Of a stretch of 64,000 nt of DNA, positions 1-64,000 are shown in pieces (position 1 is the first letter of the stretch; each line of letters opens with the position of its first letter). The DNA lies in NCBI RefSeq assembly GCF_000025625.1, contig NC_013922.1, positions 1,798,001 to 1,862,000 of the forward strand, read 5' to 3'. The DNA comes from Natrialba magadii ATCC 43099 (GTDB lineage: Archaea; Halobacteriota; Halobacteria; Halobacteriales; Natrialbaceae). A program made the position numbers and the translations under genes. The notes under the pieces were generated by a model, which ran no database searches, was not told the origin of the DNA, and worked only from the letters and a program-made list of their open reading frames with translations.

Positions 1-836
1 AGCGCCTCGTGGGCGTTGAGCAGCGTCGTGGCGGCGGGGTGTTCGTAGTTTTCACGCACTTTGAGGCCGAGCATGCGGTCTTCCATCGAGTCCGTGCGGC
101 CGACGCCGTAGGAGCCGGCGAGTTCGTTCAGATACTCGATCAGCGCAACGGGCTCGTACTCCTCGCCGTCGATCGCGACGGGGTAGCCCTGCTCGAAGGT
201 GAGCTCGATCTCTTCGGTCTCGCCGGACGGCTCGTCCGTCCAGTTGTAGATGTCCGTGGACGGAACGTAGCTCGGGTCCTCGAGTTCGGCGCCCTCGACG
301 GAGCGACTCCAGAGGTTGGTGTCGACGGACCAGTCGCCGCCGCTGCCGCCCTCGACGGGGAGCCCTTTCTCTGCGGCGTACTCCTGTTCCCACTCGCGCG
401 TGAGACCGAGTTCACGCACGGGCGCGATGACTTCCAGATCGGAGTCGCGCCAGACGGCCTCGAAACGGAGCTGGTCGTTCCCCTTGCCCGTACAGCCGTG
501 GGCGATACCGGTACAGTCGTTCTCCTCGGCGACCTCGAGGATTGCCTCGGCAATTACTGGGCGTGCAAGCGCCGTGCCGAGCGGGTAACCCTGGTAGGTC
601 GCGTTCGCGCAAACACTATCGAAACAGAGGTCGGCGAACTCGTCTTTGGCGTCGACGACGTAGTGGTCGAGATTGAGCGCGTCGGCGGTTTCTTCTGCCT
701 CGTCGAACTCCGAGGCTGGTTGACCGACGTCGACGGTGACGCCGATGACTTCATCGTATCCGTATTCTTCCTCGAGCAGCGGGACACAGACAGTCGTGTC
801 AAGTCCGCCCGAGAACGCGAGTGCAACGCGTGTCAT
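1..836 (-). CDS. argG: Argininosuccinate synthase, 3' end cut by window
   Basis: Joins citrulline and aspartate with ATP to give argininosuccinate, the penultimate step of arginine synthesis in the cytoplasm. The N-terminus reads MTRVALAFSGGLDTTV, with the PP-loop SGGLDT motif typical of this family at residues 9-14. Further along are GHGCTGKGNDQLRFE-like and YGVGRTDSMEDRMLG segments characteristic of ArgG. About 278 of roughly 400 residues are visible and the C-terminus lies left of the window. The ATG at 836 is chosen because the family starts this way and a TATA box lies about 30 bases upstream. Confidence 0.95.
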   Translation of the reverse strand, partial: MTRVALAFSGGLDTTVCVPLLEEEYGYDEVIGVTVDVGQPASEFDEAEETADALNLDHYVVDAKDEFADLCFDSVCANATYQGYPLGTALARPVIAEAILEVAEENDCTGIAHGCTGKGNDQLRFEAVWRDSDLEVIAPVRELGLTREWEQEYAAEKGLPVEGGSGGDWSVDTNLWSRSVEGAELEDPSYVPSTDIYNWTDEPSGETEEIELTFEQGYPVAIDGEEYEPVALIEYLNELAGSYGVGRTDSMEDRMLGLKVRENYEHPAATTLLNAHEA

Positions 837-863
837 ATCGTATCCGAATCAAACCGAGGGACG

Positions 864-872
864 TACTTAAAT
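864..872 (-). promoter_or_regulatory. TATA box of argG
   Basis: On the minus strand this reads ATTTAAGTA, centred about 32 bases before the argG start codon. This would give a nearly leaderless transcript, the usual haloarchaeal arrangement. The surrounding stretch is clearly more AT-rich than the flanks. Confidence 0.6.
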
Positions 873-1335
873 TTCACTATCTAAAGTTTTGAAAATTAGT
901 GGTAGAGCGGACGCTAACCGGGAAAATAGGAATTTCCTATCGAGTTTGTAAACAGTCGGGACGGGGGGATAAGGTATAGAATGGGCTCAAAGGCCCGGTC
1001 GCGGTCGTCGTGGTCGCGGCGAGACAGTCCCGCCGGTCCCGAAGAAAGCGAACGCAGGTTCGGGTCCGGCAGACTGCGTCATTGCACAATCATACGAATT
1101 TGAGCCCTATTAAACCCTCGTGTTGGGCAAGTGTTGCACAGAGTGGCGACTGCTAGCATCGAACGAGACAGCACGAGTAGCCGACCAGCAAACAGTCACG
1201 CAGCCACACAGTGAACACCGAGACTGTCACACAGCCACTAGCCAGACAGTTAGACAGCCAACAAACAGACAAGTACACAGCTAACAACCAAACGACCTCC
1301 CCCAACCCAAACCCAAACGACCTCCCCCAACAACG
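873..1335. other. Intergenic region with no supported gene
   Basis: No frame here has haloarchaeal protein character. The one ORF, on the plus strand from 1211, is Ser/Thr/Gln-rich and runs into the antisense of the next gene. The stretch contains the structured element at 983-1107, a CAGCCAC/ACAG-rich low-complexity segment around 1190-1280, and a short direct repeat (ACGACCTCCCCCAAC) near 1290-1330. Confidence 0.6.
983..1107. other. Candidate structured RNA or long inverted-repeat element
   Basis: Perfect 9-base arms GGGCTCAAA (983-991) and TTTGAGCCC (1099-1107) enclose a second, strong hairpin. In it, 1025-1029 pairs with 1072-1076, 1032-1036 with 1066-1070, and 1038-1043 with 1059-1064, with a 15-base loop. 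One extra pair at the base (1024/1077) works as G-U only on the minus strand, which weakly favours a minus-strand transcript. It lies between two minus-strand genes and outside the predicted argG leader. No known RNA family was recognised; it could also be a mobile-element remnant. Confidence 0.45.
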
Positions 1336-2667
1336 CTACTCGTCGTCCTCATCATCGGGCAACGCCAGCACGTTCTCCCGGCCAATCCGGAAGACATCGA
1401 TCGCGTCATCCTCACGTAACCCACCGACAACCTGACTCGTCTTGGCCTCGGTCCACTCGAGTTCCGACACCACTTGCTGTTGTTTGATGCGTCCGCCGTG
1501 TTCCTTCAGGAGTCGGAGAACACGTTCCTCGTTGCTCAGCAGTTCCGGTGGCGGACCGTTCGATGCGGGTGAATCCGGTCCTGCGGTGCCAGGGGACCCA
1601 GAGTCAACGTCAGCGTCTGAGTCGGGTGCTGCAGTGTCACTGCTCCCGACTCCCGCAGCCTGTGGGGGTTCCGCCGGTGGTGCCAGTGACTCGTCGCCAG
1701 TGTTGGTCGCCGACTCTGAACCGGCCGCTGGCGCACTCGCCCGTGTTCGGCGTTTGTACCACCAGCCGCCTGCGCCGGCGGCCGCCAGCACACCGAGTGC
1801 AATCCCAACGATGAGCCACGGCATTGCCGGACTTTCCTCGGGTTCGACTGGTTCAGTCGTACTCTCCCCGTTTTCGATCATGACGATCCAGGGCTGGTCG
1901 TCCATGAACTCCGTCTCACCACCGTTCCAGCGGACTGACTCTTCCGGCGGGTCGTCGGAAGCGGGGTCAACGTCACTGATAATGTAGTCCTCCGGCGGGA
2001 ACACGTGCAGTGTTCGGCCTTCGACGAGTGTGAAGTCGACGAGTGCGTCGCCAGCTTCGAGCTGATTCAACTCGACGTAGGCGAACGATGACCACTGGAA
2101 CGAGAATGTGACGTGTCCGAGCTCCTGTGGCGTCGAACTCGTGTCGGTCGTCACCGACCCGTTCGAAATCGCCATCTCTCTGCCGGTTTCGTTCTCACCG
2201 GCAGCACGGATCGTCTCCCAGTCGTCGAGTTCGTATGCGACGTATCCGTCGGGGTTCTCTTCGACATCGTCGCGTAACTGTTGCCACTCAGCGGATTCTG
2301 CGTCCTCGAATCGGTAATCGACAGTGAACGTTGCCGTGCCGTTTTCGTGAAGCGAGATGCTGATGTGGACATCGGTCGCGTTGTCGAGGTGACCGGCCGC
2401 TTCGGGCGCTGGGATTTCCTCGTCGTTTTCGTCTTCGTCGTCGTCTTCGTCTCCGTTACCAACGCCGTTGTCGCCCTCCTGAAGTAGATACTGTCCCTGG
2501 CCGGCGTCTTGCACGCCAAACTGATCTTCGGCCTGTGCGGAGTGTGGTGCCGTCCCAGCATCCGCAGCCGTTGCCACCACAGCAACCGGTACGGACCAGA
2601 CGACCGCAAGCGCGCACCCAACGACCACGAGTCCGCAAATCAGGGCTCGAAGCCCCCTTCCGTCCAT
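1336..2667 (-). CDS. Membrane-anchored protein with cytoplasmic winged-helix domain
   Basis: An N-terminal hydrophobic segment (about residues 5-35) works as a signal or anchor. It is followed by an acidic extracellular domain of about 240 residues rich in beta-type segments, a second membrane helix (PWLIVGIALGVLAAAG), a low-complexity Pro/Ser/Asp linker, and a C-terminal winged helix of about 60 residues beginning at LLSNEERVLRLLKEHGG. Haloarchaea have many such surface-domain/wHTH proteins, thought to signal from outside directly to DNA; no target is known. The ATG at 2667 is preferred over the TTG at 2676 because CTATTTAG lies about 27 bases upstream, giving a leaderless transcript. Confidence 0.75.
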   Translation of the reverse strand: MDGRGLRALICGLVVVGCALAVVWSVPVAVVATAADAGTAPHSAQAEDQFGVQDAGQGQYLLQEGDNGVGNGDEDDDEDENDEEIPAPEAAGHLDNATDVHISISLHENGTATFTVDYRFEDAESAEWQQLRDDVEENPDGYVAYELDDWETIRAAGENETGREMAISNGSVTTDTSSTPQELGHVTFSFQWSSFAYVELNQLEAGDALVDFTLVEGRTLHVFPPEDYIISDVDPASDDPPEESVRWNGGETEFMDDQPWIVMIENGESTTEPVEPEESPAMPWLIVGIALGVLAAAGAGGWWYKRRTRASAPAAGSESATNTGDESLAPPAEPPQAAGVGSSDTAAPDSDADVDSGSPGTAGPDSPASNGPPPELLSNEERVLRLLKEHGGRIKQQQVVSELEWTEAKTSQVVGGLREDDAIDVFRIGRENVLALPDDEDDE

Positions 2668-2753
2668 CACATACAACTGCCGGTGCCGACTAAATAGGTC
2701 TTTCCGACCACGGTAGCGGAGTCCTTTTCAAACTGGTAGTGCAAAACGAATGT

Positions 2754-2939
2754 ATGAACGACTCACGCGGCGCGCTCGAGGTCGAGGCACTCCTGAAAAT
2801 CATCCTCGTCCTGGTGGCCGTTCTGCTCGTCATCGAGGTCCTCAGCGCGTTGATTAGCGGCATTATCGGCCTGCTACAGCCGCTGGTCATGCTCGCGATC
2901 CTCGCAATCATCGTGCTGTGGCTGCTCGACCGCCTCTAA
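2754..2939 (+). CDS. Small hydrophobic membrane protein
   Basis: A 61-residue protein with a short acidic N-terminus (MNDSRGALEVEALLK) and two closely spaced hydrophobic helices covering residues about 14-58, ending in WLLDRL. It resembles small conserved membrane proteins seen in many haloarchaea, but no function is known. The start at 2754 is chosen over the upstream codon at 2739 because the homologous-looking core begins there and an AT-rich box (CCTTTTCAAA) lies about 27 bases before it. Confidence 0.65.
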   Translation: MNDSRGALEVEALLKIILVLVAVLLVIEVLSALISGIIGLLQPLVMLAILAIIVLWLLDRL

Positions 2940-3034
2940 GAATTACCGGACACACATCCCGCATCCTCGGCCGAAACAACACGGCCGTCAACACAACCCT
3001 CAAGCAACTGCCGTGACTACAGCCGGCTACTCGC

Positions 3035-3535
3035 GTGTACAGCGTCAACGTCCCCGTCCCCGGCCGCGTCCGCCAGCTTGCCGACCAGTTCTATCCCTCC
3101 CTCGTCGGCTTCGAAACCGTCCGCGAGGACCACTCCTGTCTCCTCAAACGACTCGGCGACGAACCCCACGTCTCCCAGCTTCAGCGTCGCGCCCATCGCG
3201 CACTCGAGGGCGCGCCCGCTGTCGAAGCCCAGATCACGGGCATTGACTACTTCGAAGACCCCCCACTGGGCTCTGCGCCCGTCGTGTATCTGGCCGTCGA
3301 GAGTCCCGGACTCGAGTCCATCCACGAACAGCTACTCGATGAGTTCGACCGCGTCGAGGGACTCGAGGGCGACGACTACGTGCCACACGTGACGCTCGCA
3401 CGCGGTGGGAACCTCGAGACGGCACAGCGGCTGGCCGAGCGTGAAATTGAGCCGGTGACCTGGACGGTGACCGAACTCGAGTTCTGGGACGGAGCGTACA
3501 AGCTCCCGGTGAGTCGAGTGTCGTTGCCGGCCTGA
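3035..3535 (+). CDS. 2'-5' RNA ligase / 2H phosphoesterase family protein
   Basis: A 166-residue member of the 2H phosphoesterase superfamily, which hydrolyses or forms 2',5'- or cyclic phosphate bonds in RNA or nucleotides. The C-terminal HVTLARG is a clean H-x-T catalytic motif. The N-terminal counterpart is less obvious: HVSQLQR fits the H-x-S variant but sits where sequence divergence is high. The start is a GTG, since no ATG lies near. A second, more canonical 2H protein (thpR) is encoded at 53961-54524. Confidence 0.75.
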   Translation: MYSVNVPVPGRVRQLADQFYPSLVGFETVREDHSCLLKRLGDEPHVSQLQRRAHRALEGAPAVEAQITGIDYFEDPPLGSAPVVYLAVESPGLESIHEQLLDEFDRVEGLEGDDYVPHVTLARGGNLETAQRLAEREIEPVTWTVTELEFWDGAYKLPVSRVSLPA

Positions 3536-3623
3536 ACTGGCAGACGGCAAAACGGCCTGGACTGGCAGACGGCAAAACGGCCTGGACTGGCAGACGGCAA
3601 AACGGCCTGGACTGGCAGACGGC
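3536..3623. repeat. 25-base tandem repeat, 3.5 copies
   Basis: The unit ACTGGCAGACGGCAAAACGGCCTGG repeats at 3536, 3561 and 3586, with a 13-base partial copy from 3611. It begins at the stop codon of the preceding gene. Each unit contains GGC-AAAA-CGGCC and so can form small hairpins. The copies are identical, suggesting recent slippage. Confidence 0.9.
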
Positions 3624-3660
3624 CAGAAGTTATTCAGCACTGGTCCCGAGTTCCGTGAGT

Positions 3661-4011
3661 ATGAACCGACGGTCTGTCCTGGCGCTGTTTGCAACAGTGC
3701 CGCTTGCGGGCTGTAGCAGTCTCCTTGGCGGTGGCGTCGACGCGTCGCTCGGCGAGGACGAAATCGTCGAATTCGACTCGGACGCAGGCTCCGAGCTAAC
3801 GGTAACCGTCGAGGTCGAGGAGGTCTTTTCGCTCGACAGCGACGTGGATCACGAGCGAGAAGGGGTCGGCTTCCGACTCGATCACACCGAGAACGGGATC
3901 GTCGAGACGCGCACGGTCGAAGACGAGGAGACGTTCGAGGTAACGGTCGAAGACGACGGTACCCACGCTGTCATGTTGATTGGCGGTGAGGGGCACGTCA
4001 CAATCGAGTGA
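3661..4011 (+). CDS. Small secreted lipoprotein
   Basis: A 116-residue protein starting MNRRSVLALFATVPLAGCSS. Twin arginines are followed by a hydrophobic stretch and a lipobox (LAGC), so it should be exported by Tat and lipid-anchored outside. The mature part is acidic and beta-rich (TVTVEVEEVFSLDSD, HAVMLIGGEGHVTIE), like a small immunoglobulin-type or cupredoxin-like fold without metal ligands. The ATG at 3661 is used because the twin-arginine signal begins there. Function unknown. Confidence 0.7.
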   Translation: MNRRSVLALFATVPLAGCSSLLGGGVDASLGEDEIVEFDSDAGSELTVTVEVEEVFSLDSDVDHEREGVGFRLDHTENGIVETRTVEDEETFEVTVEDDGTHAVMLIGGEGHVTIE

Positions 4012-4113
4012 CCGGCCAGAAAGCGTACTGCTCATACGGTCTATTGTGACGATTTACCGGTGCAACCGCAGAACGATCGCGGTTACACCGGCACTGACTT
4101 ACAATAATTCGTA

Positions 4114-6303
4114 TCAGGGCGCGGGCGCGTCGCCGTCGTAGCAGTCGTGGTCGCCGTAGAAGTTGAGCATCGCGAACTTGAGTTTTTCCGGGCCGATATC
4201 GAGCAGTTCCTCGCGTTCTTCGTGCGGGAAGGTGCTGTTGACGCTGTACTTGCCGAGATCCGACTTTGCTTGCTTCGAGTAGCGTCTGTCGAGCAACGCG
4301 CGGACGCCGACGTCCTCGGGCGAACGGATAACACGACCGAGCGCCTGCCTCGTTTTGCGAACGGTCGGAATTTCGACGGCGTAGCGCCAGCCCGTCTCGG
4401 TGCCGTCGAACGCCGCGTCGTAGGCTTCCTGGACCGCCTCGGCACGGTCATCCAGATGCGGGTACGGCACGCCGACAACGAGCACTGTCTGTGCGTCGTC
4501 GCCGTCGAAACTCACACCCTCCGCGAGCGTCCCCCACAGCGAGGTGCAGAGGACGGCCCCGTCGTCGGCGATAAACTCCTGTCGAAGCTCCTCGACCGGC
4601 TGCCCCGGTTCGTCGAGGTAGACCGTCACGTTCGACCGGGACCGGGACCGGGACCGGGACTCGAGTCGCTCTGCGTATCTGCTCGCCTCACCGTAGTTCG
4701 GGAAGAAGGTGAGCGTGTTGCCAGGAGTCATGCGAACGGCGTCGTGGATGGTCTCGGTAACATCCTCCTGCACCGCGGGGTCGTCCCGATCCGAGGAGAA
4801 CAGCGGCGGCGTCTCGACGGCGTACGTTCGGCGATTGTCCGCGGGGAACTGCAATCCATAGGCCATCGTCACCGGCTTCTCGAGTCCGAGCACGTCCTCG
4901 GTCACGTCGAACGGCTGCAAGGTCGCGCTCATGAGCACCGTCGCGGAAACCTCCTCGAACAGTTGCCCCGTGACCTGCCGTGGCAGACACGAGTAAATCT
5001 CGGCGCGACCGTAGACCTCGTCCGTCCCCGCGTCGCGGGTAACGGCAACGACGGGGTACAGGCCCTCCTTCGAGCCCTCGTTCATCCATGCGCTGACGAA
5101 CGCGGCGGCCTGCAAGGTCTGACACTCCGTCCGCGTCGCGGTCTCGCCCTCGCGGTAGGCCTCCTCGTACTCCGCATCCAGTTCCTGGCCGAGTTTCATC
5201 GCAGCCTCGAGATCCTCCTGAATGCCGCGACCCTCGTAGCGCTGGAGGAACTCGAGTGTCAGGTCGTCGCGACGGCCCTCGTTCGCGATGGGGACGTCCT
5301 CCCAGTTCTCGCCGATGCGTTCGCGTTCGCCGAAGCCAAAGGAGTCTTCGTACGTTTCGACGAGCGCACGGTGGAACGCGGAGAGGGCGTTGACGGCGTC
5401 TTCCGCCCGCGGATCGTCAGCGTCTGCGAGTTCGTCGAGTGCGGACTCGAACGTCCGCTCGGAGCAGGTCCGGGTGGCGTGCTCGCGGGCGGCGTCCTCG
5501 ACGTTGTGGGCCTCGTCGAAGACGGCGATGACGTCCTCAGGGTCGCGGCCCAGCCAGCGGAAGAACTGCTCGCGAATCGTCGAATCGAGCAGGTGGTGGT
5601 AGTTACAGACGACCAGGTCGACGCCCTCGATCCCCTCCTTCAGCAGTTCGTAGCCACAAAGCTCGCGCTGCTCTGCGTACTCGTAGATCTCGTCGGGCGT
5701 GCGAACGTCCTCGAAAAGCCAGCCGAAGAACTCGTCGGTGTCTTCGGTCAGGTTGTTCCGGTAATAGTCACAGACGTTCTGGTCCTCCAGATCGTCGAGG
5801 CGTTCCTCGATGGACTCGAGTTCGTCCATCACTGCAGAGCGGGCGTCGGCCGCGCCACCGTCGCCCTGCTGGCTCTCGGTCAGGAGTTCGCGCTGGCGGC
5901 GCTCGAGTTGCTGTTTATCCTGTTCGGCGTCGACGACGGCGCGGGTGTTGTCCCGCAAGGCCTGACACTCTTCGTAGCCGACATCGATGTGGCACATCGA
6001 GCCTTTCCCCTTGAAAACGACGGCGCGGATGGGTTCCTCGCGAGTGATCGCGCGCGCCTCGGCAATGAACTGGCGCATCTGCTGGTGGACGTTCGTCGTG
6101 ATGACGACCGTCTTGTCCTCCTCGCGGGCGACTTCCAGAGCGGGAACGAGCGACGAGAGGGTCTTGCCGGTCCCGCAGGCACCCTCAAAGAGGACGTTTT
6201 GCCCGCGCACGAGCGCGTTATGGATGCGGTCCATGGCCTCGCGCTGGTTCTCGTACGGCTGGTCGTACGGGAAAAAGCGCATGTACCCGGCTGTCTCGGA
6301 CAC
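4114..6303 (-). CDS. XPD/Rad3-type ATP-dependent DNA helicase
   Basis: A 729-residue superfamily 2 helicase of the DinG/XPD type, a 5'-3' enzyme implicated in repair. Walker A GACGTGKT is at residues 41-48 and the DEAH box at 263-266; TTNVHQQ follows motif I and the C-terminal motif VI reads QALGRVIRS. Four cysteines (104, 113, 178, 216) in the insertion between motifs I and II are the likely ligands of the family's 4Fe-4S cluster. An Arg-Ser dipeptide repeat near residue 560 comes from an in-frame hexanucleotide repeat (4634-4660). The start at 6303 follows a TATA box by about 27 bases. Confidence 0.9.
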   Translation of the reverse strand: MSETAGYMRFFPYDQPYENQREAMDRIHNALVRGQNVLFEGACGTGKTLSSLVPALEVAREEDKTVVITTNVHQQMRQFIAEARAITREEPIRAVVFKGKGSMCHIDVGYEECQALRDNTRAVVDAEQDKQQLERRQRELLTESQQGDGGAADARSAVMDELESIEERLDDLEDQNVCDYYRNNLTEDTDEFFGWLFEDVRTPDEIYEYAEQRELCGYELLKEGIEGVDLVVCNYHHLLDSTIREQFFRWLGRDPEDVIAVFDEAHNVEDAAREHATRTCSERTFESALDELADADDPRAEDAVNALSAFHRALVETYEDSFGFGERERIGENWEDVPIANEGRRDDLTLEFLQRYEGRGIQEDLEAAMKLGQELDAEYEEAYREGETATRTECQTLQAAAFVSAWMNEGSKEGLYPVVAVTRDAGTDEVYGRAEIYSCLPRQVTGQLFEEVSATVLMSATLQPFDVTEDVLGLEKPVTMAYGLQFPADNRRTYAVETPPLFSSDRDDPAVQEDVTETIHDAVRMTPGNTLTFFPNYGEASRYAERLESRSRSRSRSNVTVYLDEPGQPVEELRQEFIADDGAVLCTSLWGTLAEGVSFDGDDAQTVLVVGVPYPHLDDRAEAVQEAYDAAFDGTETGWRYAVEIPTVRKTRQALGRVIRSPEDVGVRALLDRRYSKQAKSDLGKYSVNSTFPHEEREELLDIGPEKLKFAMLNFYGDHDCYDGDAPAP

Positions 6304-6327
6304 GATACGTGATTGGTTCCCGCTCCG

Positions 6328-6335
6328 ATAAAAGG
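6328..6335 (-). promoter_or_regulatory. TATA box of the XPD-type helicase
   Basis: CCTTTTAT on the minus strand, centred 28 bases before the ATG, predicts a leaderless mRNA. Confidence 0.6.
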
Positions 6336-6437
6336 ATTCGTCTCAGATTGAGACCGGCCCAGGTGACACCAGCCAGCAGGTCGCACCATGTGCAGCGCTC
6401 ACAACGACCACGGCCAGCAACTGCGCGCTACAGTGCC

Positions 6438-6875
6438 ATGTACATCCCACTCCTCGAGTCGAGCATGTCCATTCCCGGATACCGACCCAGTGACACCGCA
6501 GAGTTCGCACTCGAGTTCGGCGGCGCTCGTGCGGCCGTCGTCGCGAGTGATGTGCCGGACGAGTTCGGCGTCGACGACAGCGTGCGATGGTCGCCCGCGG
6601 ACGCACACGAACATGCGCTCTCGGAGCCGGTCGACCTCGTCGGACTGGACGGGCTTGCCGGGGTTAGCGCGATGCGGATCGAAGTCGGGTACGACCCGAC
6701 GGGGCTGCCACCAGGAGCGAGTCCGACGGACGTTGCCATCGCCGCGAAGACGGATGCGGGCTGGGAGACGCTCGATTCGACTGTGGATCTGACAGAGACG
6801 ACGGTGACAGCAGTGCTGAACGAGCGGCCGCCGGGGGCGACGGTCGTGGCGGTGTACGACGGCGGCGAGCACTGA
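6438..6875 (+). CDS. Conserved acidic protein of unknown function
   Basis: A 145-residue acidic protein. The mature-looking part starts MYIPLLESSMSIPGYRP, with a second ATG at 6465. The C-terminal half (AAKTDAGWETLDSTVDLTETTVTAVL ...) has the pattern of a small beta-sandwich found at the ends of haloarchaeal surface proteins, with strand-like segments ending VVAVYDGG. No signal peptide is evident. The reading frame continues upstream to 6309, but that part is Arg-rich and out of character, so a downstream start is chosen. Its role is unknown. Confidence 0.55.
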   Translation: MYIPLLESSMSIPGYRPSDTAEFALEFGGARAAVVASDVPDEFGVDDSVRWSPADAHEHALSEPVDLVGLDGLAGVSAMRIEVGYDPTGLPPGASPTDVAIAAKTDAGWETLDSTVDLTETTVTAVLNERPPGATVVAVYDGGEH

Positions 6876-6928
6876 TGCGGTCTGGTATCGTTCTGAACCG
6901 GTGATCGCTGCTCTGTCGGAGAGTTGCC

Positions 6929-6982
6929 GGTACCACGCTACACTGATCCGGTTGAGGTACCACACTACACTGATCTGGTTGA
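6929..6982. repeat. 27-base tandem duplication
   Basis: Two adjacent copies of a 27-base unit beginning GGTACCAC and ending GGTTGA, at 6929-6955 and 6956-6982, differing at two positions. It lies in the gap before the next lipoprotein gene. Confidence 0.85.
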
Positions 6983-7150
6983 GAATACCAGACGAATTTG
7001 CGTTCAGTACTATGTCTTGTCCAGGCTGATCAGAAATTTGACCTGATAGTCGAACGTCGAACGTGAAAATAGAGGTATCACCTGTGACAACCGCTCTACG
7101 TTCGGCTCGCGAACACAAAGAATTTACCACCCAGTCGGAATTTGGCTGCC

Positions 7151-7681
7151 ATGCAGCGCCGCACCTATCTGACTCTCACCGGCTCAGTTGGACTGCTCGC
7201 CGTCGCTGGTTGCCTCTCCGAGGAGCAGAGTACTCCCAAAGAGAACTCCGAACCGAACGCTGACTCAGACTCTGAGACCGATTCCGGTTCCAGTTCCAAC
7301 ACCAGTTCGGACTCCGATCACGATCAGAGCAACGACTGTCGGATCGAAACAGAAATCGAATCAGAACAGCTCTACGACGAGTGGAAGACCGTCGACGCCG
7401 GCCAAGCCGTGACGCTCAGAACCGACCTCGAAACGGACGACGAACTCGAGATACAGGCCGTCCAGACGGACGATGGGGCGCGGCCGCTGGTCCGCGTCGA
7501 GGATCCAAACGGTGACCTCGTGCTCGAGACGGACGTCTTCGAGCGTATCGAACGAAACATTACCGCTCAACAGACGGGCCGGTACTACATCCAGTTCGAA
7601 AATACTGCTGCAATGACCACCGGACAGTGGGATCTCGATCTCGTCTTGCACCAGGAAATCGAGACCGAAGTCTGTTCGTGA
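7151..7681 (+). CDS. Tat-exported lipoprotein
   Basis: A 176-residue protein starting MQRRTYLTLTGSVGLLAVAG and then CLS: twin arginine plus lipobox AGC. A Ser/Asp/Glu linker (about residues 25-65) is followed by a beta-rich domain of about 110 residues (VTLRTDLETDDELEIQAVQ ... TGRYYIQFENTAAMTTGQWDLDL). This looks like the bacterial pre-peptidase C-terminal type fold, often seen as a stand-alone surface domain. The start at 7151 rather than 7142 places the twin arginine at the N-terminus. Function unknown. Confidence 0.7.
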   Translation: MQRRTYLTLTGSVGLLAVAGCLSEEQSTPKENSEPNADSDSETDSGSSSNTSSDSDHDQSNDCRIETEIESEQLYDEWKTVDAGQAVTLRTDLETDDELEIQAVQTDDGARPLVRVEDPNGDLVLETDVFERIERNITAQQTGRYYIQFENTAAMTTGQWDLDLVLHQEIETEVCS

Positions 7682-8165
7682 ACGTCCGTCACTCGAGTTC
7701 GTCTGCTTCTGGTATTCGAGTTCCGCCTGGGACTCGAGTTCGGTCACCTGTCCCCTGACAGAATCAGGGAGTGTTGCTTCGCTGGCGGATGTTCTACTGG
7801 GAGTGAGTCATTCTACGGGAGGCACTCGAGTCGAGTACGCGGGAGTTGGGCAGGGACAGTGTCCCTGCACTCCCCCTGAAATGCGGCGAAATCTGGGTGC
7901 ACAGATTCTGGTGGAGTTGGTCTCGCGGTGGATTGCAGGATGCGCTGGAGACCAGTTTGACCAACAGCATAAACGATCATAAACTAACTGCCTGTTCCCA
8001 ATATTTGCCACCTGTTGACACGGGACGCTATCGCCACCGATAGTGACAGCAAGACGTCCCTTTCCGGCCGACGATATAGCACTCTGTGGCCGGTAACACG
8101 AGTGTTACGTGGTTGGTCCAGTGTCTCTGTAGGCTTCATATGGACAGGTAACATAGTGAAACCAC
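7682..8165. other. Intergenic region with two palindromes
   Basis: No convincing gene on either strand; the ORFs present are short, with atypical composition. The stretch holds a 19-base perfect palindrome at 7850-7868 (GCAGGGACA-G-TGTCCCTGC) and an operator-like palindrome at 8093-8108. Confidence 0.55.
8093..8108. promoter_or_regulatory. Operator-like palindrome before the dioxygenase gene
   Basis: GTAACAC-GA-GTGTTAC: perfect 7-base arms about 58 bases before the ATG of the VOC dioxygenase gene. Position and symmetry suit a dimeric regulator; which one is unknown. Confidence 0.45.
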
Positions 8166-8780
8166 ATGAGCGACGAGTCAATTCCAGTGACGCCGGAACT
8201 GCCGGACAGCCCCGTTCACATGCAGGGCACCGACCACATCACCATCTGGGGGAGCAACGCCGAGGAGACGATCGCGTTCTATCGCGACCTCCTCGGGATG
8301 CCGCTGGTGCTTCGCCAGCCGAACCTCGACGATCCATCCCAGACGCACCTCTTCTTCGATACGGGCGACGGGCGCATCCTGACGTTCTTCGTCAGCGACG
8401 ACCGCCCCTCTGCCCGCGGCCAGCGCGGCGGCGTCGGCGCGGTTCACCACCTCTGTTTCAGCGTCGATCCCGACGAGTACGAAGAGACGATGGAGGCACT
8501 CGAGGACGCCGGCTACCAGTACAACATCTTTGATCGGGGCATCTTCCACTCGATCTACACGCGAGACAACAACGGGCTCGTCATCGAACTCTCGGCGGAC
8601 AAGTACGAGATTCCGAACGACCGCCGCGGCGAGATTCTGGCGACGGCACAGGAACTGCGCGAGGACGACGGTGCGGAGTACGCCAAGGACGAGCACCTTC
8701 GCGGTGCGATCGACGAGTTGGGACTCGAGGTCGTCGAACACGACTTGCCCGAGGCGAGCGCTGGCACCGGTGGGCTGTAA
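8166..8780 (+). CDS. VOC-family ring-cleaving dioxygenase (MhqO-like)
   Basis: A 204-residue vicinal-oxygen-chelate protein. Two beta-alpha-beta modules carry His24 (GTDHITIWG), His94 (GAVHHLCFS) and Glu141 (NGLVIELS), the 2-His-1-carboxylate set of extradiol dioxygenases and glyoxalases. Its stop codon overlaps the start of an alpha/beta hydrolase gene by one base (TAATG), so the pair is translationally coupled. The same gene pair in Bacillus (mhqO, mhqD) protects against quinones and catechols; that function is inferred here from the pairing. Confidence 0.8.
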   Translation: MSDESIPVTPELPDSPVHMQGTDHITIWGSNAEETIAFYRDLLGMPLVLRQPNLDDPSQTHLFFDTGDGRILTFFVSDDRPSARGQRGGVGAVHHLCFSVDPDEYEETMEALEDAGYQYNIFDRGIFHSIYTRDNNGLVIELSADKYEIPNDRRGEILATAQELREDDGAEYAKDEHLRGAIDELGLEVVEHDLPEASAGTGGL

Positions 8781-9592
8781 TGACGCCACCAGTGGACCGC
8801 GGTGGCGGCGATGACGGAGGGAGCAGCGGCGATAACAGGGATAACGGCGACGCCAACGGTGTCAACGGCGACGGAGATAGTAACACCAGCACCACCAGCA
8901 ACACCAGCAACACCAGCAACACCAGCAACGACAGAATCGACGGTCCACACCAGGACCACCCACTCGTGACAGCCGGCACGGAACTCGAGTCCGCCGACGC
9001 GGCGATGGCTCTCGTTCACGGTCGCGGGGCGACCGCGCGGAGTATCATCCAGATGGGGCGCGAGGTCCACCGAAATGGTCTCGCGCTCCTTGCGCCGCAA
9101 GCCCAGCGCAACGAGTGGTATCCGAACTCGTTCCTCGCGCCAGTGGAGTCGAACGAGCCGGGGCGAACGTCGGGGCTACAGGCGATTTCGGATGCGATCG
9201 AAGCGGCAAACGAAGCTGGCGTACCGACCGACCAAATCTTGGTACTCGGCTTCTCACAGGGTGCCTGCCTCGCGAGCGAGTTCGTCGCGCGCAATCCACA
9301 GCGCTACGGCGGGCTGGTTGCACTGAGCGGTGGTCTGATCGGTGACGAGATCGAGGTGACGGACTATCTCGGTGGAGAGTCGGCTGCTGACCTCGACGAC
9401 ACCCCCACCTTCCTCGGCTGCAGTGACGTCGACCCCCACATTCCAGAAGAGCGCGTCCACGAAACCGCGAGCGTCCTCGCGAAACTCAACGCCGACGTCG
9501 ATACCCGTCTCTACGAAGGGATGGGCCACGGCGTCAACGAAGACGAACTCGAGACGGTCGCCTCGATGGCCGCCACGCTGAGTGGCGGGTGA
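8780..9592 (+). CDS. Alpha/beta hydrolase, phospholipase/carboxylesterase family (MhqD-like)
   Basis: A 270-residue serine hydrolase with nucleophile Ser159 in GFSQG, acid Asp216 or Asp218 (CSDVDPH) and His250 (GMGHG). The first 55 residues are a low-complexity Gly/Asp/Asn/Ser/Thr extension. Part of it is an NTS tripeptide repeat made by a 9-base tandem repeat (about 8880-8930). The family core starts near PLVTAGTELESADAAM. The gene is coupled to the upstream dioxygenase gene by a one-base overlap, so the two probably act on one pathway. Confidence 0.8.
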   Translation: MTPPVDRGGGDDGGSSGDNRDNGDANGVNGDGDSNTSTTSNTSNTSNTSNDRIDGPHQDHPLVTAGTELESADAAMALVHGRGATARSIIQMGREVHRNGLALLAPQAQRNEWYPNSFLAPVESNEPGRTSGLQAISDAIEAANEAGVPTDQILVLGFSQGACLASEFVARNPQRYGGLVALSGGLIGDEIEVTDYLGGESAADLDDTPTFLGCSDVDPHIPEERVHETASVLAKLNADVDTRLYEGMGHGVNEDELETVASMAATLSGG

Positions 9593-9672
9593 GCCCCACT
9601 ACGTATCACGGGTAGTGACTCTCAGGCTCGTTACAGCCGCTTCTTATGGCGCTCTCGGCCCTATCGTTGTCT

Positions 9673-10230
9673 ATGGGAACGGACCGCTGGCGCGTAAGCC
9701 GACGTCGAGTGCTCGCCGGTATCGGCGGCGCGGCAATGATTGCTCCGAGCGCCGGCTGTCTGGGGCTGGGAGCAGAACGCGAGAGCGACGGGAACGACCC
9801 GGATACGGCTGACAACGAGACCGAAGCCGACAGCGACGAATCAGGGCCGGTTACCGATGCAGCCGAAACGACCGTCAACGACACCGACCTCGACACCTGG
9901 ATCGACGTTTCGACGATTCGACTCGACGCCTACGTCGGTGGCTGGGTTGGTGTCGAACCCGATCACATCGACCGCGTCGAAAATCCCACGCTCGTCCTCG
10001 TCGAGGGTCGCGAGTACGAGTTCACGTGTGAAAATCAGGACAACGTCAAGCACAACCTCGCGATCCACGACGAGGCGGATGCGGTTGTCGACGACCTCTC
10101 GTCTCCGATCATCGCGACTCGTGGTGAAACCGAGACGCTCCAGTTCGAGGCACGTTCCGAGATGGAGACCTATATTTGCGAACACCAGCCAGTGATCCAG
10201 CTTGGCGAGATTCAGGTTGTCGACAACTGA
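9673..10230 (+). CDS. Cupredoxin-like Tat lipoprotein
   Basis: A 185-residue protein with a twin-arginine signal (VSRRRVLAGIGG) and lipobox SAGC at residue 29, an acidic Asp/Glu/Thr linker, and a cupredoxin domain. The expected His is in VKHNLAIHD, and Cys and second His are in YICEHQPVIQLGEI. The usual axial Met is replaced by Ile or Gln in that loop. It is probably a membrane-anchored blue-copper protein, or a relative that has lost the metal site. The ATG at 9673 starts the Tat signal. Confidence 0.75.
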   Translation: MGTDRWRVSRRRVLAGIGGAAMIAPSAGCLGLGAERESDGNDPDTADNETEADSDESGPVTDAAETTVNDTDLDTWIDVSTIRLDAYVGGWVGVEPDHIDRVENPTLVLVEGREYEFTCENQDNVKHNLAIHDEADAVVDDLSSPIIATRGETETLQFEARSEMETYICEHQPVIQLGEIQVVDN

Positions 10231-10259
10231 TCGGCGGGTTCTTCCCTCCCCTCACACCG

Positions 10260-10355
10260 ACTCAGAATCCACACAACTACTCATAACTACCCACACCTAC
10301 TCAGAATCCACACAACTACTCATAACTACCCACACCTACTCAGAATCCACACAAC
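10260..10355. repeat. 39-base tandem repeat, 2.5 copies
   Basis: A unit starting ACTCAGAATCCACACAAC repeats at 10260 and 10299, with an 18-base partial copy from 10338. It is C/A-rich and lies between the cupredoxin gene and the dehydrogenase gene. The full copies are identical. Confidence 0.9.
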
Positions 10356-10430
10356 CGCCCACAGCACGACTGGTCCAGTTTCTGAAGACTGCCTAGCACT
10401 TCCTTTCTTGGCAGTGTAGGAATACGGGCA

Positions 10431-11204
10431 ATGACACAGGTACTCGAGAACGAGGTTGCAGTAATCACCGGTGGTGCGAGCGGAATCGGCCGCGAGATTG
10501 CACGACGGTTTGCCGCAGACGGGGCGGATATCGTCATCGCAGACATCCAGGACACACCGCGTGAGGGTGGTGAACCGACTCACGAACTGATCGACGAGGA
10601 GACCGAGGCCGAGACGGCCTATGTCGAGTGTGACGTGTCATCCGTCGATGACCTCGAGAGTGCCGTTGTGGCGGCCGACGAGTTTGGTGGCGTGACCGTG
10701 ATGGTGAACAACGCCGGCATCTTCCACGGAGAGGAGTTCCTCCAGACCGAAGAGGAGGCGTTCGATCGGATGATGAACATCAACGTCAAGGGCGTCTACT
10801 TCGGTGCGCAGGCGGCCGCGCGACGCATGGTCGAAGCCGACGGCGGGAGTATCATCAACCTCTCGTCGGTCGCCGGACTCGAGGGGTCGGGTGAGTTCGT
10901 CACCTACTGTGGGACGAAGGGTGCGGTTCGCTTGCTCACGTATTCGATGGCGGCGGCACTTGGCCCTGACGGCGTTCGCGTGAACGCGATTCACCCAGGA
11001 CTGATCGAGACGACGATGACGACCGATGATGTCTCGATCATCGGCTCGGAAGACGAGGACGCCTTCCTCGAGTCGATTCCGTCTCGGCGTGCCGGTCAGC
11101 CAGACGAGATTGCGGACGCGGCGGTGTACCTCGCGAGCGACCAGTCGTCGTATGTGAACGGGGAGTCGCTGGTCGTCGATGGTGGGATGACTAACACGCA
11201 GTAG
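10431..11204 (+). CDS. Short-chain dehydrogenase/reductase
   Basis: A 257-residue classical SDR. The nucleotide-binding motif GGASGIG is at residues 14-20, NNAG at 93-96, Ser145/146, and the catalytic Tyr159-x3-Lys163 (YCGTK). The ending VNGESLVVDGGM is typical of the glucose dehydrogenase / 3-oxoacyl reductase branch. An acidic Asp at the end of strand 2 (IADIQD) suggests NAD rather than NADP. The substrate cannot be told from sequence. Confidence 0.85.
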   Translation: MTQVLENEVAVITGGASGIGREIARRFAADGADIVIADIQDTPREGGEPTHELIDEETEAETAYVECDVSSVDDLESAVVAADEFGGVTVMVNNAGIFHGEEFLQTEEEAFDRMMNINVKGVYFGAQAAARRMVEADGGSIINLSSVAGLEGSGEFVTYCGTKGAVRLLTYSMAAALGPDGVRVNAIHPGLIETTMTTDDVSIIGSEDEDAFLESIPSRRAGQPDEIADAAVYLASDQSSYVNGESLVVDGGMTNTQ

Positions 11205-11236
11205 CCAGTTCGCGTCCGTTCTACGTACTCACCGCG

Positions 11237-11659
11237 TTACCGGACGACCGTCACCGGAACCGGCGCTCGGCGAACGATCTTTTCTGCAATGCTGCCGAGG
11301 AGAGCCCGTGAAACACCCGCGCGACCGTGGCTGCCGACGATGATGTGGTCGATGTCGTTCGATTCGTCTTCGGCGAACGCGACCACTTCGTTGTCCGGCC
11401 GACCGATTGTTGTCTCCGTTCTGAACTCGACGTCGGGGTTACTCGCGAGTTCGGCGATCTCCTCGCGGAGCGTGCCCGAGACTTCCTCTTGCCTGTCTTT
11501 GAGCGCGTCCTGGACGTAGTTGACGCTCGCGCCGGTGTACCCTTCAGCGGCTTCGACGACGCGAAGGAGGACGATTTCGTCGTCAGCGTGCTGTCTGAAC
11601 GCGTATTCGGCGGCCTGCTGTGCGGGTTCCGAACCGTCGTATGCGACGAGAATTGCCAT
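11237..11659 (-). CDS. Universal stress protein (UspA family)
   Basis: A 140-residue cytoplasmic protein with the UspA fold. It starts MAILVAYDGSEPAQQA, and the C-terminal ATP-binding pattern G-x2-G-x9-G-S is present as GSHGRAGVSRALLGS, followed by the end strand APVPVTVV. Proteins with this motif usually bind ATP and dimerise. It stands alone between a plus-strand dehydrogenase gene and the M29 aminopeptidase gene. Confidence 0.9.
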   Translation of the reverse strand: MAILVAYDGSEPAQQAAEYAFRQHADDEIVLLRVVEAAEGYTGASVNYVQDALKDRQEEVSGTLREEIAELASNPDVEFRTETTIGRPDNEVVAFAEDESNDIDHIIVGSHGRAGVSRALLGSIAEKIVRRAPVPVTVVR

Positions 11660-11742
11660 ACGCCGACGTTCTCTCTGCAGCGGTATAAGCGCGGCTACTG
11701 GTTCTGTTTCGATAAAAACGGCTTACTACCGTGCTACCCGAC

Positions 11743-12885
11743 CTACTCTTCGAAGCCGTCTTCAAACTGGAAGGTACCGTCTCGCTGGACGACTTCACCG
11801 TCAACTTCGATGTACGAATCCTCGCTCATGTCGACGATCATGTCGACGTGGGTCGCGCTCTCGTTTTGCTCGTTGCCCTCGCCGACGGTGTTGTCGTAGG
11901 CGCGGCCGACTGCCATGTGGACGGTGTCGCCCATCTTCTCGTCGAAGAGCATGTTGTACGTGAACCGGTCGATATCGCGATTCATTCCGATCCCGAGTTC
12001 ACCGAGTCGGCGCGCGCCGTCGTCGGTGTTGAGGACCTCCGTCAGAATCTCCTCGTTCTTCGCTGCCGAGTGGGAGACGACCTCGCCACCCTCGAACTCG
12101 AGATAGACGTCTGTAATCTCACGACCCTGATGATACAGCGGCATGTCGAACAGGACCTCACCCTCGACGCTGTCGGGTTGTGGTGCGGTGAAGACCTCGC
12201 CGCCGGGCAGGTTGTGCTCGCCGTGGTCGTTGATCGTCGGGTTGCCCGCGACGGACATGGTCACGTCGGTGGTGTCGCCGCTGACGATGCGGACCTCCTC
12301 GGCGGGGTCGAGAATTTCGACCATGTTCGCCTGGAGTTCGCGCTGGTCGTCCCAGTCCTTGTTGACGGCGTCCCAGACGAAGTTCTCGTAGCCTTCGGTA
12401 CTCATTTCGGCAAGCTGGGCGTTCGCGGGCGCGGGGAACTGGGTCAGACACCAGCGCGTCGAGAGGCGCTCGTTCAGGATCGGCCGGTGGGCCTTCCCGT
12501 AGGCGGCGCTGACTTCGGGATCGACGTCGCTGGTCTGGGTGACGTTGTCGCCGGCGCGGATGGCGATGTAGACGTCCGTGTTCTCGATGAGCGCGAGTTC
12601 GTGTTCCGGCGTTTCGAACTCCGGACTCGCGGCTTCGCCGCTCGCCTTATCCGAGGCGCTACGCGCCTCGCTCTCGCTGGCGCGAAGGAACGCACGCTGT
12701 TCGCGCTTGCCGGTGCGCTGGCTCGTCGTGACCGGGTTTGCCCCCTTCTCCCCGATTATCTCATGAAGTGCGACAACGAGGTCCTCAGCGACGGGATGAG
12801 CGTCGATGACGACGTTGTCACCTTCCTGCAGATCGACCGAGTGATTCGCGATAATCTCGGCATGGTTACGGATTCGCGGATCCAT
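11743..12885 (-). CDS. M29-family metallo-aminopeptidase
   Basis: A 380-residue protein of the thermophilic aminopeptidase family (peptidase M29), which removes N-terminal residues using two divalent metals. Likely metal-binding segments are GGEVFTAPQ, FEGGEVV, DTVHMAVGRAYDNT and NESATHVDMIVDM. An unusual Ala/Ser/Glu-rich insertion, from about residue 69 to 90 (start RASESEARSAS), interrupts a loop normally short here. At DNA level it contains a perfect inverted repeat (12653-12669), so it may be an in-frame inserted repeat. Confidence 0.85.
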   Translation of the reverse strand: MDPRIRNHAEIIANHSVDLQEGDNVVIDAHPVAEDLVVALHEIIGEKGANPVTTSQRTGKREQRAFLRASESEARSASDKASGEAASPEFETPEHELALIENTDVYIAIRAGDNVTQTSDVDPEVSAAYGKAHRPILNERLSTRWCLTQFPAPANAQLAEMSTEGYENFVWDAVNKDWDDQRELQANMVEILDPAEEVRIVSGDTTDVTMSVAGNPTINDHGEHNLPGGEVFTAPQPDSVEGEVLFDMPLYHQGREITDVYLEFEGGEVVSHSAAKNEEILTEVLNTDDGARRLGELGIGMNRDIDRFTYNMLFDEKMGDTVHMAVGRAYDNTVGEGNEQNESATHVDMIVDMSEDSYIEVDGEVVQRDGTFQFEDGFEE

Positions 12886-13035
12886 ACTGGACGAGTATTC
12901 GCAGTACTGGGATACAGTTTTCGAATCGAAACCACAACTCGGCTGGTCAGCAGTTCACCCAGCGTGTTTGACCGATTCGGTACAGTTCACACCGTTTCCG
13001 AGAGAGGGCCAGCCACTCACGGACCCAGCCACGAC

Positions 13036-13284
13036 TCACCGCCCCGCCCCACCATCCGCCAGAAAAATCCCCAAATAGATCGACGCGAACGCACAACCAA
13101 CCCCCGCAGCGAACGCGATAACGAACGGGGACTCGAGTACAACCTCGCCACCGTCCTCGAGGACCCAGCCGCTGAAGCCGACGGTGAGCAGGGCAATGGC
13201 GAGCAGTCGGAGGATGGAGACGAGTTGGCGGCCGCGTTTGGTGGGGGTTTTGTCTTCGTCTTCAGCTTCGTTCTCAGTTGGCAC
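13036..13284 (-). CDS. Small two-helix membrane protein
   Basis: An 82-residue protein with a charged N-terminus (MPTENEAEDEDKTPTKRGRQ) and two membrane helices (about residues 23-42 and 54-74). Its GTG start lies 11 bases inside the end of the larger membrane protein gene upstream, so the two are co-transcribed and probably translationally coupled. Function unknown. Confidence 0.65.
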   Translation of the reverse strand: MPTENEAEDEDKTPTKRGRQLVSILRLLAIALLTVGFSGWVLEDGGEVVLESPFVIAFAAGVGCAFASIYLGIFLADGGAGR

Positions 13285-14362
13285 GGTCAGTCACCCAGTT
13301 TGTGTCATCGCTCCCACTAACGTTTTGCTGAGAGCGGGGTGGAACGCCACCAGCCCCGTTCGCTCCGGTGTTCTGTCCGTCCAGTTCGTCCAGTTCGTCC
13401 AGTTCCTGGCAGAACGAGACGGTCGCGGCCGTCAGAACGAACGAGAGCGGGACCGCCACGACGAGGGCAGTAACGAAGCCAATCACGGGGATTGTGCTCA
13501 CGAACAGCGAGAGTGGGATGGAGACGACGAGACCGACCGCAATGTGTCCAAGTGCGAACTGAAAGTAGGCACCTCCCGCAAGGGCGTATCCGGCAGATCG
13601 ACGTAGTGCCTCTATAACCGGTTCGTCGGCGACGACGAACAGGAACGGCGTGGCGTAGAAGAGGTACAGCAGAACGAACGCGACGGGCATCGCGAGAAGG
13701 ACGAGCGCAGGACTGACCAGCATCAGTGGGATCGCAAACAGAAACGCCGCGAAGACGAGCAGGTGATAGACAAAGAACGGCGGCGTGTACTGTTTCACGA
13801 GCGCTGCTATCGCGACTGGTTCGCCGCGAAGTCGTCGGTCCAGGCCGCCGATGTAGCCCGCGGCGATCACTGACGCGATGAGGGCGTAGACGACGAGGAG
13901 TCCACCGATCACCCCGAGCAGTGAGAGCCCGCCGATTTCGGGTGGGACGACGACCGTTTCGAACGGCGTTTCGATCGTTACGTCGGCGCCGGCGGGGCCG
14001 TGGCCAGTAGTTGTGCCTGTTCCAGCACCGTGATGCACCGCACTCGACGCCCCAGTCGTCTCGGCGTCGGGAGCGTCGATGAACGCCCAGAGGTCGAGCA
14101 GCGGGTTCGGTAACGGGAATTTCGCAGAGATAGTAAACCCACTCTGTGGTGCCATCGTCCGGGCGACCTTCCCGAGTTCGACGAGCGAGAGGACGAGCGG
14201 AACGAGCATGAACGCCGACAGGGAGCCGAATCGGTCGATGATCCGTGAGACGTGTTCGTTGAAGGACCGTGGTGTCGGTGTTTCCGATCCGGGAGGCGAA
14301 GAAGCGGAAGGAGACGACGGGGACGAGGGAGGGGAGTCGGACGGGGGCGAATCAGGGGCCAT
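13274..14362 (-). CDS. Polytopic membrane protein
   Basis: A 362-residue protein. The first 40 residues are Pro/Ser/Asp-rich, followed by about six hydrophobic segments, including LSAFMLVPLVLSLVELG, LLGVIGGLLVVYALIASVI and a pair near VSPALVLLAMPVAFVLLYLF. It resembles haloarchaeal multi-helix membrane proteins with a DUF4013-like layout (repeated helix pairs), but this is weak. The ATG at 14362 is preferred over 14410 because the upstream part is Cys/Arg-containing and untypical. It overlaps the downstream small membrane protein gene by 11 bases. Confidence 0.65.
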   Translation of the reverse strand: MAPDSPPSDSPPSSPSSPSASSPPGSETPTPRSFNEHVSRIIDRFGSLSAFMLVPLVLSLVELGKVARTMAPQSGFTISAKFPLPNPLLDLWAFIDAPDAETTGASSAVHHGAGTGTTTGHGPAGADVTIETPFETVVVPPEIGGLSLLGVIGGLLVVYALIASVIAAGYIGGLDRRLRGEPVAIAALVKQYTPPFFVYHLLVFAAFLFAIPLMLVSPALVLLAMPVAFVLLYLFYATPFLFVVADEPVIEALRRSAGYALAGGAYFQFALGHIAVGLVVSIPLSLFVSTIPVIGFVTALVVAVPLSFVLTAATVSFCQELDELDELDGQNTGANGAGGVPPRSQQNVSGSDDTNWVTDRAN

Positions 14363-14527
14363 ACGGCCACAACAGATTGCTGACACTTCAACGTACTGTT
14401 TGGTGGGCACTGAGAGCCAGACACAGCACTATGATCACCGATACGGCGTACGGTGCCCGTGTGAGACTCTCTGGCTGACCGCACGCACATGCCAGCGTTC
14501 TTTGCCGGCGACCGGCAACTACATCGC

Positions 14528-15541
14528 ATGATCGACTTTCGCTCGGATACCGTTACGACACCCGACGATCGAATGCGCGAGGCCGCACGGGACGCCGAGG
14601 TCGGCGACGACGTCTACCGCGAGGACCCAACTGTGGCCGAACTCGAGTCCCGCGTCGCTGCACGGCTCGGCACCGAGGCTGCGATCTACTGCCCAACGGG
14701 CACGATGGCGAACCAGATCGCCGGCCGCGTCCACACCGAGCGTGGACAGGAAGTGCTCGCAGACCGCAAGAGCCACGTCGTGAAATACGAACTCGGCGGC
14801 TTTGCAGACCTCGCCGGCCTGCAGGTGCGGATGCTCGACACCGACCGGGGCGTCCCGACGCCAGAACAGGTCGAGGCCGGCCTCGTCGAGGAGGGACTCC
14901 ACCGGCCCGGCACCGGCCTGCTCTGCCTCGAGAACACCCACAACGCCCGCGGCGGCCTCGCGATCGATCCCGAGAAGATCGCTGCCGCAGCCGAGGTGGC
15001 CCACGAGAACGACGTGCCGGTCCACCTCGACGGCGCGCGCGTGTTCAACGCCGCGACAGCGCTCGACGTTCCTGTCGCCGAAATCGTCGACCCAGTCGAC
15101 ACCGTCATGGTCTCGCTCTCGAAGGGCCTCGGCGCACCGGTCGGCTCGATGCTCGCCGGCTCCGAGGCGTTCATCGACGAGGCCCGCCGCACCCGCAAAC
15201 TCCTCGGCGGCGGCATGCGCCAGGCCGGCATCATCGCCGGCCCGGCACTCTGTGCACTCGAGAACGTCGAGTCACTCGCGACGGATCACGAGAACGCCCG
15301 CGCGCTCGCGGACGGGCTGGACGAGATCGATGGCTTCGACGTGCAACCGCCGGAGACGAACATCGTCCTCGCGGACGTTGCCGGCACCGGGCTCGACACT
15401 GCGGCGGTACTCGAGCGCTTGGAAGAACAGGACGTGCTGGCGACGGCGTTCGGCCCGACGACGGTTCGGTTCTGTACGCACCGCGACGTGTCGGCGGCCG
15501 ATGTCGAGGCGGCACTCGAGCGGATCGAGGCGACGTTCTGA
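14528..15541 (+). CDS. ltaE: Low-specificity L-threonine aldolase
   Basis: A 337-residue fold-type I PLP enzyme that splits threonine or allo-threonine to glycine and acetaldehyde. It starts MIDFRSDTVTTPDDRMREAA, the family signature. Asp168 is in HLDGARVFNA and the Schiff-base Lys199 in SLSKGLGAPVG. The frame is open upstream to 14489, but the family starts at 14528. It is monocistronic, divergent from the membrane protein pair. Confidence 0.93.
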   Translation: MIDFRSDTVTTPDDRMREAARDAEVGDDVYREDPTVAELESRVAARLGTEAAIYCPTGTMANQIAGRVHTERGQEVLADRKSHVVKYELGGFADLAGLQVRMLDTDRGVPTPEQVEAGLVEEGLHRPGTGLLCLENTHNARGGLAIDPEKIAAAAEVAHENDVPVHLDGARVFNAATALDVPVAEIVDPVDTVMVSLSKGLGAPVGSMLAGSEAFIDEARRTRKLLGGGMRQAGIIAGPALCALENVESLATDHENARALADGLDEIDGFDVQPPETNIVLADVAGTGLDTAAVLERLEEQDVLATAFGPTTVRFCTHRDVSAADVEAALERIEATF

Positions 15542-15645
15542 GTTAGCACGATCTGATTTCAGGCCATCACTGACGACGGACACCGCTCTCTCTGACTTTT
15601 GTATTGTACTTCGTGGCTGTTTTGGGATGGACGCTGTCGCGCTGT

Positions 15646-15774
15646 TTACCTGCCCATCCCATCGCGGAACTCGAGTACCGTCCGCCGAAGCAGCAGGTAG
15701 GTAAAGAAGATGAGCGAGAGCAGGATTACGACGATAGCGATGATGACAGGGTCGTCAGGGATGAAGCCGAGCAT
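15646..15774 (-). CDS. Small single-helix membrane protein (42 aa)
   Basis: This ORF is too short for usual gene calling. It reads MLGFIPDDPVIIAIVVILLS, then continues through a hydrophobic helix to LIFFTYLLLRRTVLEFRDG and ends MGR. The pattern (short acidic start, one helix, then RR and a charged tail) is that of small membrane proteins conserved in haloarchaea. Codon use is typical of the genome. It lies between threonine aldolase and the aminotransferase gene. Function unknown. Confidence 0.6.
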   Translation of the reverse strand: MLGFIPDDPVIIAIVVILLSLIFFTYLLLRRTVLEFRDGMGR

Positions 15775-15881
15775 ATCCGCGGGGTACAGCCCGGGTGTGC
15801 AAAGTCGTTTCGACGTTCGCCGAGTTCGAGCGGTCGACGGTCGGTGACAGTGTGGCGATTCAGTCGCCGGTGACTAGGTGA

Positions 15882-17054
15882 CTACCACCAGCGGTTCTCG
15901 ACGAGCCGGTCGACCGCCTCGCGAATCGTCTCCTCGTTGCGCGAGAAGGTGAACCGAACCCAGTCCGAGTCGGCGTCGGGGTCCGTGTAGAAGCTACTGC
16001 CCGGAACGGCGGCGACGCCGGCCTCGCGGATCAGCCGGTAGCAGAACTCGATGTCGTCCTCGTCGGTCGGGTACCGCGTCAGAATGTAGTACGCGCCGTC
16101 GGGTTTGACCGGGTCGAGGCCCGCTTCCTGCAGGCCGTCATAGAGGATGTCGCGTCGCTCTTCGTAGGAGTCCGAGAGCTCCTGGTAGTACGAGTCGGGT
16201 AACTCGAGCGCTTCGACGCCGGCCTTCTGGAACGGTGTCGGCGCACAGATACTCGTGTAGTCGTGGATCTTCCGGAGTTCCTTCGAGAGGTACTCGGGCG
16301 CGAGACAGAAGCCGACGCGCCAGCCGGTGACGCTGAACGTCTTCGACATGCCCGTACAGACGATCGTTCGGTCGGCGAGGTCGCCGACCTCGACCGGACT
16401 GATGTAGTCGTCGGTGTAGACGATGTGCTCGTAGATCTCGTCGGTGAGAACGATCAGGTCGTGCTCGAAGACGAGTTCCTCGATGCGCTCGAGTTCCTCG
16501 CGCGTGAACACCTTCCCTGTCGGATTCATCGGGGTGTTGAGCACGATGATCCGGGCGTTCTCGGCCGCTGCTTCGAGTGCCTCGAAGTCGATGCCGAGGC
16601 CGTCGGTAATGTCGATAGGGACCGCGGTCGCACCCGCGAACTGGCTCGCGGGGATGTAGCTCTCGTAGACGGGTTCGAAGTAGATGACTTCGTCACCGGG
16701 GCCGGCAAGCGAGAGCATCGTCGACATGATGGCCTCGCTGGTGCCGCTGGTGATCGTGACCTCGGTTTCAGGGTCGTACTCGACGCCCTTCCACTCGGCG
16801 TAGCGCTCGGCGACAGCGTCACGCAGTTCCGGAAGCCCCCAGGTGATCGTGTACTGGCTGTCGGTCTCGATCGCCTCCTGGGCGGCGGTCTTGATCTCGG
16901 GTGGCGTCTCGTCCTCGTCGGGAATCCCCTGCGAGAGGTTGATCGCGCCGCGGTCGATTGCCTCGCGAGTCATCTCGCGGATGACCGACTCGGCGACGCC
17001 CGAGGTTCGGGAACTGCCGATTGCACCGTCGTCGAAATCAGGTGTCCGTGTCAT
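15882..17054 (-). CDS. Class I/II pyridoxal-phosphate aminotransferase
   Basis: A 390-residue aspartate-aminotransferase-type enzyme. Asn177 (NTPMNPTGK), Asp205, Tyr208 (LTDEIYEH) and Schiff-base Lys238 (GMSKTFSVTGWRVG) are all present. It starts 4 bases after the stop of the ureohydrolase gene, so the two form an operon. That places it in nitrogen metabolism linked to arginine or polyamine derivatives. The amino donor and acceptor cannot be read from sequence; aspartate, aromatic or kynurenine-type activity are all possible. Confidence 0.88.
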   Translation of the reverse strand: MTRTPDFDDGAIGSSRTSGVAESVIREMTREAIDRGAINLSQGIPDEDETPPEIKTAAQEAIETDSQYTITWGLPELRDAVAERYAEWKGVEYDPETEVTITSGTSEAIMSTMLSLAGPGDEVIYFEPVYESYIPASQFAGATAVPIDITDGLGIDFEALEAAAENARIIVLNTPMNPTGKVFTREELERIEELVFEHDLIVLTDEIYEHIVYTDDYISPVEVGDLADRTIVCTGMSKTFSVTGWRVGFCLAPEYLSKELRKIHDYTSICAPTPFQKAGVEALELPDSYYQELSDSYEERRDILYDGLQEAGLDPVKPDGAYYILTRYPTDEDDIEFCYRLIREAGVAAVPGSSFYTDPDADSDWVRFTFSRNEETIREAVDRLVENRWW

Positions 17055-17058
17055 TGTC

Positions 17059-18063
17059 TTATTCAGCGAACTTGCGCTCGAGTAGCGTTACGAGCAGGTA
17101 CGCGGCGAGTCGCTGGGTGCCTTCGTCGGAGTCGTACCGGGGTGCGACCTCCATCATGTCGACCGCGCCGACGTCGTCGGTCTCACCGAGTACTTCCATC
17201 GTTTTGAGTGCCTGGTGTGGCGTCAGCCCGCCTGGCACAGGAGTGCCGGTTCCCGGCGCAACACTCGGATCGACGGCATCGATATCGAAGGAGACGTAGA
17301 CTGCGTCGGTTCCCTCGGCCGCGGCGGCGACCGCGTCGGCCACGGCTGACGTGATGCCTTGGTCTTCGACATCGCGCATCGTGTAGAGGTTGAGTCCGGT
17401 CTCCTCGGCGAACTCGAAGAATTCAGGAGATTCGTAGCCGCGGATGCCGACCTGGCTGACGTTCTCGTAATCGGTGTACTCGGAGTTCGCGATCAGTGAC
17501 GTACTCGAGCCGTGGAAGTCCGTGCCGAAGACTGGACTCTCGGAGGTGGTGTCGGTGTGGGCGTCGATCTGGACGAAGCCGACGGTGTCGTGTCCAGCCC
17601 CCTCCGCGAAGCCTCGGAGGGCTGGGAACGTACAGTAGTGGTCGCCGCCGAGCATGACCGGAAAGGTCTGCGATGCGACGGTCGCCATGTGCGCGGTGAT
17701 ACTTTCAGCAGTCGTCTCGCTGTCCATCGGGAAGATCGGCGCATCGCCACAGTCAGCGACGGTGAGATCGTCGAAGTTCACCTGCTTTCCCGTCTGCATG
17801 TTCGTCAGTCCGCCCTTGTAGTCAGAGAGATACGCCCACCAACCGCTCGCGCGGCGGATCGCCTGGGGGCCGTAGCGTGCACCCGGTCGGTTCGAAACCG
17901 CACCGTCGTAGGGGACGCCAAACGTTGCCGCGTCGACGTCGGAGACAGCACCGACATCCCGCATCTCCCCCTTCAAAAAGGTCTTTGCACCGGCGTACGC
18001 GAGTTCCACGTTCGCCCCCTCGACTGACTCTCGGAACGCAGCTGCAGGGTGCTGATCGCTCAT
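17059..18063 (-). CDS. Ureohydrolase: agmatinase/arginase family
   Basis: A 334-residue manganese hydrolase that releases urea from a guanidino compound, most likely agmatine. Metal-binding motifs are GGDHY (His142), DAHTD (Asp167, His169, Asp171) and SFDIDAVDPS. The family members agmatinase, guanidinobutyrase and guanidine hydrolase cannot be separated by eye. The start at 18063 is preferred to 18093 on family length. First gene of an operon with the class I/II aminotransferase. An NrpR-like dyad lies at the promoter (18181-18194). Confidence 0.88.
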   Translation of the reverse strand: MSDQHPAAAFRESVEGANVELAYAGAKTFLKGEMRDVGAVSDVDAATFGVPYDGAVSNRPGARYGPQAIRRASGWWAYLSDYKGGLTNMQTGKQVNFDDLTVADCGDAPIFPMDSETTAESITAHMATVASQTFPVMLGGDHYCTFPALRGFAEGAGHDTVGFVQIDAHTDTTSESPVFGTDFHGSSTSLIANSEYTDYENVSQVGIRGYESPEFFEFAEETGLNLYTMRDVEDQGITSAVADAVAAAAEGTDAVYVSFDIDAVDPSVAPGTGTPVPGGLTPHQALKTMEVLGETDDVGAVDMMEVAPRYDSDEGTQRLAAYLLVTLLERKFAE

Positions 18064-18180
18064 CAGGTACTCACCTCGCCTTGCTGACTGCAAGCTAGCG
18101 CGGTCGATTGCGAAGCGTCCCCTGTCACTGTTCCGACTGCTCGCACTTGCGAGAGATCGAGTGTCATTCTAATACATCCC

Positions 18181-18194
18181 GGCAACTAGTTGCC
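18181..18194. promoter_or_regulatory. GGCA-N6-TGCC dyad, candidate NrpR operator
   Basis: GGCAACTAGTTGCC is a perfect 14-base palindrome. If TTATTAG (18218-18224, minus strand) is the TATA box of the ureohydrolase operon, the dyad covers about +1 to +14. If TGTATTAGAATG (about 18167-18178) is used instead, it sits on the BRE. Either position would let a bound repressor block initiation. The divergent regulator gene starts at 18392. Confidence 0.55.
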
Positions 18195-18300
18195 ACCCTA
18201 TTCGTTTCGCGACAGCACTAATAAGGTTACGCACCGCGTGCGGAGGACTCCCCTCCCAACCCACCCGGTTCCGAACACGTACGGACTGTTGCTACCCGAA

Positions 18301-18321
18301 CTGGCGTTTGTTCGACGCCAG
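18301..18321. promoter_or_regulatory. Inverted repeat upstream of first NrpR-like gene
   Basis: CTGGCGT-N7-ACGCCAG, perfect 7-base arms, ending 70 bases before the regulator ATG. It could be an autoregulatory site or a hairpin in the leader. Its spacing differs from the GGNA-N6-TNCC sites. Confidence 0.35.
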
Positions 18322-18391
18322 CATCTGTTCGAAACACAACCCAGACCCAAACCCAAAGCTTGGTGGTCTCCCTCATCCACTATCTCTCTGA

Positions 18392-19516
18392 ATGGCACCG
18401 GAGCTCGATAGACGGACGTACGACCTCCTTCGACTCGTCGACCGCCACAGCCCGATCGGCAGCATCCAACTCGTCGAACTCATGCAGCTCCACGGCTACG
18501 ACATCAAAGACCGAACAATCCGGCTCACACTGTCCGAACTCGACGAACTCGGGCTCACGGCGAAAGTCCCCGGGCAGGGTCGCCGTCTGACACAGCGCGG
18601 CCGCGACGAACTCGAGCAGGGCGACGTCAGCAGCCGCCTCGAACAGATCCGCGCCCGCATCGCCGCCCTCACCAGCCGCGTCAGCTACGACCCGCTCGAG
18701 GACACTGGCGCGCTCGTTACCTCTGCCGCCTACCTCGACGAGGACGCCGTCGACGAGGCACTCGACCTCGTCGCCTCACTCGAGTCCCTCCCACTCGGCC
18801 CGATCCCGATTGCACTCGAGGACAGCGCCGAGAGCGAGCCCGGCGACGTTCGTCTGCTCGTCCCCTCGAGCATTACCCTCGACGGCGTTTTGCTGGCCCA
18901 CGGCGTCAACGCCGATCTTGCGACGGCGGGGTTACTCGAGTACGAGCCGGTAGCGGTGTCGGAGCGTTTGGGTGGGGATAGCGCTGCTGCTGGTGAGGGT
19001 GACGCTATTGGAGATGGTGCTGGCGAGAGCGAAAGGGCGAGTGCAAACAAAAACGAGGACCCCCGCCTCGACATCCAGAGCGGCGGCCGAATCGTCCGCT
19101 ACGTGGACGTCATCAACGGCGAGGGGTCGTCGATCGACGTCATTTCGCTGTTGATCGAGTCGGGGCGTACCGACGTTCGGAGCGTTCTCGAGGGAGAGGG
19201 GTCCGGTCTGCTGGTCGGCGACGGTCGACAGTTCCCGATTAACCGGTACGAGGAGGCACGTGACCTCGCTGTCGCGAGCCGGGACGCAATCGGCGGCGTG
19301 CTCGACTTTCAGCGGCCTCGCGAGCAGGATAAGCTTCCGAACGGCAGTTCCGCATGGGCCTTTGGCTCGTTGACCTACGTCGGTGTCGGTGAACTGCTGC
19401 TCTCAGCGCTGAGTGAGTACGACGTCACAACCGAGTGGGATACGCTGTACGGCACGGCCGAACGGAGCATGTTCGAGTCTGTCGAGACAGTGGTTCCAGC
19501 ACCGCTCGACGATTGA
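18392..19516 (+). CDS. NrpR-type transcriptional regulator 1
   Basis: A 374-residue protein. Residues 1-70 form a winged helix (RRTYDLLRLVDRHSPIGS ... RTIRLTLSELDELGL), followed by an NrpR regulatory (DUF128) domain. Conserved stretches include SSITLDGVLLAHGVN, RYVDVINGEGSSIDVIS and SAWAFGSLTYVGVGELL. In methanogens NrpR represses nitrogen genes and is released by 2-oxoglutarate. It is divergent from the ureohydrolase operon and paralogous to the regulator at 25118-26116. A Gly/Glu/Ala-rich loop of about 30 residues (around 195-225) is extra. Confidence 0.85.
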   Translation: MAPELDRRTYDLLRLVDRHSPIGSIQLVELMQLHGYDIKDRTIRLTLSELDELGLTAKVPGQGRRLTQRGRDELEQGDVSSRLEQIRARIAALTSRVSYDPLEDTGALVTSAAYLDEDAVDEALDLVASLESLPLGPIPIALEDSAESEPGDVRLLVPSSITLDGVLLAHGVNADLATAGLLEYEPVAVSERLGGDSAAAGEGDAIGDGAGESERASANKNEDPRLDIQSGGRIVRYVDVINGEGSSIDVISLLIESGRTDVRSVLEGEGSGLLVGDGRQFPINRYEEARDLAVASRDAIGGVLDFQRPREQDKLPNGSSAWAFGSLTYVGVGELLLSALSEYDVTTEWDTLYGTAERSMFESVETVVPAPLDD

Positions 19517-19631
19517 GACGGCGCTGTTTTTTCGCGACCAGCCGGTTCAGCGCTGCTCGAATCCGTTCACAGTCCTGCCTCTGGCTGTGCGTGATTACAC
19601 TCACATACTGGAGACCCGGGAGTCAGCACTC

Positions 19632-19691
19632 GAGACCCGGTACTCGGTACTTGAGACCCGGTACTCGGTACTTGAGACTCGGTACTCGAGT
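19632..19691. repeat. 21-base tandem repeat, 2.9 copies
   Basis: The unit GAGACCCGGTACTCGGTACT plus T repeats at 19632 and 19653; a third, diverged copy runs from 19674 to 19691. It lies between two convergent genes, regulator 1 and the carbon-nitrogen hydrolase. Inner TACTCGGTA motifs are partly self-complementary. Confidence 0.85.
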
Positions 19692-19758
19692 GCATACGTG
19701 ATCACCACGGCGACACGGGGTGCCTCTGAGTGGTCGTGGGTGTCGCCGCGATCGAGTG

Positions 19759-20679
19759 TTAGCAATCGTAGTGCTCGGGACGACGCGATGCGAGTGCGTC
19801 GTCGTACGGTGTGAGCTCCTTGTTGCGCGCTCGAGTGAGATCACACGCCGTCGTGAGCGCGTGCTCGCCGTCGACTGGTGCCGGGCCGGCGAGCGGGAGC
19901 CCGTTCGGGTCGAGGATAACGCTCTGGCCTTCGAACGTGACGCCGCGTTCTGTGCCTGCACGGTCTGCACAGGCCACGAAGACGCGGTTCGCGTTCGCGT
20001 GGGCGAGCGCCTGATGTGCGCCAATTGTCCAGCCACCGGGTCGGGTTCCGTCTGCGGGACCGGGTACCCAGTTGGTCGGGACGGCGACGAGGTCGACACC
20101 CGCTTTCGCCTGTGTCACCGTCAGTTCAGGAAACCAGAGATCATTGCAGATCTGGACGCCGAGTCGGCCAAACGGCGTGCCAACGACCGGTAGCTCGTCT
20201 CCGGCAGTGAACCAGCGATGTTCCTCGTTCCAGAGGTGGAGCTTTCGGTAGACGGCCTCGACGCCGTTCGGCGAGACGACGAGGGCGCTGTTGTAGTATC
20301 GACTGTTTGCGTCGGTTGTGTCTGTGTCTACGTCTGCGGCTTCAGGAAAGCCACCGACGATCCATGTGTCCGTCTCAGCCGCAACGTCAGCCCACGCGTC
20401 GGCGGTTGCGCCATCACGCGGTTCGGCCATCGTAGCGAGTTCGGATTCTGATTCGAAGACGTAGCCCGAGGTTGCGAGTTCGGGAAGGACGAGCAGATCG
20501 GCGTCCGCGTGCTCACGGACGAGTTCGACTGTGTGCTCGCGGTTGCGCTCGATTTCGCCGAACGCGGGTGTCGTCTGTGCGACGGCGATCCGCGCGTCGG
20601 TGGCGGCCGCCGGTGCGTCCGCGGCCGCCTCAGGCCGGATACTCGAGTCCGAATCCGAACCCGAACTCGCATCCGTCAT
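19759..20679 (-). CDS. Carbon-nitrogen hydrolase (nitrilase superfamily)
   Basis: A 306-residue amidase-type enzyme with the catalytic triad Glu67 (LPELATSGY), Lys146 (YRKLHLWNE) and Cys178 (GVQICNDLWFPE). The first 28 residues are a low-complexity acidic extension. Relatives include N-carbamoylputrescine amidase, omega-amidase and aliphatic amidases. Being last in the transporter operon (its start overlaps the permease stop), it probably hydrolyses the imported compound or its breakdown product, releasing ammonia. The exact substrate is inferred only. Confidence 0.85.
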   Translation of the reverse strand: MTDASSGSDSDSSIRPEAAADAPAAATDARIAVAQTTPAFGEIERNREHTVELVREHADADLLVLPELATSGYVFESESELATMAEPRDGATADAWADVAAETDTWIVGGFPEAADVDTDTTDANSRYYNSALVVSPNGVEAVYRKLHLWNEEHRWFTAGDELPVVGTPFGRLGVQICNDLWFPELTVTQAKAGVDLVAVPTNWVPGPADGTRPGGWTIGAHQALAHANANRVFVACADRAGTERGVTFEGQSVILDPNGLPLAGPAPVDGEHALTTACDLTRARNKELTPYDDALASRRPEHYDC

Positions 20680-22688
20680 TACTCCCAGATCCCTCCGGAG
20701 AATCGGTCAATCGCCGTCATCACGACAACAGTGAGGGCGATGAAGACTACACTGGCGGCCGCGATAGTCGGCGAGTAGCCGTACCGAAGCGAGTTGAAGA
20801 TCTCGATTGGAATGGTGTTGACGAGGAACAGCGACAGCAGCCACGCGATGATGTACTCGTTCAACGAGAGGATGAACGCGAACAGCGCACCCGAGATCAC
20901 GTTCGCCCGGATCAGCGGGTACGTGATGGTCCGTAGCGTTCGCAGCGACGACGCGCCGAGGTTCATCGCGGCCTCCTCGTAGGTCCGGTCGATCTCGTCT
21001 AACCCCTGTGAGATCAGGATGAACGGGAACGGCGCGTAGAAGATCCCGTGTGCGACGATGATACTCGTCCGCGAGCCGGCGATGCCGAGTTCGAGGAAGA
21101 ACACCAGGAACGCGACCCCGATGATCACCGGCGGCACGAGGATCGGTAGCACGCCGAACGTTCCGTAGATGGAGCTCCACTTGTAGTCGAATCGGTCGAG
21201 AGCGAACGCGAGTCCGCCACCGATCGTCGTACTCAGAAGCGCTGCGGCCCCTGCGATGGCGAAGCTGTTGACCAAGGCCACCATCCACGATTCACTCGTG
21301 AAGAACTCGACGTACCACTGCAAGGAGAACCCACCCGGTGGGAACGTCAGGAACTGTTCAGGAGTGAACGAAACGGCGATGATGATCGCGAGCGGGACGG
21401 CGATAAACGCCATCGCAGCTGCGACGTACACACGGAACGTTACCCAGATCACCGACTCGCGGGTTTTCGCGTCGATGCGGGTGACGGCAGCGTCGATCAC
21501 TGCGCCAAGCCGAGCGGCGGCGGCAGTGAGTCCGATCGCGGACGCGGCGTTCCCAAAGCCGCCGCGAACCTTCGCGAGCGGGCTGGTTCCCGTCGAGCCG
21601 GTCTGCTGAGAGCCGCCGTCGGTCGCGACCTCTTCGCTCCCACCGAGGCTTCCCGCGGTGACGTTCGTCAGGCGGATGAGCGCCCAGAGGAACACGATCA
21701 CGACGAGGATCAGGCCGATACTCATCGCGGCGGCGAACGGGTAGTTACTCTCGCTCATGATCTGCTGTTCGATCAGCACCGGCAGCGTCCGTTCGGCGGA
21801 GCTACCGAGCAGTCGTGGGAGCACGTACGAACCCAGTGCGAGGATGAAGACGAGCGCCATCCCGCTCGTGATCCCGTTCTTCGAGAGGGGGAGCGTCACG
21901 CGACGGAACGTCTTCGCTGAGCCCGCACCGAGGTTCTTCGACGCCTCGAGTAGTTCGCCGTCGATGTTCCGGATGCTGCTGTAGAGCGTGAGGATCATGA
22001 ACGGCAGGAAGACGTAGACCATGCCGACGACCAGTCCCCAGTAGCCCGGGTAGAACGACTGTGGCTCGGAGAGGATCCCGGTTGCGACACCGATCGAACT
22101 CAGGACACCGCCGGAGGCCAGAATAACCTGCCAGGCGTACGCGCGGATGACGTACGTCACCCACAGCGACGAGATGATCGTAATGAGCAGCAGGCTTCGC
22201 AGCCACGGTCGATCCATTCGCGCGAGATAGTACGCGATCGGATAGCCAAGCAGCAGCGAGAAGATGGCTGTCACGAGTGCCAGTTCGATCGTCAGCCACG
22301 TCTGGCTGAGGTAGAGCCCGGGCTCGATGAACGGCCAGGACGACGTGAAGTCGGCACTGACGAAGCGGAAGTAGTTCTCGAACGTGAAGCCGAATTCGTA
22401 CTGTCCGCCGGGGATGTTCACCCAGAAGCTGAAGACGAACAGCAGACACAGCGGGATGAAGAAGATCGCGACGAGCCAAAACATCGGATACGACAGCGCG
22501 TACCACTTTGCTCTGGCTTTCAATCCTGCACGCCCGGAGTCGCCTCCGCTTTCGGCGTCGCTACTGGTCACTGTTCCGCCGTCTGGCGCGAGTTCGGGGC
22601 TGGTGCCAGCGGTAGCGGTAGCGTCAGTGTCAGCGCCAGTGTCGGTATCGGTATCGGTATCGGTATCGGTATCGGTATCGGAACCCAT
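20679..22688 (-). CDS. Fused PotB-PotC ABC transporter permease
   Basis: A 669-residue membrane protein carrying both permease halves that are normally separate proteins. The first half ends its EAA loop with LLEASKNLGAGSAKTFRRVT, the second with YEEAAMNLGASSLRTLRTIT. Each half has about six helices, joined by a linker (Gly/Ser/Thr-rich, about residues 345-400). The N-terminus is a cytoplasmic acidic tail with an Asp-Thr dipeptide repeat encoded by six CGGTAT hexamers (22643-22680). It starts directly after the ATPase gene and overlaps the hydrolase gene start. Confidence 0.88.
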   Translation of the reverse strand: MGSDTDTDTDTDTDTDTGADTDATATAGTSPELAPDGGTVTSSDAESGGDSGRAGLKARAKWYALSYPMFWLVAIFFIPLCLLFVFSFWVNIPGGQYEFGFTFENYFRFVSADFTSSWPFIEPGLYLSQTWLTIELALVTAIFSLLLGYPIAYYLARMDRPWLRSLLLITIISSLWVTYVIRAYAWQVILASGGVLSSIGVATGILSEPQSFYPGYWGLVVGMVYVFLPFMILTLYSSIRNIDGELLEASKNLGAGSAKTFRRVTLPLSKNGITSGMALVFILALGSYVLPRLLGSSAERTLPVLIEQQIMSESNYPFAAAMSIGLILVVIVFLWALIRLTNVTAGSLGGSEEVATDGGSQQTGSTGTSPLAKVRGGFGNAASAIGLTAAAARLGAVIDAAVTRIDAKTRESVIWVTFRVYVAAAMAFIAVPLAIIIAVSFTPEQFLTFPPGGFSLQWYVEFFTSESWMVALVNSFAIAGAAALLSTTIGGGLAFALDRFDYKWSSIYGTFGVLPILVPPVIIGVAFLVFFLELGIAGSRTSIIVAHGIFYAPFPFILISQGLDEIDRTYEEAAMNLGASSLRTLRTITYPLIRANVISGALFAFILSLNEYIIAWLLSLFLVNTIPIEIFNSLRYGYSPTIAAASVVFIALTVVVMTAIDRFSGGIWE

Positions 22689-23801
22689 CTATGCCTCCAC
22701 GAGTCGGCAGTCGTCGGCCGCGACGGAAACCGCCACTCGGTCTCCGGGGCCTCGTTTGTCCATCCCGCTTCGCCGAACAACGGTGATTTCGCGACCGCTG
22801 TCGGTTTCGAGATGGAATTCGACACTACTGCCGAGATGTCGTTTGAAGGTTATTTCGCCCTCAAAGACGGTCGTTCCGCCGGCGTTCGTGCCACCGTCTG
22901 CGCTGGCCACACCGGCGTTGCTGGCGGCACTGTCCTCGAACCGGAACCGCTCCGGACGGATGACAACCGAGGTATCGTCGCCAGCCGAGACGCCGTTCTG
23001 TGCCGCCGCCTGCAAGGAGACGTCGCCACAGTCGACCAGCGCGTAGCCGTTCTCGACCGCCGAGACGGTACCGTCGAAGATGTTCGCCGTCCCGAGGAAG
23101 TCCGCAACGAAGCGGGAATCAGGGTCGTTGTACACCTCTTCCGGTGGGCCAACCTGTTCGAACTGACCGTCGTTCATCACGGCCAGCCGGTCCGACATCG
23201 TCAGCGCCTCCTCCTGATTGTGCGTGACGAAGACGGTTGTGATGCCAATCTCCTGTTGAATGCGGCGCAGTTCGACCTGCATCTGCTCGCGCAGTTGCTT
23301 GTCGAGGCTCGCGAGCGGTTCGTCGAGCAACAGCGCCTTCGGTTGCGGTGCGAGCGCACGTGCGAGCGCGATTCGCTGCTGTTGCCCGCCGGAAAGCTGG
23401 TCCGGCATCCGGTCGCCGACGCCCGGCAATTCGACGAGGTCGAGCATTTCCTCGACGCGGGCGTCGATCTCCTCGGTGGTGTAGTCACCGTCAGCTTCCA
23501 TCCCGTAGGCGATATTCTCGTGAATGGTCATGTGCGGGAACAGCGCGAAGTCCTGGAAGACCATCCCGGTGTCACGCTCGTACGGGGGTGCGTCGGTGAC
23601 CTCGTTCCCGTCGATGTGGACACTCCCGTCAGTTGGCGTCTCGAACCCGGCGATCGTTCGGAGGGTCGTCGTCTTGCCACAGCCAGACGGGCCGACGAGT
23701 GTCACGAACTCGCCGCTCTCGATGTCGATATCGACACCTTTGACTGCGAGAACGCCGCCCGGATACCGCTTCTGTACTCCTGCAAGTGAAATTCCACTCA
23801 T
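22689..23801 (-). CDS. potA: Polyamine-type ABC transporter ATPase
   Basis: A 370-residue ATPase. Walker A GPSGCGKT is at residues 37-44, Q-loop in VFQDFALFPHMT, signature LSGGQQQR, Walker B LLLDEPLASLD and switch His in VTHNQEEA. The C-terminal 110 residues form the TOBE domain seen in PotA/FbpC-type proteins. It energises the fused permease for import of an amine-type solute. The ATG at 23801 is chosen over a TTG at 23807. It lies 26 bases after the binding-protein gene. Confidence 0.9.
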   Translation of the reverse strand: MSGISLAGVQKRYPGGVLAVKGVDIDIESGEFVTLVGPSGCGKTTTLRTIAGFETPTDGSVHIDGNEVTDAPPYERDTGMVFQDFALFPHMTIHENIAYGMEADGDYTTEEIDARVEEMLDLVELPGVGDRMPDQLSGGQQQRIALARALAPQPKALLLDEPLASLDKQLREQMQVELRRIQQEIGITTVFVTHNQEEALTMSDRLAVMNDGQFEQVGPPEEVYNDPDSRFVADFLGTANIFDGTVSAVENGYALVDCGDVSLQAAAQNGVSAGDDTSVVIRPERFRFEDSAASNAGVASADGGTNAGGTTVFEGEITFKRHLGSSVEFHLETDSGREITVVRRSGMDKRGPGDRVAVSVAADDCRLVEA

Positions 23802-23827
23802 AAACAATTAGATCTGTTTCGATTGGC

Positions 23828-24931
23828 TTAGCCGATGATGAACTGTTCCCAGCGCTCACTAACCCAGTCCTCTTCCTCGACGTAGAGTTCGTACTTGGGC
23901 GTGATCGCTTCGTCCGGTCCTGGTCCGGCGACCTCCTCGTAGAAGTCGTCGTCGATCTCGGAGTACTCACGTTCGACCGTCGGACTCGTGTACAGTCCCT
24001 GTGCGAGTTCGTCCTGCACCGAGGGCTGACTCGCGTAGTCGATGAACTCGCGCGCCTCCTCCTTGAGGTCGGACGTCTCGAGTGTGACCCAGAGCCCGGA
24101 GTCGAGAATCGATCCTTCCTGGACGAAGTTCGACTGAACTGGCGCGCCGTCGTCCTGCATGACTCGCGTAATGTCACTGTAGAGCATGCCGGCCGGCACT
24201 TCGCCGTCTCGGAGACGCTGCTGGAACTCCGCTTCGTTCTCGTACCAGAAGTTCGCCTGATCCGTGACGCCCTCGAGTTCCTCGAACACTTCCTCGACGC
24301 CGTCGCGGTCGTCGAGAATGTCCTGGCCGTCGAAGTGCACTTCTGCGGTGACCTCGAGCAGGAACGAGTTCGACGCGTAGCCGAGCAGGCCGAGCGTATC
24401 TTCGTACTCGTCGTCCCAGAGCGCCTCCCAGGAATCGATTGGCTCCTCGATGACGTCCGTATTCTGGACGAGGTTGATGTACCACGACAGCGCACCGATA
24501 CTCGAGATGCCGCCGTCGGCCTCACCGACGAGATCGTCGCTGATGTACTCGAGATTCTCGAACTCGTCGTCGTCCCAGATGTGCCACAGATCGGAGTTTA
24601 GTCCCTGAAGGACACCGGTCTGTGCCATGATCGCGACGTCGACTGGCGCATCGCCGGCACCAACGGCGTTCTCGTACTGCGTGAGCGCTTCCTCGGATGT
24701 TGGTTGTGCCTCTGACTCGACGCTGATGTCGGTTTCCTCTTCGAACGGAGCAAAGAGGTCCTCGTCCATAACGTCCTGGAACACACCGCCGTAGACCGCA
24801 ACGGTCAGCGTGTCGTCCCCACCGTCGAGCATTCCTGTACAGCCTGCGAGCCCCCCGAGGGCGGCGACACTCCCCGCTGCCGCCGTCGATCGAAGGAACG
24901 TCCGTCTCCCGTGCGTGTTTTTTGCTGGCAT
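23828..24931 (-). CDS. potD: PotD-like substrate-binding lipoprotein
   Basis: A 367-residue extracellular binding protein with twin-arginine signal (HGRRTFLRSTAAAG) and lipobox LAGC at residue 31. The mature domain begins LTVAVYGGVFQDVMDEDLF, typical of spermidine/putrescine and related binding proteins. The substrate is not certain; polyamines are most likely from the family, and iron or 2-aminoethylphosphonate relatives exist. It is the first gene of a four-gene operon. An NrpR-like dyad overlaps its start codon. Confidence 0.85.
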   Translation of the reverse strand: MPAKNTHGRRTFLRSTAAAGSVAALGGLAGCTGMLDGGDDTLTVAVYGGVFQDVMDEDLFAPFEEETDISVESEAQPTSEEALTQYENAVGAGDAPVDVAIMAQTGVLQGLNSDLWHIWDDDEFENLEYISDDLVGEADGGISSIGALSWYINLVQNTDVIEEPIDSWEALWDDEYEDTLGLLGYASNSFLLEVTAEVHFDGQDILDDRDGVEEVFEELEGVTDQANFWYENEAEFQQRLRDGEVPAGMLYSDITRVMQDDGAPVQSNFVQEGSILDSGLWVTLETSDLKEEAREFIDYASQPSVQDELAQGLYTSPTVEREYSEIDDDFYEEVAGPGPDEAITPKYELYVEEEDWVSERWEQFIIG

Positions 24932-24941
24932 ACAATTGCCA
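24926..24941. promoter_or_regulatory. TGGCA-N6-TGCCA dyad, candidate NrpR operator
   Basis: TGGCATACAATTGCCA overlaps the first codon of the binding-protein gene. With CTTTATGTAG (minus strand, 24967-24976) as TATA box, it covers about +5 to +20. It shares the GGCA-N6-TGCC core with the site at 18181-18194. Confidence 0.55.
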
Positions 24942-25117
24942 CCTACTCCACGTATCCTTGCTATCCCTACATAAAGCTTCCCACAGGCCGTGCTGACGTG
25001 TCTCTAAGCGACACTGTTGCCCACTGGCCCGTGTTATTTTAACTGACTTCCCAGCTGACGAGGCGATTCGATACTGTGTAGTCCAACTTCATTCGAGAGT
25101 AGACGGAAAACGTCAGT

Positions 25118-26116
25118 CTATTGTAAGTCTGCTCGATCGTGAACCCGTGCCAGCGTTTCCCACTCCGTCGCGATTCCCTCCTCGACGCAACGGGCGATGA
25201 GGCACTCAGAGAGACCGACACACGTCAGCGAGGCGAACGCCCAGCCCGGTTCATCCCACGGGAACGGGCCGGGTTCGCGCGGCCGCCGCACGTCGATCAC
25301 ACCGCCGAGTTGGCGGCGAGTGGCGACTGCGAGCTCGTGTGCGCGGTCGTACTTTGCGAGCGGAAACTCACGATTGTCGGCGACCAGAAGCCCTGGCTCG
25401 CCCGCAAGCGCCGAGCCGACCGTCGTACGACGTGCCTCGATCAGCAGCGATACCATGTCGACAGTCGCTCGCTCGTCTCCGATCACGTCGGTGAACCGCC
25501 TGATCGCACCGCCGTGGGCGGCCGGCTCCGGATCGTCATAGGGGACGCTCTCCGGATCCGCGTGATACTCGACGACACCGGTCGTCTCGAGATCCGTGTC
25601 GATCCCCTCGTTGAGCAACACGCCATCGATCGTTACACTCGAGGGCGCGGCGATCTCGAGGAACTCCTCGCCGTCGCGCTCGACCGACTCGAGTGCTGTC
25701 GCGGCTGGTCCCAGCGGTGAGTCGTCGATCGCTGCGATAATCGACTCGACGTCTGACCGGTTCGTCGCCGGTACGGTAACGGTACCGACGACGACGTCTC
25801 CGTCGTCGGTCTCTGGGTTGTACGTCACGTGACTTGTCAGGTCTGCGAGTCGCTCGCGGACCTGTTCGACACGGCCACTGACGCCGCCGCGATCGAGCTC
25901 TGCGCGGCCGGCAACTGTCAGCCGCCTTCCTTTTCCACCTGCTTTCTCAGTTAATCCGCTCTCATCGAGGTCGGCGAGCGTGAGCCGGACCGTTCGCTCC
26001 GTGATCGAATAGCCGCGCTCGCGGAGATGGTCGGTCAGGTGAACGCTCCCGATCGGTTCGTGAGCCGCGAGCAAACGGAGGATGTCGTACGTTCGTCGAT
26101 CCGGATCGCTCGTCAT
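25118..26116 (-). CDS. NrpR-type transcriptional regulator 2
   Basis: A 332-residue paralog of the regulator at 18392-19516. The winged helix spans residues 1-68 (RRTYDILRLLAAHEPIGS, RTVRLTLADLDESGL). The NrpR regulatory domain has matching stretches SSVTIDGVLLNEGID, RRFTDVIGDERATVDMVS and GWAFASLTCVGLSECL. It follows the class III aminotransferase gene by 10 bases and is probably co-transcribed with it. A TATA-like box (CATTTATCC) about 27 bases upstream could also give its own leaderless transcript. The ATG at 26116 begins the winged helix; the frame is open upstream. Confidence 0.85.
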   Translation of the reverse strand: MTSDPDRRTYDILRLLAAHEPIGSVHLTDHLRERGYSITERTVRLTLADLDESGLTEKAGGKGRRLTVAGRAELDRGGVSGRVEQVRERLADLTSHVTYNPETDDGDVVVGTVTVPATNRSDVESIIAAIDDSPLGPAATALESVERDGEEFLEIAAPSSVTIDGVLLNEGIDTDLETTGVVEYHADPESVPYDDPEPAAHGGAIRRFTDVIGDERATVDMVSLLIEARRTTVGSALAGEPGLLVADNREFPLAKYDRAHELAVATRRQLGGVIDVRRPREPGPFPWDEPGWAFASLTCVGLSECLIARCVEEGIATEWETLARVHDRADLQ

Positions 26117-26126
26117 CGTTCGATAC

Positions 26127-27527
26127 CTACTGTGCGGCGGATAAATGCGTGGCGAGATCCGCGAAGGAGTCGATGTGTGCATCGATCTCGTCGGTCGTGT
26201 GCTGGACGCTGATGGTCCACTGCTGAGAGGCGTCGTGGGGGTGTGGGATGACACCGCGGTTGAGCATCCCGAACCAGTAGGCTTCGTGGAGTTCCTCGTC
26301 GACGTGTTCCCAGTCGCGGAACGTTCGCACGCGCTCGTCCGTGAAGTACACCATTCCCTGTGATCCGACAGTGACGACGTAGCCATCGATATCGGCGTCG
26401 GCCATCACATCGCGATAGCCGTCCGCCAGGCGTTCGGAGAGCTCGGTGACGTGGTCGTACGCGTCGTCCGTGAGTATTTCCCGCAGCGTGACACCGACCG
26501 CGCGCAGCGAGAGCGGGTTCCCGTTGTAGGTGCCGTAGTGTGCCGCACCGGTCGCGACGCCCTTCTCGAGATCAGCCGCGACCAGTTCCATGAGTTCTCG
26601 CTTGCCACCGAACGCGCCGACGGGATAGCCGCCGCCGATCGCCTTCGCGAGCGCGACCAGATCCGGCTGGACGCCGTAGTACTCGGCCCCGCCGCCGGGT
26701 GCGATCTTCGCGCCGGTCTTGACTTCGTCGAAAATCAGGACGGCACCGAACTCGTCGGCCAGTTCGCGCAGCCGATGGAGGAAACCATCTTCCGGTTCGA
26801 CGACGCCGAGATTGAAGCAGGCCGGTTCGACGAGAATGCCCGCAACCTCGTCCTCGTGGGCGCGAAGCAGTCGCTCGACGCTCGCTGCGTCGTTGTACTG
26901 TGCCAGGAGGATGTTCTCTGGGACAGACTCCGGGATTCCACGGGACTCCCTGATCGGCGTTGGATCGTCGGCCGGTCCGGCCTCGTCGAGTGGCGGCATC
27001 TTGCTCACGAGGGCTGGATCGTGTGCGCCGTGGTACGCGCCTTCCATCCGGATGATCTTCTCACGGCCGGTCGCTGCCCGCGCGAGGCGCATCGAGTGCA
27101 TCACCGATTCGGTGCCGCTGTTCGTGAACCGGACCTGTTCGATCGCCTCCCAGCGGTCGAGTAGCGGCTGCGCTGCGAACTCGATGAGGTCACTCGGTCG
27201 CGTGTACAGCGTCCCGTCGTCGATCTGCTCTTTCGTCGCTTCGGACAGCGTCGGATGCGTGTGCCCGACGAGCTGGGTTCCGTTGTTCAGTGCGAAATCC
27301 AGGTACTCGTTCCCGTCCACGTCGTGAATCGTCGTCCCCGTCGCCCGCTCGGCGTGTACGGGATACGGATCGTACGCACGGTACGTGCTGCAAACGCCTG
27401 CGGGGACCAGTTCCCCCAGATCCTCGGCAAGCGCCGCTGAACCTGGTGTTTGCTCCTGGTACTGTTCGTGCTCGGTTGCGAGTAACTCCGCCGCCGACGT
27501 GTCGGATGGTCGTTCTGGCTCGGTCAT
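26127..27527 (-). CDS. Class III aminotransferase (GSA-aminotransferase-like)
   Basis: A 466-residue PLP enzyme of the class III family, which includes ornithine, GABA, putrescine and glutamate-1-semialdehyde aminotransferases. Key residues: GTES near residue 138, Asp267 in IFDEVKTG, Schiff-base Lys295 in ALAKAIGGGYPVG, and THYGT-like AAHYGTYNGNP. The substrate is open; an omega-amine product of the locus fits the context. First gene of an operon with regulator 2. A GGAA-N6-TTCC dyad sits in its leader. The start at 27527 is set by family length. Confidence 0.85.
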   Translation of the reverse strand: MTEPERPSDTSAAELLATEHEQYQEQTPGSAALAEDLGELVPAGVCSTYRAYDPYPVHAERATGTTIHDVDGNEYLDFALNNGTQLVGHTHPTLSEATKEQIDDGTLYTRPSDLIEFAAQPLLDRWEAIEQVRFTNSGTESVMHSMRLARAATGREKIIRMEGAYHGAHDPALVSKMPPLDEAGPADDPTPIRESRGIPESVPENILLAQYNDAASVERLLRAHEDEVAGILVEPACFNLGVVEPEDGFLHRLRELADEFGAVLIFDEVKTGAKIAPGGGAEYYGVQPDLVALAKAIGGGYPVGAFGGKRELMELVAADLEKGVATGAAHYGTYNGNPLSLRAVGVTLREILTDDAYDHVTELSERLADGYRDVMADADIDGYVVTVGSQGMVYFTDERVRTFRDWEHVDEELHEAYWFGMLNRGVIPHPHDASQQWTISVQHTTDEIDAHIDSFADLATHLSAAQ

Positions 27528-27533
27528 CAAATC

Positions 27534-27551
27534 CCGGAAGTACACTTCCGG
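27534..27551. promoter_or_regulatory. GGAA-N6-TTCC dyad, candidate NrpR operator
   Basis: CCGGAAGTACACTTCCGG, 8-base arms around a 2-base centre, contains exactly GGAA-N6-TTCC, the operator reported for NrpR in Methanococcus. With the minus-strand TATATTT at 27577-27583 as TATA box, it covers about +3 to +20, just before the start codon of the aminotransferase. Confidence 0.65.
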
Positions 27552-27589
27552 TTCTAGGGTCAACGATTCGCGTCTCAAATATAGCTTTC

Positions 27590-28098
27590 GGCGATGGGGC
27601 TCTCGTTCGCCGTCCTCCACGGTGTACTCGACACTGAACCCTTCAGCCACAGCTCAGCGGCCGATCAGCACCACTGTGAGGCGATCTTGTCTGTCACTAA
27701 AACCGCTTTTTCACCTTACGCTGCCTATAACTAACTACCGACCATTGGTGTACATGCGCCTCGATCACGCCGCCAACGGTTCGGCGTCGTGCACTCGAGG
27801 ACGATCCGATCATCCCCCGACCACCGGTTGCCCCGCCCACATCTCGCCCGCTCCCCGCCTGGTCCCTCGCTGCCCGCCACCCCCTCCCCCTCCCCCCTCA
27901 TCGACATCCCCCCATCAACCGCTCGCCACACCCGCTGGCGCAACTGCTGTCCTCCCTGTGTCTGTTCGTCGATCCACGTCGGGTTTGCGTCCGATCCGTC
28001 CACTCACTCCGCTATCCCACCGTAACACCACACCATCTTCCGGCGTTACGCAACCAGCAATTCGAGGCGAACGTGCATCGCTGTAGCCGCGGGCAGAA
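27590..28098. other. Intergenic region, C-rich, no supported gene
   Basis: About 500 bases without a credible gene. The part around 27870-27920 is extremely C-rich. The plus-strand ORF here encodes a basic, proline-rich product unlike haloarchaeal proteins. No repeat or RNA gene was recognised. Confidence 0.55.
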
Positions 28099-28617
28099 TC
28101 ACGCCGAGACGACGATTGACTCGAGTACCGTTCCGTCTGGCTGGCGCAGTTCCCCGGTGAGACTCACGTTCTCGTCGGCACGCTCCTCGAGAACGACGAA
28201 CCCCGGCCGATTTCCGCGTGGCTGGGCGTGACTGCCGGGATTGAGCAGCAGACAGTCCTCGGTGTCGATTACCGTCGGTCGGTGGGTGTGTCCCGAAACG
28301 ACGACGTCGGCATCTCGCGACCGACCGAACATCGTGAGCCCCATTTCGCCGCCGTCGCGGCGGTGGGTGACGGCGAACCGGACGCCGCCTGCCTCGACGA
28401 CGCGCGCCGTCGGGAGTCGGTCACGAACCGCGGCGCTGTCTGCGTTGCCGTGCACGGCAAAGAGGGTGTTACACACAGCCTGAAACGACTCGAGTGCGGC
28501 CGTACTCGTGAAGTCACCGGCGTGGATGACAGTGTCCGCCTCACGCGCTGCGGTCAGCGCTTCGCCAGTCAGTTCGTGACCGCTCTCGCTGTGTGTGTCC
28601 GAGAAAATCGCAATCAT
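28099..28617 (-). CDS. YfcE/MJ0936-type metallophosphoesterase
   Basis: A 172-residue calcineurin-like phosphodiesterase. It starts MIAIFSDTHSES, with metal-binding motifs SDTH, GDF, GNAD and GHTHRP in order. This subfamily hydrolyses phosphodiesters such as bis-pNPP or cyclic nucleotides in vitro; the physiological substrate is usually unknown. The start at 28617 puts the first motif at the N-terminus as in the family; upstream residues are out of character. Confidence 0.88.
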   Translation of the reverse strand: MIAIFSDTHSESGHELTGEALTAAREADTVIHAGDFTSTAALESFQAVCNTLFAVHGNADSAAVRDRLPTARVVEAGGVRFAVTHRRDGGEMGLTMFGRSRDADVVVSGHTHRPTVIDTEDCLLLNPGSHAQPRGNRPGFVVLEERADENVSLTGELRQPDGTVLESIVVSA

Positions 28618-28839
28618 AGCCGTCTCTTTGCCCGCGTGAGGGACGTTCCTTTCGACTCTGTCGGCGCACGTCACTCCGTTCCATTCTGTCACCTACCCCA
28701 CTCATGGCACTCCGTTCGACCCTCCCAACCACTCTCCCTACTCATATCACTCGCCGTTCTCATACGGAACGGTATAGCGACTCACCAGTGCTCGCTCCGA
28801 TGAGGTGGCGATCATCGGTACCGAACGACAACGGACCTA

Positions 28840-29464
28840 TCAGTCAATTCTCGTCGCATCTCCAGTACCGTTTCCGGCGACGGTGGCACTCGAGTCGAGT
28901 TGCACGCTGGAAGCAGTGACGTTTCCGTCGACGTCGGTGTTTACCCCGAGGTGAACGGCATCGCCCGCGGTGAGATTCCCATCGACGCTCGCCCCCTCGA
29001 CGAGCACAACGTATCGGCTTGCCTCGAGATTACCGTCGACGTGTGCATCTCCATCGAGTAACACGTCACCTCCCGCCTCGAGATTGCCGTCGATCTCGGT
29101 GGCACTGTCGAGCATCACGTGGGTAGCGACAGTGACGTTTCCGTCGACGTCAGCACCGCTCTCGAGAACCACTGCGCCGTCGGCGCGAAGGTTTCCGTCG
29201 AGGCCACCGTCGGCGGCGATCACGACGTCACCATCTGCTCGGACGTTCCCCCTCACGTTCGTCGACAACGGTTGCGGTCGACCGGTCGTCGATCGGCCCC
29301 GTCCCGTGTGGCCCCGACGCAACCAATTCGTCGACCGCGTCAGCTCCCTGCTGTTACGTGCTCGAATGGGAGTCTTGAGCCCTCGCGATGTAGCCTGCAA
29401 GACTCAGCGCGAGAACGCCACTGGAGACACAAACGAATTGTCGTCTCGTAGAATCGGCCGTCAT
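28840..29464 (-). pseudogene. Disrupted polymer-forming (bactofilin-like) surface protein
   Basis: The intact part (to 28840) has a repeating pattern of about 17 residues (VDGNLEAGGDVLLDGDAH, VDGNVTVATHVMLDSATE), the right-handed helix type of polymer-forming proteins. Upstream, an in-frame ATG at 29464 gives a Tat signal peptide (TRRQFVCVSSGVLALSLAG) that ends at a TAA (29354-29356). Coding character continues past the stop (QQGADAVDELVASG) and then needs a one-base shift at a run of five Gs near 29250 to join the repeats. Two lesions make this a decaying gene, unless sequence errors explain them. Confidence 0.7.
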
Positions 29465-29656
29465 TGTCGATGGCTCACTCCAGACAGACCTGTGTCTTGC
29501 CGCTCGATTCACTGCGTGAAAACTCACGCGTGGATCTGGATACCGGCCTTCACTCGAGTGAATGTGTGTCCCACGATCGAATTACCATCAGAGAGAGACT
29601 CTTGCCAGCAAATGTAGTGCCAACAGTCATTGAAGGTGGTACCGACTACTCCGTCC

Positions 29657-30133
29657 ATGAGTTCCTACCAGCTAGATGAGGTAGACAAAGCTATCATTCA
29701 TTTTCTCCAGAAAGATGCGCGGAATAACACAACGACCGAAATAGCTGCAGAGGTGGATGTGTCAGCCAGCACAGTCGGGAACCGTATCAACCAACTCGAA
29801 GATGAAGGTGTTATCGAGGGGTACAATCCAAATTTGAACTATGAACAGGCACAACTCCCACTTCACATCATGTTCGTTTGTAGCGCGCCAGTCGCTAAAC
29901 AGACACAACTCGCCGAAGAGGCGCTTGACGTGTTCGGCGTTGTGAACGTACGAGAGATGCTATCCGGCACTCGCAATATACGAGTCGAGACGATCAGCAG
30001 GGAGTTCGACGAAATAGAACGGTCCGTTCAAGAACTGGATGCGCTTGGCCTCGAGATTGAAACCTCCGAGATCATTAAACAAGAGTACACACGTCCGTTC
30101 GACCATTTTGGATCTGACTTGCTTGAAGACTAG
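29657..30133 (+). CDS. Lrp/AsnC-family transcriptional regulator
   Basis: A 158-residue protein. It has an N-terminal helix-turn-helix (DEVDKAIIHFLQKDARNN ... SASTVGNRINQLEDEGVIEG) and a C-terminal region in the position of the RAM ligand domain (LPLHIMFVCSAPVAKQ), with VVNVREMLSGTRNIRVETI. The start MSSYQLDEVDK is typical. Codon use is less GC-rich than the core genome, as for the next two genes, suggesting an accessory patch. Possible target: its own or neighbouring promoters; none could be identified. Confidence 0.85.
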   Translation: MSSYQLDEVDKAIIHFLQKDARNNTTTEIAAEVDVSASTVGNRINQLEDEGVIEGYNPNLNYEQAQLPLHIMFVCSAPVAKQTQLAEEALDVFGVVNVREMLSGTRNIRVETISREFDEIERSVQELDALGLEIETSEIIKQEYTRPFDHFGSDLLED

Positions 30134-30245
30134 TTATCTCACCGGCATAGTTTACGTTCGAATTTCACAGAACCAAAGATGCGTGTGCTGAATTTCAGCT
30201 GTATGTTTCCACACCTCTTATGGCGGAACAAAGCATAGCGGCTAT

Positions 30246-30506
30246 GTGAGTGAATCAGTCTCCGCAGAACCCACAAGCAATCCACCAGTGAGCACCAGAG
30301 TCATCACCGAAGTTGCTGCAGCGAAAGGAGAGTCTCCAATGGACATGCAGCCACCACCCTACGATGCAATTGACCCCAGTGCATTAAACGCCCTCTTCAC
30401 CCATATTACAGCCTCGCAAAACGGCACAGTCACGTTCACATATAACGGCTGTACTGTCACCGTCACGAGCTCCGGGCAAGTAGCTGTTCAGCCTCCGACT
30501 GAGTAA
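30246..30506 (+). CDS. HalOD1 output-domain protein
   Basis: An 86-residue protein that is mainly one HalOD1 domain, the small haloarchaeal output domain seen alone or next to receivers. Typical pattern: STRVITEVAAAKGESPM ... YDAIDPSALNALF ... GTVTFTYNGCTVTVTSSGQV. The GTG start at 30246 is supported by TCTTATGG about 28 bases upstream. The receiver-like gene starts 75 bases downstream, so the two probably form a signalling pair. Confidence 0.8.
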   Translation: MSESVSAEPTSNPPVSTRVITEVAAAKGESPMDMQPPPYDAIDPSALNALFTHITASQNGTVTFTYNGCTVTVTSSGQVAVQPPTE

Positions 30507-30580
30507 CGACCCAGAATGTCCAGGACTACATCTCCCGCTCCCCCCTCCCCCTTCTTTCCGAGTCCTATTGTGGAAGCATA

Positions 30581-31003
30581 ATGTCTGTTGATATCCTGCT
30601 TATCGACGCAACTGACAACTCTCAACACATCCAGAAACTGCTCGCGGGAACAGAACGCACCACCGTCCACCTCGTTCAGACAGGGACTGAGGCACTCGAG
30701 TTCCTCACCCAGCGTGGGAGCTATTCAAACGCCGCCTCCCCAGAGCTAGTACTGTTGAACCCACAGCTGCCTGACGTCGACGGCTACGACCTCCTTCGAA
30801 ACCTCAAAAATGAGCCAGAGTTGAGAGCAATACCCGTCATTATCCTCTCAGAATTCGACCGTGAAGAGGATATCATCGAATCCTACTCCCATCACGCAAA
30901 CGCATATATCCATCTCCCAGACGACCCACATACCCTGGCAGAAACCATCACTGGCATCAAATCATTCTGGCTCGACATCGCACACCTCCCATCCCTGCAG
31001 TAA
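30581..31003 (+). CDS. Receiver-domain protein lacking the phospho-acceptor Asp
   Basis: A 140-residue stand-alone CheY-like domain. The strand that usually ends in the phosphorylated Asp reads LVLLNPQLPDVDG, with Asn at the expected place, and the acidic pair at strand 1 is reduced (LLIDATDNS). The downstream Lys is also not obvious (VIILSEFDREEDI). It is therefore probably a pseudo-receiver that works by protein contact rather than phosphorylation. It lies next to the HalOD1 gene. Confidence 0.8.
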   Translation: MSVDILLIDATDNSQHIQKLLAGTERTTVHLVQTGTEALEFLTQRGSYSNAASPELVLLNPQLPDVDGYDLLRNLKNEPELRAIPVIILSEFDREEDIIESYSHHANAYIHLPDDPHTLAETITGIKSFWLDIAHLPSLQ

Positions 31004-31054
31004 CAAACACACGTGCGGTCCAGGCGTGAGATGCCCTGCGTCTTCCGCCATGCT

Positions 31055-31092
31055 TTGACATCCTCCACACGGCTGAAGCCGTGGGCTTTCGC
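31055..31092. mobile_element. IS200/IS605-type terminal hairpin remnant
   Basis: TTTGACATCCTCCACACGGC and the following bases form a hairpin CACGGCT-GA-AGCCGTG (31068-31083) and end GGGCTTT. The TTGACATCCTCC plus imperfect hairpin is typical of one end of IS200/IS605-family (tnpB-carrying) elements. No tnpA or tnpB remains nearby, so this is a leftover end. Confidence 0.5.
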
Positions 31093-31128
31093 CTGTACCT
31101 TCTGTAAATCCCTCCGTGAAAGAGCAAC

Positions 31129-31151
31129 ACGGGCACGATGGGATTCGAACC
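31129..31151 (-). repeat. Duplicate of tRNA-Arg 3' end (att-like site)
   Basis: This 23-base stretch is identical to 31231-31253, the 3' end (T-arm to acceptor stem) of the intact tRNA gene. The D-arm and anticodon parts are missing. The arrangement is that left by integrases that use tRNA 3' ends. The 79 bases between the copies hold two hairpins (31158-31170 and 31200-31228) but no gene. Confidence 0.7.
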
Positions 31152-31232
31152 ACTGTCGGAGCAAAGCTCCTCCCTGATCCGAACCCATCTCAGTGTACTG
31201 CTGTTGCTCACGAAGTGTTCGCAACAGCAAAC

Positions 31233-31335
31233 GGGCACGATGGGATTCGAACCCACGACCATCGGATGTCTTCCCCCGTCGCAATCGCAACGAGGATAGA
31301 AGTCCGACGCTCTGTCCAGACTGAGCTACGTGCCC
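31233..31335 (-). tRNA. tRNA-Arg (anticodon UCU) with 29-base intron
   Basis: Acceptor arms GGGCACG/CGTGCCC, D-arm GCTC-AGTCTGGACA-GAGC, anticodon stem TCGGA/TCCGA and T-arm GTGGG-TTCGAAT-CCCAT are all present. The mature 74-base tRNA has loop CTTCTAA. The intron lies after position 37. The exon-intron region folds into a canonical bulge-helix-bulge: helix CUUC/GAAG, 3-base bulges UAU and ACA, and a 10-pair intron hairpin. No CCA is encoded. Confidence 0.95.
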
Positions 31336-31368
31336 ACGGTCGCCATCTGGTGGGTATTCGTCAGGCCA

Positions 31369-31377
31369 ATTTATACC
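31369..31377 (-). promoter_or_regulatory. TATA box of the tRNA-Arg gene
   Basis: GGTATAAATT on the minus strand, centred about 38 bases before the tRNA 5' end, leaving a leader of about 12 bases to be removed by RNase P. Confidence 0.6.
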
Positions 31378-31440
31378 CTTTGACTGACTGGTACTGCAGC
31401 CGCGACAGAAAAAGCGATATGCCGTGTTCGTCAGTCGTGG

Positions 31441-31890
31441 TTACGCACCGTCGTCCGTGTCGGAGTCTGGGTCGTCTTCATCGTCGTCACCGCCTAGTTC
31501 ATCATCCTCATCGTCGTCATCGCCGATTCCGTCCTCTTCGTCGTCACCAATTCCGTCCTCCGCATCATCGTCGCCGACTCCGTCCTCTTCGTCGTCATCA
31601 CCGTTTTCCATCTCGTCATCGTCGCCGTTCTCGACACCGTCGTCCTCATCTTCATCTTCATCTTCATCTTCGTCTTCGTCTTCGTCTTCGTCTTCACCTA
31701 CATCGTCATCTCCGTTCTCGTCGTCCAGACCATCGTCGTCACCCGGCCCGTCGTCGTCCGCTCCGATATCGCCGCCATCGTCATCGAGTTCGTCGTCCTC
31801 TTCATCGTCCATACAGCCCGCAACGGCCGCGATCATACCGACACCAGCAAGCTTCGTGAAGCGGCGTCGGTCAAGGTTCGGTGCTGTCAT
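31441..31890 (-). CDS. Extremely acidic Tat lipoprotein
   Basis: A 149-residue protein. The signal is MTAPNLDRRRFTKLAGVGMI with twin arginines and lipobox AGC (residue 26). The mature part is almost only Asp, Glu, Gly and Asn in short repeats (EDEDEDED, GDDDEMENGDDDEEDG). Such a chain is probably unfolded and highly charged at the cell surface. At DNA level it is a trinucleotide/hexanucleotide repeat tract prone to slippage. Function unknown. Confidence 0.7.
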   Translation of the reverse strand: MTAPNLDRRRFTKLAGVGMIAAVAGCMDDEEDDELDDDGGDIGADDDGPGDDDGLDDENGDDDVGEDEDEDEDEDEDEDEDEDDGVENGDDDEMENGDDDEEDGVGDDDAEDGIGDDEEDGIGDDDDEDDELGGDDDEDDPDSDTDDGA

Positions 31891-32335
31891 ATCGGCACCT
31901 GGCCCGATGTGGGGGTGCCAGATAATGGCCCGCGTTCGTTCGAATCGTCACCCAGAATTCAGACGAATTACGAAAGTCCCAGATTTCGAAGCCGAACTGT
32001 TGCAAGCGCACCCATAGTTTCAGCACTGCAACTGCCACACACAGACATTAGTGTATATAATAAGATATCAGTAACCACTATTTGGCAAACATGCTCGTGA
32101 ACAGACCGCTCAGCCAGTCATCGCAAGACCGCCACAACCTCCACAAGAGCAACACCGTAACTGAAAGATCCGTTCTAGCCACCTACACCCGTCCTAACAC
32201 CGTTTCGTCGCGTGAAACGGCCGGTGATTGAATCCCCCTCCCCTCCACTCACCCCCTGCTCGACCACGCTCGACAACGCAGAATCCGCGACGGCGAACAC
32301 AGCTCTTATGCACGTCTCGGCGGTAGGAGTTCTCG
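31891..32335. other. Intergenic region, no supported gene
   Basis: About 445 bases with no coding character. The part around 32040-32100 is AT-rich. CTCTTATGC about 27 bases before 32336 is the likely TATA box of the next gene. Confidence 0.5.
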
Positions 32336-32992
32336 ATGCACGTCATCGGAACGGTGGGACTCCCCGGAAGCGGCAAGGGAGAGGCCGCCACCGTCGCACG
32401 CGAAGATGGAATCCCGGTCGTGACGATGGGCGACGTCGTCCGCCAGGAGACCGCAGATCGCGGGCTCGACCCGACGAAGGACCATGGCACGGTCGCACAG
32501 GCGCTACGCGAGGAGAACGGGCCGGCAGCCATCGCCGAGCGCTCGCTCCCGATGATCGAGGACCGACTTGCGGATCACGAAACGGTGCTCGTCGACGGGA
32601 TCCGCTCAGATGTCGAGGTCGACGTCTTCGAAGAACGATTTAGCGAGGCGTTTACGCTGGTCAGTATCGAGGCCCCCTTCGACGTTCGAGCCGAGCGGAT
32701 CGATGCCCGCGGACGTGATGCGAGCGAAGCGAACGGTGGCGAAGGTCTGGCCGCCCGCGACGAGCGCGAGCGCGGCTTCGGGATGGACGACGCAATGGAG
32801 CATGCCGACGTCGTCGTCGAGAACACCGAGTCACTCGAGTCCTTCCACGAGCAAATACAGTCGATTATCCGCGACGGAGCGACTGCCGAGTCCGTGGACA
32901 CGGACGAGTCTGAGTCTGAGTCTGAGTCAGAACGAGAGACCACCGCGAGCGAGAGCGAGAGCGAAGCAGAACCCGAAGAACCCCAACCGTAG
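32336..32992 (+). CDS. UPF0200-type nucleotide kinase-like protein
   Basis: A 218-residue P-loop protein of the UPF0200 family (distantly related to dephospho-CoA kinase and adenylate kinases). The P-loop GLPGSGKG is at residues 8-15, with MGDVVRQE and LVDGIRSDVE downstream. The function is not established for the family. The C-terminus is a low-complexity Glu/Ser tail from a hexanucleotide repeat. It is followed 78 bases on by a UPF0201 gene, a pairing seen across archaea. Confidence 0.8.
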   Translation: MHVIGTVGLPGSGKGEAATVAREDGIPVVTMGDVVRQETADRGLDPTKDHGTVAQALREENGPAAIAERSLPMIEDRLADHETVLVDGIRSDVEVDVFEERFSEAFTLVSIEAPFDVRAERIDARGRDASEANGGEGLAARDERERGFGMDDAMEHADVVVENTESLESFHEQIQSIIRDGATAESVDTDESESESESERETTASESESEAEPEEPQP

Positions 32993-33069
32993 GCGACTGT
33001 GTCCAGTCGCGACACGGACCAGCACCGTTAGACCCTAAGTCGTACCCACCGAATCCAGAGACAAGAGCT

Positions 33070-33483
33070 ATGACCGATATCTACCGCGTCGACGTCGAAG
33101 CAACGGCACCGGTCTACGACACCGAGGTGACGAGTCGGGTTGCCGACGCCGTCGCCAACATCTTCCCGAACGCCGACCTCGAGGAGTCCTTCGGTGAGAT
33201 CCACGCCGAGGCGCACTCGATGGACCACTTCTCAGAGTTGCTGCACAGACAGGAGATTCTCGACACCGCCCGCGGCGAGTTCTTCTCGACGCGCGAGGGC
33301 GACACGTTCTCGTTTGCGCTCAAGAAGCAGGCGGCCTTCGAGGATCGAATCAATTTCTCCGTCGGCGAACCGGACGAACTCGGCGAGATCAGCGTCCGCG
33401 TGCGCGTCGACGAACCGACGGTCGAGGAGTACATCGACCAGATTGCGCCGCCGACAGAAGACGGAAAGCCAGTCGATAGCTAA
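33070..33483 (+). CDS. UPF0201-family RNA-binding-like protein
   Basis: A 137-residue protein of the archaeal UPF0201 family. It starts MTDIYRVDVEATAPVYDTEV and contains the family pattern VADAVANIFPNADLEE and FALKKQAAFEDRINFSVG. The fold is related to ribosomal protein L5-type RNA-binding domains, but the role is unknown. It is paired with the upstream UPF0200 gene, as in other archaea. Confidence 0.8.
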   Translation: MTDIYRVDVEATAPVYDTEVTSRVADAVANIFPNADLEESFGEIHAEAHSMDHFSELLHRQEILDTARGEFFSTREGDTFSFALKKQAAFEDRINFSVGEPDELGEISVRVRVDEPTVEEYIDQIAPPTEDGKPVDS

Positions 33484-33507
33484 TCGCTGCCTACCGGAGC
33501 CGACTGC

Positions 33508-34554
33508 TCACTCACTACACTCGCCAGCCGCCGCGAGCGCGTCTTCTGCCGCATCCTGGTGCTGGTGGGCCCCAGTAATATCTCGGTCGTCAGCCGCCGC
33601 TGCACTCGCTGCAAACTCCGCTGCAGCCGTCTGCAAGTTGACTCCCTGGCAGTGAGCCGTCTCGAACGCAGTCGCGAGCTCGGCCGGCGCAGATTCACTC
33701 CCGTCCTCGATCGTTTCGGTTCCCGCTTCGAACGACGACTTCGCGTCGAGAAATGCCGTCTCGGCCGCGCCGTACTCGTCGTCCGCGAAGTACTCGCGTC
33801 CTGCTTCGAGGTCGTCGTAACCCACGAGCAACTCGTCGTAGCCGGCGACCAGCACCGCCTGGGAACCGAGGACGGACTCGAGTGCCTCGAACCCGTCGAC
33901 CAGTTGTGCACGGTCGACGGTCGGCAGCGATTCGTAGCGTGCGTCGTCGAAGCCGTCGACTGTCTGCGTAGCGGTTTCGAGGAGGTCCTGTGCCTCGGAG
34001 ATGTGTCCGGATCGACCCGAGAGGGTGTCGCGGGCGTCGTCAAGGTCGTCAGTAGCTGCGTCGCCCGTCGTCCCCTCGTCGTCTGGGTTCACATCGAACG
34101 CAGCGCTCACCTCCTCAATCTCGCGCTCGAGTTCGTCGTCGGTCACGGTTGCGGTGACCGAGACGAGTCCCTCGAGTACGTCGGCATAGTCGCGGACGAG
34201 GTCGACGTCTGCCTGCCGGTCGGACTCGAGTTCACTCGCCGCAGTGTCGAGCAATGAGCGAGCGGACTCGAGTCGCTCCGAGTGTGGAGTGGGGTCGAAT
34301 TCGGTGTCTGCGGACGTGTTGTCGGTGGTGGTGGTGGAACCGTCTGTAGTGTCGCTGGCGGCACCGGAGTCGGTGTGTGCACTGAGTTCGATCGCGGTTT
34401 CGTTCAGTCGGCCGATAGCGCGATCGAGTGCGCGGTGGCCGGTTCGGTCCGTGACAGTGACATCGGTCTCGTCGCTGGAGATGGTATCGAGGCAGCCCGA
34501 GAGTGCGACGAGGCCGACACCACCGAGTTGCGCGAGGTGCTGGCGTCGATTCAT
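33508..34554 (-). CDS. Tat-exported helical lipoprotein
   Basis: A 348-residue protein. The N-terminus MNRRQHLAQLGGVGLVALSG and following C form a twin-arginine signal with lipobox LSGC. The rest is mainly acidic helices with heptad-like spacing (HSERLESARSLLDTAASELE, AETAFLDAKSSFEAGTETIED), plus a Thr/Asp linker near residues 65-85. It could be an extracellular coiled-coil or TPR-like protein. Function unknown. It converges with the UPF0201 gene. Confidence 0.7.
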   Translation of the reverse strand: MNRRQHLAQLGGVGLVALSGCLDTISSDETDVTVTDRTGHRALDRAIGRLNETAIELSAHTDSGAASDTTDGSTTTTDNTSADTEFDPTPHSERLESARSLLDTAASELESDRQADVDLVRDYADVLEGLVSVTATVTDDELEREIEEVSAAFDVNPDDEGTTGDAATDDLDDARDTLSGRSGHISEAQDLLETATQTVDGFDDARYESLPTVDRAQLVDGFEALESVLGSQAVLVAGYDELLVGYDDLEAGREYFADDEYGAAETAFLDAKSSFEAGTETIEDGSESAPAELATAFETAHCQGVNLQTAAAEFAASAAAADDRDITGAHQHQDAAEDALAAAGECSE

Positions 34555-34792
34555 TACGTCGAGAATGTGAGTGGAGCTGTAAGAACGTGCTGGTAGACAT
34601 GTTAGTTCTGGCGATTATCGACAGACCTCCAGAGTGGCGGTAGCACTGACTGATTACCCGGGGTACGACAGCCACAGTGAATTGTAGTTATTGACTGTTA
34701 TGAAAGGGAGGAAGCGAACGGGAGGGAATAGGAGAGGCGATGCGGAAGAGAAAGAGAACAGCGACAGAGCAGAGCGAGCAACGTAGCGGGAA

Positions 34793-36187
34793 TCAGAACG
34801 GGCCGAGGCCGCCCATACCACCGCCACCGCCACCGCCGCCACCCTGTTGCATCTGCTTCATCATGCGCTGCATCTCCTGTTCAGAGCCCATGCCCTGGAA
34901 CTGCTTGATGGTCTTCTCCATCATCTTGTACTGCTGAAGGAGTTCGCGGACCTGTTCCTCGCTCGTCCCGGAGCCGCGAGCGATGCGCTCGATCTGACTC
35001 GCGCCGATTGCCTTCGGATATTCTTTCTCGGCGTCAGTCATCGAATCCATGATGACGCTGAAGCTGTGCATCCGCTCCTGGGTGACGTCCATCGCGTCGT
35101 CAGGAAGCTGGTCCTTGATCCCGCCGCCGAAACCAGGGATCATGTCCATCACCTGATCGAGCGGCCCCATGTTGTTCATCGCCTCCATCTGCTTTTGCAT
35201 GTCGTTCAGGGTGAACTGTCCCTGAAGCATGTCTTCGGGGTCCCAGTCGTCGTCCTCGATCTGGGTCTGCTCCATCGCGCGCTCGACTCGCTCTGCGAGC
35301 TGTCCGAGGTCACCCATGCCGAGTAGCCGGGAGATGAAGCTGTCCGGCTCGAAGCGCTCGACGTCCTGGACCTCCTCACCGGTTCCGAGGAAGGCAATCG
35401 AACTGTCGGTCTGGTCGACCGCAGTAAGGGCACCACCACCCTTCGCGGTACCATCCAGTTTCGTGATGACGACGCCGTCGATACCGATCGACTCGTCGAA
35501 CTGCTGGGCCTGCTCCTTGGCTCCCTGTCCGATCGCTGCGTCGAGGACGAGCAGCGACGTGTCGGGCTCGACAACGCCCTCGATCTGCTCGATCTCGGCG
35601 ATCAGGTCGTCCTCGAGTGCGTGGCGGCCAGCCGTGTCCACGATGTGGACGTCGGCTTCGCTCGTCGCCTCGAGCCCCTTCCGTGCGATTTCGACTGGGT
35701 CGTCGTTGTCCGGGTTCCCGTAGAAGTCGACCTCGGCGCGGCCGGCCATCTCCTTGGCCTGATCGTACGCACCGGGTCGGAACGTGTCCGTCTGGATGAT
35801 CGCCGGCCGAAGTCCCTTCGTCGAGAACCACCAGGCCATCTTGGCCGAGGAGGTCGTCTTCCCCGACCCCTGCAGTCCCGCAAGCAGAATGGTCTGTTCC
35901 TCGAGTGGCAGTTCCGTCGAGTCGCCGATGAGGCCGACGAGTTCCTCGTAGACAATACGGAGGACGAAGTCCCGCGCCGGCGTCCCGGCCGGGGGTTCCT
36001 CCTCGAGTGCACGCTCTTTGATGTTGTCCGACAGCTCCATCACGAGCGAGACGTCAACGTCGGCGGAGAGCAAGGAGCGCTGGATCTCCTTGACGATCTC
36101 CTCGACGTCCTCCTCACTAATTCGTGACTTCCCGCGGAGCTTATCGAGACTGCCCCGCAGAGAACTCCCGAGATCGTCGAGTACCAT
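34793..36187 (-). CDS. srp54: Signal recognition particle 54 kDa protein
   Basis: A 464-residue SRP GTPase that binds signal sequences and SRP RNA and hands ribosomes to FtsY. An N-domain of about 85 residues precedes the G-domain with [28 protein letters not shown] and [11 protein letters not shown]. The M-domain runs from about residue 295 with Met-rich helices ([12 protein letters not shown]). The C-terminus is a glycine run. The start at 36187 follows CTTTAACG by about 27 bases. FtsY is encoded at 46164-47576. Confidence 0.95.
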
Positions 36188-36417
36188 TTGCAGGATGTAC
36201 GGGGCGTGGTCGTTAAAGCCTTTTTCTCGTGGACCTGGCGGGCAGGAATCGGACGAGAGGCCGATTCCGGGTCGTGAGCATCGGTTGTCGAGTGTGAGTG
36301 TATGTCTCAGTTCAGAAATGCAATCGGAGAACCGCAACGGCGGGACCACAGGAGCGCATCGCAGCGCGTCGCAGCGCGTCGGTGAGTATTTCACTCGCGC
36401 GGTGGCAAGGTTGAGGT

Positions 36418-36681
36418 ATGCCTTCGGATGCAGATTCCGACGCCGATGCCGACACTCACACCGAACGCGAACTCACCGTCGACCTCTCGGCGTACGACGA
36501 ACTCCGCGACGAGACCGTCACCCTCCGTGTCAACGAGAACGGCCTCTACATTGCCGACCACGAGGAGACCGGCGTCTCGAGTCAAGGCCAGTCCGAAGAG
36601 ATCGCAATTGGGAATCTCCAGGAAGCCGTCAGTACGTACAGAGACGGCCAATCGGACGATACTGGCGACGACTGGCTGTGA
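36418..36681 (+). CDS. Small acidic haloarchaeal protein
   Basis: An 87-residue, strongly acidic protein starting [20 protein letters not shown], followed by a compact segment that looks folded ([20 protein letters not shown]) and an acidic tail. It is divergent from srp54 and just upstream of the flavin reductase gene. No family was recognised. Confidence 0.6.
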
Positions 36682-36765
36682 GATTCGCCGCCGCAGGGAC
36701 GTGTTCGAACCAGACCAGCCAGCGCATCCCCTCGTTTTACGCCGACAGTCGTTGTCGGTTCTCCG

Positions 36766-38352
36766 ATGACCGGATTCGACGCTGGCGAGCGCACTGACGG
36801 TTCCAGCGAACGCACCACTTGTACTACCGCTGCCGCAGACGGCGGCATCGACGAATACGACCTCGTCGTCCTCGGTGGCGGCTCCGGCAGCCAGGTCGCA
36901 ACCGCCGCCGTCGACGAGGGCCACACCGCCGCAGTCGTCGAACCCGGCCCGCTCGGCGGTGCCTGCGTCACCCGCGGCTGCATCCCCTCGAAGGCGCTCA
37001 TCCACCGCGCCGACATCGTCGACGAACTGCACCGTGCGGCCGAATTCGGCGTCCACGCCGACCTCCAGGAGATCGAATTCGGCGAGTTCACCGCGGCGAT
37101 CCACGACACCGTCTACGAGAAAGCTGACAACCAGGAATCGTCGCTCGACGACACCGACGGCCTCACCCGCTACCACGGAACGGGACGGTTCGTCGACGAC
37201 CGAACGATTGTTGTCGAATCCGACGACGAGAACGCGTCACAATCAGACTCGAGTACACCGTCCCAAATCCGCGGCGACACAATCATCATCGCCGTCGGCG
37301 GCCGCCCCGTTATACCGCCGATCGGCGGCGTCGAGGACGTCGACTACCTCACGAGCGAGGACGCGCTCTTTCTGGACGAACAGCCAGATTCTCTCGTCAT
37401 CGTCGGCGGCGGCTACATCGGCGCGGAACTGGGCTACTTCTTCGGCGCGCTCGGCACCGAGGTCTCGCTCGTCGGCCGCAGCGAGCAGTTAGTCCCCCGC
37501 GAGGACGACGACGTGAGCGAGGTTGTGACGGACGCACTCGAGTCTCACTGCGAGCTCTACACGGGGTACGAGGCGGCGGCGGTCGAGGAAACGGACGACG
37601 GAATCGTTGTGACGGCCGAGCCGAGCGATGACGGCGGGAGCGGCGACGAAGGGGACGACAGTGGAGAGAACGACAACGAAGAGAACAGCGACGAATCGGT
37701 CGAACTCGAAGCCGAACGACTCCTGTTCGCCACGGGCCGACGGCCGAACACCGACAGCCTCGACCTCGAGAAAACCGGCGTCGAGACGGACGACTCGGGC
37801 CACATCGAGGTGGACGAGCAACTGGCGACGACTGCTGACGACATCTGGGCGCTGGGCGACGTTCTCGCCAACGAACCCTACAAGCACGCGGCAGACTACG
37901 AAACCCGGATCGTCACCGCGAACGTGCTCGACGATGCCGGCGAGGAGGTCGACTACCACGCGATGCCGCACGCGATTTTCACGTCGCCGCAGGTCGCGAG
38001 CGTGGGACAAACTGAAGGGGCGCTCGAAGAGCGGGGACTCGAGTACCAGTCAGCAAACATCCCGTTCGGGACCGCGCCGCTGGGGATGATCCTCGACGCC
38101 GACGGCTTCGTCAAGGTGCTGGCCTCACCTGAGGGAGAGATTCTGGGCTGCCATATCGTCGGCCCGCATGCGTCGACGCTGATTCAGGAGGTGGTCACCG
38201 CGATGGACAGTGGGTCAGGAATGGTCGAGGACGTTGCGGAGCCGGTGCACGTGCACCCGGCGCTGTCGGAGGTGGTCTACGCGGCGTTCGACGAGTTGTC
38301 CTCGCGAGAGTATTCGACGGCACCGGATTGGCGGGATGTCAGCGGCGCCTGA
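36766..38352 (+). CDS. Class I pyridine nucleotide-disulfide oxidoreductase
   Basis: A 528-residue FAD protein of the dihydrolipoamide dehydrogenase / mercuric reductase type. The FAD site VLGGGSGS is near residue 35, the redox pair Cys67 and Cys72 (GGACVTRGCIPSK), the NAD site IVGGGYIGAELG, ATGRRPNTD, and the C-terminal HPALSEVV with the base His. An acidic insertion (about residues 287-305) and a low-complexity N-terminus are halophile additions. No 2-oxoacid dehydrogenase genes are next to it, so the substrate is open (lipoamide, glutathione-like thiol or metal). Confidence 0.9.
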   Translation: MTGFDAGERTDGSSERTTCTTAAADGGIDEYDLVVLGGGSGSQVATAAVDEGHTAAVVEPGPLGGACVTRGCIPSKALIHRADIVDELHRAAEFGVHADLQEIEFGEFTAAIHDTVYEKADNQESSLDDTDGLTRYHGTGRFVDDRTIVVESDDENASQSDSSTPSQIRGDTIIIAVGGRPVIPPIGGVEDVDYLTSEDALFLDEQPDSLVIVGGGYIGAELGYFFGALGTEVSLVGRSEQLVPREDDDVSEVVTDALESHCELYTGYEAAAVEETDDGIVVTAEPSDDGGSGDEGDDSGENDNEENSDESVELEAERLLFATGRRPNTDSLDLEKTGVETDDSGHIEVDEQLATTADDIWALGDVLANEPYKHAADYETRIVTANVLDDAGEEVDYHAMPHAIFTSPQVASVGQTEGALEERGLEYQSANIPFGTAPLGMILDADGFVKVLASPEGEILGCHIVGPHASTLIQEVVTAMDSGSGMVEDVAEPVHVHPALSEVVYAAFDELSSREYSTAPDWRDVSGA

Positions 38353-38387
38353 GTTGCGAAAATGGAACGACAGCGGCGACAGAGCCG

Positions 38388-38831
38388 TCACTCGAGAAAC
38401 CCACAGCCGTAGTCGTCCGCGAGTTCGGAACACTCGTGGACGGTGAACTCGATCGGTGGGAGGTAGTCCCGGTCGTGTGCGCGGACATCCACCGCAGCAC
38501 AGTCGCCCGTCGCTCGCTCGGAGACGTCGAGCGTTCGCCACTCGGAGTCGTCTCGTCTGGCTTCGATGACGAACTCGTCCGGGTCATCTCCCCATTCACA
38601 GGGGAGTTGCTCGTCAGCTGGAACCTGCTCGGAAATCGCGTTCAACCGGTGCGTTGTCGTCGACACCGTTTCGTCGTCCGCGGCGATTCGGACCTCGATC
38701 GTCCGCTCGTCGTCGGTGTAGTTCGACGCGACGACCGAACCCAGTTGTGTGCCGTCGTACGGGAGGACCGCAGTACAGCCCGCGAGGGCGGCACAGCCGA
38801 GACTGCTCAGGAGGTGGCGGCGGGAGACCAT
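38388..38831 (-). CDS. Small Tat lipoprotein
   Basis: A 147-residue protein. It starts MVSRRHLLSSLGCAALAG and then C (lipobox). The mature domain is beta-rich with paired cysteines (LPCEWGDDP, GDCAAVDV, HECSELADDYGCG). The ATG at 38831 begins the signal; the frame upstream is out of character. It converges with the oxidoreductase gene. Function unknown. Confidence 0.7.
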   Translation of the reverse strand: MVSRRHLLSSLGCAALAGCTAVLPYDGTQLGSVVASNYTDDERTIEVRIAADDETVSTTTHRLNAISEQVPADEQLPCEWGDDPDEFVIEARRDDSEWRTLDVSERATGDCAAVDVRAHDRDYLPPIEFTVHECSELADDYGCGFLE

Positions 38832-38961
38832 TGCTATCGTTCCGAGCGAAGAAGTGTTGTCCCTAAATGTTTTCGAGAATGGGTGTGGTTCGAATCGCTG
38901 CGAACAGTCGCCACTGCCACCAGCGAGGGTATCATAAACGGCTTCACGAGAGGTCCAGGTT

Positions 38962-39504
38962 TTACTGGGTGTATCGTGCAGGGGCTGAGAGGCCAAATTC
39001 CTCGGCTGTGTCCGCGACGATTCCCTTTGCCGTATAGATGTCTGGCTTGTAGTACAGTTCGTGGGTAACGTCGTGTGCGTCACGGAGGTGCTCCCTGACC
39101 CGGAGCACATCATGCCGCTCGAAATAATTCGGCGTATAGACCGTGAGGAGATAGTCGTCGTACATGGCTAGCTCCTCGTAACCAAACGTCGTCATCGCCT
39201 TGACTGCCCAGAGCTGCCCTGCTTCTGCGTCAGCGACGAGTTCAGGCCATAACTCGTCAATCCGCTCTGCTGAGCCCGTAATCTGCCACTTCCCGATCGT
39301 CTTCTGCTCCTCGAGTGCATCGCGGTCGATTTCTCGAACGGCTTCGTTTTCCGCTGGTGGTAAATCGTCGGACTGCACGTTCTCCGGTCGCCCAACGCCG
39401 TGTTCTGAAAAGTAATCGTCACCCCCGATCTTCGGAGAGTCACTGACGTCTCTGCTCCGTAGCCAATACTGCTCTTTGTCGGTGATTGTGAGCGGTGATT
39501 TCAT
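38962..39504 (-). CDS. DUF1917-like protein (putative phosphothreonine lyase-like)
   Basis: A 180-residue protein with pattern GKWQITGSAERIDELWPELV ... QLWAVKAMTTF ... LLTVYTPNYFERHDVLRVRE. It resembles DUF1917/Bles03-type proteins, annotated in haloarchaea as putative phosphothreonine lyase domain proteins. A helix-rich N-terminal 65 residues precede this. Activity is not established. A hexanucleotide repeat lies upstream (39560-39603). The gene stands alone. Confidence 0.6.
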   Translation of the reverse strand: MKSPLTITDKEQYWLRSRDVSDSPKIGGDDYFSEHGVGRPENVQSDDLPPAENEAVREIDRDALEEQKTIGKWQITGSAERIDELWPELVADAEAGQLWAVKAMTTFGYEELAMYDDYLLTVYTPNYFERHDVLRVREHLRDAHDVTHELYYKPDIYTAKGIVADTAEEFGLSAPARYTQ

Positions 39505-39559
39505 CGGTAAGACATCCTCATAGGAGGGCTGGACAGAATACCAATGCTCGCCACGCGGT

Positions 39560-39603
39560 GTGAAAGTGAAAGTGGAAGTGGAAGTGGAAGTGGAAGTGGA
39601 AGT
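39560..39603. repeat. GTGGAA/GTGAAA hexanucleotide tandem repeat
   Basis: Seven 6-base units, two GTGAAA then five GTGGAA, in the promoter region (about 56-99 bases before the start) of the minus-strand DUF1917-like gene. Length changes here could alter promoter spacing. Confidence 0.85.
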
Positions 39604-39716
39604 AAAGGAGTTAGTTTAGACGATTAGCAGATTGCAGCCCCGGTATCTACTCCACAGTATCGACCAGAGTGCGATTCTACGTCACAAGTATGCTAACTGT
39701 TCTACAAACCACCCAT

Positions 39717-40511
39717 CTACGACGCTCCCGTCTCAATTTCGCCGTCCATCGCGATCCACTCCGTGAGACTCCCCTCGTAGACCGCCACGTCCTCGTAACC
39801 AAGCGCCCGCAAAACGACGTAGGTGTGGCTAATCCGCCGCGCCGTGTTACAGTAGAGCACGATATCTTGATCCCGCGTGATGCCGTGGGACTCGAGTAAC
39901 CCCTCCAGATCGCCCTCCGAAAGCAACCGTCGCGTTTCGTCGTCCACGGCCTCGCGCCAGTCGAACCGGACGGCACCGGGAAGATGTGCCTCCGCGAATT
40001 CATCGCGCTCGCGCGTGTCGACCAGCAGCGCGTCTCGCTCACGTGCGGCCTCGACCGCCTCGCGGCCGACCAGTGGGCTCTCCTCCCGGTCGAGTGGGTG
40101 GGGCTCGTAGTTCGTCGCCTCGAACTCGGTCGCGGCCGTCGTCGTCTCGTACTCCCGGCTCCAGGCGCTGTAGTCTCCGTTCAGCAGGCGCACGTCGTCG
40201 TGGCCGTACTCGAGTGCGGTCAGATACAACCGGGCAGCGAAGACGCCATGAGTGTCGTCGTAGGCGACGAGGGTGTCGCCGGGGCCAATGCCGGCAGCAG
40301 AGAGCAGGGACGCAAAGGCGTCGGCACCGGGGAGGGTACCGCGGTCAGCGTCGGAGTCGTCGCGGTAGCTGTCGAAGGGAATGCTGGCGGCACCGGGAAC
40401 GTGGCCGATGGCGTCGAACTCCCAGGCATCTCTGACGTCGACGGGGCGGATGTCGGGGCGGTCGCGGTTCGCTGCCAGCCAGTCGGGCGAGACGACGACG
40501 GATTCGTCCAT
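39717..40511 (-). CDS. Two-domain sulfurtransferase (rhodanese)
   Basis: A 264-residue protein with two rhodanese domains. The N-terminal one (VRDAWEFDAIGHVPGAASI) is inactive, with Asp at the cysteine position (VAYDDTHGVF). The C-terminal one has the active Cys in VLYCNTARR. It transfers sulfane sulfur, for example from thiosulfate or 3-mercaptopyruvate. The start at 40511 is family-consistent. Divergent from a second rhodanese gene at 40794. Confidence 0.88.
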   Translation of the reverse strand: MDESVVVSPDWLAANRDRPDIRPVDVRDAWEFDAIGHVPGAASIPFDSYRDDSDADRGTLPGADAFASLLSAAGIGPGDTLVAYDDTHGVFAARLYLTALEYGHDDVRLLNGDYSAWSREYETTTAATEFEATNYEPHPLDREESPLVGREAVEAARERDALLVDTRERDEFAEAHLPGAVRFDWREAVDDETRRLLSEGDLEGLLESHGITRDQDIVLYCNTARRISHTYVVLRALGYEDVAVYEGSLTEWIAMDGEIETGAS

Positions 40512-40793
40512 CGGCCGAGCGAACTCGCTCCGTGGCCGATAACGACTCGGTACCGGCACGTCTTCCCGCGGTACCGATATAGTGGCAATCAGTTCCGGTT
40601 CGTGGCCGAACATGGTGACAGTCGTGAGTCAGCCGACCCGTCGAAGGTCGGGGGCCAGACACCCTGCAGGGGGAGAAAACGCGAGTCAATTTCGGGCGTC
40701 CATGATAGCGGTAACACTCACCTCCAGGACAGACCGGCGACTCCATTATCCGGTTCGAGAGGCCCTATGAACTCCAAGAACCAGGGAATAGCT

Positions 40794-41660
40794 ATGGCAT
40801 CAAACGAGTACGCCAACGACGTACTGGTCACGGCCGACTGGGTCGCCGACCGTCTCGACGAGTTCGAAAGTGACGATCCCGCGTACCGACTGGTCGAAGT
40901 CGACGTAGACACCGAGGCTTACGAGGAGGAACACGCCCCCGGTGCGGTCGGGTTCAACTGGGAGACACAACTCCAGGACCAGACCCGCCGCGACGTGCTC
41001 GAGCAGGACGATCTCGAGGACCTCCTCGGCTCCCACGGGATCAGCGAGGACTCGACCATCGTCCTCTACGGCGACAACGCGAACTGGTTCGCCGCCTACA
41101 CCTACTGGCAGCTGAAATACTACGGCCACGACGAGGTCTACCTGTTAGACGGCGGCCGCGAGTACTGGCTCGAGAACGAGTATCCGACGACCGACGAGGA
41201 GCCAGACTTCTCGGCCGTCGAGTACGACGCCGCCGGCCCGCGCGAGAACATCCGCGCCTACCGGGAGGACGTCGAGAAAGCGATTGAACGCGGCGTCCCG
41301 CTCGTCGACGTGCGCTCGCCCGAGGAGTATAGCGGCGAGATTCTCGCTCCACCAGGTCTGCAGGAGACAGCCCAGCGCGGCGGCCACATCCCGGGCGCGA
41401 AGAACATCTCGTGGGCAGCCGTCACCACCGACGACGGGACGTTCAAGAGCCGCGAGGAACTCGAGTCCCTCTACGCTGAGGAAGGCATTACGGGCGGCGA
41501 GACGACGGTCGCCTACTGCCGCATCGGCGAGCGGTCGTCCGTCGCGTGGTTCGCACTGCACGAACTGCTCGGCTACGAGGACACGGTCAACTACGACGGT
41601 TCCTGGACCGAGTGGGGCAACCTGGTCAACGCGCCGGTCGAGACCGGCGACGGAAGCTGA
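40794..41660 (+). CDS. Two-domain sulfurtransferase (rhodanese)
   Basis: A 288-residue paralog of the divergent gene. The N-terminal domain has Gly-Asp in place of the active Cys (VLYGDNANWFA). The C-terminal domain has Cys in VAYCRIGERSS, the thiosulfate sulfurtransferase type loop. It starts MASNEYANDVLVTADW; the ATG at 40767 upstream is less likely because it coincides with the likely TATA box. Both genes could be controlled from one shared intergenic region. Confidence 0.88.
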   Translation: MASNEYANDVLVTADWVADRLDEFESDDPAYRLVEVDVDTEAYEEEHAPGAVGFNWETQLQDQTRRDVLEQDDLEDLLGSHGISEDSTIVLYGDNANWFAAYTYWQLKYYGHDEVYLLDGGREYWLENEYPTTDEEPDFSAVEYDAAGPRENIRAYREDVEKAIERGVPLVDVRSPEEYSGEILAPPGLQETAQRGGHIPGAKNISWAAVTTDDGTFKSREELESLYAEEGITGGETTVAYCRIGERSSVAWFALHELLGYEDTVNYDGSWTEWGNLVNAPVETGDGS

Positions 41661-41716
41661 GCGGACCGAACGGCACGAAAGTAGCGACCCTCACCCACCA
41701 CACTAGCCCTGAACTG

Positions 41717-42418
41717 ATGACCGACGACCCATCCGACGCAGCTGATACCGACAGCCCGCCCGCCGCAGAGGCCGTCCTCGAGACGGTCCGCGAGAACGCA
41801 CAGACCGAACTCTCGCGACTCGGTTCCTCGAAGTCACTCTACGCCGATACGGGTGGCGAGATCGAGACCGAGCCAGTCCTCGAGGCCACGGCGGACGCCG
41901 AGTACGCCGCCTGGCAGACGTTCAGCGCCTGGGCGGCCGACGAATCCGAGTCCGGCAACGCGCGCGAGGCCTTCGAGACGACCGCCGCGGAGGAACGTGA
42001 GCACCTCGAAACGGTGCTCGAGACGCTGGAAAGCGGCGGCGACAGCGATTTCGCTGTCGAGTCTTACGATCCAACCGCAATGCCCGCCCTTCACGACTAT
42101 CTGCGGGCACTCGAGTCCACCCCCGAGCGCATCGGTGGATTCCTCGGTCGCGTCCTGGCGAGCAAGCGCTCGAAGGAACAGGTGGTCGGCTACTTCGTTG
42201 GCGACGCGGACCCGCAGACGGCGGCTGTCTTCCGGGAGTTCGGCGATGATCTGGACGGGCAACGCGAGCGCGCCGAAGCGCTCGTTGCGGAGTACTGTTC
42301 GAGCGACGCCGACCGCGAGCAGGCGATCGAGGCGGCAACGGAGGCGATCGAAACCGCCTACGCAGAGTACGTCGAAAGCCTGGAAGCGCTGGGTGCGAAC
42401 CCGAAACCTGTCTGCTGA
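41717..42418 (+). CDS. Rubrerythrin-like helical protein
   Basis: A 233-residue acidic, nearly all-helical protein. TELSRLGSSKSLYADTGGEI ... EYAAWQTFSAWAADES ... AAEEREHLETVLETLE matches haloarchaeal proteins listed as rubrerythrin-family or transcription antitermination protein. The EEREH segment recalls the diiron E-x-x-H motif, but a complete diiron site is not visible. It lies 56 bases after the rhodanese gene on the same strand, so co-transcription is possible. Confidence 0.7.
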   Translation: MTDDPSDAADTDSPPAAEAVLETVRENAQTELSRLGSSKSLYADTGGEIETEPVLEATADAEYAAWQTFSAWAADESESGNAREAFETTAAEEREHLETVLETLESGGDSDFAVESYDPTAMPALHDYLRALESTPERIGGFLGRVLASKRSKEQVVGYFVGDADPQTAAVFREFGDDLDGQRERAEALVAEYCSSDADREQAIEAATEAIETAYAEYVESLEALGANPKPVC

Positions 42419-42432
42419 CGCCCGCTGCAGGC

Positions 42433-43275
42433 TCAGACGAGTCGCTCGACACGGTCACCGAGATCGAGCGATGCTGTCTCGATCGCCTCGTCGAACCCGG
42501 CAACCGCATCGTGAAAATTCGTTCGGTAACTCGCCGGTCCCTGGTACTCCATCTCGGCCGCGCGCTCGCCCGCGATGCCGAACGCGAGTGTTCCGTGAAG
42601 CGCCGCGGCGTGGGCGTCCTCGAGTGCACCGTTGAACACGGCGAGGGTCGAACCGAGCATGCAGCCGGTGCCGACGACCTCGCCGAGCATCTCGTGGCCC
42701 GCAGTGAGTCGGTAAGCGCTGTCTGCATCGGCGACGATATCCTCGACGCCGCTGGCGACGACGATCGAGCCGGTCGAGTCGGCGAGCGAGCGGGCGGTCT
42801 CCTCGATCTCGTCGTAGTCGCCGACGGATTCGACGCCTTTCACGTCGGCTTCGACGCCTGCGAGCGCGCTGATCTCGCCGTAGTTACCCTTGATGACGGT
42901 GAACGAGACTTCGTCGAGCAGCGTCTGTGCGACCGACTTGCGTGTCGGCGTGGAACCGACGCCGACGGGGTCGAGTACGACTGGAAGGTCGCGGTCGGCC
43001 GCCGTCTGTGCGGCCTCGCGCATGGCCTCAACTTTCGTCTCTGGAATCTGGCCCGTGTTGAACAGCACGGCGTCTGCACCCTGGGCCATCTCGCCGGCAT
43101 CGCCGGGGGAGTCGGCCATCACCGGGAGCGCATCCCAGTGGAGGATGAGGTTCGCCACGTCGTTCATCGTCACCTCGTTGGTCAGTGCCTGGACGAGTGG
43201 CGGGGCGTCCGCGATGGCTCGCAGCGAGCCCGCGAGTTCGTCGCCCGTGACGTCGGGTGAGTCCGTGTCACTCAT
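42433..43275 (-). CDS. thiM: Hydroxyethylthiazole kinase
   Basis: A 280-residue kinase that phosphorylates 4-methyl-5-hydroxyethylthiazole, a thiamine salvage step. Family motifs: PLVQALTNEVTMNDVANLIL at the N-terminus, LDPVGVGST in the middle and VGTGCMLGSTLA with the catalytic Cys. Its ATGA start overlaps the stop of thiE by four bases, so both enzymes are made together; ThiE uses the product of ThiM. Confidence 0.95.
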   Translation of the reverse strand: MSDTDSPDVTGDELAGSLRAIADAPPLVQALTNEVTMNDVANLILHWDALPVMADSPGDAGEMAQGADAVLFNTGQIPETKVEAMREAAQTAADRDLPVVLDPVGVGSTPTRKSVAQTLLDEVSFTVIKGNYGEISALAGVEADVKGVESVGDYDEIEETARSLADSTGSIVVASGVEDIVADADSAYRLTAGHEMLGEVVGTGCMLGSTLAVFNGALEDAHAAALHGTLAFGIAGERAAEMEYQGPASYRTNFHDAVAGFDEAIETASLDLGDRVERLV

Positions 43276-43937
43276 TCGGTAGCTCCTCCGTGCTCGACGT
43301 GCTTTGTCGTTTCGACGGTCGAAGCGAGCGCGGCGGTCGCAGCCCGCGGATCGTCGGCGGCGGTGATTGCCGAGATGACTGCGACACCGACTGCACCTGC
43401 CTCGACGACCGGTCCGGCGTTCCCGGCCGTGATCCCACCGATGCCGACCGCCGGAATCGAAATCGCATCGGTGACGTCGGCGACGCGCTCCGGACCGACG
43501 CCGTCTTTGTGTTTTGCGACGTCCTTCGAGGTCGTTCCGTAAATCGTCCCGACGCCGACGTAATCTGCTCCGTCGGCTTCGGCCTGTTCGGCCGCGTCGA
43601 CCGTCCCCGTCGAACAGCCGACGATCGAATCCGGCCCGAGCAGATCGCGGGCGACCGAGACAGGGAGGTCCGACTGGCCGACGTGGACGCCGTCAGCGTC
43701 GATCGCCTGTGCGATATCGACCCGATCGTTGACGATCAGGCCCACGCCCGCCTCGGCTGTCAGTTCGCGCAGTTCCCGACCGAGTTCGTACCGAAACCGG
43801 GTGTCGGTGTCCTTCTCACGGAGTTGAACGACGTCGACCCCGCCCGCGATCGCCGCCTCGACGATCTCGAGCGTCGAGCGCCCCGCCGAGACGGACTCCT
43901 GGGTGACGAGATACGTTTGCCAGTTCGAGGGATCCAT
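43272..43937 (-). CDS. thiE: Thiamine-phosphate synthase
   Basis: A 221-residue TIM-barrel enzyme that joins the pyrimidine pyrophosphate and thiazole phosphate. Motifs: VQLREKDTDTR, LIVNDRVDIA, DGVHVGQSDLP, GVGTIYGTTSK and IGGIT. The start at 43937 gives the normal family N-terminus (WQTYLVTQ). First gene of the thiE-thiM operon. The region upstream shows no TPP riboswitch consensus. Confidence 0.95.
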   Translation of the reverse strand: MDPSNWQTYLVTQESVSAGRSTLEIVEAAIAGGVDVVQLREKDTDTRFRYELGRELRELTAEAGVGLIVNDRVDIAQAIDADGVHVGQSDLPVSVARDLLGPDSIVGCSTGTVDAAEQAEADGADYVGVGTIYGTTSKDVAKHKDGVGPERVADVTDAISIPAVGIGGITAGNAGPVVEAGAVGVAVISAITAADDPRAATAALASTVETTKHVEHGGATE

Positions 43938-44189
43938 ATGAGCCACTCCGTGTATCGGGGCAAAAGAAGGCGGGGTTCGGATCGGTGGAGTTCCGGGAGC
44001 GATGCAGGGGATAGGGTTAGACGCAGTTCGTTGGCAGAAGAACCCGTGACCCACCCAGACAACCTCACCGACCAAGACATCCAGCAGGACGATGAACGGT
44101 GAGGGTTACTCGAGTGACACTGCGCCAGTCTGGAGCAGGTCGTAGATCCCACAAGGAATTGATTCTGATCTATTTGCTGAAGTAGGGAA

Positions 44190-44275
44190 CTATAGTAGCC
44201 ACTGCAAGTCACTGCACACCTGTTCGCCAGCCTGCTCGGCGATCAGTGTGTAACTAGTTGCAGTTGTTACTATAG
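44190..44275. mobile_element. 86-base MITE-like inverted-repeat element
   Basis: CTATAGTAGCCACTGCAA at the left end matches the reverse complement of the right end (CTATAGTAACAACTGCAA), 16 of 18. The similarity continues inward imperfectly for about 38 bases, so the element folds into a long hairpin. No ORF fits inside. No clear target-site duplication was seen. It resembles non-autonomous derivatives of haloarchaeal insertion sequences; the parent is not in the window. Confidence 0.65.
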
Positions 44276-44359
44276 AGAGGTGTGAATGGAAGGTGTAGAG
44301 ACTATTAAAGGATGGATGGTAGAATGTATTTATCATAGAAGAGATGGTATATTATAGAG

Positions 44360-44548
44360 GTGGATGGAACGCATGTCAGTCTCGTTGGAATAAACCTCTC
44401 GATAGTAGCAGGGTTCTGGATGATGAGAAACACGCTCACCGAGGGGGCGCCTATTGTCACAGAACTCCACCACCTGTTACTCTGGGGAGGTCTAGCGATC
44501 ACACTCGTCGGTCTGATCGTCTCCGTTGTGAGAGAGTCTAATGGGTGA
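44360..44548 (+). CDS. Small membrane protein
   Basis: A 62-residue protein starting with GTG (MDGTHVSLVGINLSIVAGFW), with two hydrophobic segments and the end LITLVGLIVSVVRESNG-like. The box GTATTTATCAT (about 44327-44337), some 27 bases upstream, would give a leaderless transcript. The surroundings are AT-rich and just beyond the MITE-like element, so this may be part of an accessory patch. Function unknown. Confidence 0.45.
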   Translation: MDGTHVSLVGINLSIVAGFWMMRNTLTEGAPIVTELHHLLLWGGLAITLVGLIVSVVRESNG

Positions 44549-44632
44549 GTTCCAGTCATCGCTGTGCTGACCGAATAGTGTACGGGGCGTCTCCGAACGA
44601 AGCGAAGCGGGACCGACGCGGTAGTGGTCGAA

Positions 44633-44758
44633 TTACGCTTCGTCCTTGAGCAGCCAATCGGCCATTTCGTCGGCAGCGAAGACCTGATCGTCGAGAGGAT
44701 TCACGGTCTCGCGGAGACGTTCGAGGAGAGACCTCGAGAGCCTGCGAGCCGACGACAA
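44633..44758 (-). CDS. Possible small protein downstream of the acetyltransferase
   Basis: A 41-residue frame beginning with TTG 2 bases after the acetyltransferase stop. It reads SSARRLSRSLLERLRETVNP and ends in an acidic segment (FAADEMADWLLKDEA). The end has protein-like haloarchaeal composition, but no good start codon exists. It could be a small coupled protein or the tail of a degraded gene. Confidence 0.25.
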   Translation of the reverse strand: MSSARRLSRSLLERLRETVNPLDDQVFAADEMADWLLKDEA

Positions 44759-44760
44759 GG

Positions 44761-45357
44761 TTACACCTCGAGAAACGGCTCGCCAGCCCGGAGCAGCGAC
44801 CCGAACTCGTCCTCCCGAACCGTCGAGAACGGCGTGATCGGTTCCGGATTCTCGGGTTTGTCTGCGATTTCCCGTCGCCACCACCGCACGTCGTGCCACT
44901 CTCCCTGCGTGTAGCCGACCCGCGGGAAGTCTGCAAAGCGCTCGAAGCCGAGCCGTTCGTGAAATCGAACCGTCGCGGGGTTCGGAAGCGTCGTCACCGC
45001 ATAGGCGTCGTAAAATCCCTGACGCTCGAGGATAGCAAACAGCGACTCGTACAGCGCTCTGCCGACGCCCGACTGGCGAGCGTCCGCCGCGACGTAGACG
45101 GAGAGTTCGACGACCCACTGGTAGGCCTGGCGCTTTCGCAGCGGGCCCGCGTAGGCGTAGCCGAGCACCGTCCCGTCCGCACTCTCGGCGACGAGCCAGG
45201 GGTACTGCTCGAGTGTCGACTCGATACGGTCTGCCATCTCGTCGGCGGTCGGCGGCGTCTCCTCGAACGTAACCGCGGAGGACGAACAGAAGGGGGCGTA
45301 GATGTCACGAACTGCGGCCGCATCGGCCGTGGTGGCAACTCGAATGTGTGGGTCCAT
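44761..45357 (-). CDS. GNAT-family N-acetyltransferase
   Basis: A 198-residue protein like phosphinothricin acetyltransferase. It has IRVATTADAAAVRDIYAPFC at the N-terminus, WVVELSVYVAADARQSGVGRALYESL with the acetyl-CoA loop (RQSGVG) and NPATVRFHERLGF. It acetylates a small amine using acetyl-CoA; substrate unknown. Stands alone near an AT-rich accessory patch. Confidence 0.85.
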   Translation of the reverse strand: MDPHIRVATTADAAAVRDIYAPFCSSSAVTFEETPPTADEMADRIESTLEQYPWLVAESADGTVLGYAYAGPLRKRQAYQWVVELSVYVAADARQSGVGRALYESLFAILERQGFYDAYAVTTLPNPATVRFHERLGFERFADFPRVGYTQGEWHDVRWWRREIADKPENPEPITPFSTVREDEFGSLLRAGEPFLEV

Positions 45358-45410
45358 GTGTCGTGTCAGCCACTGCTTTCTGGCGGGTGCCTATAAGTTC
45401 GCTGCCCCGG

Positions 45411-46043
45411 TTACGAGCGTTCCGAGCAGGCGACCAGTTCCCCCTCCGTTCGCGGGTCGGGGTCGAACGACGGCTCCGTTCCAATGCCGTCGTACTGCGC
45501 ACGCAACGCGACCCGATCGTTGAGGAAGTAGGTCACTCGAACGTCCCACTCGGCGTGCTCCGTGTGCACCGTCTCCGTCACCAGATCGTACACCAGCGAG
45601 ACCAGGACACCATCCTGATCGCGGTCGTCCTCGGAGTCGTGGTCCCAATCCTCGTCGGCTACTGCCGACAGCCGATGCTGTCCGATCGACAACTCGAAGT
45701 CACGCGCCTGGTCACCGTGCCCCGCGAGAAACGCTTGCTGACGATACGCCCGCTCGAGTGTACCCACATACGCCAGCGCACTCTGTGCGCGCTTGGCTGG
45801 GTCGGGTGGGTACTCGAGTGCGTCGAACTCGAGACCGGCTATATCTCCGTTGGCTGACGCGGGTGGAAACGCAGTCGGTCGAGAAACAGCAGTACAGTCA
45901 GCGTCGGTTCCTGTAGGTGTGGATTCACCGTTCGACGAAGCCGTCTCTGGGTTGCTGAACCAGTTCGTCGAACAGCCCGCTGTGAGTGCGGAAAGGGAGG
46001 CGACAGACGCGAGAACCGGCCGACGAGAGCGGGGAGGGCACAT
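45411..46043 (-). CDS. Secreted lipoprotein
   Basis: A 210-residue protein. Signal MCPPRSRRPVLASVASLSAL followed by lipobox TAGC. After a Ser/Thr linker comes a folded part (GLEFDALEYPPDPAKRAQSALAYVGT...). It looks like a halophilic domain with alpha and beta elements (YVGTLERAYRQQAFLAGHG, WDVRVTYFLNDRVALRAQYDG), an NTF2-like possibility not proven. Function unknown. Confidence 0.7.
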   Translation of the reverse strand: MCPPRSRRPVLASVASLSALTAGCSTNWFSNPETASSNGESTPTGTDADCTAVSRPTAFPPASANGDIAGLEFDALEYPPDPAKRAQSALAYVGTLERAYRQQAFLAGHGDQARDFELSIGQHRLSAVADEDWDHDSEDDRDQDGVLVSLVYDLVTETVHTEHAEWDVRVTYFLNDRVALRAQYDGIGTEPSFDPDPRTEGELVACSERS

Positions 46044-46163
46044 ATACGCACGTCAGCCAGGCCACCAATAGCTGTTTCGTATCTAACCTATGCGTGTCGA
46101 AGGGAACGGGCGGATGAGAGGAGACGACTGTTACAGTGTCGAGAGCCGGGAGTGGGTGAGCGA

Positions 46164-47576
46164 CTACTCCTCCTCGAGCAGTCGGTCGACCATCTCCTCC
46201 GGATCGAAGCGCTCGATGTGGTCGTAGCCCTGGCCGACACCGAGGAAGAGAATCGGACGACCGGTGACGTGTGCGACCGAAATCGCCGCCCCGCCGTTCG
46301 AGTCGGCGTCGGCTTTCGTCAGGATCGCACCGTCGATCTCTGCCGCGTTGTTGAACTCGCGGGCACGGTTGACCGCGTCCTGGCCGGCCACCGCCTCGTC
46401 GACGAACAGCGTCATGTCCGGGTCGACGACGCGGTCGATCTTCTCGAGTTGGTCCATCAACCCCTCGTCGGTGTGGAGTCGACCCGCCGTGTCACCGAGG
46501 ACGACATCGACGTCGTTGGCCTCGGCGTACTCGACGGCGTCGTACAGCACCGCGGCGGGGTCGCCGCCCTGCTCGTGGGTGATGAGTTTCGTGTCGAGCG
46601 CGTTGGCGTGCTCCTGGATCTGCTCGTTGGCCCCGGCGCGATAGGTGTCGCCGTTGGCCATCACAGTGGAGTAGCCCCGTTCCTCGAAGTAGCGGCTGAG
46701 CTTTGCGATCGAAGTGGTCTTCCCGACGCCGTTGACGCCGGTGAAGATGATCGTCACCGGCTTGTCCTCGATCGCGATGCGCTCGTCGAAGTCGAACTGA
46801 CCGACGCTGATGACGTCGTAGATCGCATCCCGGAGCGCCTCCTCGACGACCTCGCCGGTCGAGGTCGTGAACGTCCGCGTCTCGCCGATGAGTTCGTCGC
46901 GGATGTTGTCGAGGATTTCCTCGGCGACGCCCATCTCGACGTCACTCGAGAGCAGCGCCATCTCGAGTTCGTGGAGTGGCCCCTCGAGGTCCTCCTCCTC
47001 GATGACGAACTTGCCTTTGACGAAGGATTTGGCCTTGCGGCCGAAGCCGGTGCTGCCGTTGTTGGTTGTGTCCTCGGCGTCCTCGGCGTCATCAGTTTCG
47101 CTGCCGTCGGCCACGTCGGGATCAGCATCCACCTCTCCCGCCGTTTCGAGGTCGGATTCGGGCTCAGTCTCAGTCTCAGCCTCAGTCTCGGCGCTCGTCT
47201 CGGCCGGGGACTCGAGTGCTGTGTCGCTCGGGGCTGTCTTCGAGGTCGTGGTGGTGGTCGTGGTCGACTCCGACTCGGTGGAAGCTGACGGTTCGGCAAC
47301 CGCCTGGTCGGTTGGGTCGGTCGACTCAGTGGTGTGAGCATCGGCATCGGCATCGACGTCGACATCGACATCGACATCGACATCCGTCTCCACATCTGCA
47401 CCAGCATCCGCGGCTGGCTCGGAATCGGCCGTCTCGGCTATATCGGCTTCCTCGACATCGCTCTCGACACCATCCACGTCCGCGGCGGGATCGTCGACCT
47501 CCTCGACGTTCTCTTCGGCAGCTTCCTCGGCGTCCTTCCGGAAGCTTCCGAGTTTCTTCTTCAGATTGTCGAACAT
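46164..47576 (-). CDS. ftsY: Signal recognition particle receptor FtsY
   Basis: A 470-residue GTPase that docks SRP-bound ribosomes at the membrane. The N-terminus MFDNLKKKLGSFRKDAEEAA is membrane-binding. A long acidic A-domain (about residues 20-155) contains an Asp-Val repeat from a hexanucleotide repeat (47343-47384). The NG domain has GVNGVGKT, DTYRAGANEQ, DTAGRLHTDEG and TKADADSNGG. It follows pfdA as in other archaea; its partner srp54 is at 34793-36187. Confidence 0.95.
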   Translation of the reverse strand: MFDNLKKKLGSFRKDAEEAAEENVEEVDDPAADVDGVESDVEEADIAETADSEPAADAGADVETDVDVDVDVDVDADADAHTTESTDPTDQAVAEPSASTESESTTTTTTTSKTAPSDTALESPAETSAETEAETETEPESDLETAGEVDADPDVADGSETDDAEDAEDTTNNGSTGFGRKAKSFVKGKFVIEEEDLEGPLHELEMALLSSDVEMGVAEEILDNIRDELIGETRTFTTSTGEVVEEALRDAIYDVISVGQFDFDERIAIEDKPVTIIFTGVNGVGKTTSIAKLSRYFEERGYSTVMANGDTYRAGANEQIQEHANALDTKLITHEQGGDPAAVLYDAVEYAEANDVDVVLGDTAGRLHTDEGLMDQLEKIDRVVDPDMTLFVDEAVAGQDAVNRAREFNNAAEIDGAILTKADADSNGGAAISVAHVTGRPILFLGVGQGYDHIERFDPEEMVDRLLEEE

Positions 47577-47701
47577 TGTAACGGTGGCTGTAGGGAACTG
47601 CTAGTGGCTGCCAACTTCTGATTGCTGATTGGTGATTGTTGACTACTGAACGGGAACGGATACCGGTCTCATTGACTGCCCGCACCCGTCCCAGTTCTGC
47701 C

Positions 47702-48154
47702 TTACTCGTCGTCCTGGCCCGGCTGGCCGCCCATCTGCTGCATCTGCTGTTGCATCGCCTGCTGCTGGAGCTGCTGGGCCTGGGACTCGAGTTCGTCGCT
47801 CTCGGATTCGAACTCGTCGATTTCGTCTTCGAGCTCCTCGATTCGGTCGTCGAGCGTCTCCTTCTTGCGCTCGAGTGCGCCGACGGCGTCGTCCTGTTCG
47901 AACTCTGCGGCGTAATCGGAGCCGAGTTCGACGATCGCTTCGTCGATATCCTCGATCGTTGCGCGCAGGTACGCGCCGCCGCCGAGTGGAACCTGCACCG
48001 TCGAACCAGTTTCGAGCGTCTGGAGGGCATCGATGGCCTCGTCGACCTCGCTCTGCTCGGTGCGAATATTCTCGACTTCGCCTTCGAGCGCGGTGATCTG
48101 TTCCTGTATCTCCTGAAGTTCCTGGGAAAGCTGCTGGAGCTGTTGTTGACTCAT
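47702..48154 (-). CDS. pfdA: Prefoldin alpha subunit
   Basis: A 150-residue chaperone subunit. Two coiled-coil helices (residues about 1-50 and 95-140) flank the beta-hairpins (TGSTVQVPLGGGAYLRATIED). It binds unfolded proteins and passes them to the thermosome. The ATG at 48154 (MSQQQLQQLSQEL) is preferred over the GTG at 48163. It lies upstream of ftsY as in the common archaeal cluster. Confidence 0.93.
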   Translation of the reverse strand: MSQQQLQQLSQELQEIQEQITALEGEVENIRTEQSEVDEAIDALQTLETGSTVQVPLGGGAYLRATIEDIDEAIVELGSDYAAEFEQDDAVGALERKKETLDDRIEELEDEIDEFESESDELESQAQQLQQQAMQQQMQQMGGQPGQDDE

Positions 48155-48257
48155 GGCTTTCACTCCGGCAGGCAGTCGGAAGAATCTTCCCTTCCACAGT
48201 GATTTCCGCGGTTTTGCAGACGTTTCGCCGAAACAGGGTGTAGCGGACGGCTCCGGG

Positions 48258-49208
48258 CTAGATCTGTCCCGGCTCGCGGTTCGAGGGCTGGCCCGTCATC
48301 CCGGTTCCGCCACGCCGAGGTCGCGTGATCGCATCGGGGTCGATGCCGTCGAACTCCGGCGGCAACGAGCCGTCGCGGGCGTACTTGTAGAGGGCTGTCT
48401 TCGCGATTCCCGTCGCGGCCTGATAGACCGCCAGCAGGACGCCGATCACCAGCAGTGTCGGTACGAGCGTAAACGTGAGCACCGACCACGGCTCGGCGAG
48501 TGCGAACATCGGCGCGCCGATGCCGGCGAGCGCAGTGAGAACGATCAGCGGCATCATCACGAGTCCGACGCCGAGACTGATCCCACCGACCTGTCCCCAC
48601 GTCTCGCGAAACAGGCTGGCACTCTCGCGCAGCGACTTTCGAACGCCACCCTCCTGAAAGACGATGACTGGGACGATGAAGAACGTCATCGCGAACCAGG
48701 CGAAGCCGGCCAGCGAGCGGGCAATCTGGGCACCCCAGCCGTCCTGGCTCTCGAGTGCCTGGAAGATGAGACCGACGACGGTGCCGACGGCACCCCACGC
48801 GAGGATCGTCCGGCGAGATTCCCAGGCACCGGCGAGGCCGGCCCGGAGGCTGGTCGGTTCGTCGGCGAACAGGCTGCCGACGGCGTGGACGAGCGCCGCG
48901 CTGAAGAACGTCGCAATCGAGGTGGCGACGAACATGAATCCGACGGAGGCAGCCACAAGAAAGGCTGTGACTGCCGTATCGGCTGTCCCTTCCGAGACTG
49001 TCGTGAACTGCTCAACGAGCGCCATCCCGTAGCCGACACCGAACAACGCGGCAACGATGCCACCGAACAGACCGACCAGTCCGACGACCCAGGCAAGGCC
49101 GTACATGACGGGGAACGCGAGCAGCCACTTCTCGCGGCGGAGGATGCCAAACGAGGCTTTTGCGATCGCGAGGCCGGTTTTGAATCTGGCGAACAGGGAC
49201 CCGAACAT
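48258..49208 (-). CDS. DUF6159-family membrane protein
   Basis: A 316-residue integral membrane protein with about six helices (WLLAFPVMYGLAWVVGLVGL, TAVTAFLVAASVGFMFVATS, ISLGVGLVMMPLIVLTALAG and others). The end TALYKYARDGSLPPEFDG is characteristic of this family. The ATG at 49208 is chosen over the GTG at 49217 because ACTTATGATA is centred about 27 bases upstream. It occupies the place between tif6 and pfdA. Function unknown. Confidence 0.75.
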   Translation of the reverse strand: MFGSLFARFKTGLAIAKASFGILRREKWLLAFPVMYGLAWVVGLVGLFGGIVAALFGVGYGMALVEQFTTVSEGTADTAVTAFLVAASVGFMFVATSIATFFSAALVHAVGSLFADEPTSLRAGLAGAWESRRTILAWGAVGTVVGLIFQALESQDGWGAQIARSLAGFAWFAMTFFIVPVIVFQEGGVRKSLRESASLFRETWGQVGGISLGVGLVMMPLIVLTALAGIGAPMFALAEPWSVLTFTLVPTLLVIGVLLAVYQAATGIAKTALYKYARDGSLPPEFDGIDPDAITRPRRGGTGMTGQPSNREPGQI

Positions 49209-49441
49209 ACGAGCCACATGTTGCTACCATATCATAAGTCTTGAGGACCGTTCGTAGCAGTGATTCGTGTAGTATGAGGCGTCTACCGAGTAGATACGCC
49301 GCTTAGAACTGTATATTCAAACCGGAATCTGTACAGAACCAGTGCAAGCAGTCGCGCACAAACGCACAGCCAGGACACTATGTACAGTCAAGACAGCCAG
49401 AAAAACGGACCGCAAAACCGACCGGGGACAGTTCGTAGCAG

Positions 49442-50107
49442 TTAGTCCAGATAGCCGAGCGTATCCTCGATCCGGCCGAGTTCAGGACCCGTCGTGTCCT
49501 CACCGACGACGTAGCCCGACTCGTTGGCCAACAGCCCCGACCCGACCAGGGGCGCACCGTAGTTGATCGTCCCGACGTCCGCGCGAACGTCGAGCGTCTC
49601 CTCGAGTACGTCGAGTTCCTCGTCGGTCGCCTTTGGGTGACAGAGCACGCCCGAATTCGTCGCGACCGCAGCGGTGCCGACGGTGCGAACACCCGCGAGA
49701 TCGCCGCGTTCGACCGGCACGTCGAGTGTGTCCTTGATGATCTGGATTGCCTCACGAGGCAGGTCCGGATGGACGTAGGCCCCGTAGTCGTTCGCGAGGA
49801 CGACGTTCCCGGCGGCGTTGATACTACCGGGCAACTCCGCGACGGGCAGGTCGACGTCCGCTTCGAGTCGCTCGCGCTCGTACTCGAGTACGCGGGAGCT
49901 GACGAGGAGGCCGTTTTCGTTACCCGTCGCTAGCGCGCCGACGGTCGAGGAACCGCCGACAGTTGTCTGGATCGCGGGAACCGCGAGTTCGTCGGTCAGG
50001 TCGGCGACGATATCGTCGTCGACGTCCGGGCGAACGAGCACGCACGAGTCGGTCGCACGGGCGAAGACGCCGACGTAGGCCGACCCGGCGAAGGCGAGTC
50101 GCTGCAA
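49442..50107 (-). CDS. tif6: Translation initiation factor aIF-6
   Basis: A 221-residue factor that binds the large ribosomal subunit and prevents joining. Its five-fold repeated domain begins [19 protein letters not shown]. The pattern [18 protein letters not shown] and [20 protein letters not shown] is typical. The start is a TTG two bases after the rpl31e stop (TAA-AC-TTG), since no ATG or GTG lies near. Third gene of the rpl39e-rpl31e-tif6 operon. Confidence 0.95.
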
Positions 50108-50109
50108 GT

Positions 50110-50388
50110 TTAGTCGGCGACCTCGGCCTCAACGACGGCCTCACCCTCTTCGTCGAAGCGAGCCGCGCGGACGCGGAGCTTGCGTGGCGGGTTCGCTCGA
50201 CCCTGGGACCAGATTTCCTCGTTGATCGAGGGGTCGAGTCGGATGGCGTCCTCGTCGACGGCGAAGTGCTTGGCGAGGTGTTCACGGATGAGTCGCATGG
50301 CGAGGTCCGCGGCCTCGTGGTTTGCGCCCTTCTTGACGTCCCGCAGCGGGACGGTTACAACGCGTTCTTCGAAATCACTTGCACTCAT
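50110..50388 (-). CDS. rpl31e: Ribosomal protein L31e
   Basis: A 92-residue protein of the large ribosomal subunit. It starts [20 protein letters not shown] and ends acidic. The segment [20 protein letters not shown] matches the L31e family. It follows rpl39e by five bases. Confidence 0.95.
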
Positions 50389-50393
50389 GGATC

Positions 50394-50546
50394 TTACTCG
50401 TCGGTGTCGTTACGCCGCCAGTTGCGTCGCTTCGGGTTCCGCTGGACTTCCATGTCCGTCTTCATCATAACCCAGGCCGGAACGCGGCTGTTCTGGTTCT
50501 CGAGTTTGGCAAGTCGCTTCTTCTTGCCCTTCGATTTCTTACCCAT
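50394..50546 (-). CDS. rpl39e: Ribosomal protein L39e
   Basis: A 50-residue basic protein: [20 protein letters not shown] ... [14 protein letters not shown], full-length for L39e, which lines the exit tunnel. The frame is open upstream, but the family starts here and a TATA box lies about 29 bases before. First gene of the operon. Confidence 0.95.
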
Positions 50547-50570
50547 AGTAGCCGGACGTAGCCCGTGCTG

Positions 50571-50580
50571 GCTTAAAATC
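50571..50580 (-). promoter_or_regulatory. TATA box of the rpl39e-rpl31e-tif6 operon
   Basis: GATTTTAAGC on the minus strand, centred 29 bases before the rpl39e ATG, predicts a very short leader. Confidence 0.6.
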
Positions 50581-50729
50581 TTGTCCATCTCTCGGGGCCG
50601 TGGTGTGTGAGGGGGTCGCGATCACCGGTCACCGGTGCCCTGGATCGATTTCGACTGACTCGGGGAACAGAGTTCAGGCTTCAGCGTTCAGGTTTCAGAT
50701 CCAGAGTCCAGAGTCCGGAGTTCAAGAGT

Positions 50730-51758
50730 TCAAGATCGAACACGGGCCAAGTATTCGGCGGCCGCCTCGAGTGTCGCCTCGCTCAGGTCCGTCGTGTACT
50801 CGAAGTGATCGACTGCTGGGTCGGTGCCGTCGGCCTCGTAGCCGTCGTGGTTAGCGAACTCGTCGTGATTGTAGCAGCCGGTGCCGTGAAATCGGGTTCC
50901 GCCGCCGAGCTCGTCGGGGCCGGCGTAGGCGGTCGCCATAGGGCTTACGCGCAGCGTTCGTCCCTCCGGTCCGGTTCTGGTGGCAGTTCCCAGGTTGTGG
51001 TCACAGCGTGTATCCCCAACCTCTGCGACGATATCGGGTGAGAGGAACGTATGAAGCACTTCGTGAATCGCGATGTTTCGGCTGACTGCGCGCGAATCCC
51101 AGACCTCCGTCGCACCGACGTTAGCGACGGTCTGTGCGCCGTCGACTGCGTCTGGGTCATCCGCATCCGTGTCACTCCCTACAGAGCCGATCAGGTCGTT
51201 CGGAGAGATGGTTCCACCGTAGCCCACCTGGTAGTTGAACGGCGACCAGCAAAGCAACAGGTGGCAGGTCGGCCCACCGAGTGCATCGTGATCTCGAAGC
51301 TGGTCGCGAAAGGCGTCGAGAACGGTCGGCAGCGACGGAAACGCGAGGTCAGTCGGCTGCGAGACGGACAGGAGCGGAAAGCGGACAGGAGGGCCACGCT
51401 CGACGCGCACGGTAAGTTCAGGCTCTGAAGCGGTGGTCGAATCCGAGACCAGCGATCGGTCGGCCGCGTAGGCCTGGATCTGCCCCATCGCGTCCTCGAC
51501 GGCCGCGAACGCGTCCCGAAACGGGATCGGCCAGTCGTCGCTCATCCCGTCGACGCCGTGCCGGGGCCAGGCAGTCGGCGGGACGGGACCGGGATAAACG
51601 CGAACCCGAAGGTCATTGGCCTCACTTTCGCTAGCGTCCACACTCGGCCCGAACAGAGATGCGCCACCCACGCCACCGACGGCGGCGACGAACTCCCGGC
51701 GGCTGATCGGGGTGGACCGTCCGAACCGAGACAGCAACGACGACGGCGGTGGCTCCAT
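50730..51758 (-). CDS. Tat-exported zincin-like metalloprotease
   Basis: A 342-residue protein. The twin-arginine signal (ISRREFVAAVGGVGGAS, residues about 18-34) is followed by a mature domain with His232-Glu233-x2-His236 in NIAIHEVLHTFLS, the zincin HExxH motif. A possible third ligand is His254 in RCDHNLGT. Ser-His cysteines (TCHLLLCW, GTGCYNHDEF) could form disulfides outside the cell. The peptidase family was not identified. Confidence 0.7.
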   Translation of the reverse strand: MEPPPSSLLSRFGRSTPISRREFVAAVGGVGGASLFGPSVDASESEANDLRVRVYPGPVPPTAWPRHGVDGMSDDWPIPFRDAFAAVEDAMGQIQAYAADRSLVSDSTTASEPELTVRVERGPPVRFPLLSVSQPTDLAFPSLPTVLDAFRDQLRDHDALGGPTCHLLLCWSPFNYQVGYGGTISPNDLIGSVGSDTDADDPDAVDGAQTVANVGATEVWDSRAVSRNIAIHEVLHTFLSPDIVAEVGDTRCDHNLGTATRTGPEGRTLRVSPMATAYAGPDELGGGTRFHGTGCYNHDEFANHDGYEADGTDPAVDHFEYTTDLSEATLEAAAEYLARVRS

Positions 51759-51915
51759 CGGCTACGCCAGTATCCCGTCATCCCACATCATACACGGTGC
51801 TGTATGTGCAAGTTGTCCCAGCGTACGACGACGGTACACGAGCAGAGTGGGTGCTGTAGGACACCGATACCGAACTACCGTGGCCCCAGGATGGAGTCTC
51901 GACGGCCGATCACAC

Positions 51916-52254
51916 CTACGGCCGAACGTATGCATAGCCGTCCGTCTGCAACTGCGTCACCTCGACGGCCCCTTCGGGAACCGTTTCGATTCCGTCGATG
52001 AGATCCGACTCGCCGAAGTCGACCGTCTCGAGTGTATTGCTGCACGCCTTGAACGCGATACCGTCGTCGAGTAGCTCCTGAATGTCGTCGTCTGCTCTGC
52101 CACCGGCTCTGGCCACCTCGATTCCGGACGCCTGGATGACGACCGCGACGTCGTCTATTCGACCGCTCTCGTCCGCGACGAGGTTTTTGGCGATCGCGAG
52201 TGACGTGTCCTGTTCGCCCTCGTCTCCCGACAGGAGGTGTACGACGGTTTGCAT
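51916..52254 (-). CDS. DsrE-family protein
   Basis: A 112-residue protein with the DsrE/DsrF-like fold. It starts MQTVVHLLSGDEGEQDTSLA; residue Cys71 is in AFKACSNTL, where sulfur-relay members carry their active Cys, and it ends EVTQLQTDGYAYVRP. It may handle sulfane sulfur, or be one of the many DsrE proteins of unknown role. The start at 52254 fits the family. Confidence 0.8.
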   Translation of the reverse strand: MQTVVHLLSGDEGEQDTSLAIAKNLVADESGRIDDVAVVIQASGIEVARAGGRADDDIQELLDDGIAFKACSNTLETVDFGESDLIDGIETVPEGAVEVTQLQTDGYAYVRP

Positions 52255-52488
52255 GCACAGAAGCGATGCCGAGCACTGGTGAAGCGTTGGTGCTTGCACT
52301 CGAACAGAACGTGGGTGTGGTGCGGCCAGCAGGCAGTGTCGTCGATGCTCGGTGCTTGTTATTCGTTATTTCGGAAACGGGAAAAAGTGCTCAAATATGC
52401 TATCAAGGCTACGCTGGGAAGTTGTAAGCTTTTACAGGAGAATATATAGAAAATTATATTAGTGTTCAAGTGGAAGTCGCCATTGGTT

Positions 52489-53482
52489 ATGAAGAATGGT
52501 AAAGAGAAGCGGCCAAACAAGCAACCAAGGATCGGACGACGAGATGCTTTAAAAAAAGTTGGCGCAGCAGGCGTTATTGGCAGTGTCTCAATGATTCCGT
52601 TGGCTGATATTACAACTGCAGATTTGGGTGGTGACCCAGAATGGACTGAGTCATATGAAGATAATTCTGACGTTGACAGTATAACACACGAGACCAAAGT
52701 CGGTATTGGTGTGTCCGTAGAATACTATGGAAGCCATGTCAATAATGCTGGTAACTGGTTGCACGAATTCCGGATGAACTCCACTCACAGTGGACGTCGA
52801 AGACTCAGTGGTAATGACGAGTGGGAAAAAGAAGGGCTAGACACACGGATTAGGGACCACGAATTTACTGTTGACATTAATTCCTCTCTCAGCGATCCAA
52901 CAATATGGACTAGTGACGACCCTAGAAATCTGGGATGTACACCACCTCCGTCGGACCCGATCAACAATCCAGACTATAAGGAAGCAGCCGAAACAGCAGT
53001 CCAAGCAGCAGTCGGATCTCTTCACCCTGTTCTGTCAGGGGGGGATATTGGTTGCGAATATGGTTAATGCATTAGCTAACACTGACTCGCCCGATAGTGA
53101 GAATGGCATCGCAGAATATCAGTGGGAATACAATTCCAGTGATCGTCCTTTTGAGAGTTCGAGTTTTTTCCGCTGGTTCGTTGAGCAACACGATGGGTGT
53201 TATAACCTACGAGTCGATATTGACAGCAAGTGCAGTTCGCTAAGTGTTGGACAAGCACGGGTCGCAAGAACGCTTTCCGTTGAGCAACCAGTAGATCCAG
53301 GTTACTGTACACCTTCAGTGAGTACTGATCAACTCATTAAGGAGCTATCGCAAGAACACGAAGTTACTGAAGTACCTCAGCAGACGATTGAATCAAATCC
53401 GGAATTGGAGCGATTCGCAGATGGTGGTCCACTCTACCGACTCGCTCTTTCAGTTCGAAGTGAGCCACTCAATGAAGAATAG
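52489..53482 (+). pseudogene. Tat-exported protein interrupted by a frameshift
   Basis: The first part starts MKNGKEKRPNKQPRIGRRDA with a twin-arginine signal and runs to a stop at 53065-53067. A second frame continues the coding character to 53482 (GGILVANMVNALANTDS ... LYRLALSVRS). The switch occurs at seven Gs (53037-53043); with six, one continuous 330-residue ORF results. Either a real frameshift, slippage, or a sequencing error. Codon use is AT-rich compared with the rest of the window, suggesting transfer. A TATA-like box (TTATATTAG) lies about 35 bases upstream. Function unknown. Confidence 0.65.
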
Positions 53483-53522
53483 TCCATGAACATTATTCAT
53501 TGACAGACACTTAATACAGATA

Positions 53523-53948
53523 ATGGACAGAAGAAGTCTAATTCATACGGCTGTGGGTGCATCATTTATACTGTCTGGTTGTCTCTCTCGATCAGACGGT
53601 AACAGTGAGACCGCAGGGACGGTACTGACTGAAGTCTCCATTGATAATACTGAACAAGAGGAGCACACAGTTGAGTTAGAGATTGAGTATGACGACAATA
53701 TCATTCACTCAGCGAGTCATACGATTGATGCCGCAGACGGGAATATAGCTGGCGGTAAAGAAGTATCACTTGACCTTCCAGAAGAGCCAGGGGAGTTTAT
53801 TATCCGGGCCACTGTGGATGGAAGAACTACCGAAGCAAATCTCACGACTCAATACACTGAAGGATGTATTCGGGTCCTACTCTTGATCAATGACGGCGGC
53901 GAGGCAGAAATATTCACAAATAACGCTGGAAGCGACTGCCTCGACTGA
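53523..53948 (+). CDS. Small lipoprotein of the AT-rich insert
   Basis: A 141-residue protein starting MDRRSLIHTAVGASFILSGC, a twin-arginine signal with lipobox. The mature beta-rich part (HTVELEIEYDDNIIHSASHTI) resembles small immunoglobulin-like domains, with a final Cys pair. It lies 40 bases after the frameshifted gene with the same AT-rich codon use; probably arrived together. Confidence 0.7.
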   Translation: MDRRSLIHTAVGASFILSGCLSRSDGNSETAGTVLTEVSIDNTEQEEHTVELEIEYDDNIIHSASHTIDAADGNIAGGKEVSLDLPEEPGEFIIRATVDGRTTEANLTTQYTEGCIRVLLLINDGGEAEIFTNNAGSDCLD

Positions 53949-53960
53949 AGGTATTCTACA

Positions 53961-54524
53961 CTAACATTCCTTGAGCGGAAACCGCGCAACCGTCGAGTAC
54001 TCCGGTCCCTCATCTGTGAGCGTACTCTCGGTCAGCCGAACCTCCTCGACGCGGGCTTCACCAATCGTTGGCGCTCGCTCGCGGACGAGCTCCTGCACCA
54101 ACTCCTTCCCGCCCGCGTGCTCCATGCGCGCGAGCGTGACGTGCGGCGTGAACTCGTGTGACTCCGCCTCGAACCCCATCGCCGTCGTCCGCTCCTCGAT
54201 GGCCTCGTGCAGGGCCGCCAGTTCGTCGCCACCCGTTTCGGTCCCAAGCCAGAGCACGCTGATGTACTCCAAATCGGGGAAGACGCCGAGTCCACCGTAG
54301 CGGACGGTGAAGGGTGAAACATCCGCCTCGTCGACCGCCGTCTCGAGTTCGGACTCGAGTTGGGAAAGCTGGCCCTCCTCGACGTCGCCGAGGAACTTCA
54401 GCGTCACGTGGGCCTGCTCGGGGTCAGTGAAGGTGAGGCCGCTCGCGTCGCTGAACTCGTCCTGGAGGTCGGCAACCGCGTTCGCGAGGTCGGCCGGAAG
54501 GTCGACGCTGACGAAGAGTCGCAT
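53961..54524 (-). CDS. thpR: RNA 2',3'-cyclic phosphodiesterase
   Basis: A 187-residue 2H phosphoesterase. It begins MRLFVSVDLPADLANAV and carries both catalytic motifs, HVTLKFLG (about residue 39) and HVTLARM. It opens 2',3'-cyclic phosphates in RNA and was first described as 2'-5' RNA ligase. It is full-length, and the core genome codon use returns here. It converges with the AT-rich insert. Confidence 0.92.
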   Translation of the reverse strand: MRLFVSVDLPADLANAVADLQDEFSDASGLTFTDPEQAHVTLKFLGDVEEGQLSQLESELETAVDEADVSPFTVRYGGLGVFPDLEYISVLWLGTETGGDELAALHEAIEERTTAMGFEAESHEFTPHVTLARMEHAGGKELVQELVRERAPTIGEARVEEVRLTESTLTDEGPEYSTVARFPLKEC

Positions 54525-54657
54525 ACCGGATGGTTCGACGGCGAACTACTCAATGGTGGCGACGCCTGACGACGGCGATGGTGAGGAGGGCAATATGTAA
54601 CGAGCCGTCTGTTCCCGGGTCGCAGCCCTTAACAGTCGTCGTCGCCACATTCAACCA

Positions 54658-55527
54658 ATGACTGACCGAGAGGGAGACGGAACCGGAGACGACTCTCGCG
54701 ACCATCGCTTCTCCGAAGGAGAGGGGTTCAGCGACCCCTACGACGAGTTCGACCTCGACCCGCCGGAACTGGACGTCGACCCCTCGAAGGTCGACCCGGT
54801 CGACTCCCGCGTCGTCGCCGACACGCTCGACAGCCAGCAGATCGCAAGCGACGACGTCGACGCCACGGAACTGCTCGACGTCGGCCTGAGCTACATGCAG
54901 ATCAACCGCTACGAGCAGGCGACCGACGCCTTCGAGCGGACCGCCCAGTACGCAGAGGACGAGCGACTCGAGCAGGAAGCTTGGGTCAACAAGGGCGTCG
55001 CTCACGCCGAACTCGAGGAGTGGGACGAGGCGATCGGTGCCCACCGAGAGGCCCTGGATATCGACGCCGAGAGCGAACACGCTGCGACGGCCGAGACAAA
55101 CCTCGCCTACGCCCTCTGGGAGTTTGGTGAGACCGCACAGGCGCTCGAACACGCCGAGCGAGCCGTCGAGATCGACGAGCGCTTCGCCGAGGGCTGGTTC
55201 AACCGCGCCTTCTTCCTCTCAGAGCGCGGCCTCTCCGAGGAGGCCCTGCAGTGTATCGACAACGCGATCCGACTCGGGCTTCGAAACGCCAAGATCCTCG
55301 AGGAGAAAGCCGAAATTCTCGAAGATCTCGGCGAGTACGACGAGGCCGAAGAGATCGCCGAGGAGGCCAACGAACTGCGCGAGCGCGCCGAACAGCAGAT
55401 GATGGAGGATCGTCGAGAAATGGAGGGCCAGCCGACCGGTGCGGGCGGCGGTGCAACCGATCCCGCAGGCGACATCGCCGACCCCGGCCGCGAAGCCGAC
55501 CGCGACAGCGAGTGGGAACTCGAGTAA
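54658..55527 (+). CDS. Tetratricopeptide repeat protein
   Basis: A 289-residue cytoplasmic protein. The acidic first 65 residues are followed by five or six TPR units from about residue 75 (ELLDVGLSYMQINRYEQATD, AWVNKGVAHAELEEWDEAIG, AETNLAYALWEFGETAQALE, GWFNRAFFLSERGLSEEALQ, ILEEKAEILEDLGEYDEAEE). It is probably a protein-protein adaptor. The DUF424 gene follows by 21 bases on the same strand, so the two are probably co-transcribed. Confidence 0.85.
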   Translation: MTDREGDGTGDDSRDHRFSEGEGFSDPYDEFDLDPPELDVDPSKVDPVDSRVVADTLDSQQIASDDVDATELLDVGLSYMQINRYEQATDAFERTAQYAEDERLEQEAWVNKGVAHAELEEWDEAIGAHREALDIDAESEHAATAETNLAYALWEFGETAQALEHAERAVEIDERFAEGWFNRAFFLSERGLSEEALQCIDNAIRLGLRNAKILEEKAEILEDLGEYDEAEEIAEEANELRERAEQQMMEDRREMEGQPTGAGGGATDPAGDIADPGREADRDSEWELE

Positions 55528-55548
55528 CAGAGTGAGACGAGACGACGC

Positions 55549-55842
55549 ATGATCATCAACGAACGCCAGACACAGGAGGGGTTACTCGTTGCGGTCTGTG
55601 ACAGCGATGCCCTCGGTGAGACGTTCGAAGGCGACGACCTCTCGCTGACCGTCACGGAGGAGTTCTACGGCGGCGACGAGGCGGACGAGGATGCCGTTAT
55701 CGACAGTCTCGCGCGGGCGGACGTGGCTAACATCGTCGGCACCCGATCGGTCGAACTCGCGATCGAGGCGGGCTTCATCGACGAGGCGAACGTGCTCGAG
55801 GTCGGCGAGACCCACCACGCGCAGTTGTTGCGGATGTACTGA
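55549..55842 (+). CDS. DUF424-family protein
   Basis: A 97-residue protein starting MIINERQTQEGLLVAVCDSD, with YGGDEADEDAVIDSLARADV and ANVLEVGETHHAQLL, the pattern of archaeal DUF424 proteins. It is encoded just after the TPR gene. Function is not established. Confidence 0.85.
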   Translation: MIINERQTQEGLLVAVCDSDALGETFEGDDLSLTVTEEFYGGDEADEDAVIDSLARADVANIVGTRSVELAIEAGFIDEANVLEVGETHHAQLLRMY

Positions 55843-55941
55843 GCGGGGAACCGATCGCAGCGAATCGGACGAGAGACCGGTCTATTCACACCACGCCGGT
55901 GGCGGGAAAATGTTTTTGTCGTATCACGCTGAGGTCGAAAT

Positions 55942-56946
55942 ATGAAGCTCCAGCAGGTCCCACTTCTCGCGCATATCCACAAGCCGGAGTACACCGGTGA
56001 GAATCGGTGTCTCCCCTGTACGATCGTCAACCTCGTCATCGCGGGCATACTCGCCGTCGCCGCCGCGGTGGTCTCGCCGCTACTCGCAATCGTCGTCGTC
56101 GCTCTCTCGGTTACCGCAATCGCCTTGCGTGGCTACCTCGTTCCCGGCACACCGTCGCTGACGAAGCGATACTTCCCTGACTGGCTTCTGGCGAAATTCG
56201 ACAAAGAACCCGAACCGGGTGCGGGAACACTCGTTGCAGAAGATGGATCGACCACCAGTGCCGGTGCGACGACCACACCGTCCGATACCGACGCCGACAC
56301 CGGTTCCGGCGCTGAACCCGGCCACACCGCCGGCGAGCCACTCAATCCAGAGCGGTGGTTACTCGAGTACGATCTCGTCGTTCCGTGTTCACGGACTGGT
56401 GGGGATGGCGAAGGGGCTGAAGCGTCTGAGGGGGCTGAAGGGGCTGAAGGGGCTGAAGGGGTTGAAGGAGCGAAAAATGCTGAAGATGGCGAAGCGGACG
56501 ATCTCTGTCTGACCGAGGAACTCGAGAACACCTGGCGAGTCGCTATCGACGAGCGCCGGGACGGTGATCGAGTCACACAGGTCGGGACGTTTTTCGATGT
56601 CGATCAGTCGGCAGTGACGGTGGAGCAGGCCGACGGCCCGGACCAGCCAGTTCGAGCGCTCATCGAGGGTCGGCTTGCTGCGCAGTGGGAGTCCGACGCG
56701 GCACTGCTGGCCGATCTGGGGAGTATGCACGTACTCGCAGAACGGGTACCGGAATGGCCGGCGCTCTCGCTCGAACAGCGCAGTCAGCTCGCGAACGGGC
56801 TGCGGGCGTTCGTCGAGGAGTGTCCAAGCTGTACGGGTGAGATTTCGCTCGACGAGGAGACTGTCGAATCCTGCTGTCGGTCCTATCAGGTGTACGCGAT
56901 TACGTGCAACGACTGTGAATCGCGGCTGCTCGAAGTCAGACAGTAA
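55942..56946 (+). CDS. Membrane protein with C-terminal zinc ribbon
   Basis: A 334-residue protein. Two helices span about residues 26-65 (IVNLVIAGILAVAAAVVSPL, LLAIVVVALSVTAIAL). A low-complexity acidic linker contains a Gly-Ala-Glu repeat made by tandem GGGGCTGAA units near 56410-56460. The C-terminal domain ends with a likely zinc site: ECPSCTGE, SCC, TCNDCES. The zinc ribbon would face the cytoplasm. Function unknown. Confidence 0.7.
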   Translation: MKLQQVPLLAHIHKPEYTGENRCLPCTIVNLVIAGILAVAAAVVSPLLAIVVVALSVTAIALRGYLVPGTPSLTKRYFPDWLLAKFDKEPEPGAGTLVAEDGSTTSAGATTTPSDTDADTGSGAEPGHTAGEPLNPERWLLEYDLVVPCSRTGGDGEGAEASEGAEGAEGAEGVEGAKNAEDGEADDLCLTEELENTWRVAIDERRDGDRVTQVGTFFDVDQSAVTVEQADGPDQPVRALIEGRLAAQWESDAALLADLGSMHVLAERVPEWPALSLEQRSQLANGLRAFVEECPSCTGEISLDEETVESCCRSYQVYAITCNDCESRLLEVRQ

Positions 56947-57210
56947 GCAGAGTCGGTGACCCTACTGGTTGGGCAGTGTGCTCATCTCGCTAAGCGTGTG
57001 ATATAGAACCACGGCAGGTAGCCACACCACCATCGACTGCGCCATACAGCAGCGTTGTGCCTGCCGGTGCGGACGGAGCCAGGGGCAGCAACGTACTGGG
57101 ACATGCTTCCCCACCGTTCGTTCTGTGTCGTCTTCAGCTCCACCGATTGTTCTGTATCGTATTCAACTCACGAGCATCTGCGGCGGCCACGATACTGGCA
57201 GGTCGCATCC

Positions 57211-57218
57211 ATTATACC
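57211..57218 (+). promoter_or_regulatory. TATA box of the beta-propeller gene
   Basis: ATTATACC, centred 28 bases before the GTG at 57242, supports that start and a leaderless transcript. Confidence 0.55.
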
Positions 57219-57241
57219 GATTCAGTCAGTACGCACCCACA

Positions 57242-58552
57242 GTGACAGAATGGACTCAGTGCGAGGGCGACGAGCAACGCTCGGGTGTCCGGCGAGCCGT
57301 CTCCGACCCCGTCCGCGTCGAAGCGGGGTGGACAGCCGACCTCGTCGGCACTGTTGGCCCGCCGGTTCTCGACCGCGATACCGTCTTCGTCGGAACGGAC
57401 CGAGGGAACTGCTATGCGTTCGACCGTGAGACGGGACGACGACGCTGGGTCGTCGAGACGATGACTGCGACCGACACCGCGCCCGTTCGCACGCGCGACC
57501 GCCTGTTTTTCGGAACCACGGACGGGACGATTCACGCCGTGGACCCCGCCACCGGCGAGCAGTACTGGCAACTCGAGTTACCAACCTCGCTCACAACGCC
57601 CCTTCTGTATGCGGACGGAGATCTGTACGCCGGCCACGAGGACGGCCTCACCGCGATTGCGACCGCGGCTGGCGACGAGGTGGAAGCGTTCGATCTGGAC
57701 GGCGACAATGGGGAGGCAGTTGAAGAGCCCGGAACCGTCCGCTGGACGGTCGAGACCGACACGCCGGTGACGGGAGCGCCGGTTATCGCGAGACCGCCGG
57801 AGACGGGACGGGAACGAGCACCGCTGCAGGAGCAAACGGCAAGACCGTCGTTCGACGCCGAACTCGAGCCCGAGAGCGACCAGAATCTCGGACAGGAACT
57901 CGACGGCAGTATGGAGCTGAACGACAGCATCGACATCGACACCGAGAGCGATGAACCCTGGGACTCGCCGCGCATCTACGCTGCGACGGCCGACGAGCAC
58001 GTACACTGTCTCGCGAGCGACGACGGTGAAGGCATCTGGACTGCACCCACCAACGATGTCGCGACGAACGCACTCACAGTCGCCGACGGCCGCGTCTACG
58101 TCGCCGACGCCGGTGGCACACTGCTCGCGTTGAACGCCGGCACCGGCCAGACCTGGTTCACCTACACGATCACCGGCGGCTTCACCTCGAGTGCAACCGT
58201 TCTCACCGACGAAGGAACGACACTCGTCGGCGCGAACGACGGCTACGCCCACGTCACAGACACGACCTTCGGCCGGCGCAAACTGCGCGGCTGGCTCTTC
58301 TCGAAAAAAGGCGTTGCCCTCGACGGCGAGGTCCAGGCAAGCCCCGTCGTCGCCGGCGACGTGCTCTGCGTTGGCGACACGACCGGCTCGCTCTACGGCC
58401 TGGATCTCACCGACGACTGTGACCATCTCTGGCACCACGGCTTCGAGGACCCCATCACGGCCACACCGGCAGTCGGTGACGGGGAACTGTTCGTTGGAAC
58501 CGGTGACCGGCTAGTGCAACTCGAGTGGAGCGACGAGTTGTCGCTGCCCTGA
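57242..58552 (+). CDS. PQQ-type beta-propeller protein
   Basis: A 436-residue protein made of PQQ-like blades: PPVLDRDTVFVGTDRGNCYA FDRETG, DRLFFGTTDGTIHAVDPATG, ALTVADGRVYVADAGGTLLA and ASPVVAGDVLCVGDTTGSLY among others. An acidic loop (about residues 185-250) interrupts the propeller. There is no signal peptide at the chosen GTG start, so it may be cytoplasmic. It could be a scaffold like BamB-type repeats; no quinone-dependent dehydrogenase motif is seen. The frame is open upstream, but the promoter argues for 57242. Confidence 0.8.
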   Translation: MTEWTQCEGDEQRSGVRRAVSDPVRVEAGWTADLVGTVGPPVLDRDTVFVGTDRGNCYAFDRETGRRRWVVETMTATDTAPVRTRDRLFFGTTDGTIHAVDPATGEQYWQLELPTSLTTPLLYADGDLYAGHEDGLTAIATAAGDEVEAFDLDGDNGEAVEEPGTVRWTVETDTPVTGAPVIARPPETGRERAPLQEQTARPSFDAELEPESDQNLGQELDGSMELNDSIDIDTESDEPWDSPRIYAATADEHVHCLASDDGEGIWTAPTNDVATNALTVADGRVYVADAGGTLLALNAGTGQTWFTYTITGGFTSSATVLTDEGTTLVGANDGYAHVTDTTFGRRKLRGWLFSKKGVALDGEVQASPVVAGDVLCVGDTTGSLYGLDLTDDCDHLWHHGFEDPITATPAVGDGELFVGTGDRLVQLEWSDELSLP

Positions 58553-58597
58553 GTTTGTAGCCTCTACGCTGATTCTGCGTTAGTACTATGCTGCAGT

Positions 58598-58835
58598 TGC
58601 TGTGAGACGGTGCTGTTGTGGCTGTGCTGCTGTGTTGCCATTGGTGCTGCTGTGCTGCTGTGTTGCCATTGGTGCTGCTGTGTTGCTGTGCTGCCATTGC
58701 TGCTGCTGTGTTGCTGCTGTGCTGCTGTGTTGCCATTGGTGCTGCTGTGCTGCTGTGCTGCTGTGTTGCTGCTGTGCTGCTGTGTTGCCATTGGTGCTGC
58801 TGTGTTGCTGTTGCTATGTTGCTGCTGCTGTTGCT
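58598..58835. repeat. Low-complexity CTG/GTT repeat tract
   Basis: About 240 bases of TGCTGCTGTG and TGTTGCCATTGGTGCTGC units in irregular higher-order repeats of roughly 20-40 bases. The predicted product is nearly pure Cys/Ala/Leu/Val on plus and Gln/His/Ser/Asn/Ala on minus. Neither looks like a real haloarchaeal protein. It sits between the propeller gene and the radA promoter. Confidence 0.85.
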
Positions 58836-58950
58836 GGAGCCCAATCTGAACAGACGACCGTCCACCGCATCGTACATAACTGTTCAGTAACCAGAATTGT
58901 CACCCCGACGGCTGCTGCCACTTTCACTTTCACTCCCCTGTTAACGAGGG

Positions 58951-58957
58951 TTTATGG
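58951..58957 (+). promoter_or_regulatory. TATA box of radA
   Basis: TTTATGG, centred about 27 bases before the radA ATG, predicts a leaderless mRNA. Confidence 0.6.
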
Positions 58958-58980
58958 GGTGTCCACAATAACGAAGAAGT

Positions 58981-60012
58981 ATGGCAGACGCAGACCTCGA
59001 GACACTCCCGGGCGTCGGACCGGCAACCGCAGACAAACTCCACGACGCAGGCTTCGATTCCTTCCAGAGCCTCGCCGTCGCTTCTCCCTCTGAACTCTCG
59101 AACACCGCGGACGTCGGCGAATCGACGGCCGCAGATATCGTCAACGCCGCACGTGACGCCGCCGACGTCGGTGGCTTCGAAACCGGCTCGACCGTACTCG
59201 AGCGACGGAACGAGATCGGCAAACTGAGCTGGCAGATCGACGAAGTCGACGAACTCCTCGGCGGCGGTATCGAAACCCAGTCGATCACCGAAGTGTACGG
59301 TGAGTTCGGCTCCGGAAAGTCCCAGGTCACCCACCAGATGGCCGTCAACGTCCAGCTTCCGAAGGAAGTCGGTGGCCTCCACGGCGCCGCGATGTTCATC
59401 GACTCCGAGGACACCTTCCGACCGGAACGGATCGACGACATGGTCCGCGGCCTCCCCGAGGAAGCGATCAACGCCGCACTCGAGGACCGCGAAATCGAGG
59501 GCTCGGCTGGTGACGAGGATGCGGTCGACGAACTCGTCGACGACGTGCTCGACAAGATCCACGTCGCGAAGGCGTTCAACTCCAACCACCAGATGCTGCT
59601 TGCCGAGAAGGCGAAGGAACTGGCGAGTGAGCACGAGGAGGCCGAGTATCCGATCCGCCTCCTCTGTGTCGACTCGCTGACCGCTCACTTCCGTGCAGAG
59701 TACGTCGGTCGTGGTGAACTCGCAGAGCGCCAGCAGAAACTCAACAAGCACCTGCACGACCTCGACAAGGTCGGAAACCTCTACAACACGTCCGTTATCG
59801 TGACGAACCAGGTTGCCTCGAACCCGGACTCGTTCTTCGGCGACCCAACGCAGCCGATCGGTGGCAACATTCTGGGCCACAAGTCGACGTTCCGGATGTA
59901 CCTTCGCAAGTCCAAGGGTGACAAGCGGATCGTTCGTCTGGTCGACGCACCGAACCTCGCCGACGGCGAGGCGGTCATGCGCGTTCAGGACGAAGGGCTG
60001 AAACCAGAGTAA
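58981..60012 (+). CDS. radA: DNA repair and recombination protein RadA
   Basis: A 343-residue archaeal RecA/Rad51 recombinase. The N-terminal helix-hairpin-helix domain ([17 protein letters not shown]) is followed by Walker A GEFGSGKS (107-114), Walker [13 protein letters not shown] and the DNA-binding loops ([20 protein letters not shown]). It forms filaments on single-stranded DNA for homologous pairing. Full-length, with an intact ATP site; monocistronic. Confidence 0.97.
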
Positions 60013-60108
60013 GCGGCGTCGCAGTCACACCAATACACTCACTGTAGCCCGTTTTAGCCGTATTTCGTCACTCTCTATCTCTCTCCCTCGTTCTGTGGAG
60101 CGACAGCA

Positions 60109-60297
60109 CTACTGCTCGGCAGCGTTGTCGGATTCTGCAAGTTGTCGGTGGTACTCGCCTCTCCCCACGTGAAGGAGAATCAGCACTGAACCGAGAAACA
60201 GCGGCCAAAGCATCGGGATGACGAGGACGAATATCGAGACCTGAATGGAGGCGAGCAAGAGGAGGATATCCTGCTGTCTGGTACGGGGAGTAGCCAT
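60109..60297 (-). CDS. Small membrane protein
   Basis: A 62-residue protein: MATPRTRQQDILLLLASIQV, then a hydrophobic pair of helices (VFVLVIPMLWPLFLGSVLIL-like) and a charged tail (GRGEYHRQLAESDN). ATTGATTTTTCCC about 27 bases before its ATG is a good TATA box. It converges with radA. Function unknown. Confidence 0.6.
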   Translation of the reverse strand: MATPRTRQQDILLLLASIQVSIFVLVIPMLWPLFLGSVLILLHVGRGEYHRQLAESDNAAEQ

Positions 60298-60496
60298 ACA
60301 ACGAGGTTCACGTCAGGGGAAAAATCAATTCCGAATACAACTTCACTCCGTGGCGGCCGGAATGCGGGAAGCGAGTCAAATAGGAATCGAAGGCGGAACC
60401 AACGTCGTATTTGCCTGCTCAGCCACAGCCACAGTCGCAGTCACAACCGCAAGACAATCGCAACCGCAACCGCCGCCCGAGGTCACTCCCAGCTAC

Positions 60497-60928
60497 TTAC
60501 TCGTCGTCCTCGGTCGTCGTCTTCTCCACGTCGAGTTCCCCCTGATAAATCTCCGCCCCATCCTGGGCAACCTTCTCTGCGAGCACCGCACACTTGACCC
60601 GCATCGGAGAGATGTCGACGCCGAGCATGTCGATCACGTCGTCGCGGTCCATCTCCAGGAGTTCATCGATGGTCTTTCCGCGGAGTTCACTCGAGAGCAT
60701 GCTGGCTGAGGCCTGGCTGATCGCACAGCCGTCGCCGGAGAATGCGACGCGTTCGATCGTCTCCTTATCGCCGTCCTCAGCGAGTTTGACGTCCATCCGA
60801 ATCTCGTCGCCACACATCGGGTTCTCGCCGATGTGGGTAAACGTTGGATCCTCGAGTTGCCCGTAGTTGCGCGGGTTCTTGTAGTGGTCGAGGATCTGCT
60901 GTCGGTACATATCCGAGCCCAGTCCCAT
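60497..60928 (-). CDS. sufU: SufU-type iron-sulfur cluster assembly scaffold
   Basis: A 143-residue NifU/IscU-like protein with the three cluster cysteines: Cys39 (ENPMCGD), Cys68 (GDGCAIS) and Cys113 (VKCAVL). It starts MGLGSDMYRQQILDHYKNPR. SufU-type members have a zinc-dependent role with the desulfurase SufS. No sufBCD or sufS genes are in the window. Full-length. Confidence 0.9.
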   Translation of the reverse strand: MGLGSDMYRQQILDHYKNPRNYGQLEDPTFTHIGENPMCGDEIRMDVKLAEDGDKETIERVAFSGDGCAISQASASMLSSELRGKTIDELLEMDRDDVIDMLGVDISPMRVKCAVLAEKVAQDGAEIYQGELDVEKTTTEDDE

Positions 60929-61077
60929 TGGTGGGTGTGGCTATGCCAGTTATCTGTAAAAGGGTTCCGGGGCGGATGAACCGGACGCTCGGCGGCGAAC
61001 TGCGTAGACGGGAATGTGGACGCTGTTTGGAGGACACCATCGGCGAGAAAAACGGTTGCTGATCGAAAGCGATCCCG

Positions 61078-61344
61078 TTACGTCGATCCCTGGTCGCCGC
61101 CAGAGTCGATTGGGACTGGCGGATTGAGGTAGCAGGCATCGACGACGGCGAGAGAGCCGAAGAGCGCAGCGACAGCCAACAGCGGTGGCGTCGGAAGGCT
61201 CGTGACGGTCGCCACGATCAGTGCAACCGCGAACGCGACCGGAATAACGGCGAGCGTGACGTCGTACCGGTCGGCCGCGGCGAGAACGTCGACCAGAGCG
61301 TCGAACGGGTCCTGTTGTGGACTGCCAATGGGTTTCTCGTACAT
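61078..61344 (-). CDS. Small two-helix membrane protein
   Basis: An 88-residue protein starting MYEKPIGSPQQDPFDALVDV, with two helices (TLAVIPVAFAVALIVATVTS and PLLAVAALFGSLAVVDACYL) joined by a short turn, ending acidic. It resembles haloarchaeal small membrane proteins of unknown role. Confidence 0.6.
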   Translation of the reverse strand: MYEKPIGSPQQDPFDALVDVLAAADRYDVTLAVIPVAFAVALIVATVTSLPTPPLLAVAALFGSLAVVDACYLNPPVPIDSGGDQGST

Positions 61345-61399
61345 TGTTCTCACCTCGGCGTCGGTGACTAGCGTCGCCTAAATCAAAAACGCTGTGCCA

Positions 61400-61422
61400 G
61401 TTGTAGTTGTAGTTGTAGTTGT
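61400..61422. repeat. GTTGTA hexanucleotide repeat
   Basis: About four copies of GTTGTA between the small membrane protein gene and the HD gene. Confidence 0.8.
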
Positions 61423-61464
61423 CAGACGTGCTGAACAGTCACCGAAAGGAACCAAACCGACTCG

Positions 61465-62103
61465 TTAGCGGTCGCCGACAGCCTCGGCCTCGAACCGACT
61501 GGCGAACTCGCGAACGAACTGTGCACGCTCGGCGGCGAGGTCGCTCGCAACGTCGGTGTGTATCCGATCGGGAAGGTCGAGAATCTTCTTGTGGAGATGG
61601 TTGTACTGACTGACGCCAGACGATGTCTCGTCGTCTGCAACCGGCACTGCGGGGTCGTACATCGGCGAGTCGATTGCAGTGCCATGAGCGAAGACGCGAC
61701 CGACGCCAACCGCGCCGAGCGCATCGAGGTTGTCCGCATCCGAGACGATCATCGCCTCGACGGTCTCCGGTTCGATCTCGTTCGAGTACCGATGCGCACA
61801 GATGCAGTGAGAGACTGCCGAGACAGTCTCATCGGTGGCACCGAGTTCCCGGAGGATCTCGCTACCCTCCCGAGCGCCCCACATCGCGTGACAGTCGATC
61901 TCGCCGCGGTCCTCGCGCTCCCGGCCGATATCGTGGAGGGCGACCGCGAGGTGGACGATTTGTTCGTCGATCCCAGCCGAGTCAGGATGGCGATCGATGA
62001 GCGTCTCTGCGAGCGCGTCGACGCGCTCGACGTGATGCCAGTCGTGGGCCGGTGGCGCGTCCTCGAAGTACGGTCTGGCGCGACTCCGGACTTCCTCGAG
62101 CAT
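61465..62103 (-). CDS. HD-domain phosphohydrolase
   Basis: A 212-residue metal-dependent phosphohydrolase. His24 region (HDWHHVERVDALAE), the HD pair His57-Asp58 (ALHDIG), then HCHAMWGA-like DCHAMWG, HCICAHRY and Asp in IVSDADNLDALG, the order seen in YedJ-type HD proteins. Such enzymes hydrolyse nucleotides or phosphomonoesters; substrate unknown. Confidence 0.85.
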   Translation of the reverse strand: MLEEVRSRARPYFEDAPPAHDWHHVERVDALAETLIDRHPDSAGIDEQIVHLAVALHDIGREREDRGEIDCHAMWGAREGSEILRELGATDETVSAVSHCICAHRYSNEIEPETVEAMIVSDADNLDALGAVGVGRVFAHGTAIDSPMYDPAVPVADDETSSGVSQYNHLHKKILDLPDRIHTDVASDLAAERAQFVREFASRFEAEAVGDR

Positions 62104-62176
62104 AGCCCATCCGTTTTCAGAAGCGGGCGATAAGTGCTCCGTTCCGCAGTGGGTCAGGAATACAATTCAATCGGAC

Positions 62177-63070
62177 TCAGAGTCGAACAACATCCGCCGG
62201 CGGCTCTCCGAATTCGTCGGGGTGACAGAGCGTCGCCAGGCGCTCCGCAGCGTCGACCAGTCGCGGCGTCCACCGCGTCAAATACGCGCCGCCGTCGAGG
62301 ATGAACACCCGATCCTCACGAACCGCCGTCAGCTCCTCCCAGCCCGGTCGCTCCGACAGTTCGCCGAACTGCTCGCGCGTCCGCTCCGCGTCGAATCCGC
62401 AGGGAGCCACCACCAGCACCTCCGGATCGTACGCGAGAAAGCTGTCCCACTCGACCGGTGCCGAGCGCTCGCCCGGCTCACTCAGTCCGTACTCGCCGCC
62501 GGCGAGTTCGACTATGTCCGGCACCCAAGTGCCTGCCGGCCGGGCGGGATCCATCCACTCGAGTACCGCCATTCGCGGACGCGGCGCTGCTGGGACCCGT
62601 TCTTCCAGGGTGGCGATCCGTTCTCGGAGGCCGGTGACGAGCTCGTCCGCGCGGGCTTCGGTTCCGGTGACTCGGCCGACGTCGTGGATGCACTCGAGTA
62701 CGTCCTCGAGTCGGCTGGCGTCGAGTGCGAGGACCTCGGGGTCGGCATCGAGGTCGGCGAGCGTTTCGTCGACGAGCACGTCGTCGACCGCGCAGACGCC
62801 GCAGACACCTTGCGTGACGATCAGGTCGGGGTCAGCGTCGTCGATGCGTTCGGCGTCCATCTGGTAGAGGTGGCCGTTCGCGGTTGCAGCGCGGACCTGT
62901 TCGTGGCGGTCGGCACTGGCTTCGGCGTCGACCTTCGAGGCGTCGATCGTCGGCAGGTCGGCGGCCTCGGGCGGAAAGTCACAGGCGTGTGAGACAGCGA
63001 CGGGTTCGACCCCGAGTGCATACAGGATCTCCGTCGAGGACGGTGACGTGGAGATAACGTTGTGATTCAT
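62177..63070 (-). CDS. BtuF-like periplasmic-type binding protein without signal
   Basis: A 297-residue protein of the corrinoid/iron-chelate binding fold. It starts MNHNVISTSPSSTEILYALG, with VSHACDFPPEA and IVTQGVCGVCAVDD, and ends WTPRLVDAAERLATLCHPDE. No signal peptide or lipobox is present; similar cobalamin-binding proteins in haloarchaea are cytoplasmic or await assignment. It lies just downstream of a second BtuF-like gene on the same strand (13-base gap). Confidence 0.8.
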   Translation of the reverse strand: MNHNVISTSPSSTEILYALGVEPVAVSHACDFPPEAADLPTIDASKVDAEASADRHEQVRAATANGHLYQMDAERIDDADPDLIVTQGVCGVCAVDDVLVDETLADLDADPEVLALDASRLEDVLECIHDVGRVTGTEARADELVTGLRERIATLEERVPAAPRPRMAVLEWMDPARPAGTWVPDIVELAGGEYGLSEPGERSAPVEWDSFLAYDPEVLVVAPCGFDAERTREQFGELSERPGWEELTAVREDRVFILDGGAYLTRWTPRLVDAAERLATLCHPDEFGEPPADVVRL

Positions 63071-63083
63071 ACGGGACACCTTC

Positions 63084-64000
63084 TCATAGGTTCCTATCAC
63101 CGTGACGGATCACGGCGAGCAAGGTGAGGAGGGCAGCGAGTGCAGCGCCAGCGGGGAGGATGCCGAATCCGGGAATTCCGTCCGAGTCGTCAGTGGAGTC
63201 GGAGTCGGCTTCAGTTTCGGTCTCGTTGTCGGCGTCAGCCACCGTCTCGGATTCCGTTTCGGCGTCAGAAACCGCCTCAGCGTACGCCTCCGGGTGGAAC
63301 GTCTCGGCCATCGCCGTCACCGCGTGGACGACGCGCGGCCCGGGCCGGTTCAGGTGGTTGACTTCGATCGTCACCGTCTGGTTCTGCTCGACGGCAGTCG
63401 TAGAGTCGTAGGCCGGTGCGTCCGGCACGTCGGGCGAGTTCGTGTTCAGAATCAGCCACTCGGGATCCTGTTCGAGGATCATCTCGTCGGTTGGCTGCTG
63501 GTACTCCGTGATACCCGCCTCTGCGGCGACGTTCGTCCCGCCGCCGGCTTCGATCAGTTCGTGGATGAACGTCTCCTCGCCGGCCGTGAAGCCGAAGAAG
63601 GTGTAGAGCACGTCCGGGCGTTCCTCGCCCTCGAGTGCGTCCTCGACGATGGCGAGTTCCTCGTCCATCCAGTCGACGGTCTCGGCGGCACCGTCACACT
63701 CGCCGACGAGCGAGCCGATAGTGTGTGTTCGATCGCGAACGTCGTCGATCGACTCTGCGGAGTCGAAATAGTAGACAGGGACGTCAGCCTCGCGGAGCGT
63801 CTCGACTTCCTCGTCCTCGGAGACGTAGTCGGAGCTCGGCGCGAGTACGAGGTCGGGATCGAGGTCGACGATAATCTCGTGTTCGATCGTCTCGGACTCC
63901 GTCGAAACGCTCGTGCGATCCTCGGCACCCTCGAGATTCTCAGCGTGCTGTGTCGTCCCGACGACCTGGTCCTCGGCCCCAATTTCCCACATCGTCTGGG
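63084..64000 (-). CDS. BtuF-like substrate-binding protein, PGF-CTERM type, 5' end cut
   Basis: The visible 305 residues lack the N-terminus, which lies right of the window; coding continues past the Met at 63992 (MWEIGAEDQVVGTTQHAENL). LVLAPSSDYVSEDEEVETLR and FIHELIEAGGGTNVA are typical of corrinoid-binding proteins of ABC importers. After a Thr/Glu/Asp stalk it ends with a PGF-type sorting signal (GIPGFGILPAG, helix, RHGDR), processed by archaeosortase. It should feed a BtuCD-type importer, probably encoded upstream. Confidence 0.85.
   Translation of the reverse strand, partial: QTMWEIGAEDQVVGTTQHAENLEGAEDRTSVSTESETIEHEIIVDLDPDLVLAPSSDYVSEDEEVETLREADVPVYYFDSAESIDDVRDRTHTIGSLVGECDGAAETVDWMDEELAIVEDALEGEERPDVLYTFFGFTAGEETFIHELIEAGGGTNVAAEAGITEYQQPTDEMILEQDPEWLILNTNSPDVPDAPAYDSTTAVEQNQTVTIEVNHLNRPGPRVVHAVTAMAETFHPEAYAEAVSDAETESETVADADNETETEADSDSTDDSDGIPGFGILPAGAALAALLTLLAVIRHGDRNL

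What the first reader, a model, noticed from the sequence alone, without database searches (positions are those of the whole stretch)
27534..27551. Canonical GGAA-N6-TTCC site before the class III aminotransferase
CCGGAAGTACACTTCCGG contains exactly the operator core described for methanococcal NrpR. It lies between the predicted TATA box (27577-27583) and the start codon of an operon that encodes an NrpR-like protein. This suggests autoregulation by regulator 2.
Basis: partly seen in the sequence, partly recalled or inferred. Interest (0 to 1): 0.7.

Follow-up and report, generated by a model that had tools for sequence, protein, structure and literature searches.

The report
Self-control DNA switch of haloarchaeal NrpR
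An 18-base mirror-image DNA site just before an aminotransferase gene of a salt-loving archaeon is found, with its core unchanged, before the same gene in all 18 genomes found to carry it, and it is most likely the landing site through which a regulator encoded in the same operon controls its own production.

Summary
In detail: CCGGAAGTACACTTCCGG is at 27534-27551, between a TATA box (27577-27583) and the ATG (27527) of a class III aminotransferase (AT3), whose operon includes an NrpR-like gene (REG2). The bare GGAA-N6-TTCC core alone is weak evidence: 79 copies in the genome, and 13 of 15 sampled lie in coding DNA. The longer form CCGGAA-N6-TTCCGG occurs once in the whole genome, here. In 18 of 18 AT3-REG2 operons found (three archaeal families), CGGAA-N6-TTCCG lies just before AT3; the arms are invariant while spacer and surrounding promoter drift. 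All 18 regulators form one clade (100/100). Genomes with the paralogue REG1 but no REG2 lack the site. In the same locus, REG1-type sites, GGTGGCA-N6-TGCCACC-like, precede the ureohydrolase and transporter genes. Best reading: an autoregulatory operator of REG2, a single-NRD NrpR-family repressor local to a probable polyamine/guanidino-compound catabolic locus, with an outer operator sequence distinct from its paralogue's. Binding, repression and ligand are inferred, not shown. An RNA hairpin is disfavoured. The known kind is the NrpR operator; new are the paralogue-specific operator and the non-nitrogen gene setting.

The parts
27534..27551 (.). Palindromic operator CCGGAA-GTACAC-TTCCGG (proposed REG2 site)
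   Evidence: unique in the genome; conserved 18/18
27577..27583 (-). TATA box (TATATTT on the minus strand) of the AT3-REG2 promoter
   Evidence: TATA-like block starting 32-36 nt before GGAA in 14 of the 15 family-f1 orthologues (the pattern missed L055, which reads tagatataag there) and 23-25 nt in the three others
26127..27527 (-). AT3, class III aminotransferase (PF00202), first gene of the operon
25118..26116 (-). REG2, NrpR-like regulator: winged HTH (PF08461) + one NRD (PF01995); recognition helix modelled at residues 40-52
19759..24931 (-). ABC transporter (SBP, ATPase, fused permease; polyamine/2-aminoethylphosphonate class) and CN-hydrolase (nitrilase type)
24927..24940 (.). GGCA-N6-TGCC site overlapping the SBP start codon (proposed REG1-type operator)
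   Evidence: present at the SBP gene in all orthologous transporter loci read
18181..18194 (.). GGCAACTAGTTGCC, conserved palindrome between the ureohydrolase gene and REG1 (proposed REG1-type operator)
18392..19516 (+). REG1, paralogous NrpR-like regulator (42% identical to REG2)
17059..18063 (-). Ureohydrolase (agmatinase/guanidinase superfamily)
15882..17054 (-). AT1, class I aminotransferase

Best explanation
27534-27551 is the operator of REG2, an NrpR-family winged-helix regulator, in the promoter of REG2's own operon (AT3-REG2). A REG2 dimer most likely binds the two inverted half-sites (AACCGGAA) and, since the site covers the region where transcription is expected to start downstream of the TATA box, blocks initiation, so that AT3 and REG2 are repressed until an effector bound by the NRD domain releases it. 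The circuit is local: one site per genome. A paralogue, REG1, most likely controls the divergent ureohydrolase gene and the transporter through a different operator, GGTGG(C/A)A-N6-T(G/T)CCACC. Shown: position, uniqueness, conservation, co-occurrence with the REG2 clade, domain architecture and predicted fold. Inferred: binding, repression, effector, and that the transcription start lies in the site.
For: Arms CGGAA/TTCCG invariant in 18/18 orthologous promoters from three families while spacer and promoter outside the TATA region vary; CCGGAAN6TTCCGG once in the own genome and at the AT3 promoter in 14 of 15 REG2 genomes of the family, with off-locus copies at the background rate (0.40 against 0.42 per genome); AT3 orthologues (>=72% identity) and REG2 occur in the same 15 genomes of the family; REG2 proteins form one 100/100 clade; G064, G071 and G039 have REG1 but no REG2/AT3 in the locus and show only GGCA-type sites at its promoters; REG2 has PF08461 + PF01995 and its model matches MJ0159 NrpR (3NEK, E 6e-14, TM 0.77-0.81 by target); known NrpR operators are GGAAN6TTCC (PMC2723118); REG2 differs from REG1/REG3 at the start of the recognition helix (T39-E40 against mostly K39-D/G/S40).
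Against: No binding, expression or transcription-start data. REG1 or another factor could bind the site. 18 genomes are not 18 independent events (seven are one genus). In G102 and in G215 and G262 outermost base pairs of the palindrome are lost. Activation rather than repression is not excluded.
Confidence: 0.8

Rival explanations
1. The palindrome is a leader-RNA hairpin just before the start codon that controls translation or mRNA stability of AT3.
For: The leader of the window folds well (-11.5 kcal/mol, z -3.0) and the site lies 6 nt before the ATG.
Against: No pair changes on both sides in 18 sequences: the inner arms are invariant, and the three departures (L061, L114, L115) change without compensation and weaken the hairpin. 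Extra copies stand outside this leader, e.g. GCGGAAGTGTACTTCCGC 45 nt before a divergent deacetylase-family gene in L059. No Rfam match.
Confidence: 0.06
2. The site is bound by REG1, by a REG1/REG2 heterodimer, or by a non-NrpR regulator.
For: REG1 is encoded in nearly every such locus, and relatives of REG1 have hybrid sites in which GGAA and GGCA half-sites mix, so A/C at the third base is not strictly discriminating.
Against: REG1-only genomes have no CCGGAA-type site at the promoters of the locus; G222 carries REG2, AT3 and the site without a REG1 beside them (it does hold another NrpR-like protein elsewhere); outer bases differ consistently (ACC against GGT).
Confidence: 0.1
3. Chance palindrome or shared ancestry without function.
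For: The bare core is common in this genome and mostly coding.
Against: 18/18 conservation across three families with poorly conserved flanks and spacer; expected 0.02 bare-core occurrences in 18 such promoters.
Confidence: 0.02

Closest known systems
NrpR / operator GGAAN6TTCC of Methanococcus maripaludis (nif, glnA, glnK-amtB)
   Same: Core half-sites and spacing identical (PMC2723118); site downstream of a TATA box; regulator has winged HTH plus NRD, NRD fold as in MJ0159.
   Different: REG2 has one NRD (332 aa; the methanococcal protein has two, from memory); the extended half-site is AACCGGAA; one local site instead of a nitrogen regulon; the operon encodes an aminotransferase in a probable polyamine/guanidino catabolic locus. 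2-oxoglutarate response is untested.
NrpRI/NrpRII of Methanosarcina mazei
   Same: Single-NRD regulator with HTH resembles NrpRI (from memory).
   Different: No NRD-only partner was seen: the own genome showed only REG1 and REG2, both with HTH.
REG1/REG3, the other haloarchaeal NrpR-like regulators beside ureohydrolase genes (this work)
   Same: Same domain layout, same 6-bp spacer, same locus type.
   Different: Operator GGTGG(C/A)A-N6-T(G/T)CCACC; K (or Q/E/T) at 39 and D/G/S at 40 where all REG2 proteins have T-E.

Membership tests
NrpR family (regulator protein) | N-terminal winged HTH of the NrpR type (PF08461) | tested here: met
   REG2 residues 12-74, 49.7 bits against cut-off 21.4
NrpR family (regulator protein) | NRD regulatory domain (PF01995) | tested here: met
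   77.5 bits against cut-off 25; model matches 3NEK at E 6e-14
NrpR family (regulator protein) | Release from DNA by 2-oxoglutarate; control by nitrogen supply | not testable with these tools
   described for methanogens (PMC11957540); no ligand data here
NrpR operator | GGAA-N6-TTCC near the transcription start, downstream of TATA | tested here: met
   18/18 promoters
NrpR operator | Bound by the NrpR-type protein in vitro or in vivo | not testable with these tools
   co-occurrence only
NrpR nitrogen regulon | Sites before nitrogen-assimilation genes (nif, glnA, glnK-amtB) | tested here: inconclusive
   the extended site occurs once in the genome, before AT3; the promoters of nitrogen genes were not inspected and bare-core copies were classified only for 15 of 79
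RNA leader element | Compensatory base changes in the stem | tested here: not met
   none in 18 sequences; no Rfam family

The most novel reading that the evidence does not exclude
Two NrpR paralogues in one haloarchaeal locus have split operator specificity after duplication (ACCGGAA against GGTGGCA half-sites, with changes at residues 39-40 at the start of the recognition helix) and have been moved from nitrogen control to sensing a polyamine or guanidino compound, which gives two separately addressable operators of one regulator family in one pathway.
Probability: 0.45. Interest if true: 0.62.

Novelty: new variant of a known kind. Interest (0 to 1): 0.48.

Why it matters
Haloarchaea are described as lacking a conserved master NrpR-type regulator (PMC6801745). 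Here NrpR-family proteins are tied, by sequence evidence alone, to specific operators in haloarchaea and to a probable amine-catabolism locus rather than to nitrogen fixation. The pair gives a natural test of how NrpR proteins read DNA, and a predicted operator for each that can be tested directly by gel shift.

Tried and rejected
Bare-core genome scan as evidence: rejected, 79 copies, mostly coding in the sample. A second, intragenic core at 26780-26793 (codons of EPEDGFL) is kept in most orthologues, which suggested an auxiliary operator; but its GAA codon is no more uniform than several other glutamate columns (4 of 20 columns reach 87% GAA or more) and its downstream arm lacks the outer GG, so coding constraint explains it (three rows of that codon alignment were in a wrong frame, which does not change the reading). 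Out-of-sample orthologues: wider draws of the family and order and a GTDB scan returned only genomes already used. Rfam: nothing. The NrpR structure paper was not held.

Full report
WHAT IS THERE. On the minus strand AT3 (class III aminotransferase, 26127-27527) is followed after 10 nt by REG2 (25118-26116), then by a substrate-binding protein, ATPase, fused permease and CN-hydrolase (24931-19759). REG1 (18392-19516, plus strand), a 42%-identical paralogue, is divergent from a ureohydrolase gene and a class I aminotransferase gene. REG1 and REG2 are the only NrpR-like proteins found in the genome.

THE SITE. CCGGAAGTACACTTCCGG is exactly at 27534-27551, between TATATTT (27583-27577) and the ATG at 27527. 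The bare core is common: 79 genomic copies, and 13 of 15 sampled copies lie in coding-like ORFs. CCGGAA-N6-TTCCGG is unique in the genome.

CONSERVATION. AT3 orthologues beside REG2 were found in 15 of 125 genomes of the family and in three more from two other families. Every one has CGGAA-N6-TTCCG close before the AT3 start (GGAA 19-30 nt before the predicted start in the 15 of the family; the other three). The ten core positions CGGAA/TTCCG are invariant and the flanking A, C and G nearly so; most of the six spacer positions are poorly conserved (the first is always a purine); the sequence between TATA and site is weakly conserved at most. The TATA-like block starts 32-36 nt upstream of GGAA in the family and 23-25 nt in the three others, so the site sits at or just past the expected start of transcription.

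WHICH REGULATOR. In the 15 REG2 genomes of the family the long site occurs 20 times, 14 of them at AT3 (G102 has lost one outer base), leaving 0.40 per genome elsewhere; 31 genomes without REG2 have 0.42. REG2 therefore seems to have a single local target. The 18 REG2 proteins form one clade (100/100). Three genomes with REG1 and the transporter but no REG2 or AT3 there (L072-L074) have only GGCA-N6-TGCC sites at the promoters of the locus. Those sites stand before the ureohydrolase and over the start codon of the binding protein in the REG2 genomes too. In other haloarchaea most NrpR-like genes next to a ureohydrolase gene come with GGTGG(C/A)A-N6-T(G/T)CCACC, including mixed half-sites; a few loci showed none that I could recognise (e.g. 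L124). REG2 proteins all have T39-E40 at the start of the modelled recognition helix (40-52), REG1 has K39-D/G40 and REG3 mostly K39-G/D/S40. That these residues set the preference is a guess from the pattern.

FAMILY. REG2 passes the Pfam cut-offs for the NrpR HTH and NRD domains; its model (mean pLDDT 88) matches the solved NRD protein of M. jannaschii (3NEK). It belongs to the NrpR family by architecture and fold. A nitrogen role is not supported by the genes it sits with; 2-oxoglutarate sensing is untested.

MECHANISM. By analogy with methanogen NrpR (PMC2723118; PMC11957540) and from the site position, a REG2 dimer would block initiation at its own promoter until an effector releases it. 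The neighbouring genes (polyamine-class transporter, ureohydrolase, aminotransferases, CN-hydrolase, and in ten relatives a histone-deacetylase-family amidohydrolase) suggest catabolism of polyamines or guanidino compounds; in L059 and L054 a second REG2-type site lies between AT3 and that divergent deacetylase gene. All of this paragraph is inference.

ALTERNATIVES. An RNA hairpin is possible thermodynamically but has no compensatory changes and is weakened in three genomes. Binding by REG1 is disfavoured by the REG1-only genomes. Chance is very unlikely.

Noticed in passing
17059-18063: The ureohydrolase's two best solved relatives are the nickel guanidinases of Synechocystis (7ESR/7OI1) and Nitrospira inopinata (9FEK), ahead of agmatinases; it may be an archaeal guanidinase or a guanidino-acid hydrolase.
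   Followed up: partly
L059:3168-4274, L054:11834-12931, L051:11630-12727 and other relatives: A histone-deacetylase-family amidohydrolase gene is adjacent to this locus in many relatives, divergent from AT3 in five; in L059 and L054 an extra REG2-type site lies between the two genes.
   Followed up: partly
L117, L118, L062, L064, L131 (intergenic): Mixed operators with one GGCA and one GGAA half-site (e.g. GGTGGCAATACCTTTCCACC) near NrpR-like genes.
   Followed up: partly
about 18064-18165 (-): A short ORF (34 codons) between the GGCA site and the ureohydrolase gene; in L057 the same place holds an ORF of about 85 codons, so this may be a shortened remnant.
   Followed up: no
26780-26793: Second GGAA-N6-TTCC inside AT3, kept in most orthologues; explained by coding constraint.
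   Followed up: yes
L055 about 500 nt, L056 139 nt and L115 106 nt upstream of the main site: Additional CGGAA-N6-TTCCG-like copies whose target gene is unclear.
   Followed up: no
19620-19690: Short tandem repeats of a GAGACCCGGTACTCGGTACTT-like unit after the CN-hydrolase gene.
   Followed up: no
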